DNA from: Bacteroidota bacterium
GTDB taxonomy: Bacteria > Bacteroidota > Bacteroidia > Bacteroidales > Lentimicrobiaceae
Assembly: GCA_009773515.1 (NCBI GenBank)
Contig: WSXX01000035.1
Location: 1-53,191 of the forward strand
Direction: 5' to 3'
DNA: 53,191 nt
Shown here in pieces: positions 1 to 53,191 of this stretch. Below the pieces are notes generated by a model that saw only the letters and a list, made by a program, of their open reading frames with translations, was not told the DNA's origin and ran no database searches. Each line of letters begins with the position of its first letter. The stretch's first letter is position 1. Made by a program: the position numbers and the translations under genes.

Positions 1-310
1 AGAAGGCAGGCTACAGATAAATAAAGAAGAAATGCAACCGACTAACTTTGGCGAAGCTCAGAAAATTATTGTACATCGGTGCAAAGGAGAGGGAGAATGT
101 AAAAACCTCATTTCTTCCTACCAAGATCGTAGCCTGATCTCGTCAGAAAAGAAACAGTATGAGCACCTTGGTATTTCTGACGAGACCAATTTTTAGGAAG
201 CCTTGATTTTTGGTTACCTTTTGATCAAGCAAAAGGTAAGATAAAGCAAAGAAATGTGTCTGCTTCCTTCGGCCATTGCTTGAGTTTCAACTGTTATTTT
301 TTTGTCACTC
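1..310. repeat. Composite dispersed repeat, uninterrupted copy (blocks A and B)
   Basis: Positions 1-102 (block A) match 4224-4325 almost base for base. Positions 130-310 (block B) match 6210-6415. Here the blocks are joined directly at 129/130 (ATCG followed by TAGC). In the second copy the AbiE operon lies between them. Block B contains a perfect 12-bp inverted repeat, 138-149 with 174-185, around a 24-nt loop. Block A may extend left of the window. I recognise no product in it. Confidence 0.8.
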
Positions 311-796
311 AGGTGCGCAAACCCGCTCAATCTCCGCCGCCAGGCGGTAGCCACTGAAACACGAAACCTAATCCGTGAAAACCTGTGCTGAGCCAGGTTG
401 GTGAGCTTTTCGTCGAACCATGTCGAAGCATCCGTCGCATCAGTGTCACCCGTGTGCTAAAAAACCGCCCAATCTCCGCCGCCAGGCGGTAGTCAACGAA
501 ACACAATCCCTAACCGAAGCGAAGCGGAGCTCACCGAACGTAAATCCGTGATAATCCGTGTAATCCGTGGATAAGATTTTTATCGGTGGAAAATGAAACC
601 GCCCAATCTCCGGAGCCTGTCGAAGCATCCGTCGCATCAGTGTCACCGTGTCTCGGCCTTAGACGAGACCCGTGTGCTAAAAACCGCCCAATCTCCGCCG
701 CCAGGCGGTAGTCACAGAACCACTCACCCAATTCGCGTAATTCGCGGTTAATTTTTTGCTCCCTAAAAACGTCGTAAAAAATCCCCAACCGCTCAC
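311..796. repeat. Non-coding array of short dispersed repeats
   Basis: This gene-free stretch is built from recurring phrases such as CCGCCAGGCGGTAG (near 339, 479 and 699) and ATCCGTGGATAAGATTTTT. The same phrases return at 6590-7150 and 7735-7815. Hairpin micro-elements interrupt the phrases at 382-430 and 647-669. No credible gene is seen; open frames here consist of the repeats themselves. Confidence 0.75.
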
Positions 797-2899
797 CTAG
801 TAGTTGTTGGAGCTAATGTTTACATCAATAAATGACCGGGGTATCCACATATTCTTCCAGTCTTTGCAACCCTGCACCTCCGATTTGCCAAAGTCAATGT
901 AATCAAACGAAACCTCGCGTCCCGACGGATAAAATTTAATGCGGTGCTTGATTTTGACAATACTTTTCTCAAATTCAGGATCGGGGCGTAAATTGTCGCA
1001 GTCCCAGCCTTTGCGGTAAAACCTTCCACTATAGTCCTGATCTTCAACAGGAATATTGCGCAATTCCACATCAATCCATTGCTCTCTGGTTTTATTGTTG
1101 CTACTATTGTACCAGGTAAAATGCATATGTGCCTTCAACCTGCTCAGCCGCTGTTCGCTGTATTCTCCTTCAACCCATCCATCCTGATGCCTGCCCTCGA
1201 TAAGTTTTCCGGTGAAACTGCTGCCCTTTGATATCTGAAAACCAGGAAAGCTACCGCCTCTGCCTGGACTTTCAATCGCCTTAAAATCGCTTCTGCTGAA
1301 TTCCTGATCATCCATATCATGGCCATTGGTATAAACCATATAGGCATGAATAATGAAGTCAAGTTTATAATTCTGTGCAACCACCGGTTCAGGTTTTGGG
1401 GGAGCTGCTTGCATCTTTTTTTGTTCGGATTTCACAAACACGCCGCCAAATTCAATCTCAGCGTGAATGTAGGCATTGTCAACCGGTGTTATTTTACCCG
1501 AGAACCTGCCATCCCGTGCATCAAACTTCCCGAGCTCATCGAGTGTTGCAGTTTTAATTACCACAGGGCCATTGTATCTGATGGCTTTGGTGTACTCCTT
1601 ATCTGTTTTGTGGATGATTTCGCCGGATATACTTCCATCTTCAGATAGTGAGGTGATTTTCACATTCAGATCGGGAATGTACAATCTTATGGCATGGAGA
1701 CCGGCCTCCTTTATGGCAGGAATAAGCGCGGAAGCCATAGATTTCACACATGCTTCGTCGAGATAGGGATAGGTTTTTGAGATGGCGTATTTTTTAAAAA
1801 ACCAGGTGTCGGTGCAAAGCAAGACTTCCTTGTTGCCCACATTACGCCTGTAGTAGTTGTTTGAATAACTTGCTGCGCTCAGCTTCGGTGAGCTGTAAAC
1901 ATAATTGGGATGAGTAATGGGTTTCACCACATTGCCTTTCCAGTCGGTGCCCGAAATGGTTTCGTCGGTAAAAAAATTCTCGTTGGTAAAAACGGCAAGT
2001 TTATGTGCTACATCCTTAATGGTGGTCGATTTTTCAAGTTTCATGGCCAGGTCAGGGTCAACCTTACCGGATTGAAATTCATCAAGTGCGCCATCGTTGT
2101 TCTTCTGGAGTTCATCCATCATTTCTTCATAAGTATCTGGATTGCCGAAATACGACATCGTGCGGAAAGGGATGGAAGGATGGGCATCGTTGCGCACATG
2201 CGAAGGGCAACCATTGTCGGCAATCATATGCAGGGTTTCGCCCAACGATCGCCAGGCTTTGGCCATAAGTGCTTTACGCTTTTCGGAATCCTTTTCTTCA
2301 AGTGCACCTTTAATGAAAACCTTGCCGTTTTCCCAGGTATAATTATGTTCCAGCACACCATAAGCACCCGCCTCGCCAACCGCCCAGGAAACACCATCGG
2401 TATTGGGATTGGTAAGTATTTTCTGTATCAGGTTCAGCAGTTTACTGTTGACATCATCCGTAAGGTGTTTTTCGCCATCGGGCCGTGTGGGGTCGTAAAA
2501 ATGCCGGAAGCTGGCCGGCACCTCCGGCACATCGGCTGAGTATCCCCCATGAGCAATCCAATCGAGCGGCGTTTTATCTCCAATATCTTCGGTGTAAGTA
2601 GTCTCGCCATACAACCAGTTTGCCATATCTTTGTCGATACGGTCAATTTCGGAAGGATTGAACAGGCCGGTCTTGCTGATGTAATTGCCCCGGAGTTTAA
2701 CCCTGTCGAGTTTAAATTCATAAAGTTTGAATTTCTTCATCGAAAAGTTGCCTTTGTTGTTCTTTTCGAGAAAAGCCTTTACTATGAATTTGTTGATGGT
2801 GGGATGGTTTTTCTGATTGCCATAACCAACAAACAAAGCCCACAAAGCCAGCGCTGAAATTATTACAATCGGCAGGGAATATATTTTGATGTGTTTCAT
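797..2899 (-). CDS. Membrane-anchored zinc-dependent phospholipase C/P1 nuclease-like protein
   Basis: A 700-residue protein with an N-terminal hydrophobic segment (about residues 7-26) that could be a signal anchor. A block near residue 115 reads WIAHGGYSADVPEV followed by FRHFYDP. Another near residues 215-240 has LGETLHMIADNGCPSH followed by VRNDAH. This His/Asp spacing is typical of the all-alpha zinc-binding fold shared by bacterial phospholipase C and S1/P1 nucleases. The C-terminal half (about residues 410-700) is not recognised and looks beta-rich. It lies 12 nt downstream of the zinc-ribbon gene on the same strand, so the two are probably cotranscribed. The fold call is moderately sure; substrate and activity are unknown. 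Confidence 0.6.
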   Translation of the reverse strand: MKHIKIYSLPIVIISALALWALFVGYGNQKNHPTINKFIVKAFLEKNNKGNFSMKKFKLYEFKLDRVKLRGNYISKTGLFNPSEIDRIDKDMANWLYGETTYTEDIGDKTPLDWIAHGGYSADVPEVPASFRHFYDPTRPDGEKHLTDDVNSKLLNLIQKILTNPNTDGVSWAVGEAGAYGVLEHNYTWENGKVFIKGALEEKDSEKRKALMAKAWRSLGETLHMIADNGCPSHVRNDAHPSIPFRTMSYFGNPDTYEEMMDELQKNNDGALDEFQSGKVDPDLAMKLEKSTTIKDVAHKLAVFTNENFFTDETISGTDWKGNVVKPITHPNYVYSSPKLSAASYSNNYYRRNVGNKEVLLCTDTWFFKKYAISKTYPYLDEACVKSMASALIPAIKEAGLHAIRLYIPDLNVKITSLSEDGSISGEIIHKTDKEYTKAIRYNGPVVIKTATLDELGKFDARDGRFSGKITPVDNAYIHAEIEFGGVFVKSEQKKMQAAPPKPEPVVAQNYKLDFIIHAYMVYTNGHDMDDQEFSRSDFKAIESPGRGGSFPGFQISKGSSFTGKLIEGRHQDGWVEGEYSEQRLSRLKAHMHFTWYNSSNNKTREQWIDVELRNIPVEDQDYSGRFYRKGWDCDNLRPDPEFEKSIVKIKHRIKFYPSGREVSFDYIDFGKSEVQGCKDWKNMWIPRSFIDVNISSNNY

Positions 2900-2911
2900 A
2901 CGGCCTGTTTA

Positions 2912-3709
2912 TCAGAATCTTACCAATTTCCACTGTCCGTCGTCGCTTAAAGCAAATTCGGCAGTAAATATTTTACCTGTCTCATCCGTAAACTCATACA
3001 AAGAGTAAATCGGTGTGGATATTTTCAGTTTCCTGTTGCTGAATGCTTTGGAATATTCACTCATGTAAGGCTTGATTTCTTTGAACGCTTCCTTATAGAT
3101 TTCCCGGCTGGCCGGTGTAAGCATTTGTTTAAGCAAATTGGTATCGGCACGGGCGAAGGCTTCTTCCACCGATTCTGCGGCTTGCTGCGGATCGCCGGTA
3201 TCTAAAGTAGTTTCAGTGATGGTCTCTTCAGTAACCGAATCATATATCGAGACAATTCCCGGGATATCGGTGCCTGTAAGTCCTTGCTCAGCCAGGTCGG
3301 AAGTATTAGGTTTATCTCCGGGTTCATCTCCTAAGAAATAAAGTACAGTTAATCCGGCTGCCACCAAAAGCATGAGAACCAGCAAAGATTTCCATATACA
3401 TCCACCCTTCTTTCTTTGCTTCGCTGGAGGTAAAACATGGGGATTGGCGTAAGCAGATGGCGAAGGTGTAAGTGGCGTAACTGTTGATCTTGCAGGAGGA
3501 GCCGCGCTTAGATGGAGTGCAGATGGCTGGTTGCTGACCGGGCTTGCGATGGAAGCACCACAATGTACGCAGAACTTTTCGTTACCTGTAACCGGCTTCA
3601 GGCAAACCGGACAAGCGCCCGGATCAGGAACACCCATTTGGGCACCACATTTGTTGCAAAATTTTGCACCTGTCTTTAATTCATTGCCACAATTGCTGCA
3701 GAATGGCAT
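2912..3709 (-). CDS. Double zinc-ribbon single-pass membrane protein
   Basis: A 265-residue protein. The N-terminus carries two short zinc ribbons, CSNC...CNKC at about residues 4-21 and CPVC...CVHC at about 33-51, of the type in which paired CxxC knuckles bind one zinc each. A Pro/Ser/Ala-rich linker follows, then KKGGCIW and one transmembrane helix (about residues 106-126). An acidic Thr-rich stretch leads into a C-terminal domain of about 90 residues that resembles NTF2-like domains in size and ending (DDGQWKLVRF). The topology suggests zinc ribbons in the cytoplasm and the C-terminal domain outside. It is the first gene of a pair with the PLC-like gene. No specific function is known to me. 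Confidence 0.75.
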   Translation of the reverse strand: MPFCSNCGNELKTGAKFCNKCGAQMGVPDPGACPVCLKPVTGNEKFCVHCGASIASPVSNQPSALHLSAAPPARSTVTPLTPSPSAYANPHVLPPAKQRKKGGCIWKSLLVLMLLVAAGLTVLYFLGDEPGDKPNTSDLAEQGLTGTDIPGIVSIYDSVTEETITETTLDTGDPQQAAESVEEAFARADTNLLKQMLTPASREIYKEAFKEIKPYMSEYSKAFSNRKLKISTPIYSLYEFTDETGKIFTAEFALSDDGQWKLVRF

Positions 3710-3743
3710 ATTGAAAGTATTGTTAACCTCAATTAACCTGTAA

Positions 3744-4223
3744 AATTACCGGCAACAATTTACGAATATTTTATTGAATCATTCATCAATAGATAAGTTA
3801 ATCCTTAACAAACATTTCGTTGAGAATAAAGCTTGCCCAATCTCCGACGCCAGGCGTTAGTCACTATGCCACCCACCCAATTCGTGTAATTCGCGGTTAA
3901 ATGAAACCTTCCAGGTTTTCTTTCAACCTGGAAGGTTTTCTTCTATAATGTTGAAAGGATCCGTTTCTGCAGATACTGAAAATCTGAGCTCTTCTATACG
4001 GATTGTTGCTTTAGAAACGAATAATAGAATGTTATTTCGTAAAGAATAACTCCTCTGTCTGGTTTCGGGACCGGCATTCTAAACCGAGGGCCGTTTTTCA
4101 CGGACCGAGCTCCACCCGACCTATTTATTCAAATTATTGGCGGGTGAACCGAGGGCCGTTTTTCACGGACCGAGCTCTACCCGACCTATTTATTCAAATT
4201 ATTGACGGGTAAAAATGGCGTTA
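3744..4223. repeat. Gene-free repeat region with a 2 x 65 bp tandem repeat
   Basis: It contains another CCAGGCGTTAGTCACT-type phrase near 3850, a short hairpin around 3905-3942 (AACCTTCCAGGTT facing AACCTGGAAGG), and a fragment at 3955-4010 matching the 3' end of the structured repeat at 6431-6570. A 65-bp unit at 4082-4146 repeats at 4147-4211 with few changes. Each unit holds a CCGT-TTTTC-ACGG hairpin and an ACCCG/CGGGT inverted pair. No gene is seen. Confidence 0.75.
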
Positions 4224-4372
4224 AGAAGGCAGGCTACAGATAAATAAAGAAGAAATGCAACCGACTAACTTTGGCGAAGCACAGAAAATTATTGTACATA
4301 GGTGCTAAGGAGAGGGAGAATGTAACAACCCTGACTGCCCGTCAGGCAGGCTCTTTTCTTCCTGCCAAATCG
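4224..4372. repeat. Block A of the composite repeat, left flank of the AbiE cassette
   Basis: A near-identical copy of 1-129. Relative to that copy it carries an extra hairpin of about 21 nt at 4331-4352 (CTGCC-CGTCA-GGCAG). Homology to 1-129 stops at ATCG (4369-4372), where the AbiE-bearing DNA begins. Confidence 0.8.
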
Positions 4373-4444
4373 GATAAAGATGCCTTCGCTAGTGTTAATG
4401 GAATAATTAAAAGGTAGAATAGAAAAAGTAAAAGTTGTGATATG

Positions 4445-4475
4445 CTTGAATGTAATAATAAAACTAGTATATTTG
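4445..4475 (+). promoter_or_regulatory. Bacteroidota-type promoter of abiEi
   Basis: CTTG at 4445-4448, a 19-nt spacer and TATATTTG at 4468-4475 fit the Bacteroidota -33 TTTG / -7 TAnnTTTG consensus. The predicted start near 4479 falls inside the inverted repeat that follows. Confidence 0.6.
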
Positions 4476-4503
4476 TCCAGTATTTTAATTAAATAACTGG
4501 ACA
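4474..4503. promoter_or_regulatory. Inverted repeat, candidate AbiEi operator
   Basis: TGTCCAGT (4474-4481) is mirrored exactly by ACTGGACA (4496-4503) across a 14-nt AT-only spacer. It overlaps the end of the -7 element and the expected transcription start, 31 nt before the abiEi ATG. AbiEi antitoxins of characterised systems repress their own promoter by binding inverted repeats; that this is the site here is inference. Confidence 0.55.
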
Positions 4504-4534
4504 TTTTCCTAATGACAATTTTAATAGTACTGTT

Positions 4535-5260
4535 ATGAATGTTACTGATTACATTGGCAATAAGATAGAAAGACTACCGAAAGGATATGTATTCACCTAT
4601 GCCGATTTTACCACTGAGGTGAATCAAAAAGAAGCGGTAATAAAAGCGCTTAACCGGATGGCGGCATCAGGTAAAATTGCCAAATTATCCAAGGGTAAAT
4701 TCTACAAACCTGAGAATACTCCTTTTGGCAATCTTCAACCCAACCAGTCACAAGTAGTAAAAGACCTGCTGGAAGAAAACGGGAAAATTACAGGCTACCT
4801 CACTGGATACAGCATCTACAACCAATTGGGTTTAACCACACAAGTAAGCAATACCATACAAATCGGTAAAAATCAGATTCGCCCCGGTTTTAAAAGAGAT
4901 CGTTATACTGTTGCATTTGTTAAGCAAAAAAATACCATCACCAAAGAAAATATTCCATTGTTGCAACTGCTGGATGCTATCCGATACATCAAAAAAATAC
5001 CAGATGCCAAAATAGAATCCTCTTGTAAACGCTTTTTAGCCATCATCAAAACCTTTTCCGATCAGAAAATCAATACCCTGGTTCGTTTGGCTTTAAAATA
5101 TCCGCCCGCTTCAAGAGCTTTAACAGGTGCTTTGTTAGAAGCTTTGCAACAAACCAAAGCAACAGAATCACTTTTCAAATCATTGAACCCAATTACGAAG
5201 TATAAACTTGCAGGTGCATCGAAAGTACTATCCACCACCGAAAAATGGAATATTGTATGA
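4535..5260 (+). CDS. abiEi: AbiEi-family type IV antitoxin
   Basis: A 241-residue protein. The N-terminal 65 residues look like a winged helix-turn-helix (DYIGNKIERLPKGYVFT, then ALNRMAASGKIAKLSKGKFY), the DNA-binding part of AbiEi/DUF6088 proteins. The remainder resembles the C-terminal antitoxin domain. In characterised AbiE systems the antitoxin neutralises the nucleotidyltransferase toxin without binding it and autorepresses the operon. The stop codon overlaps the toxin start as ATGA. No Shine-Dalgarno is visible, as is usual in this phylum. It lies within DNA that interrupts a dispersed repeat, which suggests acquisition. Confidence 0.85.
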   Translation: MNVTDYIGNKIERLPKGYVFTYADFTTEVNQKEAVIKALNRMAASGKIAKLSKGKFYKPENTPFGNLQPNQSQVVKDLLEENGKITGYLTGYSIYNQLGLTTQVSNTIQIGKNQIRPGFKRDRYTVAFVKQKNTITKENIPLLQLLDAIRYIKKIPDAKIESSCKRFLAIIKTFSDQKINTLVRLALKYPPASRALTGALLEALQQTKATESLFKSLNPITKYKLAGASKVLSTTEKWNIV

Positions 5261-6201
5261 AGTTGCATAACGACATAAAATTATATTCCGATACCTTGAG
5301 GGCAGCATCGCAGCAGCTTGATGTTAAATTGGAGTTTTTAGAGAAAGATTACTGGATAACACTGGTATTAAGTCGTTTGGCAAAAAGCAAGTATGTTGAT
5401 GAAGCTGTTTTTAAAGGCGGAACATCGCTGTCCAAAGGCTACAATTTGATAGAACGATTTTCAGAAGACGTGGACATCGCAATTATAAACGACAAGGGTA
5501 AAACCGGCAATGAAATTAAAACCATCATCCGCGCAATTGAAAAGGAAATTACACCCGATTTAGCCGGGTTGCAAATGGACGGTGTTACCAGTAAAGGTTC
5601 AAGATTCAGAAAATCAGTTTTTGAATATGTGAGTATCGATAAACGTAATCAAAACAATAAATTGATTGTTGAGATAAATTCTTTTGCCAATCCTTTTCCC
5701 TTTCAGCGGCTTACCATAAAAAGCATTGTATTTGACTTCTTAATGCAAACAGGAAATGAGAATTACATTGAGAAGTATGACCTTCAATCTTTTGAGGTGA
5801 ATGTGTTGGGCAAAGAGCAAACTATGCTGGAAAAAGCAGTTTCACTGATTCGGTTTTCATTCGAAGAAAATACTGTTGAAAGTATATCAAAAAAGATCCG
5901 GCATTTTTACGATTTACACTTCTTAATGAATAATCCTGAATGTGCAGAATTTGTAGCATCAGATTCATTTAAGAAACAATTTGACACTATTCTGATTCAC
6001 GACAGGGAAATGTTTGAAGAACCAAGGGGCTGGCAAACCAAACAGCTTGAAGATTCTCCTTTAATCAACGATTTTTCAACTATCTGGGAACAAATAAAAG
6101 CGAAATATCAAACTGAACTATCCGCTTTTGCCTACAGAGCAATTCCTGACGAAGCAAGCGTTGCAAAAAGTTTTATCGAGCTGATAAACAGGATCAGATG
6201 A
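5257..6201 (+). CDS. abiEii: AbiEii/AbiGii-family nucleotidyltransferase toxin
   Basis: I chose the ATG at 5257, which overlaps the antitoxin stop (ATGA), giving 314 residues; an in-frame ATG at 5245 would add four. The DNA polymerase beta-type nucleotidyltransferase signature is present: KGGTSLSK at about residues 53-60 and FSEDVDIAI at about 68-76, whose two aspartates are expected to bind metal. AbiEii toxins are cytoplasmic, act in abortive infection, and homologues add nucleotides to tRNA acceptor ends. The gene is full length for the family. It ends 8 nt before homology to the flanking repeat resumes at 6210. Confidence 0.9.
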   Translation: MKLHNDIKLYSDTLRAASQQLDVKLEFLEKDYWITLVLSRLAKSKYVDEAVFKGGTSLSKGYNLIERFSEDVDIAIINDKGKTGNEIKTIIRAIEKEITPDLAGLQMDGVTSKGSRFRKSVFEYVSIDKRNQNNKLIVEINSFANPFPFQRLTIKSIVFDFLMQTGNENYIEKYDLQSFEVNVLGKEQTMLEKAVSLIRFSFEENTVESISKKIRHFYDLHFLMNNPECAEFVASDSFKKQFDTILIHDREMFEEPRGWQTKQLEDSPLINDFSTIWEQIKAKYQTELSAFAYRAIPDEASVAKSFIELINRIR

Positions 6202-6209
6202 CAAAACCT

Positions 6210-6430
6210 TAGCTTGATCTGGTCAGAAAAGAAACATTCTGAAACCACTTGATTTCTGACGAGACCAATTTTTAGTAAGCCTTGATTTTTGGTTACCTTT
6301 TGACCTGTGCTGAGCATAGTCGAAGTATCAAGAAAAAGGTAAGATAAAGAAAAGAAATGCGACTACTTTCTCCGGCCTTGGCTTGAGTTACTTAATCCCC
6401 TTTTTCTGTCACTCAGGCCGTTAGGCCTCG
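6210..6430. repeat. Block B of the composite repeat, right flank of the AbiE cassette
   Basis: It matches 130-310, starting at TAGC (6210-6213) and including the GTCAGAAA...TTTCTGAC inverted repeat. Relative to 130-310 it has a clean 24-nt insertion at 6304-6327 (begins CCTGTGCTGAGC), and AGGCCGTTAGGCCT replaces a less symmetric sequence near 6413. Confidence 0.8.
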
Positions 6431-6543
6431 TATCCGCTCAACGACTGCCTAAAATTTGACCATAATGTTATTATTATTCCTGTTTTCAGATTACTCAACG
6501 ATCAATCCCGGAAGTCAATTTTAGAAGGTCGTTTCTACGGATA
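6431..6543. repeat. Long imperfect hairpin repeat, copy 1
   Basis: Nested arms are TATCCG (6431-6436) with CGGATA (6538-6543), ACGAC (6441-6445) with GTCGT (6528-6532), and CTAAAATTTGAC (6449-6460) with GTCAATTTTAG (6514-6524). A loop of about 50 nt is left. A second copy at 19549-19661 shows compensatory changes in two pairs. No reading frame is shared. It could be a structured RNA, a mobile DNA hairpin or a protein-binding site. Confidence 0.55.
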
Positions 6544-6589
6544 CTGAAAATCTGAGCTCTTCTTTACGGGTGTTCTTTCTCCTTTCGAA

Positions 6590-7150
6590 TAACGCCCAAT
6601 CACCGCCGCCAGGCGGTAACCACTGAAAAATTCACCTAATCCGTGGAAATCCGTGTAATCCGTGGATAGATTTTTTTATCGATCGAAAAGGAAGCTGCCC
6701 AATCACCGCCGTCAGGCGTTAGTCACTGAAACCCTAGCCGAAGCGAAGCGGAGCTCACCGAAGGTAAATCCGCGGAAATCCGTGTAATCCGTGGATAAAA
6801 TATTTTTTCGGTGGAAAGAGAAGCCACCAACTCACCGCCGCCAGGCGGCTGTCACTGAAACACGAAACCAACCGAAGCGAAGCGTAGCTCAACGAAACCA
6901 AATCCGTGAAAATCCGTCACATCTGTGTCATCCGTGTGCCATAAAAGCTGCCCAACTCTCCGCTGCCAGGCGGTAGTCACCGAAACACGAAACCAACCGA
7001 AGCGAAGCTCACCGAAGGTAAATCCGCGGAAATCCGTCGTATCAGTGTAACCGTGTCTCGGCCTTAGACGAGATCCGTGTGCTAAAAAGCCGCCCAATCT
7101 CCGCCGCCAGGTGGTAGCCACCGAACCACCCACCCAATTAGCGTAATTGG
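6590..7150. repeat. Non-coding array of short dispersed repeats
   Basis: It repeats the phrases of 311-796: CCGCCAGGCGGTAAC-like boxes near 6602, 6704, 6836, 6961 and 7100, AATCCGTGTAATCCGTGG near 6653 and 6778, and GAAGCGAAGCGGAGCTCACC variants near 6736, 6871 and 6996. A 23-nt hairpin element lies at 7052-7074. No gene is seen between the toxin stop (6201) and 7357. Confidence 0.75.
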
Positions 7151-7356
7151 CGGTATATAAATTTTTAACTCAATCGCACCTTTTCACCTCTGAAATAACT
7201 ATATTTGTATAATAAATCAGGGCAACTCTGCAAAAATGCCAACCCTTGATATATTCAATGGCCCGGAGCATCCGATTATCTGACTCTGCTGCCTTATTTA
7301 CTGCTGTTAAAGATTGTTCTGTTTACACAACGCCTGCCAATCAATACAGTTGAAAG

Positions 7357-7611
7357 ATGAAAAAGACCTTTTTATTGCTTTTTACTTTGGCCGCCGGCCA
7401 TTGTAATGCAGCCACCGGAGATGCCCGGGATGGTATGCTGGCAGCACTTGCTGCAATTGGATTATTATTGCTGCTGTTTGGATTGTTTTCCCTTCCCGGA
7501 TTCCTCCGGAAACAGATTAAAGCTGCAAGAGAAGCCAAACTGAAACCTCATACAGACATTCCCGAAAACAAGGATTTGCTTCTTCCTGAAATCGATATCG
7601 CTGCCATATAA
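7357..7611 (+). CDS. Small secreted or membrane protein, hypothetical
   Basis: An 84-residue frame with a lysine-led hydrophobic N-terminus (MKKTFLLLFTLAAGHCNA, likely a signal peptide) and a second strongly hydrophobic segment at about residues 30-48. A basic stretch (RKQIKAAREAKLK) and an acidic tail follow. A TATATTTG -7-like box lies at 7200-7207. Protein-like composition and the Lys-start support it, but I recognise no family. It sits alone between repeat arrays. Confidence 0.5.
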   Translation: MKKTFLLLFTLAAGHCNAATGDARDGMLAALAAIGLLLLLFGLFSLPGFLRKQIKAAREAKLKPHTDIPENKDLLLPEIDIAAI

Positions 7612-7654
7612 AAGATGGGATATCCAGCTGATGCTAAGCTAAGCGGAATTAAAC

Positions 7655-7835
7655 TATACTTGAGTCGCTAAAATCCCTGTTCTGTCATTCAGGCCGATAG
7701 GCCTCTTCAGCACTGCCTCAATTCACCGCCGGTAGGCGGTAGTCAATGAAACACGAAACGAAATCTCTGAAAATCTGTGTAATCCGTGGATAAGATTTTT
7801 TCAGTCGGTGGAACATAAAGGGCGTTACTGATTCA
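7655..7835. repeat. Dispersed repeat fragment
   Basis: The CTTGAGTCGCT...CAGGCCGATAGGCCT segment matches the start of the repeats near 6380 and 19499. It runs into a CCGGTAGGCGGTAGTCAATG box and the ATCCGTGGATAAGATTTTT phrase. No gene is seen in 7612-8003. Confidence 0.7.
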
Positions 7836-7922
7836 CCCGTCAGGGGACGCGCGGAAACAGCATTGGAACAGCAAAGGAAAAATATCGTCAAAGACAGAGA
7901 CCAATGGAGCGAATGTAAAACT

Positions 7923-7955
7923 AATCATCCGGCCAGTTGACCGGATGATTTTTTG
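7923..7955. terminator. Rho-independent terminator-like hairpin
   Basis: AATCATCCGG (7923-7932) pairs perfectly with CCGGATGATT (7941-7950) around an 8-nt loop and is followed by a T run to 7954. It is best oriented for plus-strand transcripts from the 7.3 kb gene, and could also serve the minus-strand gene ending at 8004. Confidence 0.7.
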
Positions 7956-8003
7956 ATTAAACAAATGGCTTTTCAGCAGATTCAAAAACACAAGGCCAAC
8001 ACA

Positions 8004-8489
8004 TTACCTGTGGCTATGGTCATTTATAATCTTCACTTTAAACCAGCCCAGATTGTTGATCTCTGTATCAGTGAACAGCCTCAAATGCCCTTCACTAAGC
8101 ACATAATAACGATAAACACGGTTAATGGGTGCAATTTCGCCGCTCAGCGGATCATATTTACTGCAATTGCTGCAATATCTGTAGAGGCGTTTGCCATCGC
8201 GCATGCTGATAAACTCCATAAAAGCCATGTCGAGCGTATCGCCCCTGAGATTGAGCAGTGGCATTATTTCAAACTGCCGCCCATCGATGCGATAAGCTTT
8301 AACGCTGCTGTTGGGCACTTTAACCAGCTGACCTTCAGCAGTAATGATGCGTGTGTTGGCAAATCCGGTTCGCATGCCCTGACAAAGGTAAGTTATGCCA
8401 TCGGCTACTACGTAACCACCTCTGTCCGATTCAGCTTTCAGTACAAGAGGGCCAAAGATCAGTGCAATTATTATCCAGAGCGTTTTCAT
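8004..8489 (-). CDS. Small secreted protein, paralogue of the 8548-9027 product
   Basis: I prefer the ATG at 8489 (161 residues) over the one at 8510, because AGGAAAGGA lies just upstream and a signal peptide (MKTLWIIIALIFGPLVLKA) begins at once. The mature part shares a pattern with its neighbour: GxTYLC, VPNSSVKAY, a phenylalanine-led FExxPL block, RDGKRLYRYC and a C-terminal YYVxxxG strand. Paired cysteines (YCSNCSK) suggest a disulfide outside the cytoplasm. Function is unknown. The order on the minus strand is 8548-9027, then this gene, 58 nt apart. Confidence 0.7.
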   Translation of the reverse strand: MKTLWIIIALIFGPLVLKAESDRGGYVVADGITYLCQGMRTGFANTRIITAEGQLVKVPNSSVKAYRIDGRQFEIMPLLNLRGDTLDMAFMEFISMRDGKRLYRYCSNCSKYDPLSGEIAPINRVYRYYVLSEGHLRLFTDTEINNLGWFKVKIINDHSHR

Positions 8490-8547
8490 GACTTGTCCTT
8501 TCCTTTTCATGCTGTTTGACTTGTTTTAAAGTACATCAGGTGTTTCT

Positions 8548-9027
8548 TCAGATAACATCAATGCCAAAAAACGGCAATACGGTTGGTGCATTTCTTTCAT
8601 CAACCTCCAGGTAAAATTCGCCATCCTTATAAACAAAATAAGCTGTCTGAAGATGAGCCTTTTTGTAGGTATTGTCCAAAAGGTCTCCGCACTCAGCGTA
8701 TTCACAGTACTTGTAAAGTCTCAAACCATTGCGCGTTGTAACATATTTCATCATGGCTTTGCAGCCGGTTGGTTCGCCCTCCCTCATTAATGGAAGCCTC
8801 TCAAACAGGTTTCCTTTACAGAAATAGGCATCAACTTTGCTGTAGGGAATCTTAAGGGTATTTCCATCCTCCAGCGCAATGTTTGCACAAAACAATCCGA
8901 GGCGCACTTTTTCGCAGAAATAGGTCTTGCCTCCGGATTTTACGTAGTTCAGGGTCTCATTTCCGGCGCCGGCTTCCATCACAAAAGCGAACATAACCAG
9001 CAACAGGAGTGCAAATAATTTTTTCAT
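8548..9027 (-). CDS. Small secreted protein, first of a paralogous pair
   Basis: A 159-residue protein with a signal peptide (MKKLFALLLLVMFAFVMEAG). A strong GGAGGAA Shine-Dalgarno, rare in this window, sits about 7 nt before the start. The mature part has six cysteines (YFCEK, LFCAN, YFCKG, TGCKA, KYCEYAEC) and aligns along its length with the 8004-8489 product (KTYFC, IPYSKVDAY, FERLPL, RNGLRLYKYC). It probably arose by tandem duplication. I do not recognise the family; export to periplasm or outer surface is the only safe inference. Confidence 0.75.
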   Translation of the reverse strand: MKKLFALLLLVMFAFVMEAGAGNETLNYVKSGGKTYFCEKVRLGLFCANIALEDGNTLKIPYSKVDAYFCKGNLFERLPLMREGEPTGCKAMMKYVTTRNGLRLYKYCEYAECGDLLDNTYKKAHLQTAYFVYKDGEFYLEVDERNAPTVLPFFGIDVI

Positions 9028-9232
9028 GGTAAGTTCCTCCGGTTTTAAGGTGAATAATTAACATGATAAAATTACGTAACATACACTGCCACAAACAAAT
9101 GTATTCGATTAACCGGTAAAAAAAACCGATGAATGACTCACCGGCTCAATGGGCTGACTCACAGAATAAAACGGCCGGTTTACCGGATGAGCTCCCGGAT
9201 AAGAAAAGTTTGATTGCTTTGTAAGGCAAAAA

Positions 9233-12200
9233 CTACGCATTGACCGGCAGAAACACCCTGAACTCACTGCCCTTGCCGGCTTCACTTTCAACCTGAATCA
9301 TGCCGCCGTGCTTTTCAACCAATTCTTTGCACAGAATCAATCCAAGGCCAGTTCCGGGCTCCTGCTCTGTACCTTTGGTTTTGCTTGAAACATCAATGTT
9401 AAAGAGGTTTTTAGCCTTTTCGGCTGACATGCCGATGCCACTATCCTTCACACTCAGCTTGCAAAAACCATTCTCTCCGGAAACCGAAACATGCACCTCT
9501 CCGTTGCGGTTTGTAAACTTAATTGCATTGGTAAGCAAATTGCGGAGAATGGTTCTGATCATATTGACATCTGCCAGAACCTGGCTGCAATTGCCGTAAT
9601 CTGTCGTAATTGCAATGGTTTTGCGCGATGCCTGAATCGCAATCAGGCTCAGGCTTTCTTCAACCAGCTCATGCAGGTTCAGCATTTCGGGTCTGAATAC
9701 CATGGTTTCGGTTTGCGAACGCGCCCATAACAAAAGATTTTCGAGCAATTCATGGGCTTGTTGCGAAGAGGTTCTGATGTTTTCAAGATTTTTCTGCAGC
9801 TTAACCGGATCAATATTGTTCAGGGTAATAAGCAGAATATCGGTAAGTCCGGTGATGGTATTAAAAGGGTTGCGCAGATCATGGGCAATAATGGAAAAGA
9901 ATCGGTCTTTGGCGGCATTCAACTCATTGAGCCTGGTATTTTTCTCCATGATTTCTGATTTCTGTAATTCTATCAGCAGCGTTCTCAGCTTTACCCTTTC
10001 TTCAAGTATCCGGCGTTGCCTTACCAGATGTCGTTCGCGAATACTGATGTACAACCAGATAAGTAAAATCAGCAGCAGAAAGTATGTTCCGTAAGCAAAA
10101 AAACTTTTCCACCATGGCGGGTGAACAATAATGTGAACGCTTACCCCGTTCTCATTCCAGAGGCCATCGTTGTTGCTGCCTCTTACCTTTAGCATATAAT
10201 CGCCGGGCGGAAGGTTGGTAAATGAAACAAAATTACGCGTTCCTATATCAATCCAGTTATCGTCAATGCCCTGCAGCATATATGCATAAGCGTTTTTAGC
10301 AGGATTGGTAAACTCCATGGCTGCAAACTCAACAGTAAAATTGTTTTCGCGATGGCTGAGTTCGACCGGACCAGCTGTTTCAAGGTTAAAATATGATTTT
10401 ACTCCTCCTGAGATTTTGTAAACAGAAGTTATTGCAACAACAGGTATGTGCGGATTGCTTTTCAGCGAATCGGGATAAAAAGAATTTAACCCGTTCATCC
10501 CGCCAAAAAACATCTCCCCTTCGCTGCTCCGGAATGATGCCCTGAGGTTAAATTCAGGACTCTGCAACCCATCCTCAACAGTGTAAGTATGGAACTTCCG
10601 GGCCACAGCATCAAAGCGGCACAAACCATTGCCGGTCGCAAACCAGAGGGTATGATTATTATCCTTAAGAATACTGTACACCAGATTCGCAGGAAAGCCA
10701 TGTTCCCTTGAAAAATAACTGAATGAGCCTTCTTTTTTTGAATACTGGTTAACGTAAGAGTTTGTCCCGATCCATATATCGCCGTGCTCATCTTCGCAAA
10801 GGGCAGTAACAAAGTTATCAGACAAAGACCCCGGTTTGTTTTCTTCTTTCCTGAAATGAATGATATCGCCGGTTTCAGCATCTATCATATCCAGGCCATT
10901 GATGGTTCCAATCCATATGTCACCTTCGCTATCTTCGAGTACAGCATAAACCAATCCGGAACTGATCTGATGATCAGTGGCTGCACCTGCATGGAAATGT
11001 TCAATTTCAGTTCCGTTGCGCTTAAGTTTGTATATGCCGTCGTTTGTGGCTACCCAGTAATATCCGCGGCTATCCTGAATCATCATATTGATCCTGAGGC
11101 CTTTAAAATCAGGGAATTTGCTGCTTCCGGGCAAATCTGACGGACGTTTAAAGCTTCTGCGCTGTTTATTAAAAATTACCAGACCGTCACGCGTGCCCAC
11201 CCATATGGTTTGGTGATTGTCTTCAAAAATGGTGTGCACAAAGTCGTTGGGGATGTGGTTCCGGCCAATGGCTGCTGCCGAATAATGCTCCACAAAACCG
11301 GTTTCGCGGTTATACAGATTAAGCCCCTGCCCCCAGTTGCCCACCCAGATGATGCCCTGATCATCCTTGAAAACAGAAGCAATCACATTCCCTGCCAGAT
11401 CAACCGAATAGAGCGAACCACTATTCCGGTAAAGCCTGAAATTGCGCTTTTTAAGATCGGTTTTGTTTATGCCCGAAAGCGTACCGATCCAGAGGTTGTC
11501 AGAATTATCAATCATCAGCGAAAGATTGATGTTGTGATTCAGACCACTGCTTTCGGCACTGAACTGTTCACTTATCCACTGTTGTGCATTGTTTCGATGC
11601 ATTCTGCTGAGCCCGCCACCTTCTGTTGCTACCCATAGGTTTCCCGCTTTATCACCAAGTATTGCCCTGATAAAGTTATTGCTGATTGTAACATTGCTCT
11701 TCAAATCCCTGTTGTGATGTACGATGGTTCTGCCGCTGTTTTTCAGCTCATTCAGTCCGTCAGCAGTGCCCACCCATACATCGCCTGTTTTATCCTGGTA
11801 TAATGCCGTGATATAATTATCAGAGAGACCCGCAGTATTTCCGGACTGATGCATAAAAACCCTGAACACAGCTGATGCCGGGTCAAAAACAGCGAGTCCT
11901 CTGGCAGAACCCATCCATATATTCCCTTTGTCATCTTCAAGCAAGGGAATATTATTGTCCTTCACACTCCCGTCAAACTCAAGCGGGCTGATGAAATGTC
12001 GCATTTCCATGGTTGCCGGGCTGCAAACCGAAAGCACAGGAGGTGTATTGATGAGTATATCGCCGTTACGGGCACATTTAACATCATATACATAATCGGC
12101 AACATTTACAGGATATTGCGTTTGGTAATTGATCCGGATAAACCGGTTCTCCTTACGTAAATATCTGATCAATCCCCCTTTGGTACCAATCCACAGGTCA

Positions 12201-12478
12201 GCATTATGGTCTTCGGCAATGGCGAATATCCAGTTGTTGGCTATTGAAGTGCTGTCGCCGGGATCATAGGTAAAAACTGCAAATTCGTATCCATTGAAGC
12301 GGTTGAGCCCGTTTTGGGTCCCTATCCAGATATAGCCCCGCGAATCCTGGTACAAACAATTGACCACACTCTGCGATAGTCCGTCGCCGATAGAATAACC
12401 CAGAAAGGTATATTGCTGTGCGCTAATGTATAAACCGGAAAGAAGAAAAAGACCAGTGAAAATTGCTTTGATTTTCAT
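9233..12478 (-). CDS. Two-propeller (Reg_prop/Y_Y_Y) sensor histidine kinase
   Basis: The frame is open to 12583, but I start at the ATG at 12478, where a signal peptide begins (MKIKAIFTGLFLLSGLYISA), giving 1081 residues. About 700 residues of Reg_prop repeats follow, with recurring DxxGxIWIGT motifs that form periplasmic beta-propellers. Next come a Y_Y_Y domain, one transmembrane helix (TYFLLLILLIWLYI) and a cytoplasmic kinase: H-box HDLRNP with His at about 866, N-box NLLTNAIKF, DSGIGM and GTGLGL. It lacks the receiver/AraC module of Bacteroides hybrid two-component systems. No response regulator gene is adjacent, so its partner is unknown. Confidence 0.92.
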   Translation of the reverse strand: MKIKAIFTGLFLLSGLYISAQQYTFLGYSIGDGLSQSVVNCLYQDSRGYIWIGTQNGLNRFNGYEFAVFTYDPGDSTSIANNWIFAIAEDHNADLWIGTKGGLIRYLRKENRFIRINYQTQYPVNVADYVYDVKCARNGDILINTPPVLSVCSPATMEMRHFISPLEFDGSVKDNNIPLLEDDKGNIWMGSARGLAVFDPASAVFRVFMHQSGNTAGLSDNYITALYQDKTGDVWVGTADGLNELKNSGRTIVHHNRDLKSNVTISNNFIRAILGDKAGNLWVATEGGGLSRMHRNNAQQWISEQFSAESSGLNHNINLSLMIDNSDNLWIGTLSGINKTDLKKRNFRLYRNSGSLYSVDLAGNVIASVFKDDQGIIWVGNWGQGLNLYNRETGFVEHYSAAAIGRNHIPNDFVHTIFEDNHQTIWVGTRDGLVIFNKQRRSFKRPSDLPGSSKFPDFKGLRINMMIQDSRGYYWVATNDGIYKLKRNGTEIEHFHAGAATDHQISSGLVYAVLEDSEGDIWIGTINGLDMIDAETGDIIHFRKEENKPGSLSDNFVTALCEDEHGDIWIGTNSYVNQYSKKEGSFSYFSREHGFPANLVYSILKDNNHTLWFATGNGLCRFDAVARKFHTYTVEDGLQSPEFNLRASFRSSEGEMFFGGMNGLNSFYPDSLKSNPHIPVVAITSVYKISGGVKSYFNLETAGPVELSHRENNFTVEFAAMEFTNPAKNAYAYMLQGIDDNWIDIGTRNFVSFTNLPPGDYMLKVRGSNNDGLWNENGVSVHIIVHPPWWKSFFAYGTYFLLLILLIWLYISIRERHLVRQRRILEERVKLRTLLIELQKSEIMEKNTRLNELNAAKDRFFSIIAHDLRNPFNTITGLTDILLITLNNIDPVKLQKNLENIRTSSQQAHELLENLLLWARSQTETMVFRPEMLNLHELVEESLSLIAIQASRKTIAITTDYGNCSQVLADVNMIRTILRNLLTNAIKFTNRNGEVHVSVSGENGFCKLSVKDSGIGMSAEKAKNLFNIDVSSKTKGTEQEPGTGLGLILCKELVEKHGGMIQVESEAGKGSEFRVFLPVNA

Positions 12479-12916
12479 ACTGAAATCTGATTTTACCATT
12501 GTTGGAAGGGCTGCCGGGTGAAGATACTTCACTGACTTCAATTCATAATATGCAAGTGTACGATCACAGTTTGCTTCACTCAAAATTACAAAATCCGATG
12601 ACTTATTCCTAAGAATAACAAAAATAATTTGCGTATATATTTGAGAACATTGTTGTCCGGATAAAGTTTCGAATATTATTACAAATGATTGATATTGACT
12701 CTCTTTGGCAATAGTTGTAGATCAATACCTTACTTTAAAAAATTTACTACCAAAACACGAAATCACCAAAATTCTCCAATTCAATTCATTCATTTTGTGT
12801 AATTTGGAGTTTTGGAGATTTGGTGGCAAGGAAATTTTCGATTTTCACCGGACAATAGTGATTTGAGAATGAAAGCCTCTGTTAATCAGTGTAACATATA
12901 TCAGAATGACTACGGG
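12479..12916. other. Intergenic region between sensor kinase and LytTR regulator
   Basis: 438 nt without a gene. CAAAAATA at 12619-12626 reads TATTTTTG on the minus strand, a -7-like box upstream of the kinase. CACCAAAATTCTCCAA (12764-12779) can pair, with two bulges, with TTGGAGATTTGGTG (12812-12825); this may terminate the LytTR operon. Confidence 0.4.
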
Positions 12917-13648
12917 TTATCTTTTTCCTTCGATGATATCGAAGAAATTTTTCTGATAAGTATCGCTGACTGGAATAGTCCGATCGGCTATTTTTATATG
13001 CCGCCTTTCAACAAACTCAATTTTATCGATGGCTACAAAAAAAGACTTATGCACCCTGCAAAACAGCGGTTCGGGCAAAACATCTTCAATTCCACGGGCA
13101 TTCATCAGGGTCATAATGCGCCGGGTGGTGGTTACAATCCGCCAGTAATCACCCATGCCTTCAACATAAAGCACTTCAGAAGCCCGCACTTTTTCTATGC
13201 GTGTTTCCGTTTTTACGAAAAAGTAGTCCTTGGCATTTGAGTCAGCAGTACCGGCTGATTGTGGCTTTTCTGAAGGCGTAATTCCCTCTTTCAGCATACG
13301 TTCATAAACTTTGTCAACCGCTCTTAAAAACCGCTCAAATGAAATGGGTTTCAGAAGGTAATCTGCCACATCCAGATCAAATCCCTGCAAGGCATAGGCA
13401 TCGTATGCCGTTGTAAGAATCACAAAGGGCCTCACTTTTAGTGCATTGAGCAATTGAATGCCGGTCAGTTCCTCCATCTGAATATCAAGCAGTAAAAGAT
13501 CTACCTTGTTGTTTCGCAGATATTCAAGCGTTTCAATGGCATTGCCAAATGTATGCAGCAGGTTCAAAAACGGTATTTTTTCGCAATACTCCCTGATGAT
13601 ATCAAGGGCCAGGGGTTCATCGTCAATGGCTATACAGTTGATTTTCAT
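12917..13648 (-). CDS. LytTR-family response regulator
   Basis: The start at 13648 (243 residues) is chosen because the receiver domain begins directly with MKINCIAIDDEP; the longer frame from 13693 would overlap the kinase stop. The receiver has acidic residues at 9-10, phospho-acceptor Asp55 (LLLLDIQ), and a TTAYDAYALQGFD segment. The C-terminal LytTR DNA-binding domain covers about residues 145-240 (LYVEGMGDYWRI, FCRVHKSFFVA). It should be phosphorylated by the histidine kinase 35 nt upstream in the same operon. Target genes are unknown. Confidence 0.93.
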   Translation of the reverse strand: MKINCIAIDDEPLALDIIREYCEKIPFLNLLHTFGNAIETLEYLRNNKVDLLLLDIQMEELTGIQLLNALKVRPFVILTTAYDAYALQGFDLDVADYLLKPISFERFLRAVDKVYERMLKEGITPSEKPQSAGTADSNAKDYFFVKTETRIEKVRASEVLYVEGMGDYWRIVTTTRRIMTLMNARGIEDVLPEPLFCRVHKSFFVAIDKIEFVERRHIKIADRTIPVSDTYQKNFFDIIEGKR

Positions 13649-13683
13649 ACTTGCTTGTTTTAAAATGATGCAGACCAGTCTGC

Positions 13684-14712
13684 TTACTTCCATATTTCAA
13701 GGTTAACGCTGTATTGCTCTCCATCCTGAGCAATTGTAAGTTTATGCCGGCCGGGATAGGTGAGCTGAAGCCTTCGCCGGATATTGGCCAGACCGATTCC
13801 GCCAGATGATTCGTTTTCGGCAAGTTTTGTCTTTTTCAGGTAATTCACCACGCTGAATGTAATGCCTTCCTTAATGGCGGTAAGGTGGATAATAATTCCG
13901 GGCTGGTGCAATTTACTGCTGTGTTTAAACGCATTTTCAACAAATGAAATCAGCAACATCGGAGCAATCTGATGTCCATCGGGGTTTCCTTCAATCTGAA
14001 GAGAAACAAAATCAGGGTGAATGATGCGGAGTTTCTGCAGTTCGATAAAACTTTTGAGATAATCAATTTCTTTGGTGAGTGGTACTTTATCGGCTGAGGC
14101 ATCAAAAAACATATACCTCATAACAGACGACAACTTCATGACCGCTTCCGGAGCTTTGTCAGATTTTTTGTAAACAAGAGAATAGATATTGTTAAGTGTA
14201 TTGAACAGGAAATGGGGATTAATCTGCGACCGGAGCAGAGCCAGTTCGCTTGCCTGTCGCTGGTTTATCAGTTCGTCCTTTTGCTTCTGCGATTTAAAAG
14301 AATTAATCATAAATCTTATCAGCACTGCGTAAATCCCTGTGATGATGACCAGTCGCAGATTGTTCCATACATATACCCATCTGAAAGTCAGTCCGGCATC
14401 AATTGTATTGCCCTGAATCTTCCAGAAGAGAATTTCAAGCGAAGTTCTGAAAGCTGTCAGCAACACCAGAATAAACAGTCCGGCTATGATTGCAGATGTC
14501 TTCCGTTTAAACTTCACCAGGACAGGGAACAAAAAATAAAAGACATAAAACGACACCATATTAAGTAAGGTGTTGATAATAATATCTTTAATGTACTTAT
14601 TGCTGAAAAGCCAGCTTGCTTCGTACTGGCCGGTATACAGCGGAAAAAGCGCCTGGTTAATAATGTAAAACCAGAAAAAAAAGTGAATGAGCAGGATGCC
14701 TTTCCTTTTCAT
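13684..14712 (-). CDS. LytS/YehU-like membrane sensor histidine kinase
   Basis: A 342-residue protein with four hydrophobic segments in the first 140 residues, then a short coiled region and the His_kinase domain. The phospho-acceptor motif is QINPHFLFNTLNN with His at about 167, and the C-terminal ATPase part has FVENAFKHSSK and GIGLANIRRRL. This family pairs with LytTR regulators, and the cognate gene follows immediately. On the minus strand a TATATTTG -7 box (14746-14753) sits about 34 nt before the start codon, so the leader is short. Confidence 0.93.
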   Translation of the reverse strand: MKRKGILLIHFFFWFYIINQALFPLYTGQYEASWLFSNKYIKDIIINTLLNMVSFYVFYFLFPVLVKFKRKTSAIIAGLFILVLLTAFRTSLEILFWKIQGNTIDAGLTFRWVYVWNNLRLVIITGIYAVLIRFMINSFKSQKQKDELINQRQASELALLRSQINPHFLFNTLNNIYSLVYKKSDKAPEAVMKLSSVMRYMFFDASADKVPLTKEIDYLKSFIELQKLRIIHPDFVSLQIEGNPDGHQIAPMLLISFVENAFKHSSKLHQPGIIIHLTAIKEGITFSVVNYLKKTKLAENESSGGIGLANIRRRLQLTYPGRHKLTIAQDGEQYSVNLEIWK

Positions 14713-15003
14713 TGTGATACTGTGTTACAGGCGTTGAAACCCTATCAAATATAAGCAAAATAATGAATATTAAGACCATAAATCATCATCAAATCGATGA
14801 AATGAACTGTTTAAACTGCAAAATCATTGTTTGATTCTGCAACAGGCTTAGTCAGATTTGAAATTCGTTGCCCGGGAAATTTATTTAAGTGTTCAGACCC
14901 TGATCATTCCCGTTCGGAAATTGTTTATTCCCGTTAAGAAACATCTGTTTTGATAAAGCGTGAAAATCGGGTTATTTTGCTGTAAATAACAAAAACTAAG
15001 ATC

Positions 15004-18000
15004 ATGAAAAAATTACCAGGAACAACTTTCCCCTTTATTAAGGCTTGGTTAAAGGCGCTGCTGCTTATTATGTACGCACTGGCATTTCTTCCCCCGGTTG
15101 CCATGTCGCAATGGGACACACAAAGCCCTCTGCCTGTCAATCTTCATGTAAGTGGTATTGGCGCCCCGAATGCTCAACGGGTGTTCATTACTACCGAAGA
15201 TAACCCGTCGGACAACAGCGGAGCACTGTTCGAATCGAACGATGGGGGAATTACCTGGGTACAGCTTGATGTACCTTTTTCATTGTATGATCCTTTTTAC
15301 GGACTTTTTTTTCTCGACAGCCAGTATGGCTGGGCATATGGCAACGACAACTACAGAACTACTGACGGAGGTACTACCTGGACTCAGCTACCATTGCTTG
15401 GCTCTACTTATTTCATGAAATTCTATACCCCTTCATTTGGTCTGGCTACCGGCAATTTTGGCGGGTATATCAGCTATAACGGGGGACTGGAATGGGTTGA
15501 ATCTCCGAACGGAATCGGAGTTTTCGACTTTATCAGCGAGCTTAACGGTCTTGGGGCTTCCGGCGATGCGATCTACAAAACAACAAACGGAGGGCTTGAT
15601 TTTTCGATGGTTTATGCAGGTAATGCGTCCGCGGTGGCATATCTTTCTTCTTCGCAGGCTCTAGGAATAGTGGATGGGAATTTTGTAAGATCAACCGATG
15701 GAGGAACCACCTGGACTGTTGGTTCAGACGCCGGTGGCAGGTATATGCTTTCGCCTGTTTCCGGAAATGTTGTTCTGGCCTGGGGCCGTGCCGGAGATTT
15801 TCCCGATTATGACGACCGGGTATTCCGTTCTGCAGATGGTGGATTAACCTGGAGCGATCTGGGTGAAATTATGCCGGCAGGTGTCAACGATTTCGTTGTG
15901 GTTGATCCTTCAACCATCGTTGCTTCTGATCTTGAAGGTAACATGTATCTCTCTGAAGATTCAGGGTTAAACTGGTCACAGACTTATGTTTCACCGGGTC
16001 AACAGGTGGGATTCCTGAGCAATTCAGTGCCGGTATTTGCTGACTCGCAGACCGGCTACTTTGGTTATGGCTACGGATTTATTATCAAAACCACCGATGG
16101 AGGCCAAAGTTGGAACCAGATTTCAAGTGGCAGCGGAAATTCATTGAACGATGTGGTCCGTTTTGCCAATGGAAACATGATTGCTGCAGGTGAAAACGGA
16201 ACCATTCTCCACAACAATGGCAATTCAACATGGTTACTCAGCCAACAGTTAACACAATCACATCTTAAAGCAATTCAGCTCATCGATCAGAACAATCTGG
16301 TAATGGTGGCCGAAACCGGTCAGGTTTACCTGAGCAATAACAGTGGCAACACCTGGACAGCATCATCAGGTTTGCCTGCCGATCTTTCATCGGCCGAAGA
16401 TGTACATTTTACCAGTTCAACCCAGGGTTGGGTTACTGGAAGCAGTTATAACGTCAGTGCCTTATACCGCACAACCGATGGAGGTAACACCTGGTTGCCC
16501 GTTCCTGAAATACTCGGTGCTTATACTGCCGTTGATGTTGTGGGCTCAAGTGTATGGGCAGCGAATGTTTCCGGGTTGTTTTACATCAGTACAGATAATG
16601 GCACCAATTGGGTTCAGGGTGAAATTCCTGGTTCACACCAGATAAGGGACATGGATTTTTACAATGAAAACACCGGATACGCAGTTGGTTTGTGGGGAGA
16701 AGCTTTTCGAAGCAGTGACGGAGGTTTGAGCTGGGAAATTTTACCAACACCAAATACACTGGATGACCTGACTGATATATTTCTTATCGGGGAAAATGAA
16801 TTGTGGGTAAGCACCAACAGCAATGCTGTTTATTATACTTCCACCGGCGGGCAGAACTGGTCGGTGATGGAAGCCGGATCGGCTGGCAATGGCTATTTCA
16901 GTGCAGTGGCAGCCAGTCCTGAAGGCGATGCCTGGTTAGTAGGATATCAGGGTTATATTGAGCATTTTACCGGACCTCCTTCGCCTCCGATTAACCAACC
17001 ACCGGTAGCCTCATTTAATTTTCAGGCTAACGGGTTAACAATTAATTTTACTGATATCAGTACCGATGCCGACGGAACAATTGTCAGCTGGGCCTGGGAT
17101 TTTGGCGATGGTGAAGTAAGCGACCTTCAGAATCCGCAGCATACTTATCTGAACGCCAATACCTATGTTGTAACCCTTACAGTAACTGATGATGACGGCG
17201 ACACCGGCAGTATTTTCAACATTATTGTTGCACAACCGGGCCCTGGCGGCACTTTTGGTATTTTTACCGAGGTAACACCACCTGATCCGCTGTTTGTAAC
17301 TCCTCAGGATGAAGATTTCTGGGTAATTTCAACCGCTCCGGCTGACTACGACAGTGATGGTGATCTGGATATAGCCGTGTTGGGATATTATGTAGTTTAT
17401 AATGAAAGTGTGGAGGACAGACTGGTACTGTTGAGAAATGACGGCCCCGCCGGTGAGGCAGAATGGGAGTTTTCATATCTCGAAGTTTCTCTGGGAAGTC
17501 AGACCACCGGAAGTTCAGATATGGCCTGGGCAGATGCCGACGGAGATGGCGACCTTGACCTTGTTGTCGGAACTGATGCTTCAACCGTTATTTATAAAAA
17601 CGATGCCGGCATACTGGTTCAGACGGATACGGAAATTCCCGGATACTGGGAAGACAACAGTCAGGCTGAATTTGACCTTCGTTCAATTACCTGGGCAGAT
17701 TATGACAATGATGGAGATCCCGATCTTCTGGTACCTTCTGCTTTCGACTTTGAAACTTTCAGCTATCAAACCAAACTGATGCGGAATGATGGGCCCGATG
17801 GCACAGGTGGCTTTGTTTTTACTGATTCAGGAGCCGATATAGCTTCAACATCACATGCGCAGAGTGCCTGGGCAGATGCCGATGGCGATCAGGATCTCGA
17901 TCTTTTGCTGGTAAATGTGGCTCCCCTGACCGGTGAAAGCTTTATCCGCCATTACAGGAATGATGGCAATGGTGTATTTTTTGCCGGTAATATTCTTGGA

Positions 18001-19122
18001 AACATTGCACTGGAGCATGGTGAAGCCCAATGGGGCGATTACGATGGAGATGGAGATCTTGATATTCTGCTGGCTGGCGGTATCAGAGAAGAAGATGGCT
18101 CCTTCACCCATATGGCACTGCGCATTTACCGCAATGATGATGAGTCTTATTTTCCGGTTGAGGTAATTTCCGATCTTACCGCAGAAGGCTGGTTCGATCT
18201 GACCGCTGCAACCTGGGCCGACTACGATTCTGACGGAGACGTGGATATACTGGTGGCAGGAAATTACAATTCAGGATCAAATATTGAAGGACGTGCAAGA
18301 ATTTATGCCAACGATGGCGGAATCTTTGCTGACTCAGGCAATGAGTTGCCGGCTCCCCGTGCCAGCGGTGACCGTGGAGGAACATTCTCATGGCTGGATA
18401 TTGATGGGGATGGAGACCTGGATTACTTCATAGCAGGACAGTACTTTGTTCCGGGTGGCAACGGATTGGTTGAAGCTCAAATGCATCTCTATCGCAACGA
18501 TGCACCCGGTATAAACCTGGCGCCAATGGCCCCGTCAGGTCTTGAGGCAAATCAGCAAACCAACAATACTGTGCTGTTGTCATGGTCTCCGGGCAGCGAC
18601 GACCACACTCCATCAAGTGCCCTGACCTATAATCTGGAACTTTTCAGGGATAATGTTCCTGTAGCCCTTCCGGCTCGGACTCCGGAGCCCGGTAATGTAA
18701 GCTCAATTACGCAATGGTTATTATCAGACCTGCCTGACGGAAACTATAAATGGATACTTCAAACAGTTGATGCAGCGTACATTGGAGGTGCCTCCACCAT
18801 GGGTGAATTTGCCGTAGGGGATGTAACCGGTGTGCAGGGTAAAAATGCGTCGGGTGACATTTTCAGCTTGAGCCAGAATTACCCGAACCCTTTCAATAAT
18901 AATACCACGCTCACTTATGTGATTTCTGAGGCCGGAGATGTAACAGTTTCGTTATACAACAGCGAAGGAAAATTGCTCCAGATGCCAGTGAATGAATACA
19001 AGCAAAAAGGCTTACATGAAATTACCCTGAATCTGGCTGATTTGCCGGGCGGAGTTTACTTTTACAGGTTAATGACCGGAAGTTTTTCACAAACAAGAAG
19101 AATGATCAAAATACAAGACTGA
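15004..19122 (+). CDS. Giant T9SS-exported protein with BNR/YCF48-like propeller, PKD and VCBS repeats
   Basis: 1372 residues. Signal peptide to about residue 36. Residues of about 40-650 hold at least nine TTDGGxTW-type BNR/photosystem-assembly-like repeats (TTDGGTTWTQL, STDGGTTWTVG, TTDGGNTWLPV). A PKD domain near 660-735 has SWAWDFGDGE. Seven FG-GAP/VCBS calcium-type motifs follow (DSDGDLDIAVLG, DGDGDLDLVVG, DGDGDLDYFIAG), then an FN3-like stretch and a type A T9SS sorting domain starting NYPNPFN. It is secreted through T9SS and probably anchored or released at the surface. Its ligand is unknown. It stands alone and faces away from the kinase operon. Confidence 0.93.
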   Translation: MKKLPGTTFPFIKAWLKALLLIMYALAFLPPVAMSQWDTQSPLPVNLHVSGIGAPNAQRVFITTEDNPSDNSGALFESNDGGITWVQLDVPFSLYDPFYGLFFLDSQYGWAYGNDNYRTTDGGTTWTQLPLLGSTYFMKFYTPSFGLATGNFGGYISYNGGLEWVESPNGIGVFDFISELNGLGASGDAIYKTTNGGLDFSMVYAGNASAVAYLSSSQALGIVDGNFVRSTDGGTTWTVGSDAGGRYMLSPVSGNVVLAWGRAGDFPDYDDRVFRSADGGLTWSDLGEIMPAGVNDFVVVDPSTIVASDLEGNMYLSEDSGLNWSQTYVSPGQQVGFLSNSVPVFADSQTGYFGYGYGFIIKTTDGGQSWNQISSGSGNSLNDVVRFANGNMIAAGENGTILHNNGNSTWLLSQQLTQSHLKAIQLIDQNNLVMVAETGQVYLSNNSGNTWTASSGLPADLSSAEDVHFTSSTQGWVTGSSYNVSALYRTTDGGNTWLPVPEILGAYTAVDVVGSSVWAANVSGLFYISTDNGTNWVQGEIPGSHQIRDMDFYNENTGYAVGLWGEAFRSSDGGLSWEILPTPNTLDDLTDIFLIGENELWVSTNSNAVYYTSTGGQNWSVMEAGSAGNGYFSAVAASPEGDAWLVGYQGYIEHFTGPPSPPINQPPVASFNFQANGLTINFTDISTDADGTIVSWAWDFGDGEVSDLQNPQHTYLNANTYVVTLTVTDDDGDTGSIFNIIVAQPGPGGTFGIFTEVTPPDPLFVTPQDEDFWVISTAPADYDSDGDLDIAVLGYYVVYNESVEDRLVLLRNDGPAGEAEWEFSYLEVSLGSQTTGSSDMAWADADGDGDLDLVVGTDASTVIYKNDAGILVQTDTEIPGYWEDNSQAEFDLRSITWADYDNDGDPDLLVPSAFDFETFSYQTKLMRNDGPDGTGGFVFTDSGADIASTSHAQSAWADADGDQDLDLLLVNVAPLTGESFIRHYRNDGNGVFFAGNILGNIALEHGEAQWGDYDGDGDLDILLAGGIREEDGSFTHMALRIYRNDDESYFPVEVISDLTAEGWFDLTAATWADYDSDGDVDILVAGNYNSGSNIEGRARIYANDGGIFADSGNELPAPRASGDRGGTFSWLDIDGDGDLDYFIAGQYFVPGGNGLVEAQMHLYRNDAPGINLAPMAPSGLEANQQTNNTVLLSWSPGSDDHTPSSALTYNLELFRDNVPVALPARTPEPGNVSSITQWLLSDLPDGNYKWILQTVDAAYIGGASTMGEFAVGDVTGVQGKNASGDIFSLSQNYPNPFNNNTTLTYVISEAGDVTVSLYNSEGKLLQMPVNEYKQKGLHEITLNLADLPGGVYFYRLMTGSFSQTRRMIKIQD

Positions 19123-19257
19123 AGGTAATAAAAAATGTCCACTCCCTGAGGTAAATCATAGGGTTCTCTTTGACATTGCAATACCATCCTGGGCTTGAAA
19201 TGTTGTGTAGCTGCTTCAATAGATATTATTGCATTCATAATTGTACTGTATTACCTG

Positions 19258-19305
19258 AACTGAAATGTAAAGAAAATCATCACTTCTTTCCATTTCAGTT
19301 TTTTT
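19258..19305 (+). terminator. Terminator-like hairpin after the giant T9SS gene
   Basis: AACTGAAATG (19258-19267) pairs with CATTTCAGTT (19291-19300), extended inward by AAAGAA with TTCTTT, and is followed by seven T residues. It lies 136 nt after the stop codon. Confidence 0.6.
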
Positions 19306-19548
19306 CTGTTTAGAAAATTGGAAAATCTATACATAAGAGATAGTCTCAGGGGAACGGTATTGCATATGCCACTCAGCATCAGGCAAGGATAGTACATGTA
19401 ATTCTGATGCCTGCAAGCCTACATCCCCCCGCTGAGAGGAATTTGTTATTCAATGTATTCCAACGGTTTTGTGGTTTTTCTAACTCCTTCGACCTAAGCT
19501 TGAGTCGCTTAATCCTGTTTTTCTGTCACTCAGGCCGTTAGGCCTCGT

Positions 19549-19661
19549 ATCAGTCCCGCGACTGCCTAAAATTCGACCATAATGTAATCGTCATTCGAGA
19601 TTTCCATGTCTTAAACAATCGCGTCCGGAAGTCGATTTTAGAAGGTCGCTCCCGCGGATAC
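19549..19661. repeat. Long imperfect hairpin repeat, copy 2
   Basis: The same layout as 6431-6543: outer TATCAG/CGGATA, GCGAC (19558-19562) with GTCGC (19645-19649), and CTAAAATTCGAC with GTCGATTTTAG (19631-19641). Relative to copy 1, an A-T pair has become G-C and a T-A pair has become C-G, preserving the stem. The loop sequence is poorly conserved. Confidence 0.55.
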
Positions 19662-19842
19662 TGAAAATTTGTGCTCTTCTTTACTCAAGCGTAAAAACCG
19701 ACACTTCTTTTCATTTCAGTTTTTCTTTGTAAGGAAAACCGGATAATTTAAACATAACCTCGTACTTCAATTAATTCAGCAACAATTATGTTTCATCGGT
19801 TGTTTAATAACATATGAACAGACACATTAATACATTTTAACC

Positions 19843-21276
19843 GTGAAACGAACACTGATCATTTCAACTGTCCTCTTTGCTGCAGTGTTTGCAGGAATGA
19901 TGGGGCTTATGTCATTGAAAAATGAACCATCTGCCAGCAGAAGCTCCGAAGAAAATTCTGCAGCCCTCAATTACCAGACCTATTGTGCAGGATGCCACGG
20001 CGATAACCTGGAAAAGTTCACCGCTAAAAAGTGGATGGATGAACCTGACAACGCTTCGGTCATCAACAGCATAAAACTGGGAATTGAATCTGAGGGTATG
20101 CCGGCATTTCAGAACACCTTTTCAGATTCAGAACTTGAAGAACTTGCTGCCTATGTCAAAAAAGGAATTCCTGACGACAGAAGTTCACTGAAACCTGCAG
20201 TCAGATCAGGCGAGGTGACAAAATCGGAAGTGCAGGATTTTATCGTTGAAACGGTAGTTACAGGATTGGATGTTCCCTGGGGTCTTGTATTACTGCCCGA
20301 TGGAGATCTGCTGATTTCGGAAAGAGCCGGAACTTTACATCGTTTTTCAAAAGGAAAACTATCGCTACCCATTCAGGGATTACCGCCAATCAAAGCAAAA
20401 GGTCAGGGCGGTTTGCTCGACTTATGCCTGCATCCCGACTACGCAGAAAATGGCTGGATTTATATCGCTTACAGTGCCCTGAATCCCGAAAAGGGAAATT
20501 CCAACAGCAATACTGCCATTATGCGGGCTAAGCTTGATGGAAATAAACTGGTGGATCAGCAGGTGATTTTCACGGGAGATCCTTTCACCGACAGATCGCA
20601 TCACTACGGATGTAAACTTGCTTTTGATGATAAAGGACATCTGTTTTTCGGAATCGGCGATCGTGGTCAGCATTTCGACTTTCCGCAGAAACTCGACAAT
20701 GCCAATGGAAAAATGCACCGCATCAACGATGATGGTTCAATTCCAAAGGACAATCCGTTTGTAAATACAAAAGGAGCCATTGCATCCATATACAGTTACG
20801 GACACCGGAATCCGCAAGGTACTAGCATACATCCGCAAACCGGGGAGCTTTGGGTATCCGAACATGGTCCGAAGGGTGGTGATGAATTAAATCTGGTTGT
20901 ACCGGCTAAAAACTATGGCTGGCCCGTTATTTCTTACGGAATTAACTACAACGGCACCATTCTCACTGAGTTAACGGAAAAAGAAGGAATGGAGCAACCC
21001 GTGCATTACTGGACACCGTCAATTGCGCCTTGCGGAATGACTTTCCTTACCGGCGACAAATACAAAAAGTGGCAAAACAATCTTTTTATAGGTTCATTGC
21101 GGTTTGAGTATCTGGAAAGGGTGGTAATCAACGGCAACTCGGTAATGCACACCGAAAAACTGCTCGAAGGCATAGGGCGTGTAAGAAATGTGGTGGTTGG
21201 TAATGACGGGCTGATTTATGTAGCCACCGAAAATCCGGGGAAGATTGTGAGGTTGGTTCCGGTGGGAAGAGAGTGA
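19843..21276 (+). CDS. Cytochrome c-PQQ-dependent sugar dehydrogenase fusion
   Basis: 477 residues with a GTG start; no better ATG is in frame nearby. An N-terminal hydrophobic segment (residues 4-24) exports or anchors it. A class I cytochrome c domain has the haem motif CAGCH at 48-52 and a likely axial Met at about 86 (GMPAFQ). From about residue 130 follows a soluble-glucose-dehydrogenase/YliI-type propeller (LDVPWGLVLLPDG, GQGGLLDLCLHPDY, YGHRNPQGTSIHP, SEHGPKGGDELN). Such enzymes oxidise aldose sugars in the periplasm with PQQ. The fused haem could pass electrons on to the respiratory chain. No PQQ synthesis genes are in the window. A TonB receptor follows 180 nt downstream. Confidence 0.9.
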   Translation: MKRTLIISTVLFAAVFAGMMGLMSLKNEPSASRSSEENSAALNYQTYCAGCHGDNLEKFTAKKWMDEPDNASVINSIKLGIESEGMPAFQNTFSDSELEELAAYVKKGIPDDRSSLKPAVRSGEVTKSEVQDFIVETVVTGLDVPWGLVLLPDGDLLISERAGTLHRFSKGKLSLPIQGLPPIKAKGQGGLLDLCLHPDYAENGWIYIAYSALNPEKGNSNSNTAIMRAKLDGNKLVDQQVIFTGDPFTDRSHHYGCKLAFDDKGHLFFGIGDRGQHFDFPQKLDNANGKMHRINDDGSIPKDNPFVNTKGAIASIYSYGHRNPQGTSIHPQTGELWVSEHGPKGGDELNLVVPAKNYGWPVISYGINYNGTILTELTEKEGMEQPVHYWTPSIAPCGMTFLTGDKYKKWQNNLFIGSLRFEYLERVVINGNSVMHTEKLLEGIGRVRNVVVGNDGLIYVATENPGKIVRLVPVGRE

Positions 21277-21284
21277 GGCTGGAG

Positions 21285-21440
21285 GGCGGAGGTCAGAAGC
21301 CAGAGGTCAGAAGCCGGATGTCGGGCAGCCCCTCGTCCCTTTCTCCCGTCCCTCGTCCCTTTTCACCGTCCCTCGCCCCTTTTCACCTCCCCTTGTCTCC
21401 CCGTCTCCTGGTCTCCTTGTCCAAAAAGCGTCCCTTTCCA
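21285..21440. repeat. Low-complexity pyrimidine-rich minisatellite
   Basis: Short related words (GCCAGAGGTCAGAAG, CCCGTCCCTCGTCCC, TCTCCTGGTCTCCTTGTCC) are reiterated between the dehydrogenase and the TonB receptor. The reverse complement of the same words fills 34090-34620. An open frame across it is a by-product of the repeats. Confidence 0.7.
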
Positions 21441-21456
21441 AAATCCGAAATCCGAA

Positions 21457-23520
21457 ATGCCTAACCCGCTTCTATTAATCAAAATCTCAATCACTCTGGT
21501 ATTCCTATCATGCCTGTTTAATACCCATGCCCAAACAGCGGATCAGCAACCGCCAGCCAATCAGAAACCTGACACCACAATTCTGCTGGGGCCGGTCACC
21601 ATTGAAGGTTATCAGTTAAGCACACGATTGCAGACATTTCCGGGCAATCTTTCAGTGCTTGGCGCTGACGATCTTCAGCTTTCTGACGGCACCAATATGG
21701 CAACAACGCTCAACACCATTCCCGGCGTAAGTATGCAAAGCGGAACTTACGCCACCAACCGCATCGTCATCAGGGGAATGGGAAGTCGCACACCTTACAA
21801 TACCAACCGCATCAGATCATACATTAACGATATACCAATCACAACATCCGACGGCATTTCGGCACCAGAAGAAATTGATCAGCTAAGCCTCGGTCGGATT
21901 GAAGTGCTCAGAGGCCCTTCTTCAGCTCTTTACGGTTCTGGTTTGGGAGGAAGTATCATCCTGTTCACACCTGAAAAACTGCAGAATGAAGGAGTATTCA
22001 GCCTGAATTACGGAAGTTTCAACACCCTGAGAACCAATCTCTCGGGAACAGTAAATACCAAAAATACAAGTCTATGGGGAAGTCTAAGCCATCTGCAATC
22101 GGACGGCCACCGGGCAAACAATGAATACAATAGAACCTCCTTCATTACCACGGCAAAGTGGAAACAACCAAAATGGACTCTTAATTCAACCCTTCTACTC
22201 ACTACTTCGGATGGTGAAATTCCAAGTTCGCTGGGCAAAACTCAATTTGAATATGATCCGAAAGCGGCTGCAGCCAACTGGGAAGCCATAGAAGGGCACA
22301 AGAAAAACCAGAAAGCAATGGCAGGCGTCACCCTCACAAACATTCTTTCACCAAAGCTCACCAATCAGTTTACACTGCATGGGAAGTGGAGCGATAACTT
22401 TGAAAAACGCCCCTTCAACAACCTCAGCGATCAGACATTAAGTGCCGGAATACGCGGCAAGCTGAGATATTTCAGACCTTTAACAGATTGGGTGCTGGGC
22501 ATCGACTGGATTGCCGAACAGTACAAATGGAAACTCGACAAGGATGATATACTTCTGAACGAAAACCGTGAAAACCGCAATCAGTTCAGCGTGTTTGCCA
22601 TTTTAAATTACCGGCCAACTGCCAGACTCAGCCTTTCCGTAGCCGGAACCGTTAACCACATCAGCTACAAACTCACTGATTTATTTGCGGCCAACGGGGA
22701 TCAATCTGGCACGCGGAATTTCCCGGTGATTGTATCTCCGCGATTCGGGTTGAACTATGCCGCCAGTGATCAAATCGCCTTTTATGCTTCGCTTGGTCAT
22801 GGCTTTTCAATGCCTTCGCCCGAGGAAACGCTTTTACCTGCCGGAGATGTAAATCCTGACATCAAACCGGAACAAGGCATGCAATACGAAGCCGGAACGC
22901 GGCTCAATATCTTTGGAAAAGCTATGGAGGCAGAAGTTTCCGTTTATTGGATTGAACTCAACAACTTACTGGTTACCAAGCGGGTTACCGAAGATATTTT
23001 TACCGGAATGAATGCCGGCAAAACCCGCCATCAGGGACTTGAATTGTTGCTGCGCAACCGGATTCTCGATTTCAGCAGCTTCCCGGGGAAACTGAATACA
23101 ACTTTCAGCTACACATTTTCACAAAACCGTTTTGTAGATTTTACCGATGATGGAAATACACACGATGGCAATGATCTGCCCGGCATCCCCGATCAATATG
23201 CACAATTGCAGCTTTCGTGGAATCCATATAAAAAGCTGGAGGTTTTCACTCACCTGCAATACACCGGCAATCAGTATTTAAACGACGCAAACTCAATAAA
23301 ATATCAAGGCTATTTTCTGCTCAACTTAAAGGCCGCAAATCAATTTCAGATCAGAAAAGCAGGAATTTTTAAATTGTATGCAGGAATCAATAACCTGACC
23401 AACACACATTATGCATCCATGTTGCTTGTCAATGCCCTGGGATTTGGAAACAGTGAACCGCGTTACTATTATCCCGGATTGCCACGGCATTTTTATGCGG
23501 GTGTGGAATTCAGGTTTTGA
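21457..23520 (+). CDS. TonB-dependent outer membrane receptor
   Basis: 687 residues with a signal peptide ending near THAQ (about residue 26). The plug domain includes LNTIPGVSMQSG, NRIVIRGMGSR and RIEVLRGPSSALYG. The rest is an alternating beta-barrel ending in the aromatic YAGVEFRF typical of outer membrane proteins. It has no N-terminal carboxypeptidase-like domain and is shorter than SusC proteins, so it fits the vitamin/siderophore/metal receptor class. It is powered by TonB-ExbB-ExbD. Being next to a PQQ enzyme raises the possibility of PQQ uptake, as known for E. coli YncD of similar size; this is inference only. Confidence 0.92.
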   Translation: MPNPLLLIKISITLVFLSCLFNTHAQTADQQPPANQKPDTTILLGPVTIEGYQLSTRLQTFPGNLSVLGADDLQLSDGTNMATTLNTIPGVSMQSGTYATNRIVIRGMGSRTPYNTNRIRSYINDIPITTSDGISAPEEIDQLSLGRIEVLRGPSSALYGSGLGGSIILFTPEKLQNEGVFSLNYGSFNTLRTNLSGTVNTKNTSLWGSLSHLQSDGHRANNEYNRTSFITTAKWKQPKWTLNSTLLLTTSDGEIPSSLGKTQFEYDPKAAAANWEAIEGHKKNQKAMAGVTLTNILSPKLTNQFTLHGKWSDNFEKRPFNNLSDQTLSAGIRGKLRYFRPLTDWVLGIDWIAEQYKWKLDKDDILLNENRENRNQFSVFAILNYRPTARLSLSVAGTVNHISYKLTDLFAANGDQSGTRNFPVIVSPRFGLNYAASDQIAFYASLGHGFSMPSPEETLLPAGDVNPDIKPEQGMQYEAGTRLNIFGKAMEAEVSVYWIELNNLLVTKRVTEDIFTGMNAGKTRHQGLELLLRNRILDFSSFPGKLNTTFSYTFSQNRFVDFTDDGNTHDGNDLPGIPDQYAQLQLSWNPYKKLEVFTHLQYTGNQYLNDANSIKYQGYFLLNLKAANQFQIRKAGIFKLYAGINNLTNTHYASMLLVNALGFGNSEPRYYYPGLPRHFYAGVEFRF

Positions 23521-23954
23521 AATACGATGACCTCTAATAATCAATGTATTGTCATATTGAGCAGAGTCGAAATATGAATAATTACATACTCGCTCACACT
23601 TTCAACCATTAATCATACATACTTTTAAAGCGGTGTCGAAATACGATTATCAGCAAAGCAGAATAGCCATTTCACATTAGGAAGACAATGTGTGAATGAT
23701 GGAAACAATTCATGAAATCATATAACGATTGCATAAAGTACTATAGTCATCTTTGTAAACCGATAAAACATTAAATCTATTCTTCAAACATCCTGTTTGC
23801 GTTAGCTGAACCTTTCGGAACTTTCATAAACAGCAACAGATAAATGTGCCGGCACATATTGTGATGGCGACAGGAGATGAAATATTACCTCCCGATGTAG
23901 CCTTGTTGATGCACGAAAAATAAAACGTTTTTTGAACTTTAAAAATAAAATCCA
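23521..23954. other. Intergenic region with a 14-bp palindrome
   Basis: No gene is seen. GAGCAGAGTCGAAATATG (23555-23572) and GTGTCGAAATACG (23632) resemble the GTCGAAG micro-elements elsewhere. A perfect palindrome, ATGTGCCGGCACAT, lies at 23844-23857, 98 nt before the baeRF start; it could be an operator. Confidence 0.4.
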
Positions 23955-25109
23955 ATGGAATTACTTACAAAAGAATTAATTCAGGAGCTTCTGGCAGCAG
24001 AGCAATCGCCATGTCTTTCCCTTTTTATGCCAACCCATAAAAACCACCCGGAAAATCTTCAGGATATCATCCTTTTTAAAAATCTTGTACGGGAAATGAA
24101 AGAATCGTTGTTGCAAAAATATTCAGGCGATGAGACACAAAAACATCTTAAACCTTTCGAGTCTCTTGCTGAGGATGAAAATTTCTGGAACCATACATCT
24201 GAAGGTTTGGCTGTTTTTAGTGCAGAGGGTTTGTTTAAAGTTGTAGGTGTAAATAAATCGTTTGATGAATTGGCCATGGTTGCAGACAGTTTCCATACCA
24301 AACCGCTGCGGCAATATTTACAATCTCTTGACCATTTCCACGTTTTGGGCGTATCGCTTCACGAAGTCCGGCTTTTCGAAGGCACACGTCATTCACTTAC
24401 CGAAGTTGAACTAAATGATGATACTCCAAAAACCATTACTGAAGCTCTTGGAGATGAATTGACAGAAAAGCATACAACTGTTGCCTCTTATGGTGGTTCA
24501 GCAGGAGAAAGTTCGTCCATGCATCACGGTCATGGTGGCAGAAAAGATGAAACTGAAATAGATGCTGAACGATTTTTTCGTGTCGTTGCGAATACGATTG
24601 ACGAACAATATTCGAAACCTTCAGGCTGGCCACTGATTCTGGCAGCATTAGCTGAACACCACAACCTTTTTCAAAAGGTCAATAAAAATCCATTATTACT
24701 AACCAATGGAATTACAATCGACCCTTCATCAGTTTCACCGGACAAACTTGCAATTATGGCCTGGGAAATAATGGAACCTGAATATAACCTGAAACTTGAC
24801 AACCTGGTTTCATGGTTTGAGCAGGCAAGGGCAAATGGCAAAGGTAGTGATGACTACAAGGAAGTTGCTGTAGCTGCAGTTGAGGGAAGGGTTGATACGC
24901 TTATTGTTGAATCTGACCGGATTATTGCCGTCAGGGTAACCAATCTGGTGACTGGAAATACACAGAATAAAGATCTGACAAATCCGAGAGTAGATGACCT
25001 GCTCGACGATCTGGGTGAATTGGTCATAAAAATGGGCGGGCAGGTGATGGTTCTTCCTCCCGATAAGATGCCTTCTGAAACAGGACTGGCAGCAATATTT
25101 CGTTACTAA
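23955..25109 (+). CDS. Bacterial archaeo-eukaryotic release factor (baeRF family 3-like) protein
   Basis: 384 residues, cytoplasmic. The start (LTKELIQELLAAEQSPCLSLFMPTH), the VSLHEVRLFEG block at about 135, a Gly/His-rich loop near 175-195 (SMHHGHGGRKDE) and the C-terminal LDDLGELVIKMGGQVMVLP match the layout of baeRF proteins, distant relatives of eRF1/Pelota. The expected catalytic loop is glycine-rich but has no GGQ tripeptide. Families of this type are proposed to act on stalled ribosomes. The next gene, 15 nt on, resembles a ribosome hibernation factor, consistent with a ribosome-directed stress module. Family call is fairly sure, function inferred. Confidence 0.75.
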   Translation: MELLTKELIQELLAAEQSPCLSLFMPTHKNHPENLQDIILFKNLVREMKESLLQKYSGDETQKHLKPFESLAEDENFWNHTSEGLAVFSAEGLFKVVGVNKSFDELAMVADSFHTKPLRQYLQSLDHFHVLGVSLHEVRLFEGTRHSLTEVELNDDTPKTITEALGDELTEKHTTVASYGGSAGESSSMHHGHGGRKDETEIDAERFFRVVANTIDEQYSKPSGWPLILAALAEHHNLFQKVNKNPLLLTNGITIDPSSVSPDKLAIMAWEIMEPEYNLKLDNLVSWFEQARANGKGSDDYKEVAVAAVEGRVDTLIVESDRIIAVRVTNLVTGNTQNKDLTNPRVDDLLDDLGELVIKMGGQVMVLPPDKMPSETGLAAIFRY

Positions 25110-25124
25110 CTAAATTTAAAAAAA

Positions 25125-25439
25125 ATGATAGTACAATTTAACACAGATAAAAATGTAGCCGGTAGTGAAGAACTCAAGGCTTCATCAACTTCTTTAATAT
25201 CGGAAGAACTTAGCAGGTTCAGTCAGCAGATAACCAGGGTTGAAGTTCATCTCTCAGATGAAGATGGCAATAAAGACACGGGCAACGATAAGCGCTGTAT
25301 GATAGAAGCACGGCTTGCAGGAATGAACCCAATCGCAGTTACCAATCAGGCAAACAACCATGAACAGGCCCTTTCCGGCGCTATTGACAAATTGAAAAGT
25401 TCTCTTGAAAAGGCAACCGGACGGCTAAAAGATTATTAA
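25125..25439 (+). CDS. HPF/RaiA-like ribosome-associated protein
   Basis: 104 residues with the beta-alpha-beta-beta-beta-alpha order of the S30AE/HPF family: an N-terminal strand (MIVQFNTDKN), helix (ISEELSRFSQQ), strands (ITRVEVHLSDEDG, DKRCMIEARLAG, NPIAVTNQANN) and a terminal helix (ALSGAIDKLKSSLEKATGRL). Family members bind the 30S decoding region and silence ribosomes. It lacks the C-terminal dimerisation domain of long HPF. It follows the baeRF gene by 15 nt and is almost certainly cotranscribed with it. Confidence 0.7.
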   Translation: MIVQFNTDKNVAGSEELKASSTSLISEELSRFSQQITRVEVHLSDEDGNKDTGNDKRCMIEARLAGMNPIAVTNQANNHEQALSGAIDKLKSSLEKATGRLKDY

Positions 25440-25501
25440 TTGCAGCTGTCCGGGGGAAATTAAAATTGTGCTTGCCGCAACGTCCCGCCTGTACTGCATT
25501 G

Positions 25502-25519
25502 CTTTGGGCATGCCCAAAG
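25502..25519. promoter_or_regulatory. Perfect 18-bp palindrome
   Basis: CTTTGGGCATGCCCAAAG is self-complementary along its whole length. It lies 63 nt after the HPF-like stop, in a 289-nt gene-free stretch. No T run follows, so a simple terminator is unlikely; a dimeric-protein site or micro-element are alternatives. Confidence 0.4.
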
Positions 25520-25728
25520 ACTCTGGTAGGTTTCAAATGAGCAAATAAAATTGGTGTTTAAAATAGTTCTGATTTTCGTCTTAATGATTGAATGCCCTGC
25601 ACAGCAAGGGAAGGTTTCGGGATATTGTATGTAGCGGCCAAAGAAGCTTATCAGGAATAATCAAAAAAACATTTGCAATTACTGCTTTTTAGAGGATAAT
25701 TTTTAACTTTCAGGTCAAATTCAAGACC

Positions 25729-26037
25729 ATGGAAAAGTTAAAAATTGTAAATGGATTTTCTTTAATTATCCTTTTATCAGCTTCGCTTATTTTATTATCA
25801 GGCTGTGCCAACAACGAAGCGGTTAAAGAATGTCTCAACGGGCAGACTTACGGATTCTGGTATGGTCTGTTTCATGGAATTATTGCACCAGTTAATCTGG
25901 TGCTGATGCTCTTCAGAGATGATATCACTGTATTTGCCCCCAATAACAACGGTGTTTGGTATGCTTTCGGGTTTGTGATTGGAAGCGGTGGATGGGGATT
26001 CTTTGGTGGCCGCGGGGCATCAGGAAGATGCAAGTAA
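25729..26037 (+). CDS. Small lipoprotein with hydrophobic C-terminal part
   Basis: 102 residues. The N-terminal signal ends in a lipobox (LLSGC, Cys at about 26), so it is probably lipidated and membrane-attached. The mature part has hydrophobic segments (FWYGLFHGIIAPVNLVLMLF and a Gly/Phe/Trp-rich end GSGGWGFFGG) separated by a short loop. The WYGLFHG...APVNL pattern resembles small conserved proteins of unknown function. Nothing in the neighbourhood assigns a role. Confidence 0.75.
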   Translation: MEKLKIVNGFSLIILLSASLILLSGCANNEAVKECLNGQTYGFWYGLFHGIIAPVNLVLMLFRDDITVFAPNNNGVWYAFGFVIGSGGWGFFGGRGASGRCK

Positions 26038-26225
26038 GGGCTTTTATAATCTTTAATAGAACCTTTTAAACTCTTTGGTGGTTGAATTTATCAGTCCGCC
26101 ATAGGCGTCATCTGTACATGCAGAACTTAAGTTTGGACTAATAAGGTCATTAAAACAGGACAATTTGTTTTTATTGAATCCTTCCAGATGTTTCACTCAT
26201 GTCCATATCATGTCCATTGGCTTAA

Positions 26226-26257
26226 CTTGTTTTCACACCTTCTGACAGATACTTTTG
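26226..26257 (+). promoter_or_regulatory. Bacteroidota-type promoter
   Basis: CTTG (26226-26229), a 20-nt spacer and TACTTTTG (26250-26257) match the -33/-7 consensus, 43 nt before the ATG of the T9SS propeller gene. Confidence 0.5.
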
Positions 26258-26300
26258 CAGGTGAAAAGAAAAAACTCTTTAACCCGTAAAAAACCTGATT

Positions 26301-27992
26301 ATGAAAGCAAAGCTTTACCTTGTTCTTATTGTGTTGATATTTTTGGCAGTCAGATTGTCTGCTCAATCGCATCATGCAGAATGGCTGGAGACCATTGAAA
26401 CCAACAATCACACCAATAGTCATATCAATAATATACTACATGACGGCTCTGACCTGATCATCAACGGATATTATTTTGGAAGCGGTGATTTCCTTGGCAT
26501 TGAACTTCCCTGGGCAGTTGGTGCCAATGCGGTAATTTCCAAATTCACCACCGAAGGCGAGCCCATCTGGACTACCTGCCTTACCGGTAATGATATTGAT
26601 GTGTTTTATGATATGGTGATTGACAATGACAATAATATCATTCTCACCGGGTGGACATCAAGTACAGATACCATCAGATTGAACGGGGAACCCGTAATCT
26701 ATAACAATGGACTATATTTAAATCATGGAATGGTGATGAAGATTTCATCCACCGATGGCAGCCTGATCTGGTTCAGGCACTTTGCAGGAGAGGAATATTA
26801 CACGCTCAATTCAACCAAACTGGCTGTTGATGAAAATAATGAGATTTACGTAACTGGCTACTATCAGACTCCTTTTCAATTGGACCAGGTCAGCTTTCCA
26901 TATGAAAAAATTTACGGTGACAATATTTTTATCCTGAAGCTGGATGCTGAGGGCACCGCAGTGTGGGGCCAATATCTTACAACAATCAGTGATGGAGGTT
27001 GGGCAATGATCAGATCGATAGTTTCAGGAAGTGCTGCAGTTTACTTTTCATTGGAATATTTTTCACCTTACATTGTTAATGGCGAGCCTTTGCCTTATTC
27101 AGGCGAATACTACTGGCTGGCCCTGATGAAAATGTCCAAAGAATCCGGAGAAATTACACACGTGAACGCTTTTGGAAGCGATGGCGGGCAGGTAATTCAG
27201 GACATTACAGCAGACAGCGAAGGTAATATTCTGGCGGTTGGGGTTTTTACATCTGAAACTCCGCTCACAATTGGCGATATCACCTTAGAGGGAAATGGTG
27301 GAAATGATGGATTTATTATGAAGACAGACAGCGAACTGAACAACCTCTGGGCTAAACCTATGGGTGGAGAGTACACTGACATGGCTTTTAATGTGAACAC
27401 TGACGAAAATGACCGCATTTATATAGGTGGTGGTTTCGACTGTTACACAGAATTTACCTATGATGGAGAGGTTGTCTTACCTGGCCGAAATCCTAACAGT
27501 CTGAGCAGTTTTCTTGTTGTAACAGATGAAAACGGTGAATTTGAGCATTCCTTCGGAATGTATGGAGAAGGCATTGAGAGTGTGATTTCATTCGCATCTG
27601 CAGCAGTCGTAAATGCCAATAACCAGGTGAACGTTTACTGTGCCGGAAACTTTTATGACAATGTAGAATTTGTTGAAAACAATGTTGCATATGCTGATCA
27701 CAATACCGGATATGTTTACAAATGGGTACTTCCTCTGGTGGTTTCGGCTGAAAATCAGGCAGCAAATGCCCAAATCAGCATTTATCCGAATCCGTTTACT
27801 GATTACCTGATGGTAAATTATCAAGGCGGACAGGCCAGAATAGACCTATATGATCAGAAAGGCAGCCTGGTTCTTTCTCAAACAATTACAGAGCAAGGGC
27901 GCTTTGCAGTTGATCATCTGAAAACCGGCACCTACCTGCTCAGATTAAGTACAGAAAAAACGGTGCAAACACTAAAGATAATTAAAAATTGA
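26301..27992 (+). CDS. T9SS-exported beta-propeller protein
   Basis: 563 residues with a signal peptide ending LSAQ (about residue 22). The body consists of repeating blades of the SBBP type, each pairing a variable strand with DNDNNIILTGWTSS- or DENNEIYVTGYY-like segments. A type A sorting domain follows from about residue 490 (ISIYPNPFTDYLMVNY, ending TLKIIKN). The protein should cross the outer membrane by T9SS with removal of the tail. No catalytic motif is visible, so a binding or structural role is likely. It has its own promoter and no cotranscribed partner upstream. Confidence 0.88.
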   Translation: MKAKLYLVLIVLIFLAVRLSAQSHHAEWLETIETNNHTNSHINNILHDGSDLIINGYYFGSGDFLGIELPWAVGANAVISKFTTEGEPIWTTCLTGNDIDVFYDMVIDNDNNIILTGWTSSTDTIRLNGEPVIYNNGLYLNHGMVMKISSTDGSLIWFRHFAGEEYYTLNSTKLAVDENNEIYVTGYYQTPFQLDQVSFPYEKIYGDNIFILKLDAEGTAVWGQYLTTISDGGWAMIRSIVSGSAAVYFSLEYFSPYIVNGEPLPYSGEYYWLALMKMSKESGEITHVNAFGSDGGQVIQDITADSEGNILAVGVFTSETPLTIGDITLEGNGGNDGFIMKTDSELNNLWAKPMGGEYTDMAFNVNTDENDRIYIGGGFDCYTEFTYDGEVVLPGRNPNSLSSFLVVTDENGEFEHSFGMYGEGIESVISFASAAVVNANNQVNVYCAGNFYDNVEFVENNVAYADHNTGYVYKWVLPLVVSAENQAANAQISIYPNPFTDYLMVNYQGGQARIDLYDQKGSLVLSQTITEQGRFAVDHLKTGTYLLRLSTEKTVQTLKIIKN

Positions 27993-28069
27993 GTCTTATC
28001 TTTATCGGAAGGAACAAGGCATCCTGAGCATAGCCTGATAAGATGGGCAAGGCCTGATAAACTGGATAA

Positions 28070-29860
28070 ATGGCAAGCAATAAACAACACTCCCCAGGCA
28101 GCAGCAGAAGATTTTATATCCTTCTGCTGTTGGCTGGTTTTTTCTTATTTGCATTCCCTCAAAACGACTCGGGCGTCAATCTGAAGAACAAAGTCGAAAC
28201 CCTGCTCAATGATAATGATATTATTTCGGCCAACCGCCTGCTCAATCGCAACACTTCTCTTGATCCGGAGTATGTTATTGAAGTTCTGAACCTGAATCTT
28301 GCCAAAGCAAAATCCGAAGAAGATTCTGAAGCACTGGCATACACGTATCTTTCAATCGGAAATTTCTGGCTGATGCGCACCAATAATATCAAAGCCTATG
28401 AAAACTTTTATCAGGCAGAAAAACTAAGCCGGCAGAATCATTTCGACTGGATATTGGCCCTTGCCATGATGAACCGTTCTCACCTCGAACCTGATATAGA
28501 AAGCAGGATTAACCTGCTCAGAGAAGCCATTGAAATGTTTGGAAAACTTAACGATCCGGTTAATCTTGCAAAGGCTCACCTGAACCTCGGGCAGGTATTC
28601 AGCAACTACCTGAGGGCGGATAGCCTTAAAAAAAGCAACCGTGGGAATGATGTATCTTTAAATCCTCCTGCTTTTAATCCGTCATACCGTGATTCCGCCT
28701 TTTCTCATTACCATATTGCCGGCAGGCTTAACGACAGCATCAGCCATCCTGAGATTGAGGCATCTGTTAATGTACATTTTGCTGAATGGTATAAATTTGA
28801 GGGTGATTTTATCAAAGCACAGGAGTTTTTCGAAACGGCTTCACACTTTTTTGGACTGGCAAATCAAGCCAAAGGACAGATATATTGCCTTATCGAGATG
28901 GCAGATATAAATGTAATCAAAGGTGAATATCCGGAAGCTGCCATGAAGCTGGAAAAATGCATGGAATGGGCCGGCCGGATGGGTTTCAACGATTATCTTT
29001 CCACTGTTTACAATAAGTTTACTATTTTGTATGAGAAAACAGGACAACTGGAAAAAGCATTAAATTATCAACGGCTCTATACCCAAAGCCTGACCCAGCT
29101 TAATGAAGTAATCAGTCAGGACAGAATTCATTCCCTTAACCTTGAATATGCACTGTCCGAGCAAAACAATCTGATCAGCAGCCTGAATCATAAAAAGCAG
29201 ACCAACCGCCTTTTAATGATCCTCATTTCTTCAGCTGCACTGCTTGCAATCATAACATCCTATCTGCTGGTCCAGAACAAAAGGCGAAAGTTGCAACTGA
29301 TCGCTCTACAGGTTGAAGAAACCCGTCGGCTGAATGAAATGAAGCAAAATCTGATGGAAGCTGATCTGGCCCGCCAGCAGTTGGAAAAGGATTTGCTGGA
29401 AGAAAAGGTAAAGGTAAGGACAGAACGGATTATTATGATTGCAAACCAGATCAACAAACTGGATACTTTTCTGCAATCCATGAGCCATGATGTAAAATCA
29501 CTGGTCAATAATCCGGAAAGCAACGAGCTGGCGAAAAAAATCAATGATCTGAAGCTTTCATTATCGCAAAGCATGTATGAACAAACGAACCTGCGTGAGC
29601 TTCAGGCACTTTCCACTGAAACCAACCAGGATTTCTTCTTTCACATCGGGCAAAAATATGAAGGAATCACCCGCGATGACATAAAACTTCTTTCATTTCT
29701 GGTGATGAATATGGCTTCAAAGGAGATTTCAGGCCATTTCAATATATCTCAGGAAAGTGTAAATAAAAAGAGGTACAGGCTGCGTCAGAAACTTGGCATT
29801 CATCAGGGAAAATCATTTGCAGAATTTTACCGAGAAACACTTGAAAAACTGCATGGATGA
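28070..29860 (+). CDS. TPR sensor with transmembrane helix, coiled coil and LuxR-like HTH
   Basis: 596 residues. An N-terminal hydrophobic segment (residues 15-30) acts as signal or anchor. Tetratricopeptide-like helices occupy about 45-370. A transmembrane helix lies at about 381-401 (LMILISSAALLAIITSYLL). A charged coiled coil spans about 405-470, and a C-terminal helix-turn-helix covers about 530-580 (ITRDDIKLLSFLVMNMASKE, then ESVNKKRYRLRQKLGI). This is a common Bacteroidota one-component transmembrane regulator architecture. It probably senses through the periplasmic TPRs and binds DNA in the cytoplasm. The gene starts 77 nt after the T9SS propeller gene and might be coexpressed with it. 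Confidence 0.85.
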   Translation: MASNKQHSPGSSRRFYILLLLAGFFLFAFPQNDSGVNLKNKVETLLNDNDIISANRLLNRNTSLDPEYVIEVLNLNLAKAKSEEDSEALAYTYLSIGNFWLMRTNNIKAYENFYQAEKLSRQNHFDWILALAMMNRSHLEPDIESRINLLREAIEMFGKLNDPVNLAKAHLNLGQVFSNYLRADSLKKSNRGNDVSLNPPAFNPSYRDSAFSHYHIAGRLNDSISHPEIEASVNVHFAEWYKFEGDFIKAQEFFETASHFFGLANQAKGQIYCLIEMADINVIKGEYPEAAMKLEKCMEWAGRMGFNDYLSTVYNKFTILYEKTGQLEKALNYQRLYTQSLTQLNEVISQDRIHSLNLEYALSEQNNLISSLNHKKQTNRLLMILISSAALLAIITSYLLVQNKRRKLQLIALQVEETRRLNEMKQNLMEADLARQQLEKDLLEEKVKVRTERIIMIANQINKLDTFLQSMSHDVKSLVNNPESNELAKKINDLKLSLSQSMYEQTNLRELQALSTETNQDFFFHIGQKYEGITRDDIKLLSFLVMNMASKEISGHFNISQESVNKKRYRLRQKLGIHQGKSFAEFYRETLEKLHG

Positions 29861-29963
29861 ATTATGCAGAAGTAACTTATCAGGTTCAGAGTCCAAATCA
29901 TTAACCCTGTATTTGTTACAAATGATAACGATATTTGCAGTACAAATAAAATCCGCATAAACA

Positions 29964-29988
29964 AAAAACCCTGATAATCAGGGTTTTT
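29964..29988. terminator. Bidirectional terminator
   Basis: AAAAACCCTGA pairs with TCAGGGTTTTT around a 3-nt loop. A runs before and T runs after the stem suit both directions, separating the TPR regulator (plus) from tRNA-Arg (minus). Confidence 0.8.
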
Positions 29989-30023
29989 AAGTGTCAATAA
30001 GGAAAAGTAAAATTTAATATTTG

Positions 30024-30095
30024 TAGCCCCGACAGGAATCGAACCTGTATTTAAAGTTTAGGAAACTTCCGTTCTATCCGTTGAACTACGGAGCC
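30024..30095 (-). tRNA. tRNA-Arg (anticodon CCT)
   Basis: On the minus strand the 72-nt sequence folds as a cloverleaf: acceptor GGCTCCG with CGGGGCT, D arm GTTCAACGGATAGAAC, anticodon stem GAAGT/ACTTT with loop TTCCTAA (anticodon CCT), and T arm ACAGGTTCGATTCCTGT. Base pair 1-72 is G-T. No CCA is encoded. Three partial copies lie upstream of it in transcription order. Confidence 0.92.
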
Positions 30096-30112
30096 AATTA
30101 TTTTTTATTCAT

Positions 30113-30176
30113 CTCTGTATTTCAAAGTTTAGGATCTCGTCACCCGTGACGAGACTATCCGTTGAACTACGGAGCC
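30113..30176 (-). pseudogene. tRNA-Arg remnant 1 with inserted hairpin
   Basis: It retains the 5' acceptor, the D arm and the 3' side of the anticodon arm of tRNA-Arg. The 11 nt of the 5' anticodon stem region are replaced by 21 nt that form a perfect 9-bp hairpin: TCTCGTCAC (30135-30143), CC, GTGACGAGA (30146-30154). The T arm and 3' acceptor are missing. Confidence 0.8.
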
Positions 30177-30199
30177 ATCTTTTTATTTATTTATTCAAT

Positions 30200-30263
30200 C
30201 TCTGTATTTCAAAGTTTAAGATCTCGTCACTGGTGACGAGACAATCCGTTGAACTACGGAGCC
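30200..30263 (-). pseudogene. tRNA-Arg remnant 2 with inserted hairpin
   Basis: The same structure as remnant 1, with the same 9-bp arms (30222-30230 and 30233-30241) but a TG loop instead of CC. It lies 87 nt from remnant 1, end to end. Confidence 0.8.
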
Positions 30264-30284
30264 AATATTTAATTAATTATTCAA

Positions 30285-30325
30285 CCTGTGTATTCAAAGT
30301 CAGGCAGACGCTGAACTGCAGATCC
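30285..30325 (-). pseudogene. tRNA-Arg remnant 3, strongly decayed
   Basis: CCTGTGTATTCAAAGTCAGG and CGCTGAACTGCAGATCC resemble the corresponding parts of remnants 1 and 2, without a hairpin. It is the most diverged and most upstream copy of the tandem set. Confidence 0.5.
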
Positions 30326-30399
30326 ATTTTTCTAATGGGCTGCAAAATTAATAAATATCCTGAAGCTGTGCAAATGAGATTTTGAGCGACAATGCTTAT

Positions 30400-31038
30400 T
30401 CACAATTTATCAAACGCACCACACCTGAAATCATTATCATCTTTCTGGTCGTGCCGGTTTATATTGCAAAGAAGATTTTCCTCCCAATCATCGGTAAAAT
30501 ATTTTTTACAGGTAATGCATAACCCTGGAGTTGGTATTGTTTCAATGTCAACCTTGGTTCCATCATCATTATAAAATCCATTTACTTCTACCTGGGGAGG
30601 AGCGGTTTCAGGATCAAAATCAAGAAATCTTTTCAGGGAGTTTAACAAGTGCTCATGCTTATACTTATACCATTCAATATTATAGTCTGCTTGTTCGATG
30701 TAAGACTTTAGTTTCATTATTTGCTCTTTTTCCAATAGATAATCATCCAGCCCTTCAGTCTGAAAAAGGTCAGAGATAACGTCTTTTGCAAAATCTCTAA
30801 TAACATATTGATATTCAAAGTAATGTATAGGATCCAATCTAATGGATACCTTCCACTCCGACTCAATTTTATTGAACAGGCTGATATAGGGTTCAATGGT
30901 GGGTTTATATTCCTGATCCATAACCGAATATGGGATTTCTACAACTTCAAAAGTATCAGCATTAAGGTAACAGGCATTACCGGCTTCTCTGCTCCGAACA
31001 ATCATATCGAGAACTTCCGGAGGATAATTTCTTTTCAT
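30400..31038 (-). CDS. Hypothetical cytoplasmic protein with C-terminal zinc-ribbon-like cysteines
   Basis: 212 residues with no signal peptide. The beginning (GNACYLNADTFEVVEIPYSV) and a later HYFEYQYVIRDFAKDV stretch recall UPF0158-type proteins, which start with a similar converted-to-strand motif; I hold this loosely. The C-terminus has CITCKKYF, then CNINRHDQKDDNDFRC about 20 residues on. Four cysteines and a histidine there could form a metal site. The gene is alone between the tRNA-Arg tandem and the M64 peptidase. Function unknown. Confidence 0.65.
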   Translation of the reverse strand: MKRNYPPEVLDMIVRSREAGNACYLNADTFEVVEIPYSVMDQEYKPTIEPYISLFNKIESEWKVSIRLDPIHYFEYQYVIRDFAKDVISDLFQTEGLDDYLLEKEQIMKLKSYIEQADYNIEWYKYKHEHLLNSLKRFLDFDPETAPPQVEVNGFYNDDGTKVDIETIPTPGLCITCKKYFTDDWEENLLCNINRHDQKDDNDFRCGAFDKL

Positions 31039-31282
31039 AGCTGATATTTCTATGCAGGTAATGCTTGAATATATAAAGAGGTTTTGAGAACCAAAAATAA
31101 TGATTTTTCATCTGGCTTTCTGTTTTTTATAATTGAATGCCATGTCTGTTTCAAAAATAAAGCCAATCAGCAGCTGTTTGAAAACACCTCTTCCCGGTAA
31201 AAGACATTAAAGTGATCCAAAGCATACCATAATAGTTCAACAATCCCTACTTTTGTAAGCTGTCAATTATATCAATGTGATC

Positions 31283-32551
31283 ATGAAAAATTTCCTGTTA
31301 CTGCTCATTTCACTTATCTCTCTAACTGCTTCGGCTCAGTTCGAGAAGTACTTCTACAACAAAACCCTGCGCATCGATTACATGCATGCCGGCACTGCCG
31401 ATACTGATGTTTATGCGCTTGACGAGCTGATTGATGAGCCTTTCTGGGGTGGATCAAAAACCAATCTGATTTGCCCGTTCAATTACGGAAATTACAAATT
31501 CACGCTTACCGATGAGGCAAGCGGTGAACTGATTTATTCTAAAGGTTATTCCAGCCTGTTCGCTGAATGGCAAACCACTGCTGAAGCCCGGGAAATTACA
31601 CGTTCGTATCCTGAAAATGTAGTGATGCCGTATCCTAAAAAGCCAGTGACCGTTGATTTCTACAAACGCAAACGCGATGGAGAATGGGAAAAACAGTTCA
31701 CCCTGAAAGTTGATCCGAAAAGTTACTTTATTAAAAAAGAACGTCGCCACGAATTCCCTTACTTCATGGTAAATGATGCCGGCAAACCCGAAGAATGTCT
31801 TGATATTGTTTTTGTTCCGGAAGGTTACACCCTTGCAGAAATGGACAAATTTAAAGCCGACAGCAAGCGACTGGCTGAGTTCCTGCTCAACTGCAAACCC
31901 TTTGATGAGTACAAAGGCAAAATCAATATATATGGAGTTGAAGCTCCATCGGTTGAGAGTGGTGCCGATATTCCCGGCAAGGACATCTGGAAGAAAACCA
32001 TCCTCAACAGCAACTTTTACACCTTTGATATTGAACGTTACCTCACCACTGCCGACATGAAAAGCGTGCGCGATGTAGCCGCCAATGTTCCCTACGATCA
32101 GATTTGTGTGATTGCAAATTCACAGATTTATGGCGGTGGCGGTATTTACAACCACTATGCACTTTTTACGAGCGACAATCCTTTTGCAAATTATGTGTTT
32201 GTGCATGAGTTCGGTCACAGTTTTGCCGGACTGGGCGATGAATATTACAATTCGGAAGTTGCCTACGAAGATTTCTACAACCTCAGCATCGAGCCCTGGG
32301 AGCCAAACATAACCACACTGGTCAACTTTGAAACCAAATGGAAAGATATGGTTCCGGAAGGAACTCCCATTCCTACTCCTGAAAAAGATAAGGAAAAGTA
32401 TCCTGTTGGAGCTTATGAAGGCGGTGGATATATGACCAAAGGGATTTTCCGCCCGGCTCATGATTGTACCATGAAATCACTTTCTTACAACAATTTTTGT
32501 CCGGTTTGCCAGAAAGCCATCCGCGAAAAAATTGAATTTTATACCAAGTAA
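31283..32551 (+). CDS. Secreted M64 (IgA protease-like) metallopeptidase
   Basis: I start at the ATG at 31283, where a signal peptide begins (MKNFLLLLISLISLTASAQ), rather than at the upstream GTG; this gives 422 residues. An N-terminal M64 domain comes first. The catalytic domain contains ECLDIVFVPEGYT at about 170 and the zincin motif HEFGHSFAGLGDEYY with His308 and His312 as zinc ligands and Glu309 as the base. It has no T9SS tail, so it is probably periplasmic or exported otherwise. A TACTTTTG -7 box at 31248-31255 leaves a leader of about 24 nt. Confidence 0.92.
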   Translation: MKNFLLLLISLISLTASAQFEKYFYNKTLRIDYMHAGTADTDVYALDELIDEPFWGGSKTNLICPFNYGNYKFTLTDEASGELIYSKGYSSLFAEWQTTAEAREITRSYPENVVMPYPKKPVTVDFYKRKRDGEWEKQFTLKVDPKSYFIKKERRHEFPYFMVNDAGKPEECLDIVFVPEGYTLAEMDKFKADSKRLAEFLLNCKPFDEYKGKINIYGVEAPSVESGADIPGKDIWKKTILNSNFYTFDIERYLTTADMKSVRDVAANVPYDQICVIANSQIYGGGGIYNHYALFTSDNPFANYVFVHEFGHSFAGLGDEYYNSEVAYEDFYNLSIEPWEPNITTLVNFETKWKDMVPEGTPIPTPEKDKEKYPVGAYEGGGYMTKGIFRPAHDCTMKSLSYNNFCPVCQKAIREKIEFYTK

Positions 32552-32585
32552 TAACGAATATCTGCATACCTGAATCCCCTTAAGT

Positions 32586-33305
32586 TTGAAACTAAAAACC
32601 CACTTCACCGACCTTGGCCTGATTGAGTACGGAACTGCATGGAACCTTCAGGAACGCTTGTTTAACAGCATCATAGCTCAAAAAAAAGCAGGGCTTGCCG
32701 AAACTGACAACTACCTGCTTTTCTGCGAACACCCGCATGTATATACGCTGGGGAAAAGCGGATCGGAAAACAATCTGCTGCTTGATATGATTCAGCTTCA
32801 GGCAAAAGATGCAAGCTTTTTCCGCACAAACAGAGGTGGCGACATTACCTATCATGGTCCGGGACAGATTGTGGGATATCCCATACTGAACCTTGAAGCC
32901 ATTGTAAAGGGAGCCCGCGAATACATTGAAAAAATGGAGGAAGCCATTATCCTCACACTGGCTCATTACGGCCTGGCATCTGAACGCCTCGACGGTGCAA
33001 CCGGCGTATGGCTCGATACCGATAATCCTGAAAAAACCCGTAAGATCTGCGCCATAGGCGTGCGAACCAGTCACTGGGTAAGCATGCATGGATTTGCCTT
33101 TAATGTGAACACCAACCTTCAATACTTTAACTACATCAATCCATGTGGTTTTACTGATAAATCAGTAACTTCGCTCTCGAAAGAACTGAGCCGTGAGATA
33201 GAAACCGAAGAAGTAAAATCTGTGCTGGCCGATAAACTGGCGGATGTGTACGGACTTGATTTGCTGAATATGCCGGTTAGTGAACTGAATCAGACACAAT
33301 TTTAA
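32586..33305 (+). CDS. lipB: Octanoyl-ACP:protein N-octanoyltransferase
   Basis: 239 residues from a TTG start; the first in-frame ATG would delete conserved sequence. LipB moves octanoyl groups from acyl carrier protein to lipoyl domains in the cytoplasm, the first step of lipoate synthesis. Signatures are EHPHVYTLGKSG, RGGDITYHGPGQ (83-94), the catalytic lysine in KICAIGVR (153) and the acyl-accepting cysteine in INPCGFTDK (187). It begins 34 nt after the M64 peptidase stop, so it may be read from the same transcript. The weak start codon implies modest expression. Confidence 0.96.
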   Translation: MKLKTHFTDLGLIEYGTAWNLQERLFNSIIAQKKAGLAETDNYLLFCEHPHVYTLGKSGSENNLLLDMIQLQAKDASFFRTNRGGDITYHGPGQIVGYPILNLEAIVKGAREYIEKMEEAIILTLAHYGLASERLDGATGVWLDTDNPEKTRKICAIGVRTSHWVSMHGFAFNVNTNLQYFNYINPCGFTDKSVTSLSKELSREIETEEVKSVLADKLADVYGLDLLNMPVSELNQTQF

Positions 33306-33477
33306 AAAATACGCTGTTACCCTGCAAAATCAAAGAAAGAGCTTACTGCGACTCGAGTACATTCTGCGGTCTCGGGAAAGAACCAAGACTCTATGTTTTC
33401 AATAAGTGTTCAAAATAATTTCGTGTAATTTTGTGCCTTAGTGCTTTGGTGGCAAAATTTATTAAAGTAGTATTTCA

Positions 33478-34089
33478 ATGAAAAAAATAAATTCCATTTG
33501 CGTCTTTTGCGGATCCTCTCCCGGTGCCGATCCCGATTTTACCACTTCTGCCAGGGAGCTTGGCAAACTGATGGGCCAACAGGGAATTACTTTGGTTTAT
33601 GGCGGAAGCAATATTGGTCTGATGCGAGCCATTGCTGATGCCTGCCTCGCCGAAGGTGGGCATGTGATTGGCGTTATGCCCCAGGGGTTGATTGACCGCG
33701 AAGTTGCTTACACCGATCTTAAAGAGTTTCATGTGGTGGAATCCATGAGTATCCGCAAAGAAAAAATGGCAATGCTCTCAGATGCTTTTATTGCCATGCC
33801 TGGCGGTATCGGCACACTTGATGAAATTTTTGAAGCCATGTCGTGGAATCAGCTCGAAATAATGGATAAGCCAGTTGCCTTGCTCAATACAAAAGGTTTT
33901 TACGATCAGCTTGTCGGTTTCCTGAATTACACGGTTGAACAAAAATTTGTCAGGCCCGAACACCGGAATAACCTTCTGGTTGATGAAAACCCTGAAAAAC
34001 TCCTCGAAGCCATTGAAAATTATGTTTCCCTGAAAGTTGACAGTAAATGGATTGATGATTTGAAGGCGGAGACGGCTAAGCGATTTTAG
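33478..34089 (+). CDS. LOG-family (TIGR00730) nucleotide phosphoribohydrolase
   Basis: 203 residues, Rossmann-like, cytoplasmic. It shows the family pattern VFCGSSPG at the start, YGGSNIGLM at about 41-49, RKEKM at 93-97 and PGGIGTLDE at 108-116, the last being the nucleotide-binding and catalytic signature. Plant and bacterial LOG proteins release the free base from cytokinin nucleoside monophosphates; many bacterial members act on AMP-like nucleotides. Which substrate applies here is not visible. The upstream TAATTTTG box (33426-33433) fits a -7 element. Confidence 0.93.
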   Translation: MKKINSICVFCGSSPGADPDFTTSARELGKLMGQQGITLVYGGSNIGLMRAIADACLAEGGHVIGVMPQGLIDREVAYTDLKEFHVVESMSIRKEKMAMLSDAFIAMPGGIGTLDEIFEAMSWNQLEIMDKPVALLNTKGFYDQLVGFLNYTVEQKFVRPEHRNNLLVDENPEKLLEAIENYVSLKVDSKWIDDLKAETAKRF

Positions 34090-34633
34090 GGGAGAAGGGA
34101 CGAGGGACGTTTCATTTCAGGGACGAGGGACGGATTCAGGACAAGGTGACAAGGAGACTGGGAGACAAGGGGATTGAAGCGGGACAGGGTTCGGTTTTGG
34201 GGCGAGGGTCGGTTTTGGGACGAGGGACGGAACGGAAGTCGAGCGGAGTCGAGACCGAATCAGGACTGGGAGATAAGGAGACAAGGAGACAAGGAGACTT
34301 GAGGACGAGGGGTGAAGATCAAAAATTGTAAATAATTGCTTAAATGCCAAAGAAGTGCGTCCTTCTCCTCAAGGAGAAGGTGCCCGAAGGGCGGATGAGG
34401 TGCTAAAAGGACTGGGAGACAAGGAGACTGGGAGACAAGGAGACTTGAGGACTAGGGGTGAAGATCAAAAATTGTAAATAATTGCTTAAATCGCAAAGCA
34501 GTGCGTCCTTCTCCTTGAGGAGAAGGTGCCCGAAGGGCGGATGAGGTGCTAAAAGGACAAGGAGAGGTAATAGGGACGTGGGACGAAAACTAGGGACGAG
34601 GGACGAACGTAGATCGAGTCAATACCGAAGGGA
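34090..34633. repeat. Low-complexity repeats with two REP-like double hairpins
   Basis: 544 nt without a gene. Purine-rich words (GGGACGAGGGACG, GACAAGGAGACTGGGAGAC) are reiterated. A unit of about 146 bp occurs twice in tandem, ending at about 34411 and 34556. Each contains CCTTCTCC-4 nt-GGAGAAGG (34361-34380 and 34507-34526), followed at once by GCCC-GAA-GGGC. This two-hairpin shape resembles bacterial REP elements. No REP-associated transposase is in the window. Confidence 0.7.
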
Positions 34634-35617
34634 TCACAAACCATTCACAAAACCCGATATTCCTGCAATATCCTGTTCCATCATACACTTAAAGTGACCT
34701 TTCGGACATTTTTCAAAACCTATTTTGCTGCAAGGCCGGCATGACAATCCTTTAACTTCAGCCATCAGCTGAGGAATATCTTTCGCCAGATATGGGTACA
34801 TCCCAAGCTCAGGAACTGTATTTCCCCATATTGAAACAATGGGCTTGCTGAATGCAGCCGCAATATGCATCAATCCTGTGTCGTTGGTTATAATGGCTTT
34901 TGCTTGTCTCACAATGGATGCCGATTGCATCAGATTGAATTTCCCGCAGGCATTATACGCTGTTACTCCTTCAGCCGATGAAATGGCTTCTCCCCTTTCC
35001 TTATCTTCATGACCACCGAGCAAAACCACAGGCATATCGAGCATACGGCAGATTTCTATCGCCTTTTCAACCGGAAGTATTTTGGTGTTGTGTTTGCCGC
35101 CTGTCACCAATCCGATATAACCACCTTTAAAAGGAGAAGGAAGATCTTCAACATCAAATTCCATTTCTGCCGGTATATAAAACTCCAGACCAGATCCATC
35201 ATTTTTTATACCCAATTGCTCAGCTGCATGCAGGTAACGGTCAACAATATGAACATCGGGCATAACCCTGATTTTAAATCTTACCAGCAACCACTTACGC
35301 AGGTTCAGTTTATCAAACCTGCTGAACGGGCGCCTCAATGCCAGAATTACCTGCCACGATCGCAGGTTGTTGTGCAGGTCTATGATGTGATCATACTGCT
35401 GTTCGCGAAGTTCAGGCAACACTTCTGAAACACTTTTCCTGATGGATATAACCCTGTCGATACGCGGATTGGCCCTGAGAATAGGTGCAAAAGTTTCTTT
35501 GGTAAGAAAATGAATCTCTACATCATCCATTTGCTGCTTCAGACAACGCACCACCGGAGAAGTAAGCACAATGTCACCAATGGAACTGAAACGGATAATC
35601 AGGATTTTGCGGGGCAT
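34634..35617 (-). CDS. Glycosyltransferase family 9 (heptosyltransferase-like)
   Basis: I start at 35617, where the conserved N-terminus begins (MPRKILIIRFSSIGD), giving 327 residues; the longer frame would run across the start of divergent tatD. GT9 enzymes transfer heptose or related sugars from nucleotide donors to lipopolysaccharide core at the inner membrane's cytoplasmic face. Seen motifs are SIGDIVLTSPVV, DLHNNLRSW, GLVTGGKHNTKILP and the donor-site segment TNDTGLMHIAAAFSKPIVSIWG. No other lipopolysaccharide gene is adjacent. Confidence 0.9.
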   Translation of the reverse strand: MPRKILIIRFSSIGDIVLTSPVVRCLKQQMDDVEIHFLTKETFAPILRANPRIDRVISIRKSVSEVLPELREQQYDHIIDLHNNLRSWQVILALRRPFSRFDKLNLRKWLLVRFKIRVMPDVHIVDRYLHAAEQLGIKNDGSGLEFYIPAEMEFDVEDLPSPFKGGYIGLVTGGKHNTKILPVEKAIEICRMLDMPVVLLGGHEDKERGEAISSAEGVTAYNACGKFNLMQSASIVRQAKAIITNDTGLMHIAAAFSKPIVSIWGNTVPELGMYPYLAKDIPQLMAEVKGLSCRPCSKIGFEKCPKGHFKCMMEQDIAGISGFVNGL

Positions 35618-35710
35618 GAGAAAAAGCAGTCTTTTGGCAAAAGTAAGAAAAAGCATCAGAATACATATTAACCAATACAGGCTGACAGGCTTTTTACTAT
35701 TTACTTCCAT

Positions 35711-35718
35711 TATCTTTG
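35711..35718 (+). promoter_or_regulatory. -7 element four nt before the tatD start codon
   Basis: TATCTTTG is a perfect TAnnTTTG box. Only CAAA separates it from the ATG, so a transcript from it would be nearly leaderless. A good -33 TTTG is not seen at the right distance. Confidence 0.45.
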
Positions 35719-35722
35719 CAAA

Positions 35723-36547
35723 ATGATTTTTATCGACACGCACACACATCTTTACCTCGAAGAATTTGAGCCCGATCGCCATCAGATGGTGGAAAGAGCC
35801 ATTGAAGCTGGTGTAAAATACATGATGTTGCCCAACATCGACAGCACATCGGTGCACCCGATGCTGGAACTTTGCAAGGAATTTCCCGGCAATATCATGC
35901 CAATGATAGGACTTCACCCCACTTCAGTTAAGGAAAATTATATGGACCAGCTGGCTGCTGTCGAATGCTGGCTGCTCGACCGCAAATTTTACGGCATAGG
36001 TGAGTGCGGAATGGATTTTTACTGGGATAAAACATTCATCAACGAACAGGAAATTGCTTTCCGTCATCAGATTGATCTGGCGAGGGCGTATAATCTTCCG
36101 CTGATTGTGCACATCAGGGAGTCGTTCAACGAAGTAATAAAAATTCTGAAAGATGTAAACAAGCCTGACCTTCGCGGGATATTTCATTGCTTTTCAGGAA
36201 GTGTGGAGCAAGCAAAGCAAGCCATTGATCTGGGATTCAGTCTTGGGCTGGGAGGCGTAACTACCTTCAAGAACAACAAGATGCAGGAAACCCTGAAGCA
36301 TATTGATCTGAAACATCTGGTACTGGAAACTGATGCGCCGTTTCTTGCGCCCATGCCACATCGCGGCAAACGCAATGAGCCGGCATACATTCCGTTGATC
36401 GCCCAAAAGATTGCTGAAATCAAAGGCATATCCGTTGAAGAAGTTGCTCAGGCAACCACTGAAAATGCAATGAAATTGTTTCGCATTGCAAACAATGAAA
36501 TAATGGAGTCTGCCTCAGGTGAACCATCTTCAGCCAAACATAATTGA
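35723..36547 (+). CDS. tatD: TatD-family metal-dependent deoxyribonuclease
   Basis: 274 residues, a TIM-barrel amidohydrolase-superfamily member of the cytoplasm. The metal ligands DTHTHLY (His7, His9), GECGMDFYW (Glu), LIVHIRES (His), FHCFSG (His) and LETDAPFLAP (Asp) are all present in the expected order. TatD proteins are 3'-5' exonucleases acting on DNA ends, and may serve in DNA repair. The frame overlaps the longer form of the downstream asparaginase frame; with the start chosen there, the gap is 25 nt, consistent with one operon. Confidence 0.94.
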   Translation: MIFIDTHTHLYLEEFEPDRHQMVERAIEAGVKYMMLPNIDSTSVHPMLELCKEFPGNIMPMIGLHPTSVKENYMDQLAAVECWLLDRKFYGIGECGMDFYWDKTFINEQEIAFRHQIDLARAYNLPLIVHIRESFNEVIKILKDVNKPDLRGIFHCFSGSVEQAKQAIDLGFSLGLGGVTTFKNNKMQETLKHIDLKHLVLETDAPFLAPMPHRGKRNEPAYIPLIAQKIAEIKGISVEEVAQATTENAMKLFRIANNEIMESASGEPSSAKHN

Positions 36548-36572
36548 TTACAAACACAATATAAAATACACA

Positions 36573-37598
36573 ATGGAATCCAACATCCTGGTCATTTACA
36601 CCGGCGGCACAATAGGCATGATAAAAGATCCGGTAACCGGTGCGCTGGCTCCGTTTAATTTTGATGCACTATACAAACACATTCCTGTTTTGCAGAACTT
36701 CAATTGCAAAATAGACTCGTATTGTTTCGATCCTTTGATTGATTCCTCCAACATGAATCCTGAATTTTGGGTCAGGCTTGCAGGAGTTATTGAGGAAAAC
36801 TATGAGAGTTACGACGGTTTTGTTGTACTTCACGGCACAGATACCATGGCTTATACAGCCTCAGTGCTCAGTTTTATGCTTGAAAATCTGAATAAACCAG
36901 TGGTATTTACCGGCTCTCAATTGCCAATGGGCGTTTTGCGCACCGATGGCAGGGAAAATTTTATCAATGCCATTGAGATTGCAGGTGCATATATTGACGA
37001 AACACCGGTTGTGCCGGAAGTAAGCATCTGTTTCGAAAACCGGCTGATGCGCGGAAACCGTACAAATAAGTTCAACGCAGAACACTTCAATGCTTTCCTC
37101 AGCGGAAACTATCCGTTGCTGGCCCAGGTGGGTGTACATATAAGGTATAGTCATCAGCATATTCTGAAACCTAACTTCAAAAAGCTGAAAGTGCACCGCA
37201 ACCTCGACACCAATGTTGCCATACTCAAACTATTTCCAGGAATAACCGAGAATGTGGTGAAGAGTATTCTTAGTATTTCCGGATTAAAAGCCCTGATACT
37301 TGAAACCTATGGAGCAGGAAATGCGCCAACCGATAAATGGTTTGTAAATGCGCTGTCTGATGGAATTAAAAACGGGATAACCATTTTTAACGTCACCCAA
37401 TGCAAGGGAGGCTCGGTAGAGATGGGAAAATATGAAACCAGTGTTCAATTGGAAAGTATTGGCGTAGTGGGTGGTTACGACATTACAACTGAGTCAGCCA
37501 TTGGTAAAATTATGTATCTGCTTGGCGAAGGATATACCGGCGAAAAACTGAAACAACTATTGCAGACTCCACTCAGGGGAGAATTGACAATTGAATAG
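36573..37598 (+). CDS. Type I (cytoplasmic-like) L-asparaginase
   Basis: I use the ATG at 36573, directly before the conserved MESNILVIYTGGTIGM; a frame from 36519 would add 18 poorly conserved residues overlapping tatD. The 341-residue protein has the first catalytic threonine in TGGTIG (10-15) and the second in HGTDTMAYTAS (87-97), plus FTGSQLPMG and LILETYGAGNAP. There is no signal peptide, so it should hydrolyse asparagine to aspartate and ammonia in the cytoplasm. Confidence 0.93.
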   Translation: MESNILVIYTGGTIGMIKDPVTGALAPFNFDALYKHIPVLQNFNCKIDSYCFDPLIDSSNMNPEFWVRLAGVIEENYESYDGFVVLHGTDTMAYTASVLSFMLENLNKPVVFTGSQLPMGVLRTDGRENFINAIEIAGAYIDETPVVPEVSICFENRLMRGNRTNKFNAEHFNAFLSGNYPLLAQVGVHIRYSHQHILKPNFKKLKVHRNLDTNVAILKLFPGITENVVKSILSISGLKALILETYGAGNAPTDKWFVNALSDGIKNGITIFNVTQCKGGSVEMGKYETSVQLESIGVVGGYDITTESAIGKIMYLLGEGYTGEKLKQLLQTPLRGELTIE

Positions 37599-37814
37599 TT
37601 TTTGAGGTTTTAAAAAGTTAAAACAAAAAGTCAAAAAAATTGTTGCCGCTTCAATCCTCTGATTTTTTGGCTTTTACAAAACAAATGTGTCAGAATATGA
37701 AAAATAAAATCAGTTGAAAGCAGATTAAAAAAATTTGCATTCGCTCTTGGTTCACAATTTTTTGTATTTTAGCGCCCTGAAAAGCATGAAGAGGCGTAAG
37801 TTTGAGCCTGTTAC

Positions 37815-37902
37815 GGAGAGATGGCCGAGTGGTCGAAGGCGCACGCCTGGAAAGTGTGTATATGCCAAAAGCGTATCATGGGTTCGAATCCCATTCTCTC
37901 AA
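37815..37902 (+). tRNA. tRNA-Ser (anticodon GGA), with an atypical 3' acceptor end
   Basis: A class II cloverleaf: acceptor GGAGAGA with TCTCTCA, D arm GCCGAGTGGTCGAAGGC, anticodon stem CACGC/GTGTG with loop CTGGAAA (anticodon GGA), long variable arm ATATGC/GCGTAT, and T arm ATGGGTTCGAATCCCAT. Position 72 is A opposite G1, and position 73 is A instead of the usual serine discriminator G; no CCA is encoded. It lies 54 nt upstream of exbB. Confidence 0.85.
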
Positions 37903-37956
37903 TAAACTGAAACAAAAACAAGTTCACTTAAAATCAAAAATCAATAACAATTAACT

Positions 37957-38760
37957 ATGAAAAAATTAATTGCGTTTTTGACTGTAGCAGTAATGCTCAC
38001 TATCGGGGTTACTTCCTTTGTAATGGCTCAGGACGATACCACAGCAGCTCAGGTCGAACAAACAACCGCCGCGCAGCAAGAAGCCCCTGCTGAAACTCTC
38101 GTTGAAGAGGCAGCAGCACCACAGTCGTTCCATCAGGTTCTCAAACTTAAATTTATTGAGGGTGGTGCCATCTGGATGTTTCCAATTCTTTTGGTTCTCA
38201 TTCTCGGTTTAGGCCTTGTCATTGAGAGGGTTATTTATTTGAATCTCTCAACCACCAACACCCAGAAATTGCTCAACAAAGTTGAAACTGCACTTGAAAT
38301 GGAAGGTGTACCAGCGGCAAAAGAAATCTGTAAAACTACCCGCGGACCGGTAGCAAGCATTTTCTTCCAGGGCCTTGATCGTCACAACGAAGGTCTTGAA
38401 ATCGTTGAGAAATCAGTTGTTTCTTACGGTGGTGTTCTGATGGGTCGTCTTGAGAACAATCTCTCATGGATCGGACTCTTTATCGCTCTTGCTCCTATGC
38501 TCGGGTTCCTTGGAACAGTTGTAGGTATGGTACAGGCTTTTGACGCTATCGAAGCAGCTGGAGATATTTCACCAACCGTTGTTGCAGGAGGTATGAAAGT
38601 GGCTCTTTTAACAACCGTTTTCGGTCTTATCGTAGCTATTATTCTTCAGATTTTCTACAATTACCTCGTTGCTAAAATTGATGGAATTGTTAACTCTATG
38701 GAAGATGCAACTATCTCATTTATGGACATTCTGGTAAAATACAAAAACACTAAAAAGTAA
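37957..38760 (+). CDS. exbB: ExbB/TolQ/MotA-family proton channel subunit
   Basis: 267 residues. A cleavable-looking signal (ending VMAQ, about 25) and an Ala/Gln/Glu-rich linker precede a first transmembrane helix (WMFPILLVLILGLGLVIERV). A cytoplasmic helical part follows, then the conserved pair of helices with LAPMLGFLGTVVGMVQAF and VVAGGMKVALLTTVFGLIVA. It uses the proton gradient to energise TonB together with ExbD, powering receptors such as the one at 21457-23520. It is first in a four-gene operon; the next start is 5 nt after its stop. Confidence 0.95.
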   Translation: MKKLIAFLTVAVMLTIGVTSFVMAQDDTTAAQVEQTTAAQQEAPAETLVEEAAAPQSFHQVLKLKFIEGGAIWMFPILLVLILGLGLVIERVIYLNLSTTNTQKLLNKVETALEMEGVPAAKEICKTTRGPVASIFFQGLDRHNEGLEIVEKSVVSYGGVLMGRLENNLSWIGLFIALAPMLGFLGTVVGMVQAFDAIEAAGDISPTVVAGGMKVALLTTVFGLIVAIILQIFYNYLVAKIDGIVNSMEDATISFMDILVKYKNTKK

Positions 38761-38765
38761 AAACC

Positions 38766-39098
38766 ATGCAAGAAAGTCCATTTATTAACATTGGCCTGTA
38801 TCTGGCTTATGCACTCATGGCTGTAGCTGCTATTTCAGCTATTGCATTTCCGATCATTCAAACTTTCGGAGATCTCAAAAAAGCCAAAGGCGGACTACTC
38901 GGGTTTGGATTGCTGATTGTCATTTTGTTGATTGCTTTTCTTTTATCACCGACTGAAACCGGCCCATTTTATGAGAAGCACAGCATCTCACCCCAATTGT
39001 CTAAAGTGATAGCAGGTAGTCTGCTGGCAACATACCTTGTATTTGCTGGTGCGATCATCAATATCCTCTATGCCGAAGTGGCAAAGTGGTTTAAATAA
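38766..39098 (+). CDS. Small three-helix membrane protein of the exb operon
   Basis: 110 residues with three hydrophobic segments: about 8-28 (IGLYLAYALMAVAAISAI), 42-60 (GLLGFGLLIVILLIAFLL) and 82-104 (VIAGSLLATYLVFAGAIINI). It sits 5 nt after exbB and 30 nt before the first exbD. This position between channel and ExbD genes suggests an accessory subunit of the energy-transducing complex. I know no experimentally established role. Confidence 0.8.
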   Translation: MQESPFINIGLYLAYALMAVAAISAIAFPIIQTFGDLKKAKGGLLGFGLLIVILLIAFLLSPTETGPFYEKHSISPQLSKVIAGSLLATYLVFAGAIINILYAEVAKWFK

Positions 39099-39128
39099 AA
39101 TTTGTTCCTTTAAAAATAAGGAAGCGCT

Positions 39129-39704
39129 ATGGCAAGAAAAATTCCAGAAATTAATGCCGGTTCAATGGCTGATATTGCCTTTCTGTTGTTGATCTTCTTC
39201 CTGGTTACCACAACCATGGACGTTGACTCAGGAATCGTAAGGAGATTGCCCCCAATGCCGGAAAAAGATGCCGAAATACCTGAAGTTAAAGAGAGAAACA
39301 TTTTTAATGTCCTTGTGAATAAAAATGATCGTCTTTTTATCAATAAAGGTTGGGGCGATATCCGCACCCTGCGTGCTGATACCAAAGAGTTCCTTGCAAA
39401 TCCTCAAAACCGTGAAGACCTTCCTGAGAAAAAAGTGGAAACTATTCCGTTTCTCGGCGATTATCCTGTTTCAAAAGGTATAATTTCTCTGAAAAACGAC
39501 CGCGGAACTTCATATGACATGTATATTCAGGTTCAAAACGAACTCACAGCTGCTGTGAACGAGTTGAGGGATGAGTTATCCAGACAGAAGTTTGGCAAAC
39601 CTTTCAGTGAGCTTGAAGATCAGGATTTGGTGAATGCAATTCAGAAAGCAATTCCAATGTCAATCTCAGAAGCTGAACCGGAAGATATAGGAGGAACCAA
39701 ATAA
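39129..39704 (+). CDS. exbD: ExbD/TolR-family protein, first copy
   Basis: 191 residues. A short cytoplasmic N-terminus (MARKIPEINAGSM) leads into one transmembrane helix (ADIAFLLLIFFLVTTTM) with the conserved proton-carrying aspartate near its start. A periplasmic domain follows, with an insert relative to E. coli ExbD between strands. It forms the mobile part of the ExbB-ExbD motor. The TAA stop shares one base with the next ATG (TAATG), indicating translational coupling to the second ExbD. Confidence 0.92.
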   Translation: MARKIPEINAGSMADIAFLLLIFFLVTTTMDVDSGIVRRLPPMPEKDAEIPEVKERNIFNVLVNKNDRLFINKGWGDIRTLRADTKEFLANPQNREDLPEKKVETIPFLGDYPVSKGIISLKNDRGTSYDMYIQVQNELTAAVNELRDELSRQKFGKPFSELEDQDLVNAIQKAIPMSISEAEPEDIGGTK

Positions 39705-40177
39705 TGGCAAGGTTTAAGAAAGAAAAGTCGGGCGAAGTTCCTGCGATCAGCACCTCTTCAATGCCGGATATTATTTTTATGCTCCTCTTCTTCTTTATGG
39801 TAACTACCACCATGCGTGAGGTTACCCTGAAGGTTCGTACAAGAGCCCCTGAAGCTACTGAAGTTCAGAAACTTGAGAAAAAAGCACTTGTAAGTTTCAT
39901 TTATATTGGCCCTCCCCTTCAGGAAAGGCTTTATGGAACTGAATCTCGTATTCAGCTTAATGACAGTTTTCGCACTGTAGCTGATATCCCGGAATTTATT
40001 TACATGGAAAGAGAAGCAAGGGTTGAAGCCGACAGGCCATTCCTTACTACTTCACTAAAAGTGGATTTAGAAGCAAAAATGGGTATCGTAACAGATGTAA
40101 AACAAGAACTGCGTAAGGTTGGTGCTTTCAAAATCAACTACTCTACCCGTAAAAAAGTAGAAAAATCCAAAGATTGA
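39704..40177 (+). CDS. exbD: ExbD/TolR-family protein, second copy
   Basis: 157 residues of the same architecture as its neighbour: cytoplasmic MARFKKEKSGEVPAISTSSM, a transmembrane helix with the conserved aspartate (PDIIFMLLFFFMVTTTM), then a periplasmic domain ending LRKVGAFKINYSTRKK. Two unlike ExbD proteins per ExbB gene are common in Bacteroidota, and the pair may form a heterodimer in the channel pore; that is inference. It ends the operon 20 nt before a strong terminator. Confidence 0.92.
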   Translation: MARFKKEKSGEVPAISTSSMPDIIFMLLFFFMVTTTMREVTLKVRTRAPEATEVQKLEKKALVSFIYIGPPLQERLYGTESRIQLNDSFRTVADIPEFIYMEREARVEADRPFLTTSLKVDLEAKMGIVTDVKQELRKVGAFKINYSTRKKVEKSKD

Positions 40178-40197
40178 TTTTCATAGTTAATCAATTT

Positions 40198-40231
40198 AAA
40201 GGGCGGATCATTTAATTGACCCGCCCTTTTT
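40198..40231 (+). terminator. Rho-independent terminator of the exb operon
   Basis: AAAGGGCGG and CCGCCCTTT form a GC-rich stem, extended inward by TCA/TGA, followed by a T run. It starts 20 nt after the last exbD stop. Confidence 0.9.
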
Positions 40232-40322
40232 GTTTGAACTAAGAGGTACGAAGTAAGAGGTAAGAGGTAGGTAAGAAAAAGTCAGAAGTCAGAGGGTAAA
40301 GGTTAGAAGTAGATAGTCAATT

Positions 40323-40440
40323 ATTGAATCCTTGAATCTTTGAATCTTTGAATCTTTGAATCTTTGAATCTTTGAATCCTTGAATCCTTGAATCTTTGAA
40401 TCTTTGAATCCTTGAATCCTTGAATCCTTGAATCCTTGAA
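40323..40440. repeat. 8-bp tandem repeat, 14 full units
   Basis: Consecutive units of (C/T)TTGAATC, the first being ATTGAATC, run without a break; C- and T-starting units are interspersed. It lies between the exb terminator and the MBL gene stop, flanked by other short reiterations (AAGTAAGAGGTAAGAGG, AAATTAGAAATTAG). The rest of 40232-40557 has no gene. Confidence 0.95.
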
Positions 40441-40557
40441 GTAAGAAGTATGAAGTAAGAAAATTGGAAATTGGAATCCCGCCTGACCAACTAACCTGAT
40501 CTGGAAATTATAAGGAATGATAGTAAGTCGGGCAAGTTGGAAATTAGAAATTAGAAA

Positions 40558-41958
40558 TTACATTTCAAACTCCTGCCCCAGCTCCGGAACTTCAACATTT
40601 TTATACCCATCATCAAGCAAATGGCCTTTGTAAGCATTGGCCGATTCAAGATCACCATGTACCAGAAAAGTCCGCTTAATCTTATCTTTTACCTGACAGC
40701 TTAAGAAGTCAATCATTTCTTTATAATCGGCATGTCCGCTGAATGCTTCAATCCTTTCAATTTTTGCTTTTACCTCATGCAACACCCCGAATATCGAAAT
40801 CTCGGAATCGCCCCTCAGAATTCTGGCTCCCAGTGTGCGTGGACCGCAATAACCAACGGCAAGAATGGTATTTCGCGGGTTGCTGATGTTGTTGGCCAGA
40901 TGATGCTTTATTCTGCCGGCCTCCATCATGCCCGATGCTGAAATAATCACGCAGGGCTCTTTTAAAGTATTGAGTCTTTTGGACTCTTCAGCCGTTTTTA
41001 TGTAATGAAGCGAACTGAATCCAAAAGGATCAGGATCGGTTTCCATAACTTCATGAACATCATCATTAAAGCATTCAGGATGTAACCTGAAAATATCAGT
41101 TGCATTCACTGCCAGCGGGCTGTCAACGTAGATTTTAATGCGGGGCAGCAATCCATCATTAAAGAAATTATTTAGTGTATGCACCAGCTCTTGTGTGCGT
41201 CCTATGGCAAAAGATGGAATGATCAGCTTCCCTCCTTTTTCAGCACAGGTTTCTTTTACAACCCTCAACAATTCAGCTTCAGCATCCTGACGGGCAGGGT
41301 GTAAACGATCACCATAGGTGGATTCAGTGATCAGGTAATCACATTGCGGAAAAGCATCAGGAGAGCGAAGAATCCGGTTTTCAGGTCTTCCGATATCGCC
41401 TGTATATGCCACACGTTTTACTTCCCCCTTATCCATTATCTCAAGATTCACAACACCACTTCCCAGCATATGGCCGGTGTTGGTAAATTTAACCTTGATG
41501 TTTTCATCAATTTTGAACTTTCTGTCGTAAGGCACACCAATAAACAGACCCAGACATTTACGGGCATCGTCGAGTGTGTAAATGGGTTCTACCGGTGGCA
41601 AACCCTGTCGGGCGCGCTTTTTATTGAAATAATAAGTATCATTTTCCTGGATATGACCGCTATCGGGCAACATAATTGAGCAAAGGTCGCGCGTGGCATT
41701 GGTACAAACCACTGAACCCCTGAAACCAAGGTGGTACATGTAAGGGATCAATCCGGAGTGATCGATATGGGCATGAGAAAGGATAATGTGATCAATGTCA
41801 GCAGGTTCAAAACCAAGATTGCGGTTCATGCTATCCGTTTCCAAGCCTTTGCCCTGATATATGCCACAGTCGAGAAGCAATTTCTTGCCGGCTTCGGTTG
41901 TAATTAAGTGTTTGCTGCCGGTAACTTCGCGTGCAGCGCCCATAAATTGAAGTTTCAT
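40558..41958 (-). CDS. Metallo-beta-lactamase/beta-CASP family RNA-processing-type protein
   Basis: 466 residues, cytoplasmic. The metallo-beta-lactamase core has SHAHIDHSG (His62, His64, Asp66, His67) and GDIGRPE, with TNTGHMLGSG supplying a further His. The beta-CASP insertion and the RNA-specificity motif follow (ESTYGDRLHP, IPSFAIGRTQEL, ISASGMMEAGRIKHHL, FSGHADYKEM, LVHGD). Relatives of eukaryotic CPSF73 and bacterial YSH1-like nucleases share this order. It probably cleaves RNA, though the natural target is unknown. It starts exactly at the conserved MKLQFMGAAREVTGS. Confidence 0.92.
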   Translation of the reverse strand: MKLQFMGAAREVTGSKHLITTEAGKKLLLDCGIYQGKGLETDSMNRNLGFEPADIDHIILSHAHIDHSGLIPYMYHLGFRGSVVCTNATRDLCSIMLPDSGHIQENDTYYFNKKRARQGLPPVEPIYTLDDARKCLGLFIGVPYDRKFKIDENIKVKFTNTGHMLGSGVVNLEIMDKGEVKRVAYTGDIGRPENRILRSPDAFPQCDYLITESTYGDRLHPARQDAEAELLRVVKETCAEKGGKLIIPSFAIGRTQELVHTLNNFFNDGLLPRIKIYVDSPLAVNATDIFRLHPECFNDDVHEVMETDPDPFGFSSLHYIKTAEESKRLNTLKEPCVIISASGMMEAGRIKHHLANNISNPRNTILAVGYCGPRTLGARILRGDSEISIFGVLHEVKAKIERIEAFSGHADYKEMIDFLSCQVKDKIKRTFLVHGDLESANAYKGHLLDDGYKNVEVPELGQEFEM

Positions 41959-42132
41959 ATTTCAGGAGTTTCAGTTAAATATCAGTTATTCCGTAAAAGG
42001 AAGTCAAATGTAGCAATATTAACAGGACAATGGTGAATTCCGGATTCAAGATATGAACACTTAAAAATAGCAGGCTTTAAAGTAAAAATGTGTAATGTGG
42101 AAGGCTATTTTTATGTAAATCCAAAGTTGAAC

Positions 42133-42163
42133 TTTGCTTTTACATACTTTTATATTATCTTTG
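42133..42163 (+). promoter_or_regulatory. Consensus Bacteroidota promoter almost abutting the start codon
   Basis: TTTG (42133-42136), exactly 19 nt, and TATCTTTG (42156-42163) fit the -33/-7 consensus. The ATG of the ATPase gene is at 42168, four nt after the -7 box, so transcripts should be leaderless or nearly so. Confidence 0.7.
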
Positions 42164-42167
42164 CTAC

Positions 42168-43328
42168 ATGATAAATAGAAGTATTCAACCGTTACTGCTA
42201 AAGCTTTCAGCTACTTACCCAGTTATTACAATAACCGGACCCAGACAAGCTGGTAAAACAACTTTGGCAAAAATGGCGTTTCCTGACTATAATTACTGTA
42301 ATCTGGAACATCCTGAAATACGTCTTCTGGCACAGCAAGATCCAAAAAGTTTCTTCCTGCAATATCAGGCACCAGTCATTATTGACGAAATACAACGTGT
42401 TCCTGAATTACTTTCCTACATTCAGGTAGAGGTAGATAGTAAAAAAGAAAATGGAATGTACATATTAACAGGAAGTCAGCAATTCAACCTTAATGCTTCG
42501 ATTTCTCAATCTTTAGCCGGACGTACAGCATTACTCACACTTTTACCATTCTCTTTACAAGAGCTGACGCAGTATGAAAATTTAGATTTTACCCGTGAAA
42601 AAATACTATTCAATGGCTTTTTGCCAAGGGTTTACGATCAGCAGCAACAACCCCTGATGGCTTACCGTAACTATCTTCAAACCTATGTTGAACGGGACAT
42701 CAGGCAACTGATAAACATTAAAGACCTGAATGTTTTTGAGACTTTTCTGAGATTGCTTGCCGGCAGAGTCGGGCAATTGGTTAATTATAACTCCCTGGCC
42801 AGCGACACAGGTGTTTCCGCTGTAACAATCTCTAATTGGTTATCAGTACTTGAGGCATCGTTCATAATTTTCAAATTAAACCCATACTATGAAAATTTAG
42901 GCAAAAGAATAATAAAGTCTCCAAAAATATTTTTTACCGAACCCGGATTAGCCTGTTATCTGTTGGGAATTGAAGAGGAATCTCAGCTATCCAGAGATCC
43001 TTTATTGGGGAATTTATTTGAAAATATGGTAGTTATGGAAGCTGTAAAAGCAAGATACAATAAAGGACTCGATGCCAATTTATACTTCTATCGGGACAGC
43101 AACCATTATGAAATCGATTTGTTGTGGAAAAAAGATGGTGATTTATTCCCGGTTGAAATAATATCGGCACTAACGTGGAATGAAAGTTTTACGAAAAACA
43201 TCAATTGGTTTAAGCGAAATATTCCGGCAAGTAGCAAGGGTTGTGTTGTTTATGGGGGAGAACTTCAGTTCACTACGAAAGATGATGTTATGGTAACCGG
43301 GTTTGATCAATTCTGGAAGCTCTTGTAA
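42168..43328 (+). CDS. AAA_14/DUF4143 ATPase
   Basis: 386 residues. An N-terminal AAA_14 ATPase has Walker A GPRQAGKT at 24-31, Walker B VIIDEIQRVPELL near 70 and a sensor-like YILTGSQQF. The C-terminal DUF4143 portion carries a restriction-endonuclease-fold-like end (NHYEIDLLWKKDGDLFPVEI). Such proteins are widespread, often patchily distributed and sometimes counted among defence or mobile-gene candidates, but their role is not settled. It stands alone with its own promoter, facing the kbl gene across a terminator. Confidence 0.9.
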   Translation: MINRSIQPLLLKLSATYPVITITGPRQAGKTTLAKMAFPDYNYCNLEHPEIRLLAQQDPKSFFLQYQAPVIIDEIQRVPELLSYIQVEVDSKKENGMYILTGSQQFNLNASISQSLAGRTALLTLLPFSLQELTQYENLDFTREKILFNGFLPRVYDQQQQPLMAYRNYLQTYVERDIRQLINIKDLNVFETFLRLLAGRVGQLVNYNSLASDTGVSAVTISNWLSVLEASFIIFKLNPYYENLGKRIIKSPKIFFTEPGLACYLLGIEEESQLSRDPLLGNLFENMVVMEAVKARYNKGLDANLYFYRDSNHYEIDLLWKKDGDLFPVEIISALTWNESFTKNINWFKRNIPASSKGCVVYGGELQFTTKDDVMVTGFDQFWKLL

Positions 43329-43425
43329 TAAGCCAAAAAAATATTGTCGTAACCGCACTTTATCATGAAAAATCTGGACGGCAGCAACACACCAAATTTG
43401 TTTGATTAAACAGGCATCTAAAGTT

Positions 43426-43449
43426 AAAGGCAGGAATTACCCTGCCTTT
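43426..43449. terminator. Hairpin between convergent genes
   Basis: AAAGGCAGG (43426-43434) pairs perfectly with CCTGCCTTT (43441-43449) around a 6-nt loop. It lies between convergent stop codons at 43328 and 43480 and probably ends both transcripts. Confidence 0.65.
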
Positions 43450-43479
43450 GATTATACATAAAAAGATCATTTATGGGTT

Positions 43480-44673
43480 TTAGCCCTTCAGCACACCAAG
43501 TTCTTTTCCAACTTTGGTAAAAGCTGTGATACATTTATCAAGATGTTCGCGGGTGTGGGCAGCCGAAATCTGAACCCTGATTCGGGCCTGTCCTTTCGGA
43601 ACAACCGGGTAATAAAAACCAATAACGTAAATGCCTTCGCCGAGCAATTTCGCAGCCATATCCTGACTCAGTTTTGCATCATACAGCATTACGGCACAAA
43701 TGGCACTACGGGTAGGTTTAATATCAAATCCGGCGTCCACCATTTTCTTTACAAAATAAGCTGTATTCTCATGAAGACGATCCTGAAGTTCATTGGTTTC
43801 TGCCATCATATCAAACATTTTGATACCTGCAGCTGCCACCACCGGAGGAATAGAATTTGAGAAAAGATAGGGGCGCGAACGTTGGCGCAACATTTCAATT
43901 ATTTCCTTTTTTCCGGTTGTAAAACCACCGATAGCACCGCCAAAGGCTTTGCCTAGTGTTCCGGTGATAATTTCAATTTTACCGCGAAGGTTAAAAAGTT
44001 CAGTTACACCACGGCCAGTTTCACCAACAACACCTGCTGAGTGACACTCATCAATCATAATCATGGCATCATATTTCAGCGCCAGTTCATGAATCTTGTC
44101 CATCTGGGCAACATTACCATCCATTGAAAATACACCATCGGTAACAATCAGCCTGAATCGCTGAGCCTGAGCAAGTTTCAGTTGTTCTTCAAGATCGGCC
44201 ATATCGCTGTTTGCATAACGATAACGCTGTGCCTTACAAAGTCTTACCCCATCAATGATGGAAGCGTGGTTCAGTGAATCAGAAATAATTGCATCATCTT
44301 CACCAAGCAATGGTTCAAAAACACCGCCATTGGCATCGAAACAAGCTGCATACAGAATGGTATCTTCTGTACCGAAATATTCTGCGATTTTTGCCTCCAG
44401 CGCTTTGTGCAGATCCTGCGTTCCGCAGATAAATCGAACAGACGAAAGACCATAGCCATGCGTATCAAGCGCATCTTTCGCAGCCTGAATCAACTTGGGG
44501 TTGTTCGAAAGTCCCAGATAATTGTTGGCGCAAAAATTGAGCACTTCAGCTCCGCCACTGACTTTGATTTCGGCACCCTGTGGAGTGATGATAACCCGTT
44601 CATTTTTATATAATCCTGCTTCCCTGATGTCGGAGATTTCTTTGGTAAGGAATTCCTGAAATTTGTTGTACAT
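43480..44673 (-). CDS. kbl: Glycine C-acetyltransferase (2-amino-3-ketobutyrate CoA ligase)
   Basis: I use the ATG at 44673 (397 residues, the usual family length); the longer frame adds residues read from the promoter region. This PLP enzyme splits 2-amino-3-ketobutyrate with CoA into glycine and acetyl-CoA. Motifs are NNYLGLS, FICGTQDLHKALE, IDECHSAG and the PLP lysine in TGTLGKAFGG (Lys242, as at 244 in E. coli Kbl). It is divergent from the threonine dehydrogenase gene that makes its substrate. A TATATTTG -7 box lies at 44707-44714. Confidence 0.96.
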   Translation of the reverse strand: MYNKFQEFLTKEISDIREAGLYKNERVIITPQGAEIKVSGGAEVLNFCANNYLGLSNNPKLIQAAKDALDTHGYGLSSVRFICGTQDLHKALEAKIAEYFGTEDTILYAACFDANGGVFEPLLGEDDAIISDSLNHASIIDGVRLCKAQRYRYANSDMADLEEQLKLAQAQRFRLIVTDGVFSMDGNVAQMDKIHELALKYDAMIMIDECHSAGVVGETGRGVTELFNLRGKIEIITGTLGKAFGGAIGGFTTGKKEIIEMLRQRSRPYLFSNSIPPVVAAAGIKMFDMMAETNELQDRLHENTAYFVKKMVDAGFDIKPTRSAICAVMLYDAKLSQDMAAKLLGEGIYVIGFYYPVVPKGQARIRVQISAAHTREHLDKCITAFTKVGKELGVLKG

Positions 44674-45151
44674 ACTTTTATGATTAAGGTGGTTGATTTT
44701 ACGGGGCAAATATAGGGGAATATCTTCAATCAATAGTTCATCAGGCTTAAGAATCAAGCAAAAACGAATTGTCGCGAAGAATTGATATTCAGTTATTTAA
44801 TGTTAAAACCCATTGTTTTGTAAGGCATTGATATTCTAGCTTTTAAAAAAAGTATAAGGAAGTATTATTCAATCAGATTATGATTTATGAACTTTTAAAT
44901 GTTCAAAATAATTCTGATCCAAGGTTAAAAATCCTTTTGAATGCCTGTCGGACAAGTGAGTATTTGCAATCGTTTGCAGAGATGAGAGATGCCCGCTGTA
45001 TTTATTTTGTTATTTGATTAACAAAAGATCTTATAAAATTTTAAAGGCAACCTGAAAATATTACTTTTGCACCACCAAACCGGGTGGACTATATCAGGAT
45101 AACTGCATACAAAACCAAAGGTTTGCACTGACTGACAATAAATAAATATCA
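44674..45151. promoter_or_regulatory. Divergent kbl/tdh control region
   Basis: 478 nt without a gene. A minus-strand TATATTTG (44707-44714) faces kbl, and a plus-strand TACTTTTG (45062-45069) faces tdh, leaving a tdh leader of about 80 nt with a short CCACC/GGGTGG hairpin near 45073-45088. I find no clear -33 partner for either, and no recognisable riboswitch. Confidence 0.45.
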
Positions 45152-46111
45152 ATGAAAAATATCCTTGTAATCGGATCGTTCGGCCAGATTGGCTCTGAAT
45201 TAACTCCTGCACTCAGAAAACGTTATGGCACCGCTAATGTAGTGGCTGCTGATCTCTGTCCAAAAACTGACTCTCCTCTTTCTGAAGGACCAGTGGAAAA
45301 GCTTGATATAACTGATGCTCAGGCTATTGCCGGCTTAGTTAAAAAGTACAGCATCGACACGATTGTCAATCTTGCTGCCATTTTATCGGCTGTTGGCGAA
45401 AAAAATCCCATGCTGGCCTGGAATATTGGCGTGAATGGAATGCTCAACTGTCTGGAAGTTGCCCGCGAATCGGGATGTGCTGTTTTTACGCCCAGCTCAA
45501 TCGCTGCTTTTGGCCCTGATACGCCCGCCGACAACACCCCTCAGGATACCATTCAGAGGCCCTGCACCATGTACGGAGTTACCAAAGTAACCGGAGAGTT
45601 GATGAGCGATTACTATTTCAAAAAGTATGGTGTTGATACCCGTTCGGTGCGCTATCCGGGAATTATATCAAACGTTACACTGCCCGGTGGCGGTACAACC
45701 GATTACGCTGTTGAAATTTATTACGATGCTGTAAAATCTGGCCGTTATGTTTCTCCGCTGGGAGCAGGCACTTTTCTGGATATGATGTACATGCCCGACG
45801 CCATTGATGCATGTATCAACCTGATGGAAGCCGATCCTTCAAAACTCAGGCACCGCAATTCGTTCAATATTTCGGCCATGAGCATTGACCCTGAAATGAT
45901 TGCAGCCGAAATCAAAAAACATCTTCCGGGTTTTGAGCTGGCTTATGACATAGAGCCCATCAAACAAGGCATTGCCAATACCTGGCCAAACAGCATGGAC
46001 GATAAATGCGCCCGCGAAGAATGGGGCTGGAAACCCAACTGGAACCTGCAGACCATGACCGCAGATATGTTGAAAGTGGTTGGAGAGAAACATGCAAAGG
46101 GGTTGATATAG
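45152..46111 (+). CDS. SDR-type L-threonine 3-dehydrogenase
   Basis: 319 residues of the extended short-chain dehydrogenase family. The NAD-binding motif is GSFGQIG (8-14), the catalytic Tyr/Lys pair is YGVTK (141-145), and FTPSSIAAFG supplies the serine. The sequence matches the UDP-galactose-epimerase-like threonine dehydrogenases rather than the zinc-type Tdh of E. coli. It converts L-threonine to 2-amino-3-ketobutyrate, the substrate of Kbl, encoded divergently 478 nt away. A role in threonine breakdown is well supported by this pairing. Confidence 0.93.
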   Translation: MKNILVIGSFGQIGSELTPALRKRYGTANVVAADLCPKTDSPLSEGPVEKLDITDAQAIAGLVKKYSIDTIVNLAAILSAVGEKNPMLAWNIGVNGMLNCLEVARESGCAVFTPSSIAAFGPDTPADNTPQDTIQRPCTMYGVTKVTGELMSDYYFKKYGVDTRSVRYPGIISNVTLPGGGTTDYAVEIYYDAVKSGRYVSPLGAGTFLDMMYMPDAIDACINLMEADPSKLRHRNSFNISAMSIDPEMIAAEIKKHLPGFELAYDIEPIKQGIANTWPNSMDDKCAREEWGWKPNWNLQTMTADMLKVVGEKHAKGLI

Positions 46112-46547
46112 AATTTCCAATTTCTAATTTCTAATTTCTAATTTCCAAACAATTGCGGATTGCGGATTACCAATTTCTAATTTCTAAAGTCTAATTTCTA
46201 AAGTCTAAAGTCTGATTTTCATTTGAGGTGACCTAACAAGTTTTCTTTTTTCAACTTTTCAGGTTTTCTTTTTTCAACTTTTCAGGTTTTCTTTTATTGA
46301 TTTTGGGTTTGGGAATTGCGGATGGCCAATTTCTAATTTTTAAAGTCTGATTTTCATTTGTAGTGACCTAACAAGTTTTCTTTTTCCAACTTGTGAGGTC
46401 TTCTTTTATAGACTTCGGGGTTTTGGATGCGGATTGCGCCTGCCTGATGCAGTCAGGCAAAGATTGCAGATTATAGAAACCTGAAAGTTCTATATTGTTT
46501 TCTTTTTACCCTTGTTTAGAACTTCAAAAACTGATTGCCAATCTCTT
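46112..46547. repeat. AT-rich repeats with a hairpin micro-element
   Basis: 436 nt without a gene. TTTCTAATTTCTAA words open the region. A 46-nt segment at 46206-46251 returns at 46341-46386, and a 23-nt unit (TCAACTTTTCAGG...) occurs twice in tandem at 46251-46296. TGCCTGA-TGCAG-TCAGGCA (46441-46459) interrupts a GGATTGCGGATT-like word. Confidence 0.7.
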
Positions 46548-47507
46548 TTACAAGTGCCTGGTATTAAACCCGCTTTCGCGTTTTACTTTAGGGAAGATGG
46601 GCAGGCAATAACTAAGGTGCAACTCGGCAGAGCCTGATTTTGTTGCATCGGTTACTTTTCCGGTTGATACATCATATGACAATCCGATGGCGAAGCTGGC
46701 GATCTGCGCACCACCAAGCAGAATTACCCCATCCTGAAGGCGATAACCTGCGCCAAACCATATTTTATCATTAAGGTAACCCAGCATATCCAATTCGACC
46801 TGGGTACTGCTAAAGTTTGATTTGACCAGAAAGGATGGCGCCAGGTCAAACTTTCTGAATCGCTCATCTATAAGCCTGAATTTATACTGGCCCTGAGCCA
46901 CAAAAGTCATTTGATCATTGATTTCAAGGTTTCCCAGAATAGCTTTTGAGCCAATAAGGTTCAATACCGTCACTCCCGCAAACCAGCGATCGGAAGATGC
47001 ATAAAAAATGCCAAATCCGGTTTCGGGAATCATGTCTTTTTGCACCCCTGTCTTAAGCAATAGTGGATCAGTAATATCAAGCGGATTCAGTTTGTCAATA
47101 TCCAGACTTAAGCGGCTCAATTGACCGTAGGCGCCAAACGAAAGTATATGATCATCTCCAATGTTGATTTTATAGGCATAATCCAGCCGAAAGTCAGTTC
47201 TTGTCTGATAACCAAGTTTCCCGCTATTAAGCTGAAATCCGATCCCGCTGTTGATTGCAAATACAGGCGCGCTTACTCCGACAAGGTAGTTGACCGGATT
47301 GATATTTACCCCTGCCTCATCCGAATATCCCATCCATTGGCTACGGCCGGCTCCGAATACACAAACAGCGTCACTATGTCCAGCGGCTGCAGGGTTATAA
47401 ATAACAGGTCTTACCATGTACTGAGAAAATTGGGAAATTTGCTGCGCATGAATGGCAGAAGAAATAATCGTTAGCCCTGCTATAATTGTTAAAATTGTTT
47501 TTTTCAT
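46548..47507 (-). CDS. PorP/SprF-family outer membrane protein
   Basis: 319 residues with a signal peptide (ending IHAQ, about 22). The PorP/SprF hallmark follows at once: FSQYMVRPVIYNPAAAGHSD, then a beta-barrel with alternating strands ending HLSYCLPIF. Such proteins help specific type IX cargo, above all those with a type B (gliding motility-associated) C-terminal domain, reach or stay on the surface. Being the last gene of an operon with such a cargo gene makes this role likely. It starts 72 nt after the OmpA-like gene stop. Confidence 0.94.
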   Translation of the reverse strand: MKKTILTIIAGLTIISSAIHAQQISQFSQYMVRPVIYNPAAAGHSDAVCVFGAGRSQWMGYSDEAGVNINPVNYLVGVSAPVFAINSGIGFQLNSGKLGYQTRTDFRLDYAYKINIGDDHILSFGAYGQLSRLSLDIDKLNPLDITDPLLLKTGVQKDMIPETGFGIFYASSDRWFAGVTVLNLIGSKAILGNLEINDQMTFVAQGQYKFRLIDERFRKFDLAPSFLVKSNFSSTQVELDMLGYLNDKIWFGAGYRLQDGVILLGGAQIASFAIGLSYDVSTGKVTDATKSGSAELHLSYCLPIFPKVKRESGFNTRHL

Positions 47508-47579
47508 AGTTATTTTATAAAGTAATGCATTGACAGAACCTTTTCATTGATGACTTGTGTTGCCTTTGGCATACACAAC

Positions 47580-49595
47580 CTATTGCCCGATTGATGCAGA
47601 AATGACCGAAAATTCCGTTCTCCGGTTCAACTGATGAACGATCTCCTGCCATTCCGTCTTTTTCAATGAAGCCACGTAGGTTTCATCCAGGATTGTCCCT
47701 TTGGGAATCAGAAAATCGTTTAACTTATAATCAGCAACTATCATTCTCGGGCTTCTTTTTCCATAACCTTTGGCCTGAAGCCTGGCTGGTTCAATGCCCT
47801 GGCTGATCAGGAAATCAACCACTGTTTGCGCCCTTTTCTGCGACAAGTCATCGTTGTACTGATCAGTGGCTCTGGTATCTGTATGCGAGCGCAGTTCTAT
47901 TCTTAATTCTGGATTGTCGTTCAGAATAGTTACCAGGTTTCGCAACGAATCCTGGTATTGTGGCATCAGCGCCCATTGGTCAAGGTCATACAGGATTTGG
48001 GGCAAAACGATGGGTGATTCAGGAATCGGGACCATTTCAAAATCCAATATCCATTGCTTGTCTCCATCAATTTTTTGTGTGCTGAACATTTGTTTTTGTG
48101 CAAAATAGCCCGGATGAGCCACTACAACAGCGTATTCTCTGTTCTCGCGAATTAATGATTTGTCAAATTGATAATGACCCTGAGCGTCTGCTGTGGCTGT
48201 TATTGTATCATTTTCATCAACCAGTGAAACCGGAAAACTCCCGAGTTTCAAATGGGTAGCAGCATCCGCAATGCTTCCTGAGAGTTCGAGTTTCAGCTCA
48301 ATTTTCTTGAAATAATAAAGGTCATCACCACCTTTCCCACCGGTTCTGTTTGAGGAAAAATAACCGGCTTCAACCTCCTTTTTAAAAACGATGGCAAAAT
48401 CATCGCTGTTGGAATTGATGGGAGAACCCATATTTTCGGGAACCGACCAATCTCCATTGGCTTTGCGGATACTTTTAAAAATATCCAATCCGCCAAAACC
48501 TCCATGTCCTTCGGAAGCAAAGTAGAGCGTGGTGTCGTTGCGAAGCATGGGGAACACCTCATCACCCGCGGTATTGATCAGCCCACCCAGATTGACACCG
48601 GGACCAAATGGCTTATTTTTTGAGACCCTGCTAGTCATCCATAAATCCTTTTTCCCCAGGCCTTTTTCGTTGGAACCCGCAAATACCATCAGCAATTCAT
48701 CCTCGGTAAGCGTGGCGTGTCCGGTATTCCCATCGGGATCGCTGTACACAACTTCCGGTTTTGTCCAGCGGCTGCCGTTTCGTTTCGATTCAATGATGTA
48801 ACACCAGCTAATGCCGGATTTCTTTTCTGGTTTTTGCTCGCAACGGGTGCAGTACAAGGTCGAATAATTGCTGCTCATAAAAGGGGCCCCTTCATTGGCC
48901 ACTGTATTGACCATGCCCTGATTATCAGCCAATGCCGGAGCTGAAATCTTTCCTCCGGAAGTCAGCGTTGCTTTAAACAAATCCGAAAAATAAGCAGAGG
49001 TCCACTGATCAATATCCTTTCCGGTAACTCCTTTGCGGGTGGATGTGAAAATGACCTCCTCTTCCTTACGATTTGAAAACACCAGTCCAAAATCATCTTT
49101 ATTGCTGTTAAGTGCGGCAGCATTTTCTACCTTGTATTTAGGAACTTCTGGTCTCTCCCTATGCCTTTTCAGATCTTGTAACTTCCTGCTGATAACGCTG
49201 TCCCCGGGCACCAGTGCAAGATACTTTTCAAAACGGGCAGTGGCCATGCTATCCTCGCCAAGGTATTGCAGGGTGGCGGCATAGCGTTTCAGACAATCGG
49301 GGCTGCGATCGCAAAAACCGTTCTTCTCCAGCTTTTTATAGTAGGTGGAAGCCATTTTCCAATCGTTGGTTAGAAAACCGATCTCTGATAAACGAAAAGT
49401 AACTCTGTCGCGTTCATCAGGTGTTCCTTTGAAATCGCTGAGTGCTTTTTTATAATTCTCTGCTGCCGTTTGATACTGATATTGCCGATAAGCATCATCA
49501 CCCGTTTTGATATACTTTTCCTGCGCCTGAGCAGGAATGGTATGGAGCAGGACTAATCCCAGGCAAAATACACCCAATAGTTTATTGATCTTCAT
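47580..49595 (-). CDS. OmpA-family protein with TPR and PD40-type propeller (PorE-like)
   Basis: 671 residues. Signal peptide to about 25 (IPAQAQ). A TPR-like helical part covers about 30-140. WD40/PD40 blades at about 170-430 have FSSNRTGGKGGDDLYYF and YFASEGHGGFGGLDIF. A carboxypeptidase-regulatory-like domain covers about 440-520. An OmpA C-terminal domain from about 540 (IELRSHTDTRATDQYNDDLS, QKRAQTVVDFL) should bind peptidoglycan. Proteins of this build link T9SS or gliding machinery to the cell wall. Gene order with the adhesin (6 nt upstream) and PorP/SprF (downstream) is the usual cassette. Confidence 0.93.
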   Translation of the reverse strand: MKINKLLGVFCLGLVLLHTIPAQAQEKYIKTGDDAYRQYQYQTAAENYKKALSDFKGTPDERDRVTFRLSEIGFLTNDWKMASTYYKKLEKNGFCDRSPDCLKRYAATLQYLGEDSMATARFEKYLALVPGDSVISRKLQDLKRHRERPEVPKYKVENAAALNSNKDDFGLVFSNRKEEEVIFTSTRKGVTGKDIDQWTSAYFSDLFKATLTSGGKISAPALADNQGMVNTVANEGAPFMSSNYSTLYCTRCEQKPEKKSGISWCYIIESKRNGSRWTKPEVVYSDPDGNTGHATLTEDELLMVFAGSNEKGLGKKDLWMTSRVSKNKPFGPGVNLGGLINTAGDEVFPMLRNDTTLYFASEGHGGFGGLDIFKSIRKANGDWSVPENMGSPINSNSDDFAIVFKKEVEAGYFSSNRTGGKGGDDLYYFKKIELKLELSGSIADAATHLKLGSFPVSLVDENDTITATADAQGHYQFDKSLIRENREYAVVVAHPGYFAQKQMFSTQKIDGDKQWILDFEMVPIPESPIVLPQILYDLDQWALMPQYQDSLRNLVTILNDNPELRIELRSHTDTRATDQYNDDLSQKRAQTVVDFLISQGIEPARLQAKGYGKRSPRMIVADYKLNDFLIPKGTILDETYVASLKKTEWQEIVHQLNRRTEFSVISASIGQ

Positions 49596-49601
49596 AAGTC
49601 A

Positions 49602-52600
49602 CTATTCTTTAATAAATTTCAGATTAAGAACATCCATTTGATTGCTGATCCGGAGCAGGTAGAGCCCGGGACTGAATCCGGAGACACCCAGTTCAAAAGT
49701 CTCTCCGCTGACAGTTGCCTCAGACAGAACCCTGCCGTGAACAGAAATTACCTGCACGATGCGCTCACCCGGTAAGCGTCCATTCATTTTTATGACCAGT
49801 TTATCCTTCGCGGGATTGGGCGAAAGCTCAATCAGATCGCGGATAAGATAGACAACACCGCTGCGTTCAAGCGCCATTTCTGTGTAGTCTCTGGCTGCAA
49901 CATGATAATAATAAGGTCCGGCCGGGGCTTCTTTACCCGCTTTTGTCAACCCATCCCATTTGCCCGTCGATTTGTCGTATTCATAAACCAATACACCCCA
50001 GGAGTCTTTGAGCCAGACGGTGTAACTGTCAATTCCTTCGGTAGCGAATTCAAAATGATCGTTGATGCCATCGGCATTGGGGGTGAAGGAAGAAGGAATT
50101 TCTAGAATAACTTCAGTTCGCTCAGTGGTGGTCAGGAATAAGGTATCGGCATCGGTGCAATAATCCGGGGGACCGCTGCTCACCAACAATACCAATGTAT
50201 GTGTTCCTGTTGAATCAATAACAATCTGTGATTCAGGCGTATCGGCAAATTTAACCCCATCCAGCCACCATTCATAGGTTGATGCGCCCGCAGCCTGAGC
50301 ACTGACCTCAACTGTGGCGGGAATATAGGCGGAGTGCATATTTGCAATGGCAATGGCGCTGATATCGTTGACTTCAACAACAAAGGCTGAATCAAGCGTG
50401 ATGGAGCACCCGGTGGTGGTATCGGTGGCAAGAATGGTAAAAGAGGTGGTTTCGGGAAGATTGGCTATTGGGAATATAAGGGTATCGCTGTTGCCAACCT
50501 GGAAGTTACCATACTCATTTCCTCCCTTTAAAAGTTGATATTTAACTCCGGGCTGGGCATTGAATAACGTTAATGAGGTGCTGCCACCTTTGCACAGCGA
50601 ATTCTCCGGCAGGCTGGCAGAAAGTTTCAGACTGCTGCAATCTCCACTGTAGAGGCAGGCGACTTCTTCAGCAGAAAGTACACGGTTGTATATAAGTACA
50701 TCGTCAATTTTCCCTCTATAGGGATACGTATAGTAATCAGGAACGCCTTCATAATAATGCATTCCGATTGCCATTGGGTCTGTACCAGTATAAACAAAAG
50801 TGTTTGGCGCGATTGTATCATCCACCAATTGACCATCTATATAAAAAGATGAAAAATTCCCGGATAATGTTCCGGTGACCATGTGCCATGTCCCGATTGC
50901 CGGCTCAAAAGAGTCCCCTGAAACAACATCAACCCCATAAGAAACAGTTCCACCAACCCCAGTGGTATAAAGGCCATAGTGACCACTGAAAATATCTCTG
51001 TTCTTCTGCACTATCCGCCCGTAAGCGTAGTCGGTTTCAGTAAAAATCCAGGTTGATATGGTAAAAGTATTTAGTTCCAGGTATGAACTGTGTGGCACGC
51101 TGATATAGTTAAAAGCTTCGCCCGGAAACTCATAGGCGCTGTTTGCATTGCCAAATCTGTCGGTGGTGAGTATCACATTGCCTATCACAGATCCATTGTT
51201 GCCATTACCAGTTTCATCGTTTGGATTTCCATTGAATGGATACCAGGCCACCAGGCTATCCTGCAGGGAAAGTGGCAGGCCAATGGCTTCGCCTAGATTG
51301 GCGGGGAGCGGGCCGAAGGTAACGTACATTGAATCACTTCCACTACAACCAACAGAATCAGTAACCTGACAGTGATAAATACCAGGTGAGGTCACCTCAA
51401 GTATATTGCTATTTCCTGTAACATTCCATTGATAATGAGAATATCCATCCGGTGCGAAAATAAATCCGGAAGCTGCACCACATACTGCAAGTGTATCAGG
51501 ACCTAAATCTATAATCGGAAGTTGCTGAAAACTGATTTTAACAGTATCAGATAGCAGGCACGAACCTACACCTGCCTGTACCCAATATTCTCCGGGAGAG
51601 TTTACTGAGATGGTCCGGGTGGTTGCGCCCGTGCTCCACAGGTAAGGCTCCATGCCCAAACCGGCATCCAATACAGCTGTATCGCCTTCACAAACCCTTT
51701 TATCTGCGCCAAGTTCGAGAGAATTGAAATTGGAGAAGTAACCATATCCACAACCAATATCGGACCCACCGCTGATTAAACCCATATGAAACACACCGTT
51801 TCGGTTTGAAACCATACAGGTTGTGCCAACGGGAACCTGAGCAGGTGAAAGCACTACATTAGCAGCCAGCCAATAACCGTTTGTGCCTGGAACCTCCGAA
51901 AAATCACTCGCTACCACGATGGTTGAATCTCCATTAATGAGAAAACCAGTCTCATTGCCAACTTCAGTACTAAGTAGTATTCCAAACTGAAAATCATTTG
52001 ATCTATAAACAGAAACAGATTCAGAACCAGTACACTGAATTTGTGGCAAAACAGCTGATCCGAGTTCGCAGCCATATCCACTGGTTTGGTAAACCAACAC
52101 CGGAGAAGATGATAATAAATGGGTTGAGTTGTTTTGAATACGATGATTATAAACCTCCCCACGATTTATTATTAATGGTGTGGAACTACCATCAAAATAC
52201 AAACTTGTATTGTTTGATAACCCAAGTACAAAAAGCCTGTCGCCATCATTCGTCAAGAACCCCCGAACTCCGATAAACTCATTGCCAGCCATATTAACCG
52301 GAACTACCTGATCACCAACAAGATCTCCACCACAATTTATTCCCCATAACAAATCGTCAGAAACAGTAACGGCTATGGGCTTGTCTGAAATAATCTCAGT
52401 GCCATGCAAATGAGACTCTACCGATTGGCCTGTTGCAACTCCTGACCAGGTTTGTCCCTTGTTCAATACAATTTGAAAAGCCTTCCCTTCAACATGACCT
52501 ACAATTTCCTTCGCGGGAGTTATTTTAACTGTTGTTTTATTTTCAGTAGCAACGATATCAAAGGCATTGTAAGGTGTAGGTGAATACCCCGGAGCGTTGT

Positions 52601-53051
52601 CGAATTGGGTTTGGCCTGGGAGTAAAAACTCAGTACCCAGCGCATTGGTTCCTTTGAGTGAATACAATTCAGGATTACAATTGCAATAACTACTCACCAC
52701 ATCATAGTACGCTGTTATTGGTGCAGAAGCAAAGATAAGTATCCCTTTATTCAATATGGTATTGGCTGGCTTATTCTCCAACAACTCAAGCCAGGGAGAA
52801 AGATCAACTGAAACCGATGTATCTGCCACTGCCGTTATCTGCAGAGGGATAAACGAAGGTTCGCCCGGCATCGAAATGGTAATAGATGCCGGAGCATTAA
52901 ACGTAGTCATTCGCAGCACGATCGGTTCATCATATCGTTGAAAATCGTTTTTAGATACCTCAGGAGCTACAAACCAGAATTCTGTATCAATCTGTCCAAT
53001 CAGTGAAACCGAATAAAAAATAAACAGAAAGTTTAATAAGGCTTTTTTCAT
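49602..53051 (-). CDS. T9SS adhesin-like protein with IgGFc-binding-like, LamG and two sorting domains
   Basis: 1149 residues. Signal peptide to about 20. The N-terminal 400 residues resemble the IgGFc-binding domain (DTEFWFVAPEV, ISDKPIAVTVSDDLLWG, SPVLVYQTSGYGCELGSA). Ig-like segments follow, then a LamG/concanavalin-like domain near 595-795 (LVAWYPFNGNPNDETGNGNN, GKIDDVLIYNRVLSAEEV). The C-terminus holds a gliding-motility-type (type B) domain (PSSFTPNADGINDHFEF, GKWDG) and then a separate type A-like tail (LSPNPAKDKLVIKM, ending LNLKFIKE). Expected on the cell surface. It heads the visible part of an operon with OmpA-like and PorP/SprF genes. Confidence 0.9.
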   Translation of the reverse strand: MKKALLNFLFIFYSVSLIGQIDTEFWFVAPEVSKNDFQRYDEPIVLRMTTFNAPASITISMPGEPSFIPLQITAVADTSVSVDLSPWLELLENKPANTILNKGILIFASAPITAYYDVVSSYCNCNPELYSLKGTNALGTEFLLPGQTQFDNAPGYSPTPYNAFDIVATENKTTVKITPAKEIVGHVEGKAFQIVLNKGQTWSGVATGQSVESHLHGTEIISDKPIAVTVSDDLLWGINCGGDLVGDQVVPVNMAGNEFIGVRGFLTNDGDRLFVLGLSNNTSLYFDGSSTPLIINRGEVYNHRIQNNSTHLLSSSPVLVYQTSGYGCELGSAVLPQIQCTGSESVSVYRSNDFQFGILLSTEVGNETGFLINGDSTIVVASDFSEVPGTNGYWLAANVVLSPAQVPVGTTCMVSNRNGVFHMGLISGGSDIGCGYGYFSNFNSLELGADKRVCEGDTAVLDAGLGMEPYLWSTGATTRTISVNSPGEYWVQAGVGSCLLSDTVKISFQQLPIIDLGPDTLAVCGAASGFIFAPDGYSHYQWNVTGNSNILEVTSPGIYHCQVTDSVGCSGSDSMYVTFGPLPANLGEAIGLPLSLQDSLVAWYPFNGNPNDETGNGNNGSVIGNVILTTDRFGNANSAYEFPGEAFNYISVPHSSYLELNTFTISTWIFTETDYAYGRIVQKNRDIFSGHYGLYTTGVGGTVSYGVDVVSGDSFEPAIGTWHMVTGTLSGNFSSFYIDGQLVDDTIAPNTFVYTGTDPMAIGMHYYEGVPDYYTYPYRGKIDDVLIYNRVLSAEEVACLYSGDCSSLKLSASLPENSLCKGGSTSLTLFNAQPGVKYQLLKGGNEYGNFQVGNSDTLIFPIANLPETTSFTILATDTTTGCSITLDSAFVVEVNDISAIAIANMHSAYIPATVEVSAQAAGASTYEWWLDGVKFADTPESQIVIDSTGTHTLVLLVSSGPPDYCTDADTLFLTTTERTEVILEIPSSFTPNADGINDHFEFATEGIDSYTVWLKDSWGVLVYEYDKSTGKWDGLTKAGKEAPAGPYYYHVAARDYTEMALERSGVVYLIRDLIELSPNPAKDKLVIKMNGRLPGERIVQVISVHGRVLSEATVSGETFELGVSGFSPGLYLLRISNQMDVLNLKFIKE

Positions 53052-53067
53052 AAAACCAGAATTATGC

Positions 53068-53191
53068 TTATTCTTTTATAAACGAAATACTTTGACTCTC
53101 AATCCCATTATTGATCACCAGCAGATAAAACCCGCTTTTCAGCCACGAAATATCCAGCTGACATTCATTCTGGCCGGGTAAGATCTGATCG
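53068..53191 (-). CDS. Partial T9SS cargo protein (C-terminal end only)
   Basis: The minus-strand frame entering from the right edge gives about 41 residues ending LVINNGIESQSISFIKE, then TAA (53068-53070). SWLKSGFYLLVINNG is typical of the last strands of a type A T9SS sorting domain. The stop is 16 nt before the start of the 1149-residue adhesin-like gene, so it belongs to the same operon. The body of the protein lies outside the window. Confidence 0.8.
   Translation of the reverse strand, partial: DQILPGQNECQLDISWLKSGFYLLVINNGIESQSISFIKE

Follow-up and report, generated by a model that had tools for sequence, protein, structure and literature searches.

Partial tRNA gene copies with palindromic arms at tRNA-Arg(CCT) and a proposed, apparently widespread GIY-YIG nuclease element at tRNA genes of Bacteroidota

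The stretch of DNA analyzed here (the window) comprises 53,191 nucleotides of contig WSXX01000035.1 from a member of the Lentimicrobiaceae (Bacteroidota) and contains an intact tRNA-Arg(CCT) gene, on whose 5′ side lie three partial copies of the same gene (Table 1). A preliminary description had placed the copies at a spacing of 62-87 nt, in agreement with the measured values of 81, 87, and about 62 nt. In the two nearer copies, 20-nt perfect palindromes (TCTCGTCACNNGTGACGAGA) stand for 10 nt, namely tRNA positions 23-32; on the forward strand they read TCTCGTCAC-CC-GTGACGAGA and TCTCGTCAC-TG-GTGACGAGA, so that the arms are identical and the loops differ, as had been reported. The account of the hairpin swap held for the retained tRNA positions 1-22, the retained 3′ side of the anticodon, and the 9-bp arms, whereas the length of the replacement is 20 nt, not 21. 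The script places the junction of the farther hairpin copy at 20|36 because of point changes there. Allowing up to three mismatches, TCTCGTCACNNGTGACGAGA has two matches in the window versus a mean of 0.00 in 100 dinucleotide shuffles, and a chance origin of the palindromes was thus ruled out. No Rfam family other than tRNA reached its gathering score.

Table 1. Features of the tRNA-Arg(CCT) array, in window coordinates.
Feature	Position	Strand	Basis or remark
Intact tRNA-Arg, anticodon CCT	30023..30095	(-)	ARAGORN; Rfam RF00005, 65.8 bits
Copy nearest the tRNA, whole	30115-30176	(-)	Three parts: 5′ part, palindrome, 3′ part
Nearest copy, 5′ part = tRNA 1-22, 100% identical	30155..30176	(-)	Sequence comparison
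Nearest copy, palindrome in place of tRNA 23-32; 9-bp arms, 2-nt loop	30135..30154	(-)	
Nearest copy, 3′ part = tRNA 33 to about 50	30115..30134	(-)	
Second copy, whole	30202-30263	(-)	Three parts as in the nearest copy
Second copy, 5′ part = tRNA 1-22, one change	30242..30263	(-)	
Second copy, palindrome; arms as in the nearest copy, loop different	30222..30241	(-)	
Second copy, 3′ part	30202..30221	(-)	
Farthest copy, decayed, hairpin absent	30285..30325	(-)	Read by comparison with the other copies
Promoter-like box TAATTTTG (TAnnTTTG)	30343..30350	(-)	Copies lie between box and tRNA
Inverted repeat 3′ of the tRNA, with a T run; terminator-like	29964..29988	(-)	

Another hairpin, at 138-185 of the window, has 12-bp arms (TCTCGTCAGAAA/TTTCTGACGAGA) and a longer loop; the sequence it had been said to share with the arms of the copies is the core TCTCGTCA, which is present in both, and no recognizable tRNA copy surrounds it. 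The second tRNA of the window, tRNA-Ser(GGA) at 37815-37902, was found to have no partial copies. With Pfam, the ten reading frames around tRNA-Arg (23955-36547) gave no match to an integrase or to a GIY-YIG domain. Integrase attachment at a tRNA usually duplicates only the tRNA 3′ end, whereas the copies in the window retain its 5′ half. The earlier suggestion of att-site debris is therefore not supported by the ten frames, by the 5′-side copies, or by the gene linked to such copies elsewhere, which encodes a GIY-YIG nuclease.

The pattern TCTCGTCA-N(0-30)-TGACGAGA was searched through all 5.03 Mb of the window's genome and occurs at five places, always inside a partial copy of a tRNA; tRNA-Arg has two of them, tRNA-Gly(CCC) one, and a single unit at tRNA-Asp the other two. 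The hairpin at 138-185 falls outside the pattern, its loop being too long. A genome-wide dispersed repeat was rejected on this count, as the five places are all in tRNA copies. In 25 stretches covering the other listed tRNAs of this genome, no partial copies were found, save one 11-nt match. At tRNA-Asp (contig C28), a 95-aa GIY-YIG frame separates the intact tRNA from the palindromic copies, and this locus has the same TCTCGTCA palindrome as the tRNA-Arg array; the nuclease is absent at the tRNA-Arg and tRNA-Gly loci of the genome. The link with a nuclease is thus invisible from the window alone, since the tRNA-Arg locus there lacks one.

Comparison with relatives found such copies and hairpins to be recurrent across Bacteroidota, and loci with and without copies both occur at tRNA-Arg(CCT). 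This tRNA was recovered in 18 of 19 genomes of the genus, with copies in eight and none in ten (10 of 18 sites empty). The copies lie on the 5′ side in G000, G004, and G006 (decayed), on both sides in G012, and on the 3′ side in G007, G015, G017, and G003 (a remnant behind Ns). The junction 22|33, read by eye, occurs with four palindromes (TCTCGTCAC.., TCCCGCAGCTGCGGGA, TCCCGCCACCGGCGGGG, and CCCCGCCACGGCGGGG), of which TCCCGCCACCGGCGGGG is identical on both sides of the tRNA in G012. A constant site combined with turnover of the palindrome points to a process acting at a set place in the tRNA. A nuclease gene lies directly behind tRNA-Arg(CCT) in G824 (L359), so this tRNA is nuclease-linked elsewhere. 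The same architecture is seen in the isolates Perlabentimonas gracilis (L049/L125), Flavobacterium hiemivividum (L030), and Chryseobacterium salipaludis (L090) and in MAGs, including the chromosome record CP058707 (L053); an assembly artefact, which had been raised as a possible objection, is therefore unlikely, and the hairpin-replaced tRNA copies are confirmed as real.

The box in the window lies 255 nt from tRNA-Arg(CCT), beyond the last copy, and its TAnnTTTG form is what we take to be the Bacteroidota -7 motif. Because the copies lie between this promoter-like box and the tRNA, they appear to be inside the tRNA transcription unit and, judging by this arrangement, are probably transcribed. 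A TAnnTTTG box is present within 300 nt upstream of tRNA-Arg(CCT) in 18 of 18 genus loci, 21-30 nt from the tRNA where a 5′ copy is absent and beyond the copies in G000, G004, G012, and G006. The position of the 5′ copies in these four genomes would suit a function in RNA, suggested earlier as a tRNA-derived RNA of altered structure; transcription of the copies would yield pseudo-tRNAs that cannot be charged on account of their hairpin and that serve as decoys or antidotes, for instance where a nuclease cuts tRNA. Some units do fold with a rebuilt acceptor-like stem, in a fold survey that was mixed overall, some loops are GNRA-like by eye, and an Slx1-family fusion hints at RNA metabolism in the portion of PMC1564403 covered here. 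However, the 5′ end of the tRNA is missing from many 3′ copies, the tRNA pieces left by the junctions vary and are often unfolded, and G·T wobbles, viewed by eye and uncounted, have no clear strand preference. GIY-YIG enzymes are, to our knowledge, DNA nucleases, which also counts against a function in RNA, and we consider this explanation improbable.

The pattern was found in 11 of 99 genomes among relatives and in 10 of 395 class genomes, own genome counted in both tallies, which take in matches outside tRNAs. Among the matches listed, those near matching tRNA copies are from Bacteroidota and lie at Asp, Gly, Arg, Ser, Pro, and Thr. The junctions recur for each tRNA, as with Asp 38|51 in many lineages; other Asp junctions are 8|22, 41|51, and 57|63. 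A stem (shuffle p<0.05) was present in 44 of the 48 inserts found by script, many of which come from loci found by palindrome, and in 21 of 23 in the Asp and nuclease samples described below; L248, L314, L049 Ser, and one of L053 are the four without a significant stem. In dozens of cases the palindrome fills the insert exactly or nearly so. Insertion of a micro-element into duplicated tRNAs, one of three suggestions made earlier, comes nearest to these data, with the amendment that palindromes recurrently replace arms at fixed junctions in the copies.

The same data bear on a plainer account, in which the copies would be tandem duplicates of the tRNA that have decayed and bear hairpins by chance, or else scars left by an integrase. 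Tandem duplication of tRNAs is common, and the farthest copy in the window is decayed; nevertheless, the dozens of palindrome-filled inserts, the recurrent junctions, and the expectation of zero by chance in the window speak against chance hairpins, as do the ten integrase-free frames around the window tRNA against scars. This account, already disfavored by the inserts, the nuclease tree described below, and the comparison of tRNA-Arg(CCT) across the genus, is very improbable.

Several further matches were noted outside tRNA copies. At 1045-1064 of L209 (G018, same genus), TCTCGTCATTTCTGACGAGA lies inside a frame that resembles the last part of a group II intron maturase, to which it adds a stop codon (by eye); in L207, a locus without a tRNA, a repeat of about 290 bp occurs three times (at 1021, 1315, and 1607), each time with TCTCGTCATGACTGACGAGA. 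Hairpins with TCTCGTCA in seeming 23S rRNA helix tips (L205, L206, L210, and L081) were set aside and may be chance occurrences in a variable helix; those in terminator-like stems (L200, L202, L031, and L057; by eye) were likewise set aside and may be chance in existing stems. Viral contig stretches containing the palindrome (17) gave a single weak tRNA match, on one side only, which was not accepted. A phage origin of the nuclease was rejected, with no match in 50,697 phage records.

The linked gene encodes a stand-alone GIY-YIG nuclease (Pfam PF01541), with frames mostly of 70-105 aa. The Y, G, R, H, E, and K positions, presumably the active-site residues of a GIY-YIG nuclease, are invariant in 43 of 43 aligned tRNA-linked nucleases. 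The closest solved structures are 1zg2 (E=2e-7) and 1ywl (1.8e-6), both named as bacterial Slx1 members in the part of PMC1564403 considered. With this match and its stand-alone domain, the linked nuclease, itself outside the window, is of the bacterial Slx1 type. A predicted structure made without an alignment was poor (pTM 0.25), and no result rests on it.

Since the search by palindrome is biased, tRNA-Asp loci were sampled; the pattern for this sample occurred in 83 of 99 class genomes, and 70 loci were read. In five of these, the locus has its own nuclease within about 600 nt behind tRNA-Asp. Hairpin copies of tRNA-Asp accompany four of the five loci with their own nuclease versus 3 of the 65 without (p=1.8e-4; p=1.5e-3 without the window's genome), where single 10-nt seed matches (L229, L248, L256, and L275) were taken as chance and L259, with a nuclease behind tRNA-Arg(TCT) and hairpin copies of that tRNA, was scored as without an Asp nuclease. 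The palindromes of this sample are unlike one another (TCCCGGCTGAGCCGGGA, TCCCCAACGATGTTGGGGA, and others).

A second sample started from the nuclease, using the Asp nuclease of the window's genome as the query at E<=1e-8 in 99 class genomes. A small GIY-YIG nuclease match was present in 33 of the 99 Bacteroidia genomes; 30 loci were taken and 29 analyzed, L328 being dropped with no nuclease hit there. At 26 of the 29 loci the nuclease lies at a tRNA or tRNA copy, and in 20 it lies behind an intact tRNA (Asp, Met, Asn, Ala, Val, or Ser), with 20-65 nt up to the beginning of the protein match. The other nine comprise two at 255 and 408 nt behind a tRNA, two mirrored (Asn and Glu), two at palindromic copies only, and three elsewhere. 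By eye, 23 of the 26 tRNA-associated loci have a hairpin in an arm of one or more tRNA copies, imperfect or weak in L309, L312, L314, and L326; L305 has a nuclease with no copy found, and L313 and L316 have no clear hairpin. The nuclease stop codon lies within 40 nt of an 8-nt tRNA match in 25 of 28 loci, and four more have no match. In the tRNA-Val group (L317, L320, L322, and L310), the last codons of the nuclease and its stop apparently come from the tRNA copy and the palindrome loop (by eye).

A tree was built from 52 nucleases and 90 columns and has 7 starred forks out of 49; the six hits interrupted by stops, dropped at extraction, and the short rows L022 and L331c are not in it. The nucleases group by tRNA across host families. 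Asp requires 3 changes on the tree versus 14.6 when shuffled, although many Asp rows come from palindrome searches and some are near-copies, both of which favor clustering; Met requires 1 versus 5.8 and Val 1 versus 4.9, and for each of the three no shuffle in 500 was as low. All tRNA labels together require 15 changes versus 32.7 (0 of 200 shuffles as low). Clustering on the nuclease tree is weaker for Asn and Ala (34 of 500) and absent for Ser. Genomes with two nucleases have one per tRNA group (Met and Ala in G143; Asp and Met in G168). Such clustering could come from old insertions inherited vertically. Eight tRNA-less nucleases (L224, L225, L319, L321, L332, L333, L337, and L334) form one clade; all but L334 lie near other inverted repeats, some of them with a variable stem and the constant loop GAGCTTGTCGA (by eye).

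Among the palindromes of one locus, the arms are alike and the loops mostly different. Across 64 hairpins curated by eye, the first 7 nt of the arms are 94% identical within loci, versus at most 89% in within-tRNA shuffles (0 of 5000), and 52 of the 64 palindromes start with TC and end with GA; shared arms may come partly from tandem duplication. Nine other genomes with TCTCGTCA arrays at non-Asp tRNAs were searched for the Asp-type nuclease, and five of them (G001, G013, G823, G824, and G827) have it together with the same palindrome. G826 has a degenerate Asp-type nuclease and no visible palindrome, while G017, G005, and G825 gave no Asp-type nuclease at E<=1e-6. G012 is not among the nine, as its TCTCGTCA palindrome occurs only at Asp.

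The linked nuclease thus belongs to a superfamily associated with homing, keeps the active-site residues, and follows, by position and in the tree, the tRNA that is its presumed target. However, homing would destroy the target by insertion, whereas here the tRNA next to the element is intact and native. With the native sequence preserved in this tRNA, plain homing does not explain why it is uncut, and no movement of the element was observed.

In its complete form, the observed architecture comprises, in order, a 5′ tRNA copy with a palindrome, the intact tRNA, a terminator, the small stand-alone GIY-YIG gene, a 3′ copy with a palindrome, and a terminator; at many loci, either the 5′ or the 3′ copy is lacking. 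In the reading proposed here, the nuclease would cut or nick its cognate tRNA gene, or a hairpin that the arm of this gene can extrude, and repair or segmental duplication would then leave an intact tRNA together with displaced tRNA parts. In these parts the target arm would be replaced by a palindrome cognate to the nuclease, which would remove the native target from them, and the palindromes would mark the cognate site of the nuclease in spare copies. The Asp-linked nuclease of the window's genome may also have worked in trans, at tRNA-Arg and at tRNA-Gly. We favor the reading of the window array as a remnant or trans-product of such a system, and think it somewhat probable that it is the nuclease-less remnant of a tRNA-targeting Bacteroidota element with a bacterial Slx1-type GIY-YIG nuclease. 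More tentatively, and short of probable, the elements may form a class of tRNA-specific Slx1-type GIY-YIG nucleases, each attacking one tRNA gene and having its own palindrome code, in which spare parts rewritten with the cognate hairpin frame the intact tRNA, either as the ends of the element or as marks for self-protection, and in trans at other tRNAs too.

Alternatively, the palindrome itself may be mobile, in the manner of REP sequences, with an Slx1-type nuclease that recognizes extruded hairpins and swaps the tips of tRNA arms for its own palindrome; hits in intact tRNAs would be lethal, and only spare copies would survive. It would fit this account that D, anticodon, and T arms are all affected, sometimes two per copy, with the same arms in the two-arm copies of L306 and L338 and different arms in those of L344. 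The clade of tRNA-less nucleases, seven of which lie near other inverted repeats by eye, and the match to 1zg2 and 1ywl as bacterial Slx1 members (PMC1564403, as far as covered) are also consistent with it. Against it, the pattern search of the window's genome found the palindrome in tRNA copies only, the longer-looped hairpin at 138-185 excepted, L334 has no such repeats by eye, a GTAG tag is generally absent, and the model alone leaves the tRNA duplications unexplained. A mobile palindrome of this kind is unlikely, though less so than a function in RNA.

If the preferred reading of a nuclease-borne element is true, placement, tRNA-following clades, and matching palindromes give a predicted target and cognate DNA structure for each nuclease. 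It would add to the selfish systems of bacteria one directed against essential tRNA genes, account for puzzling annotated pseudo-tRNAs, and supply a natural set of tRNA-gene-specific nucleases. In the literature searched, with subscription journals largely outside its coverage, no description of such an element and no settled role for the small GIY-YIG genes of Bacteroidia were found; apparently, this is a widespread and undescribed selfish element targeting tRNA genes.

Among known systems, SegB likewise has its GIY-YIG gene beside tRNA genes, but it is phage-borne and longer than the Bacteroidota tRNA-linked nucleases, which are short (about 80-95 aa), reside on bacterial chromosomes, and are nearest to the Slx1-type family. 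SegB of T-even phages is a free-standing GIY-YIG homing endonuclease whose gene lies beside tRNA genes and which makes breaks inside them; it amplifies tandem tRNA-segB units, likely via recombination of the tRNA 5′ region with the segB 3′ end, and the portion of the source considered makes no mention of palindromes in tRNA copies, which are present in ours (PMC13096335). By analogy, the Bacteroidota nucleases may act on tRNA genes much as SegB does. The bacterial Slx1/UPF0213 proteins share Pfam PF01541 and the sequence match to 1zg2 and 1ywl; the part of PMC1564403 covered predicts repair or RNA roles for them, describes yeast Slx1 as part of a structure-specific nuclease, and does not mention residence at tRNA genes.

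Short palindromes are also found in REP/RAYT systems (PMC3733652). The tetranucleotide tag of these systems (GTAG or CGTC) generally has no counterpart here, where the left flanks vary (GATAG, GGTAG, GTCA, CATA, and GCA). REP palindromes are linked to a small nuclease-type gene, RAYT; the gene linked here is GIY-YIG and not a Y1 (HUH) tyrosine transposase, and the palindromes sit in tRNA copies. Rickettsia palindromic elements are short hairpins inserted into genes, whereas in the Bacteroidota loci duplicated tRNA copies have arms swapped for palindromes, in most cases next to a nuclease gene.
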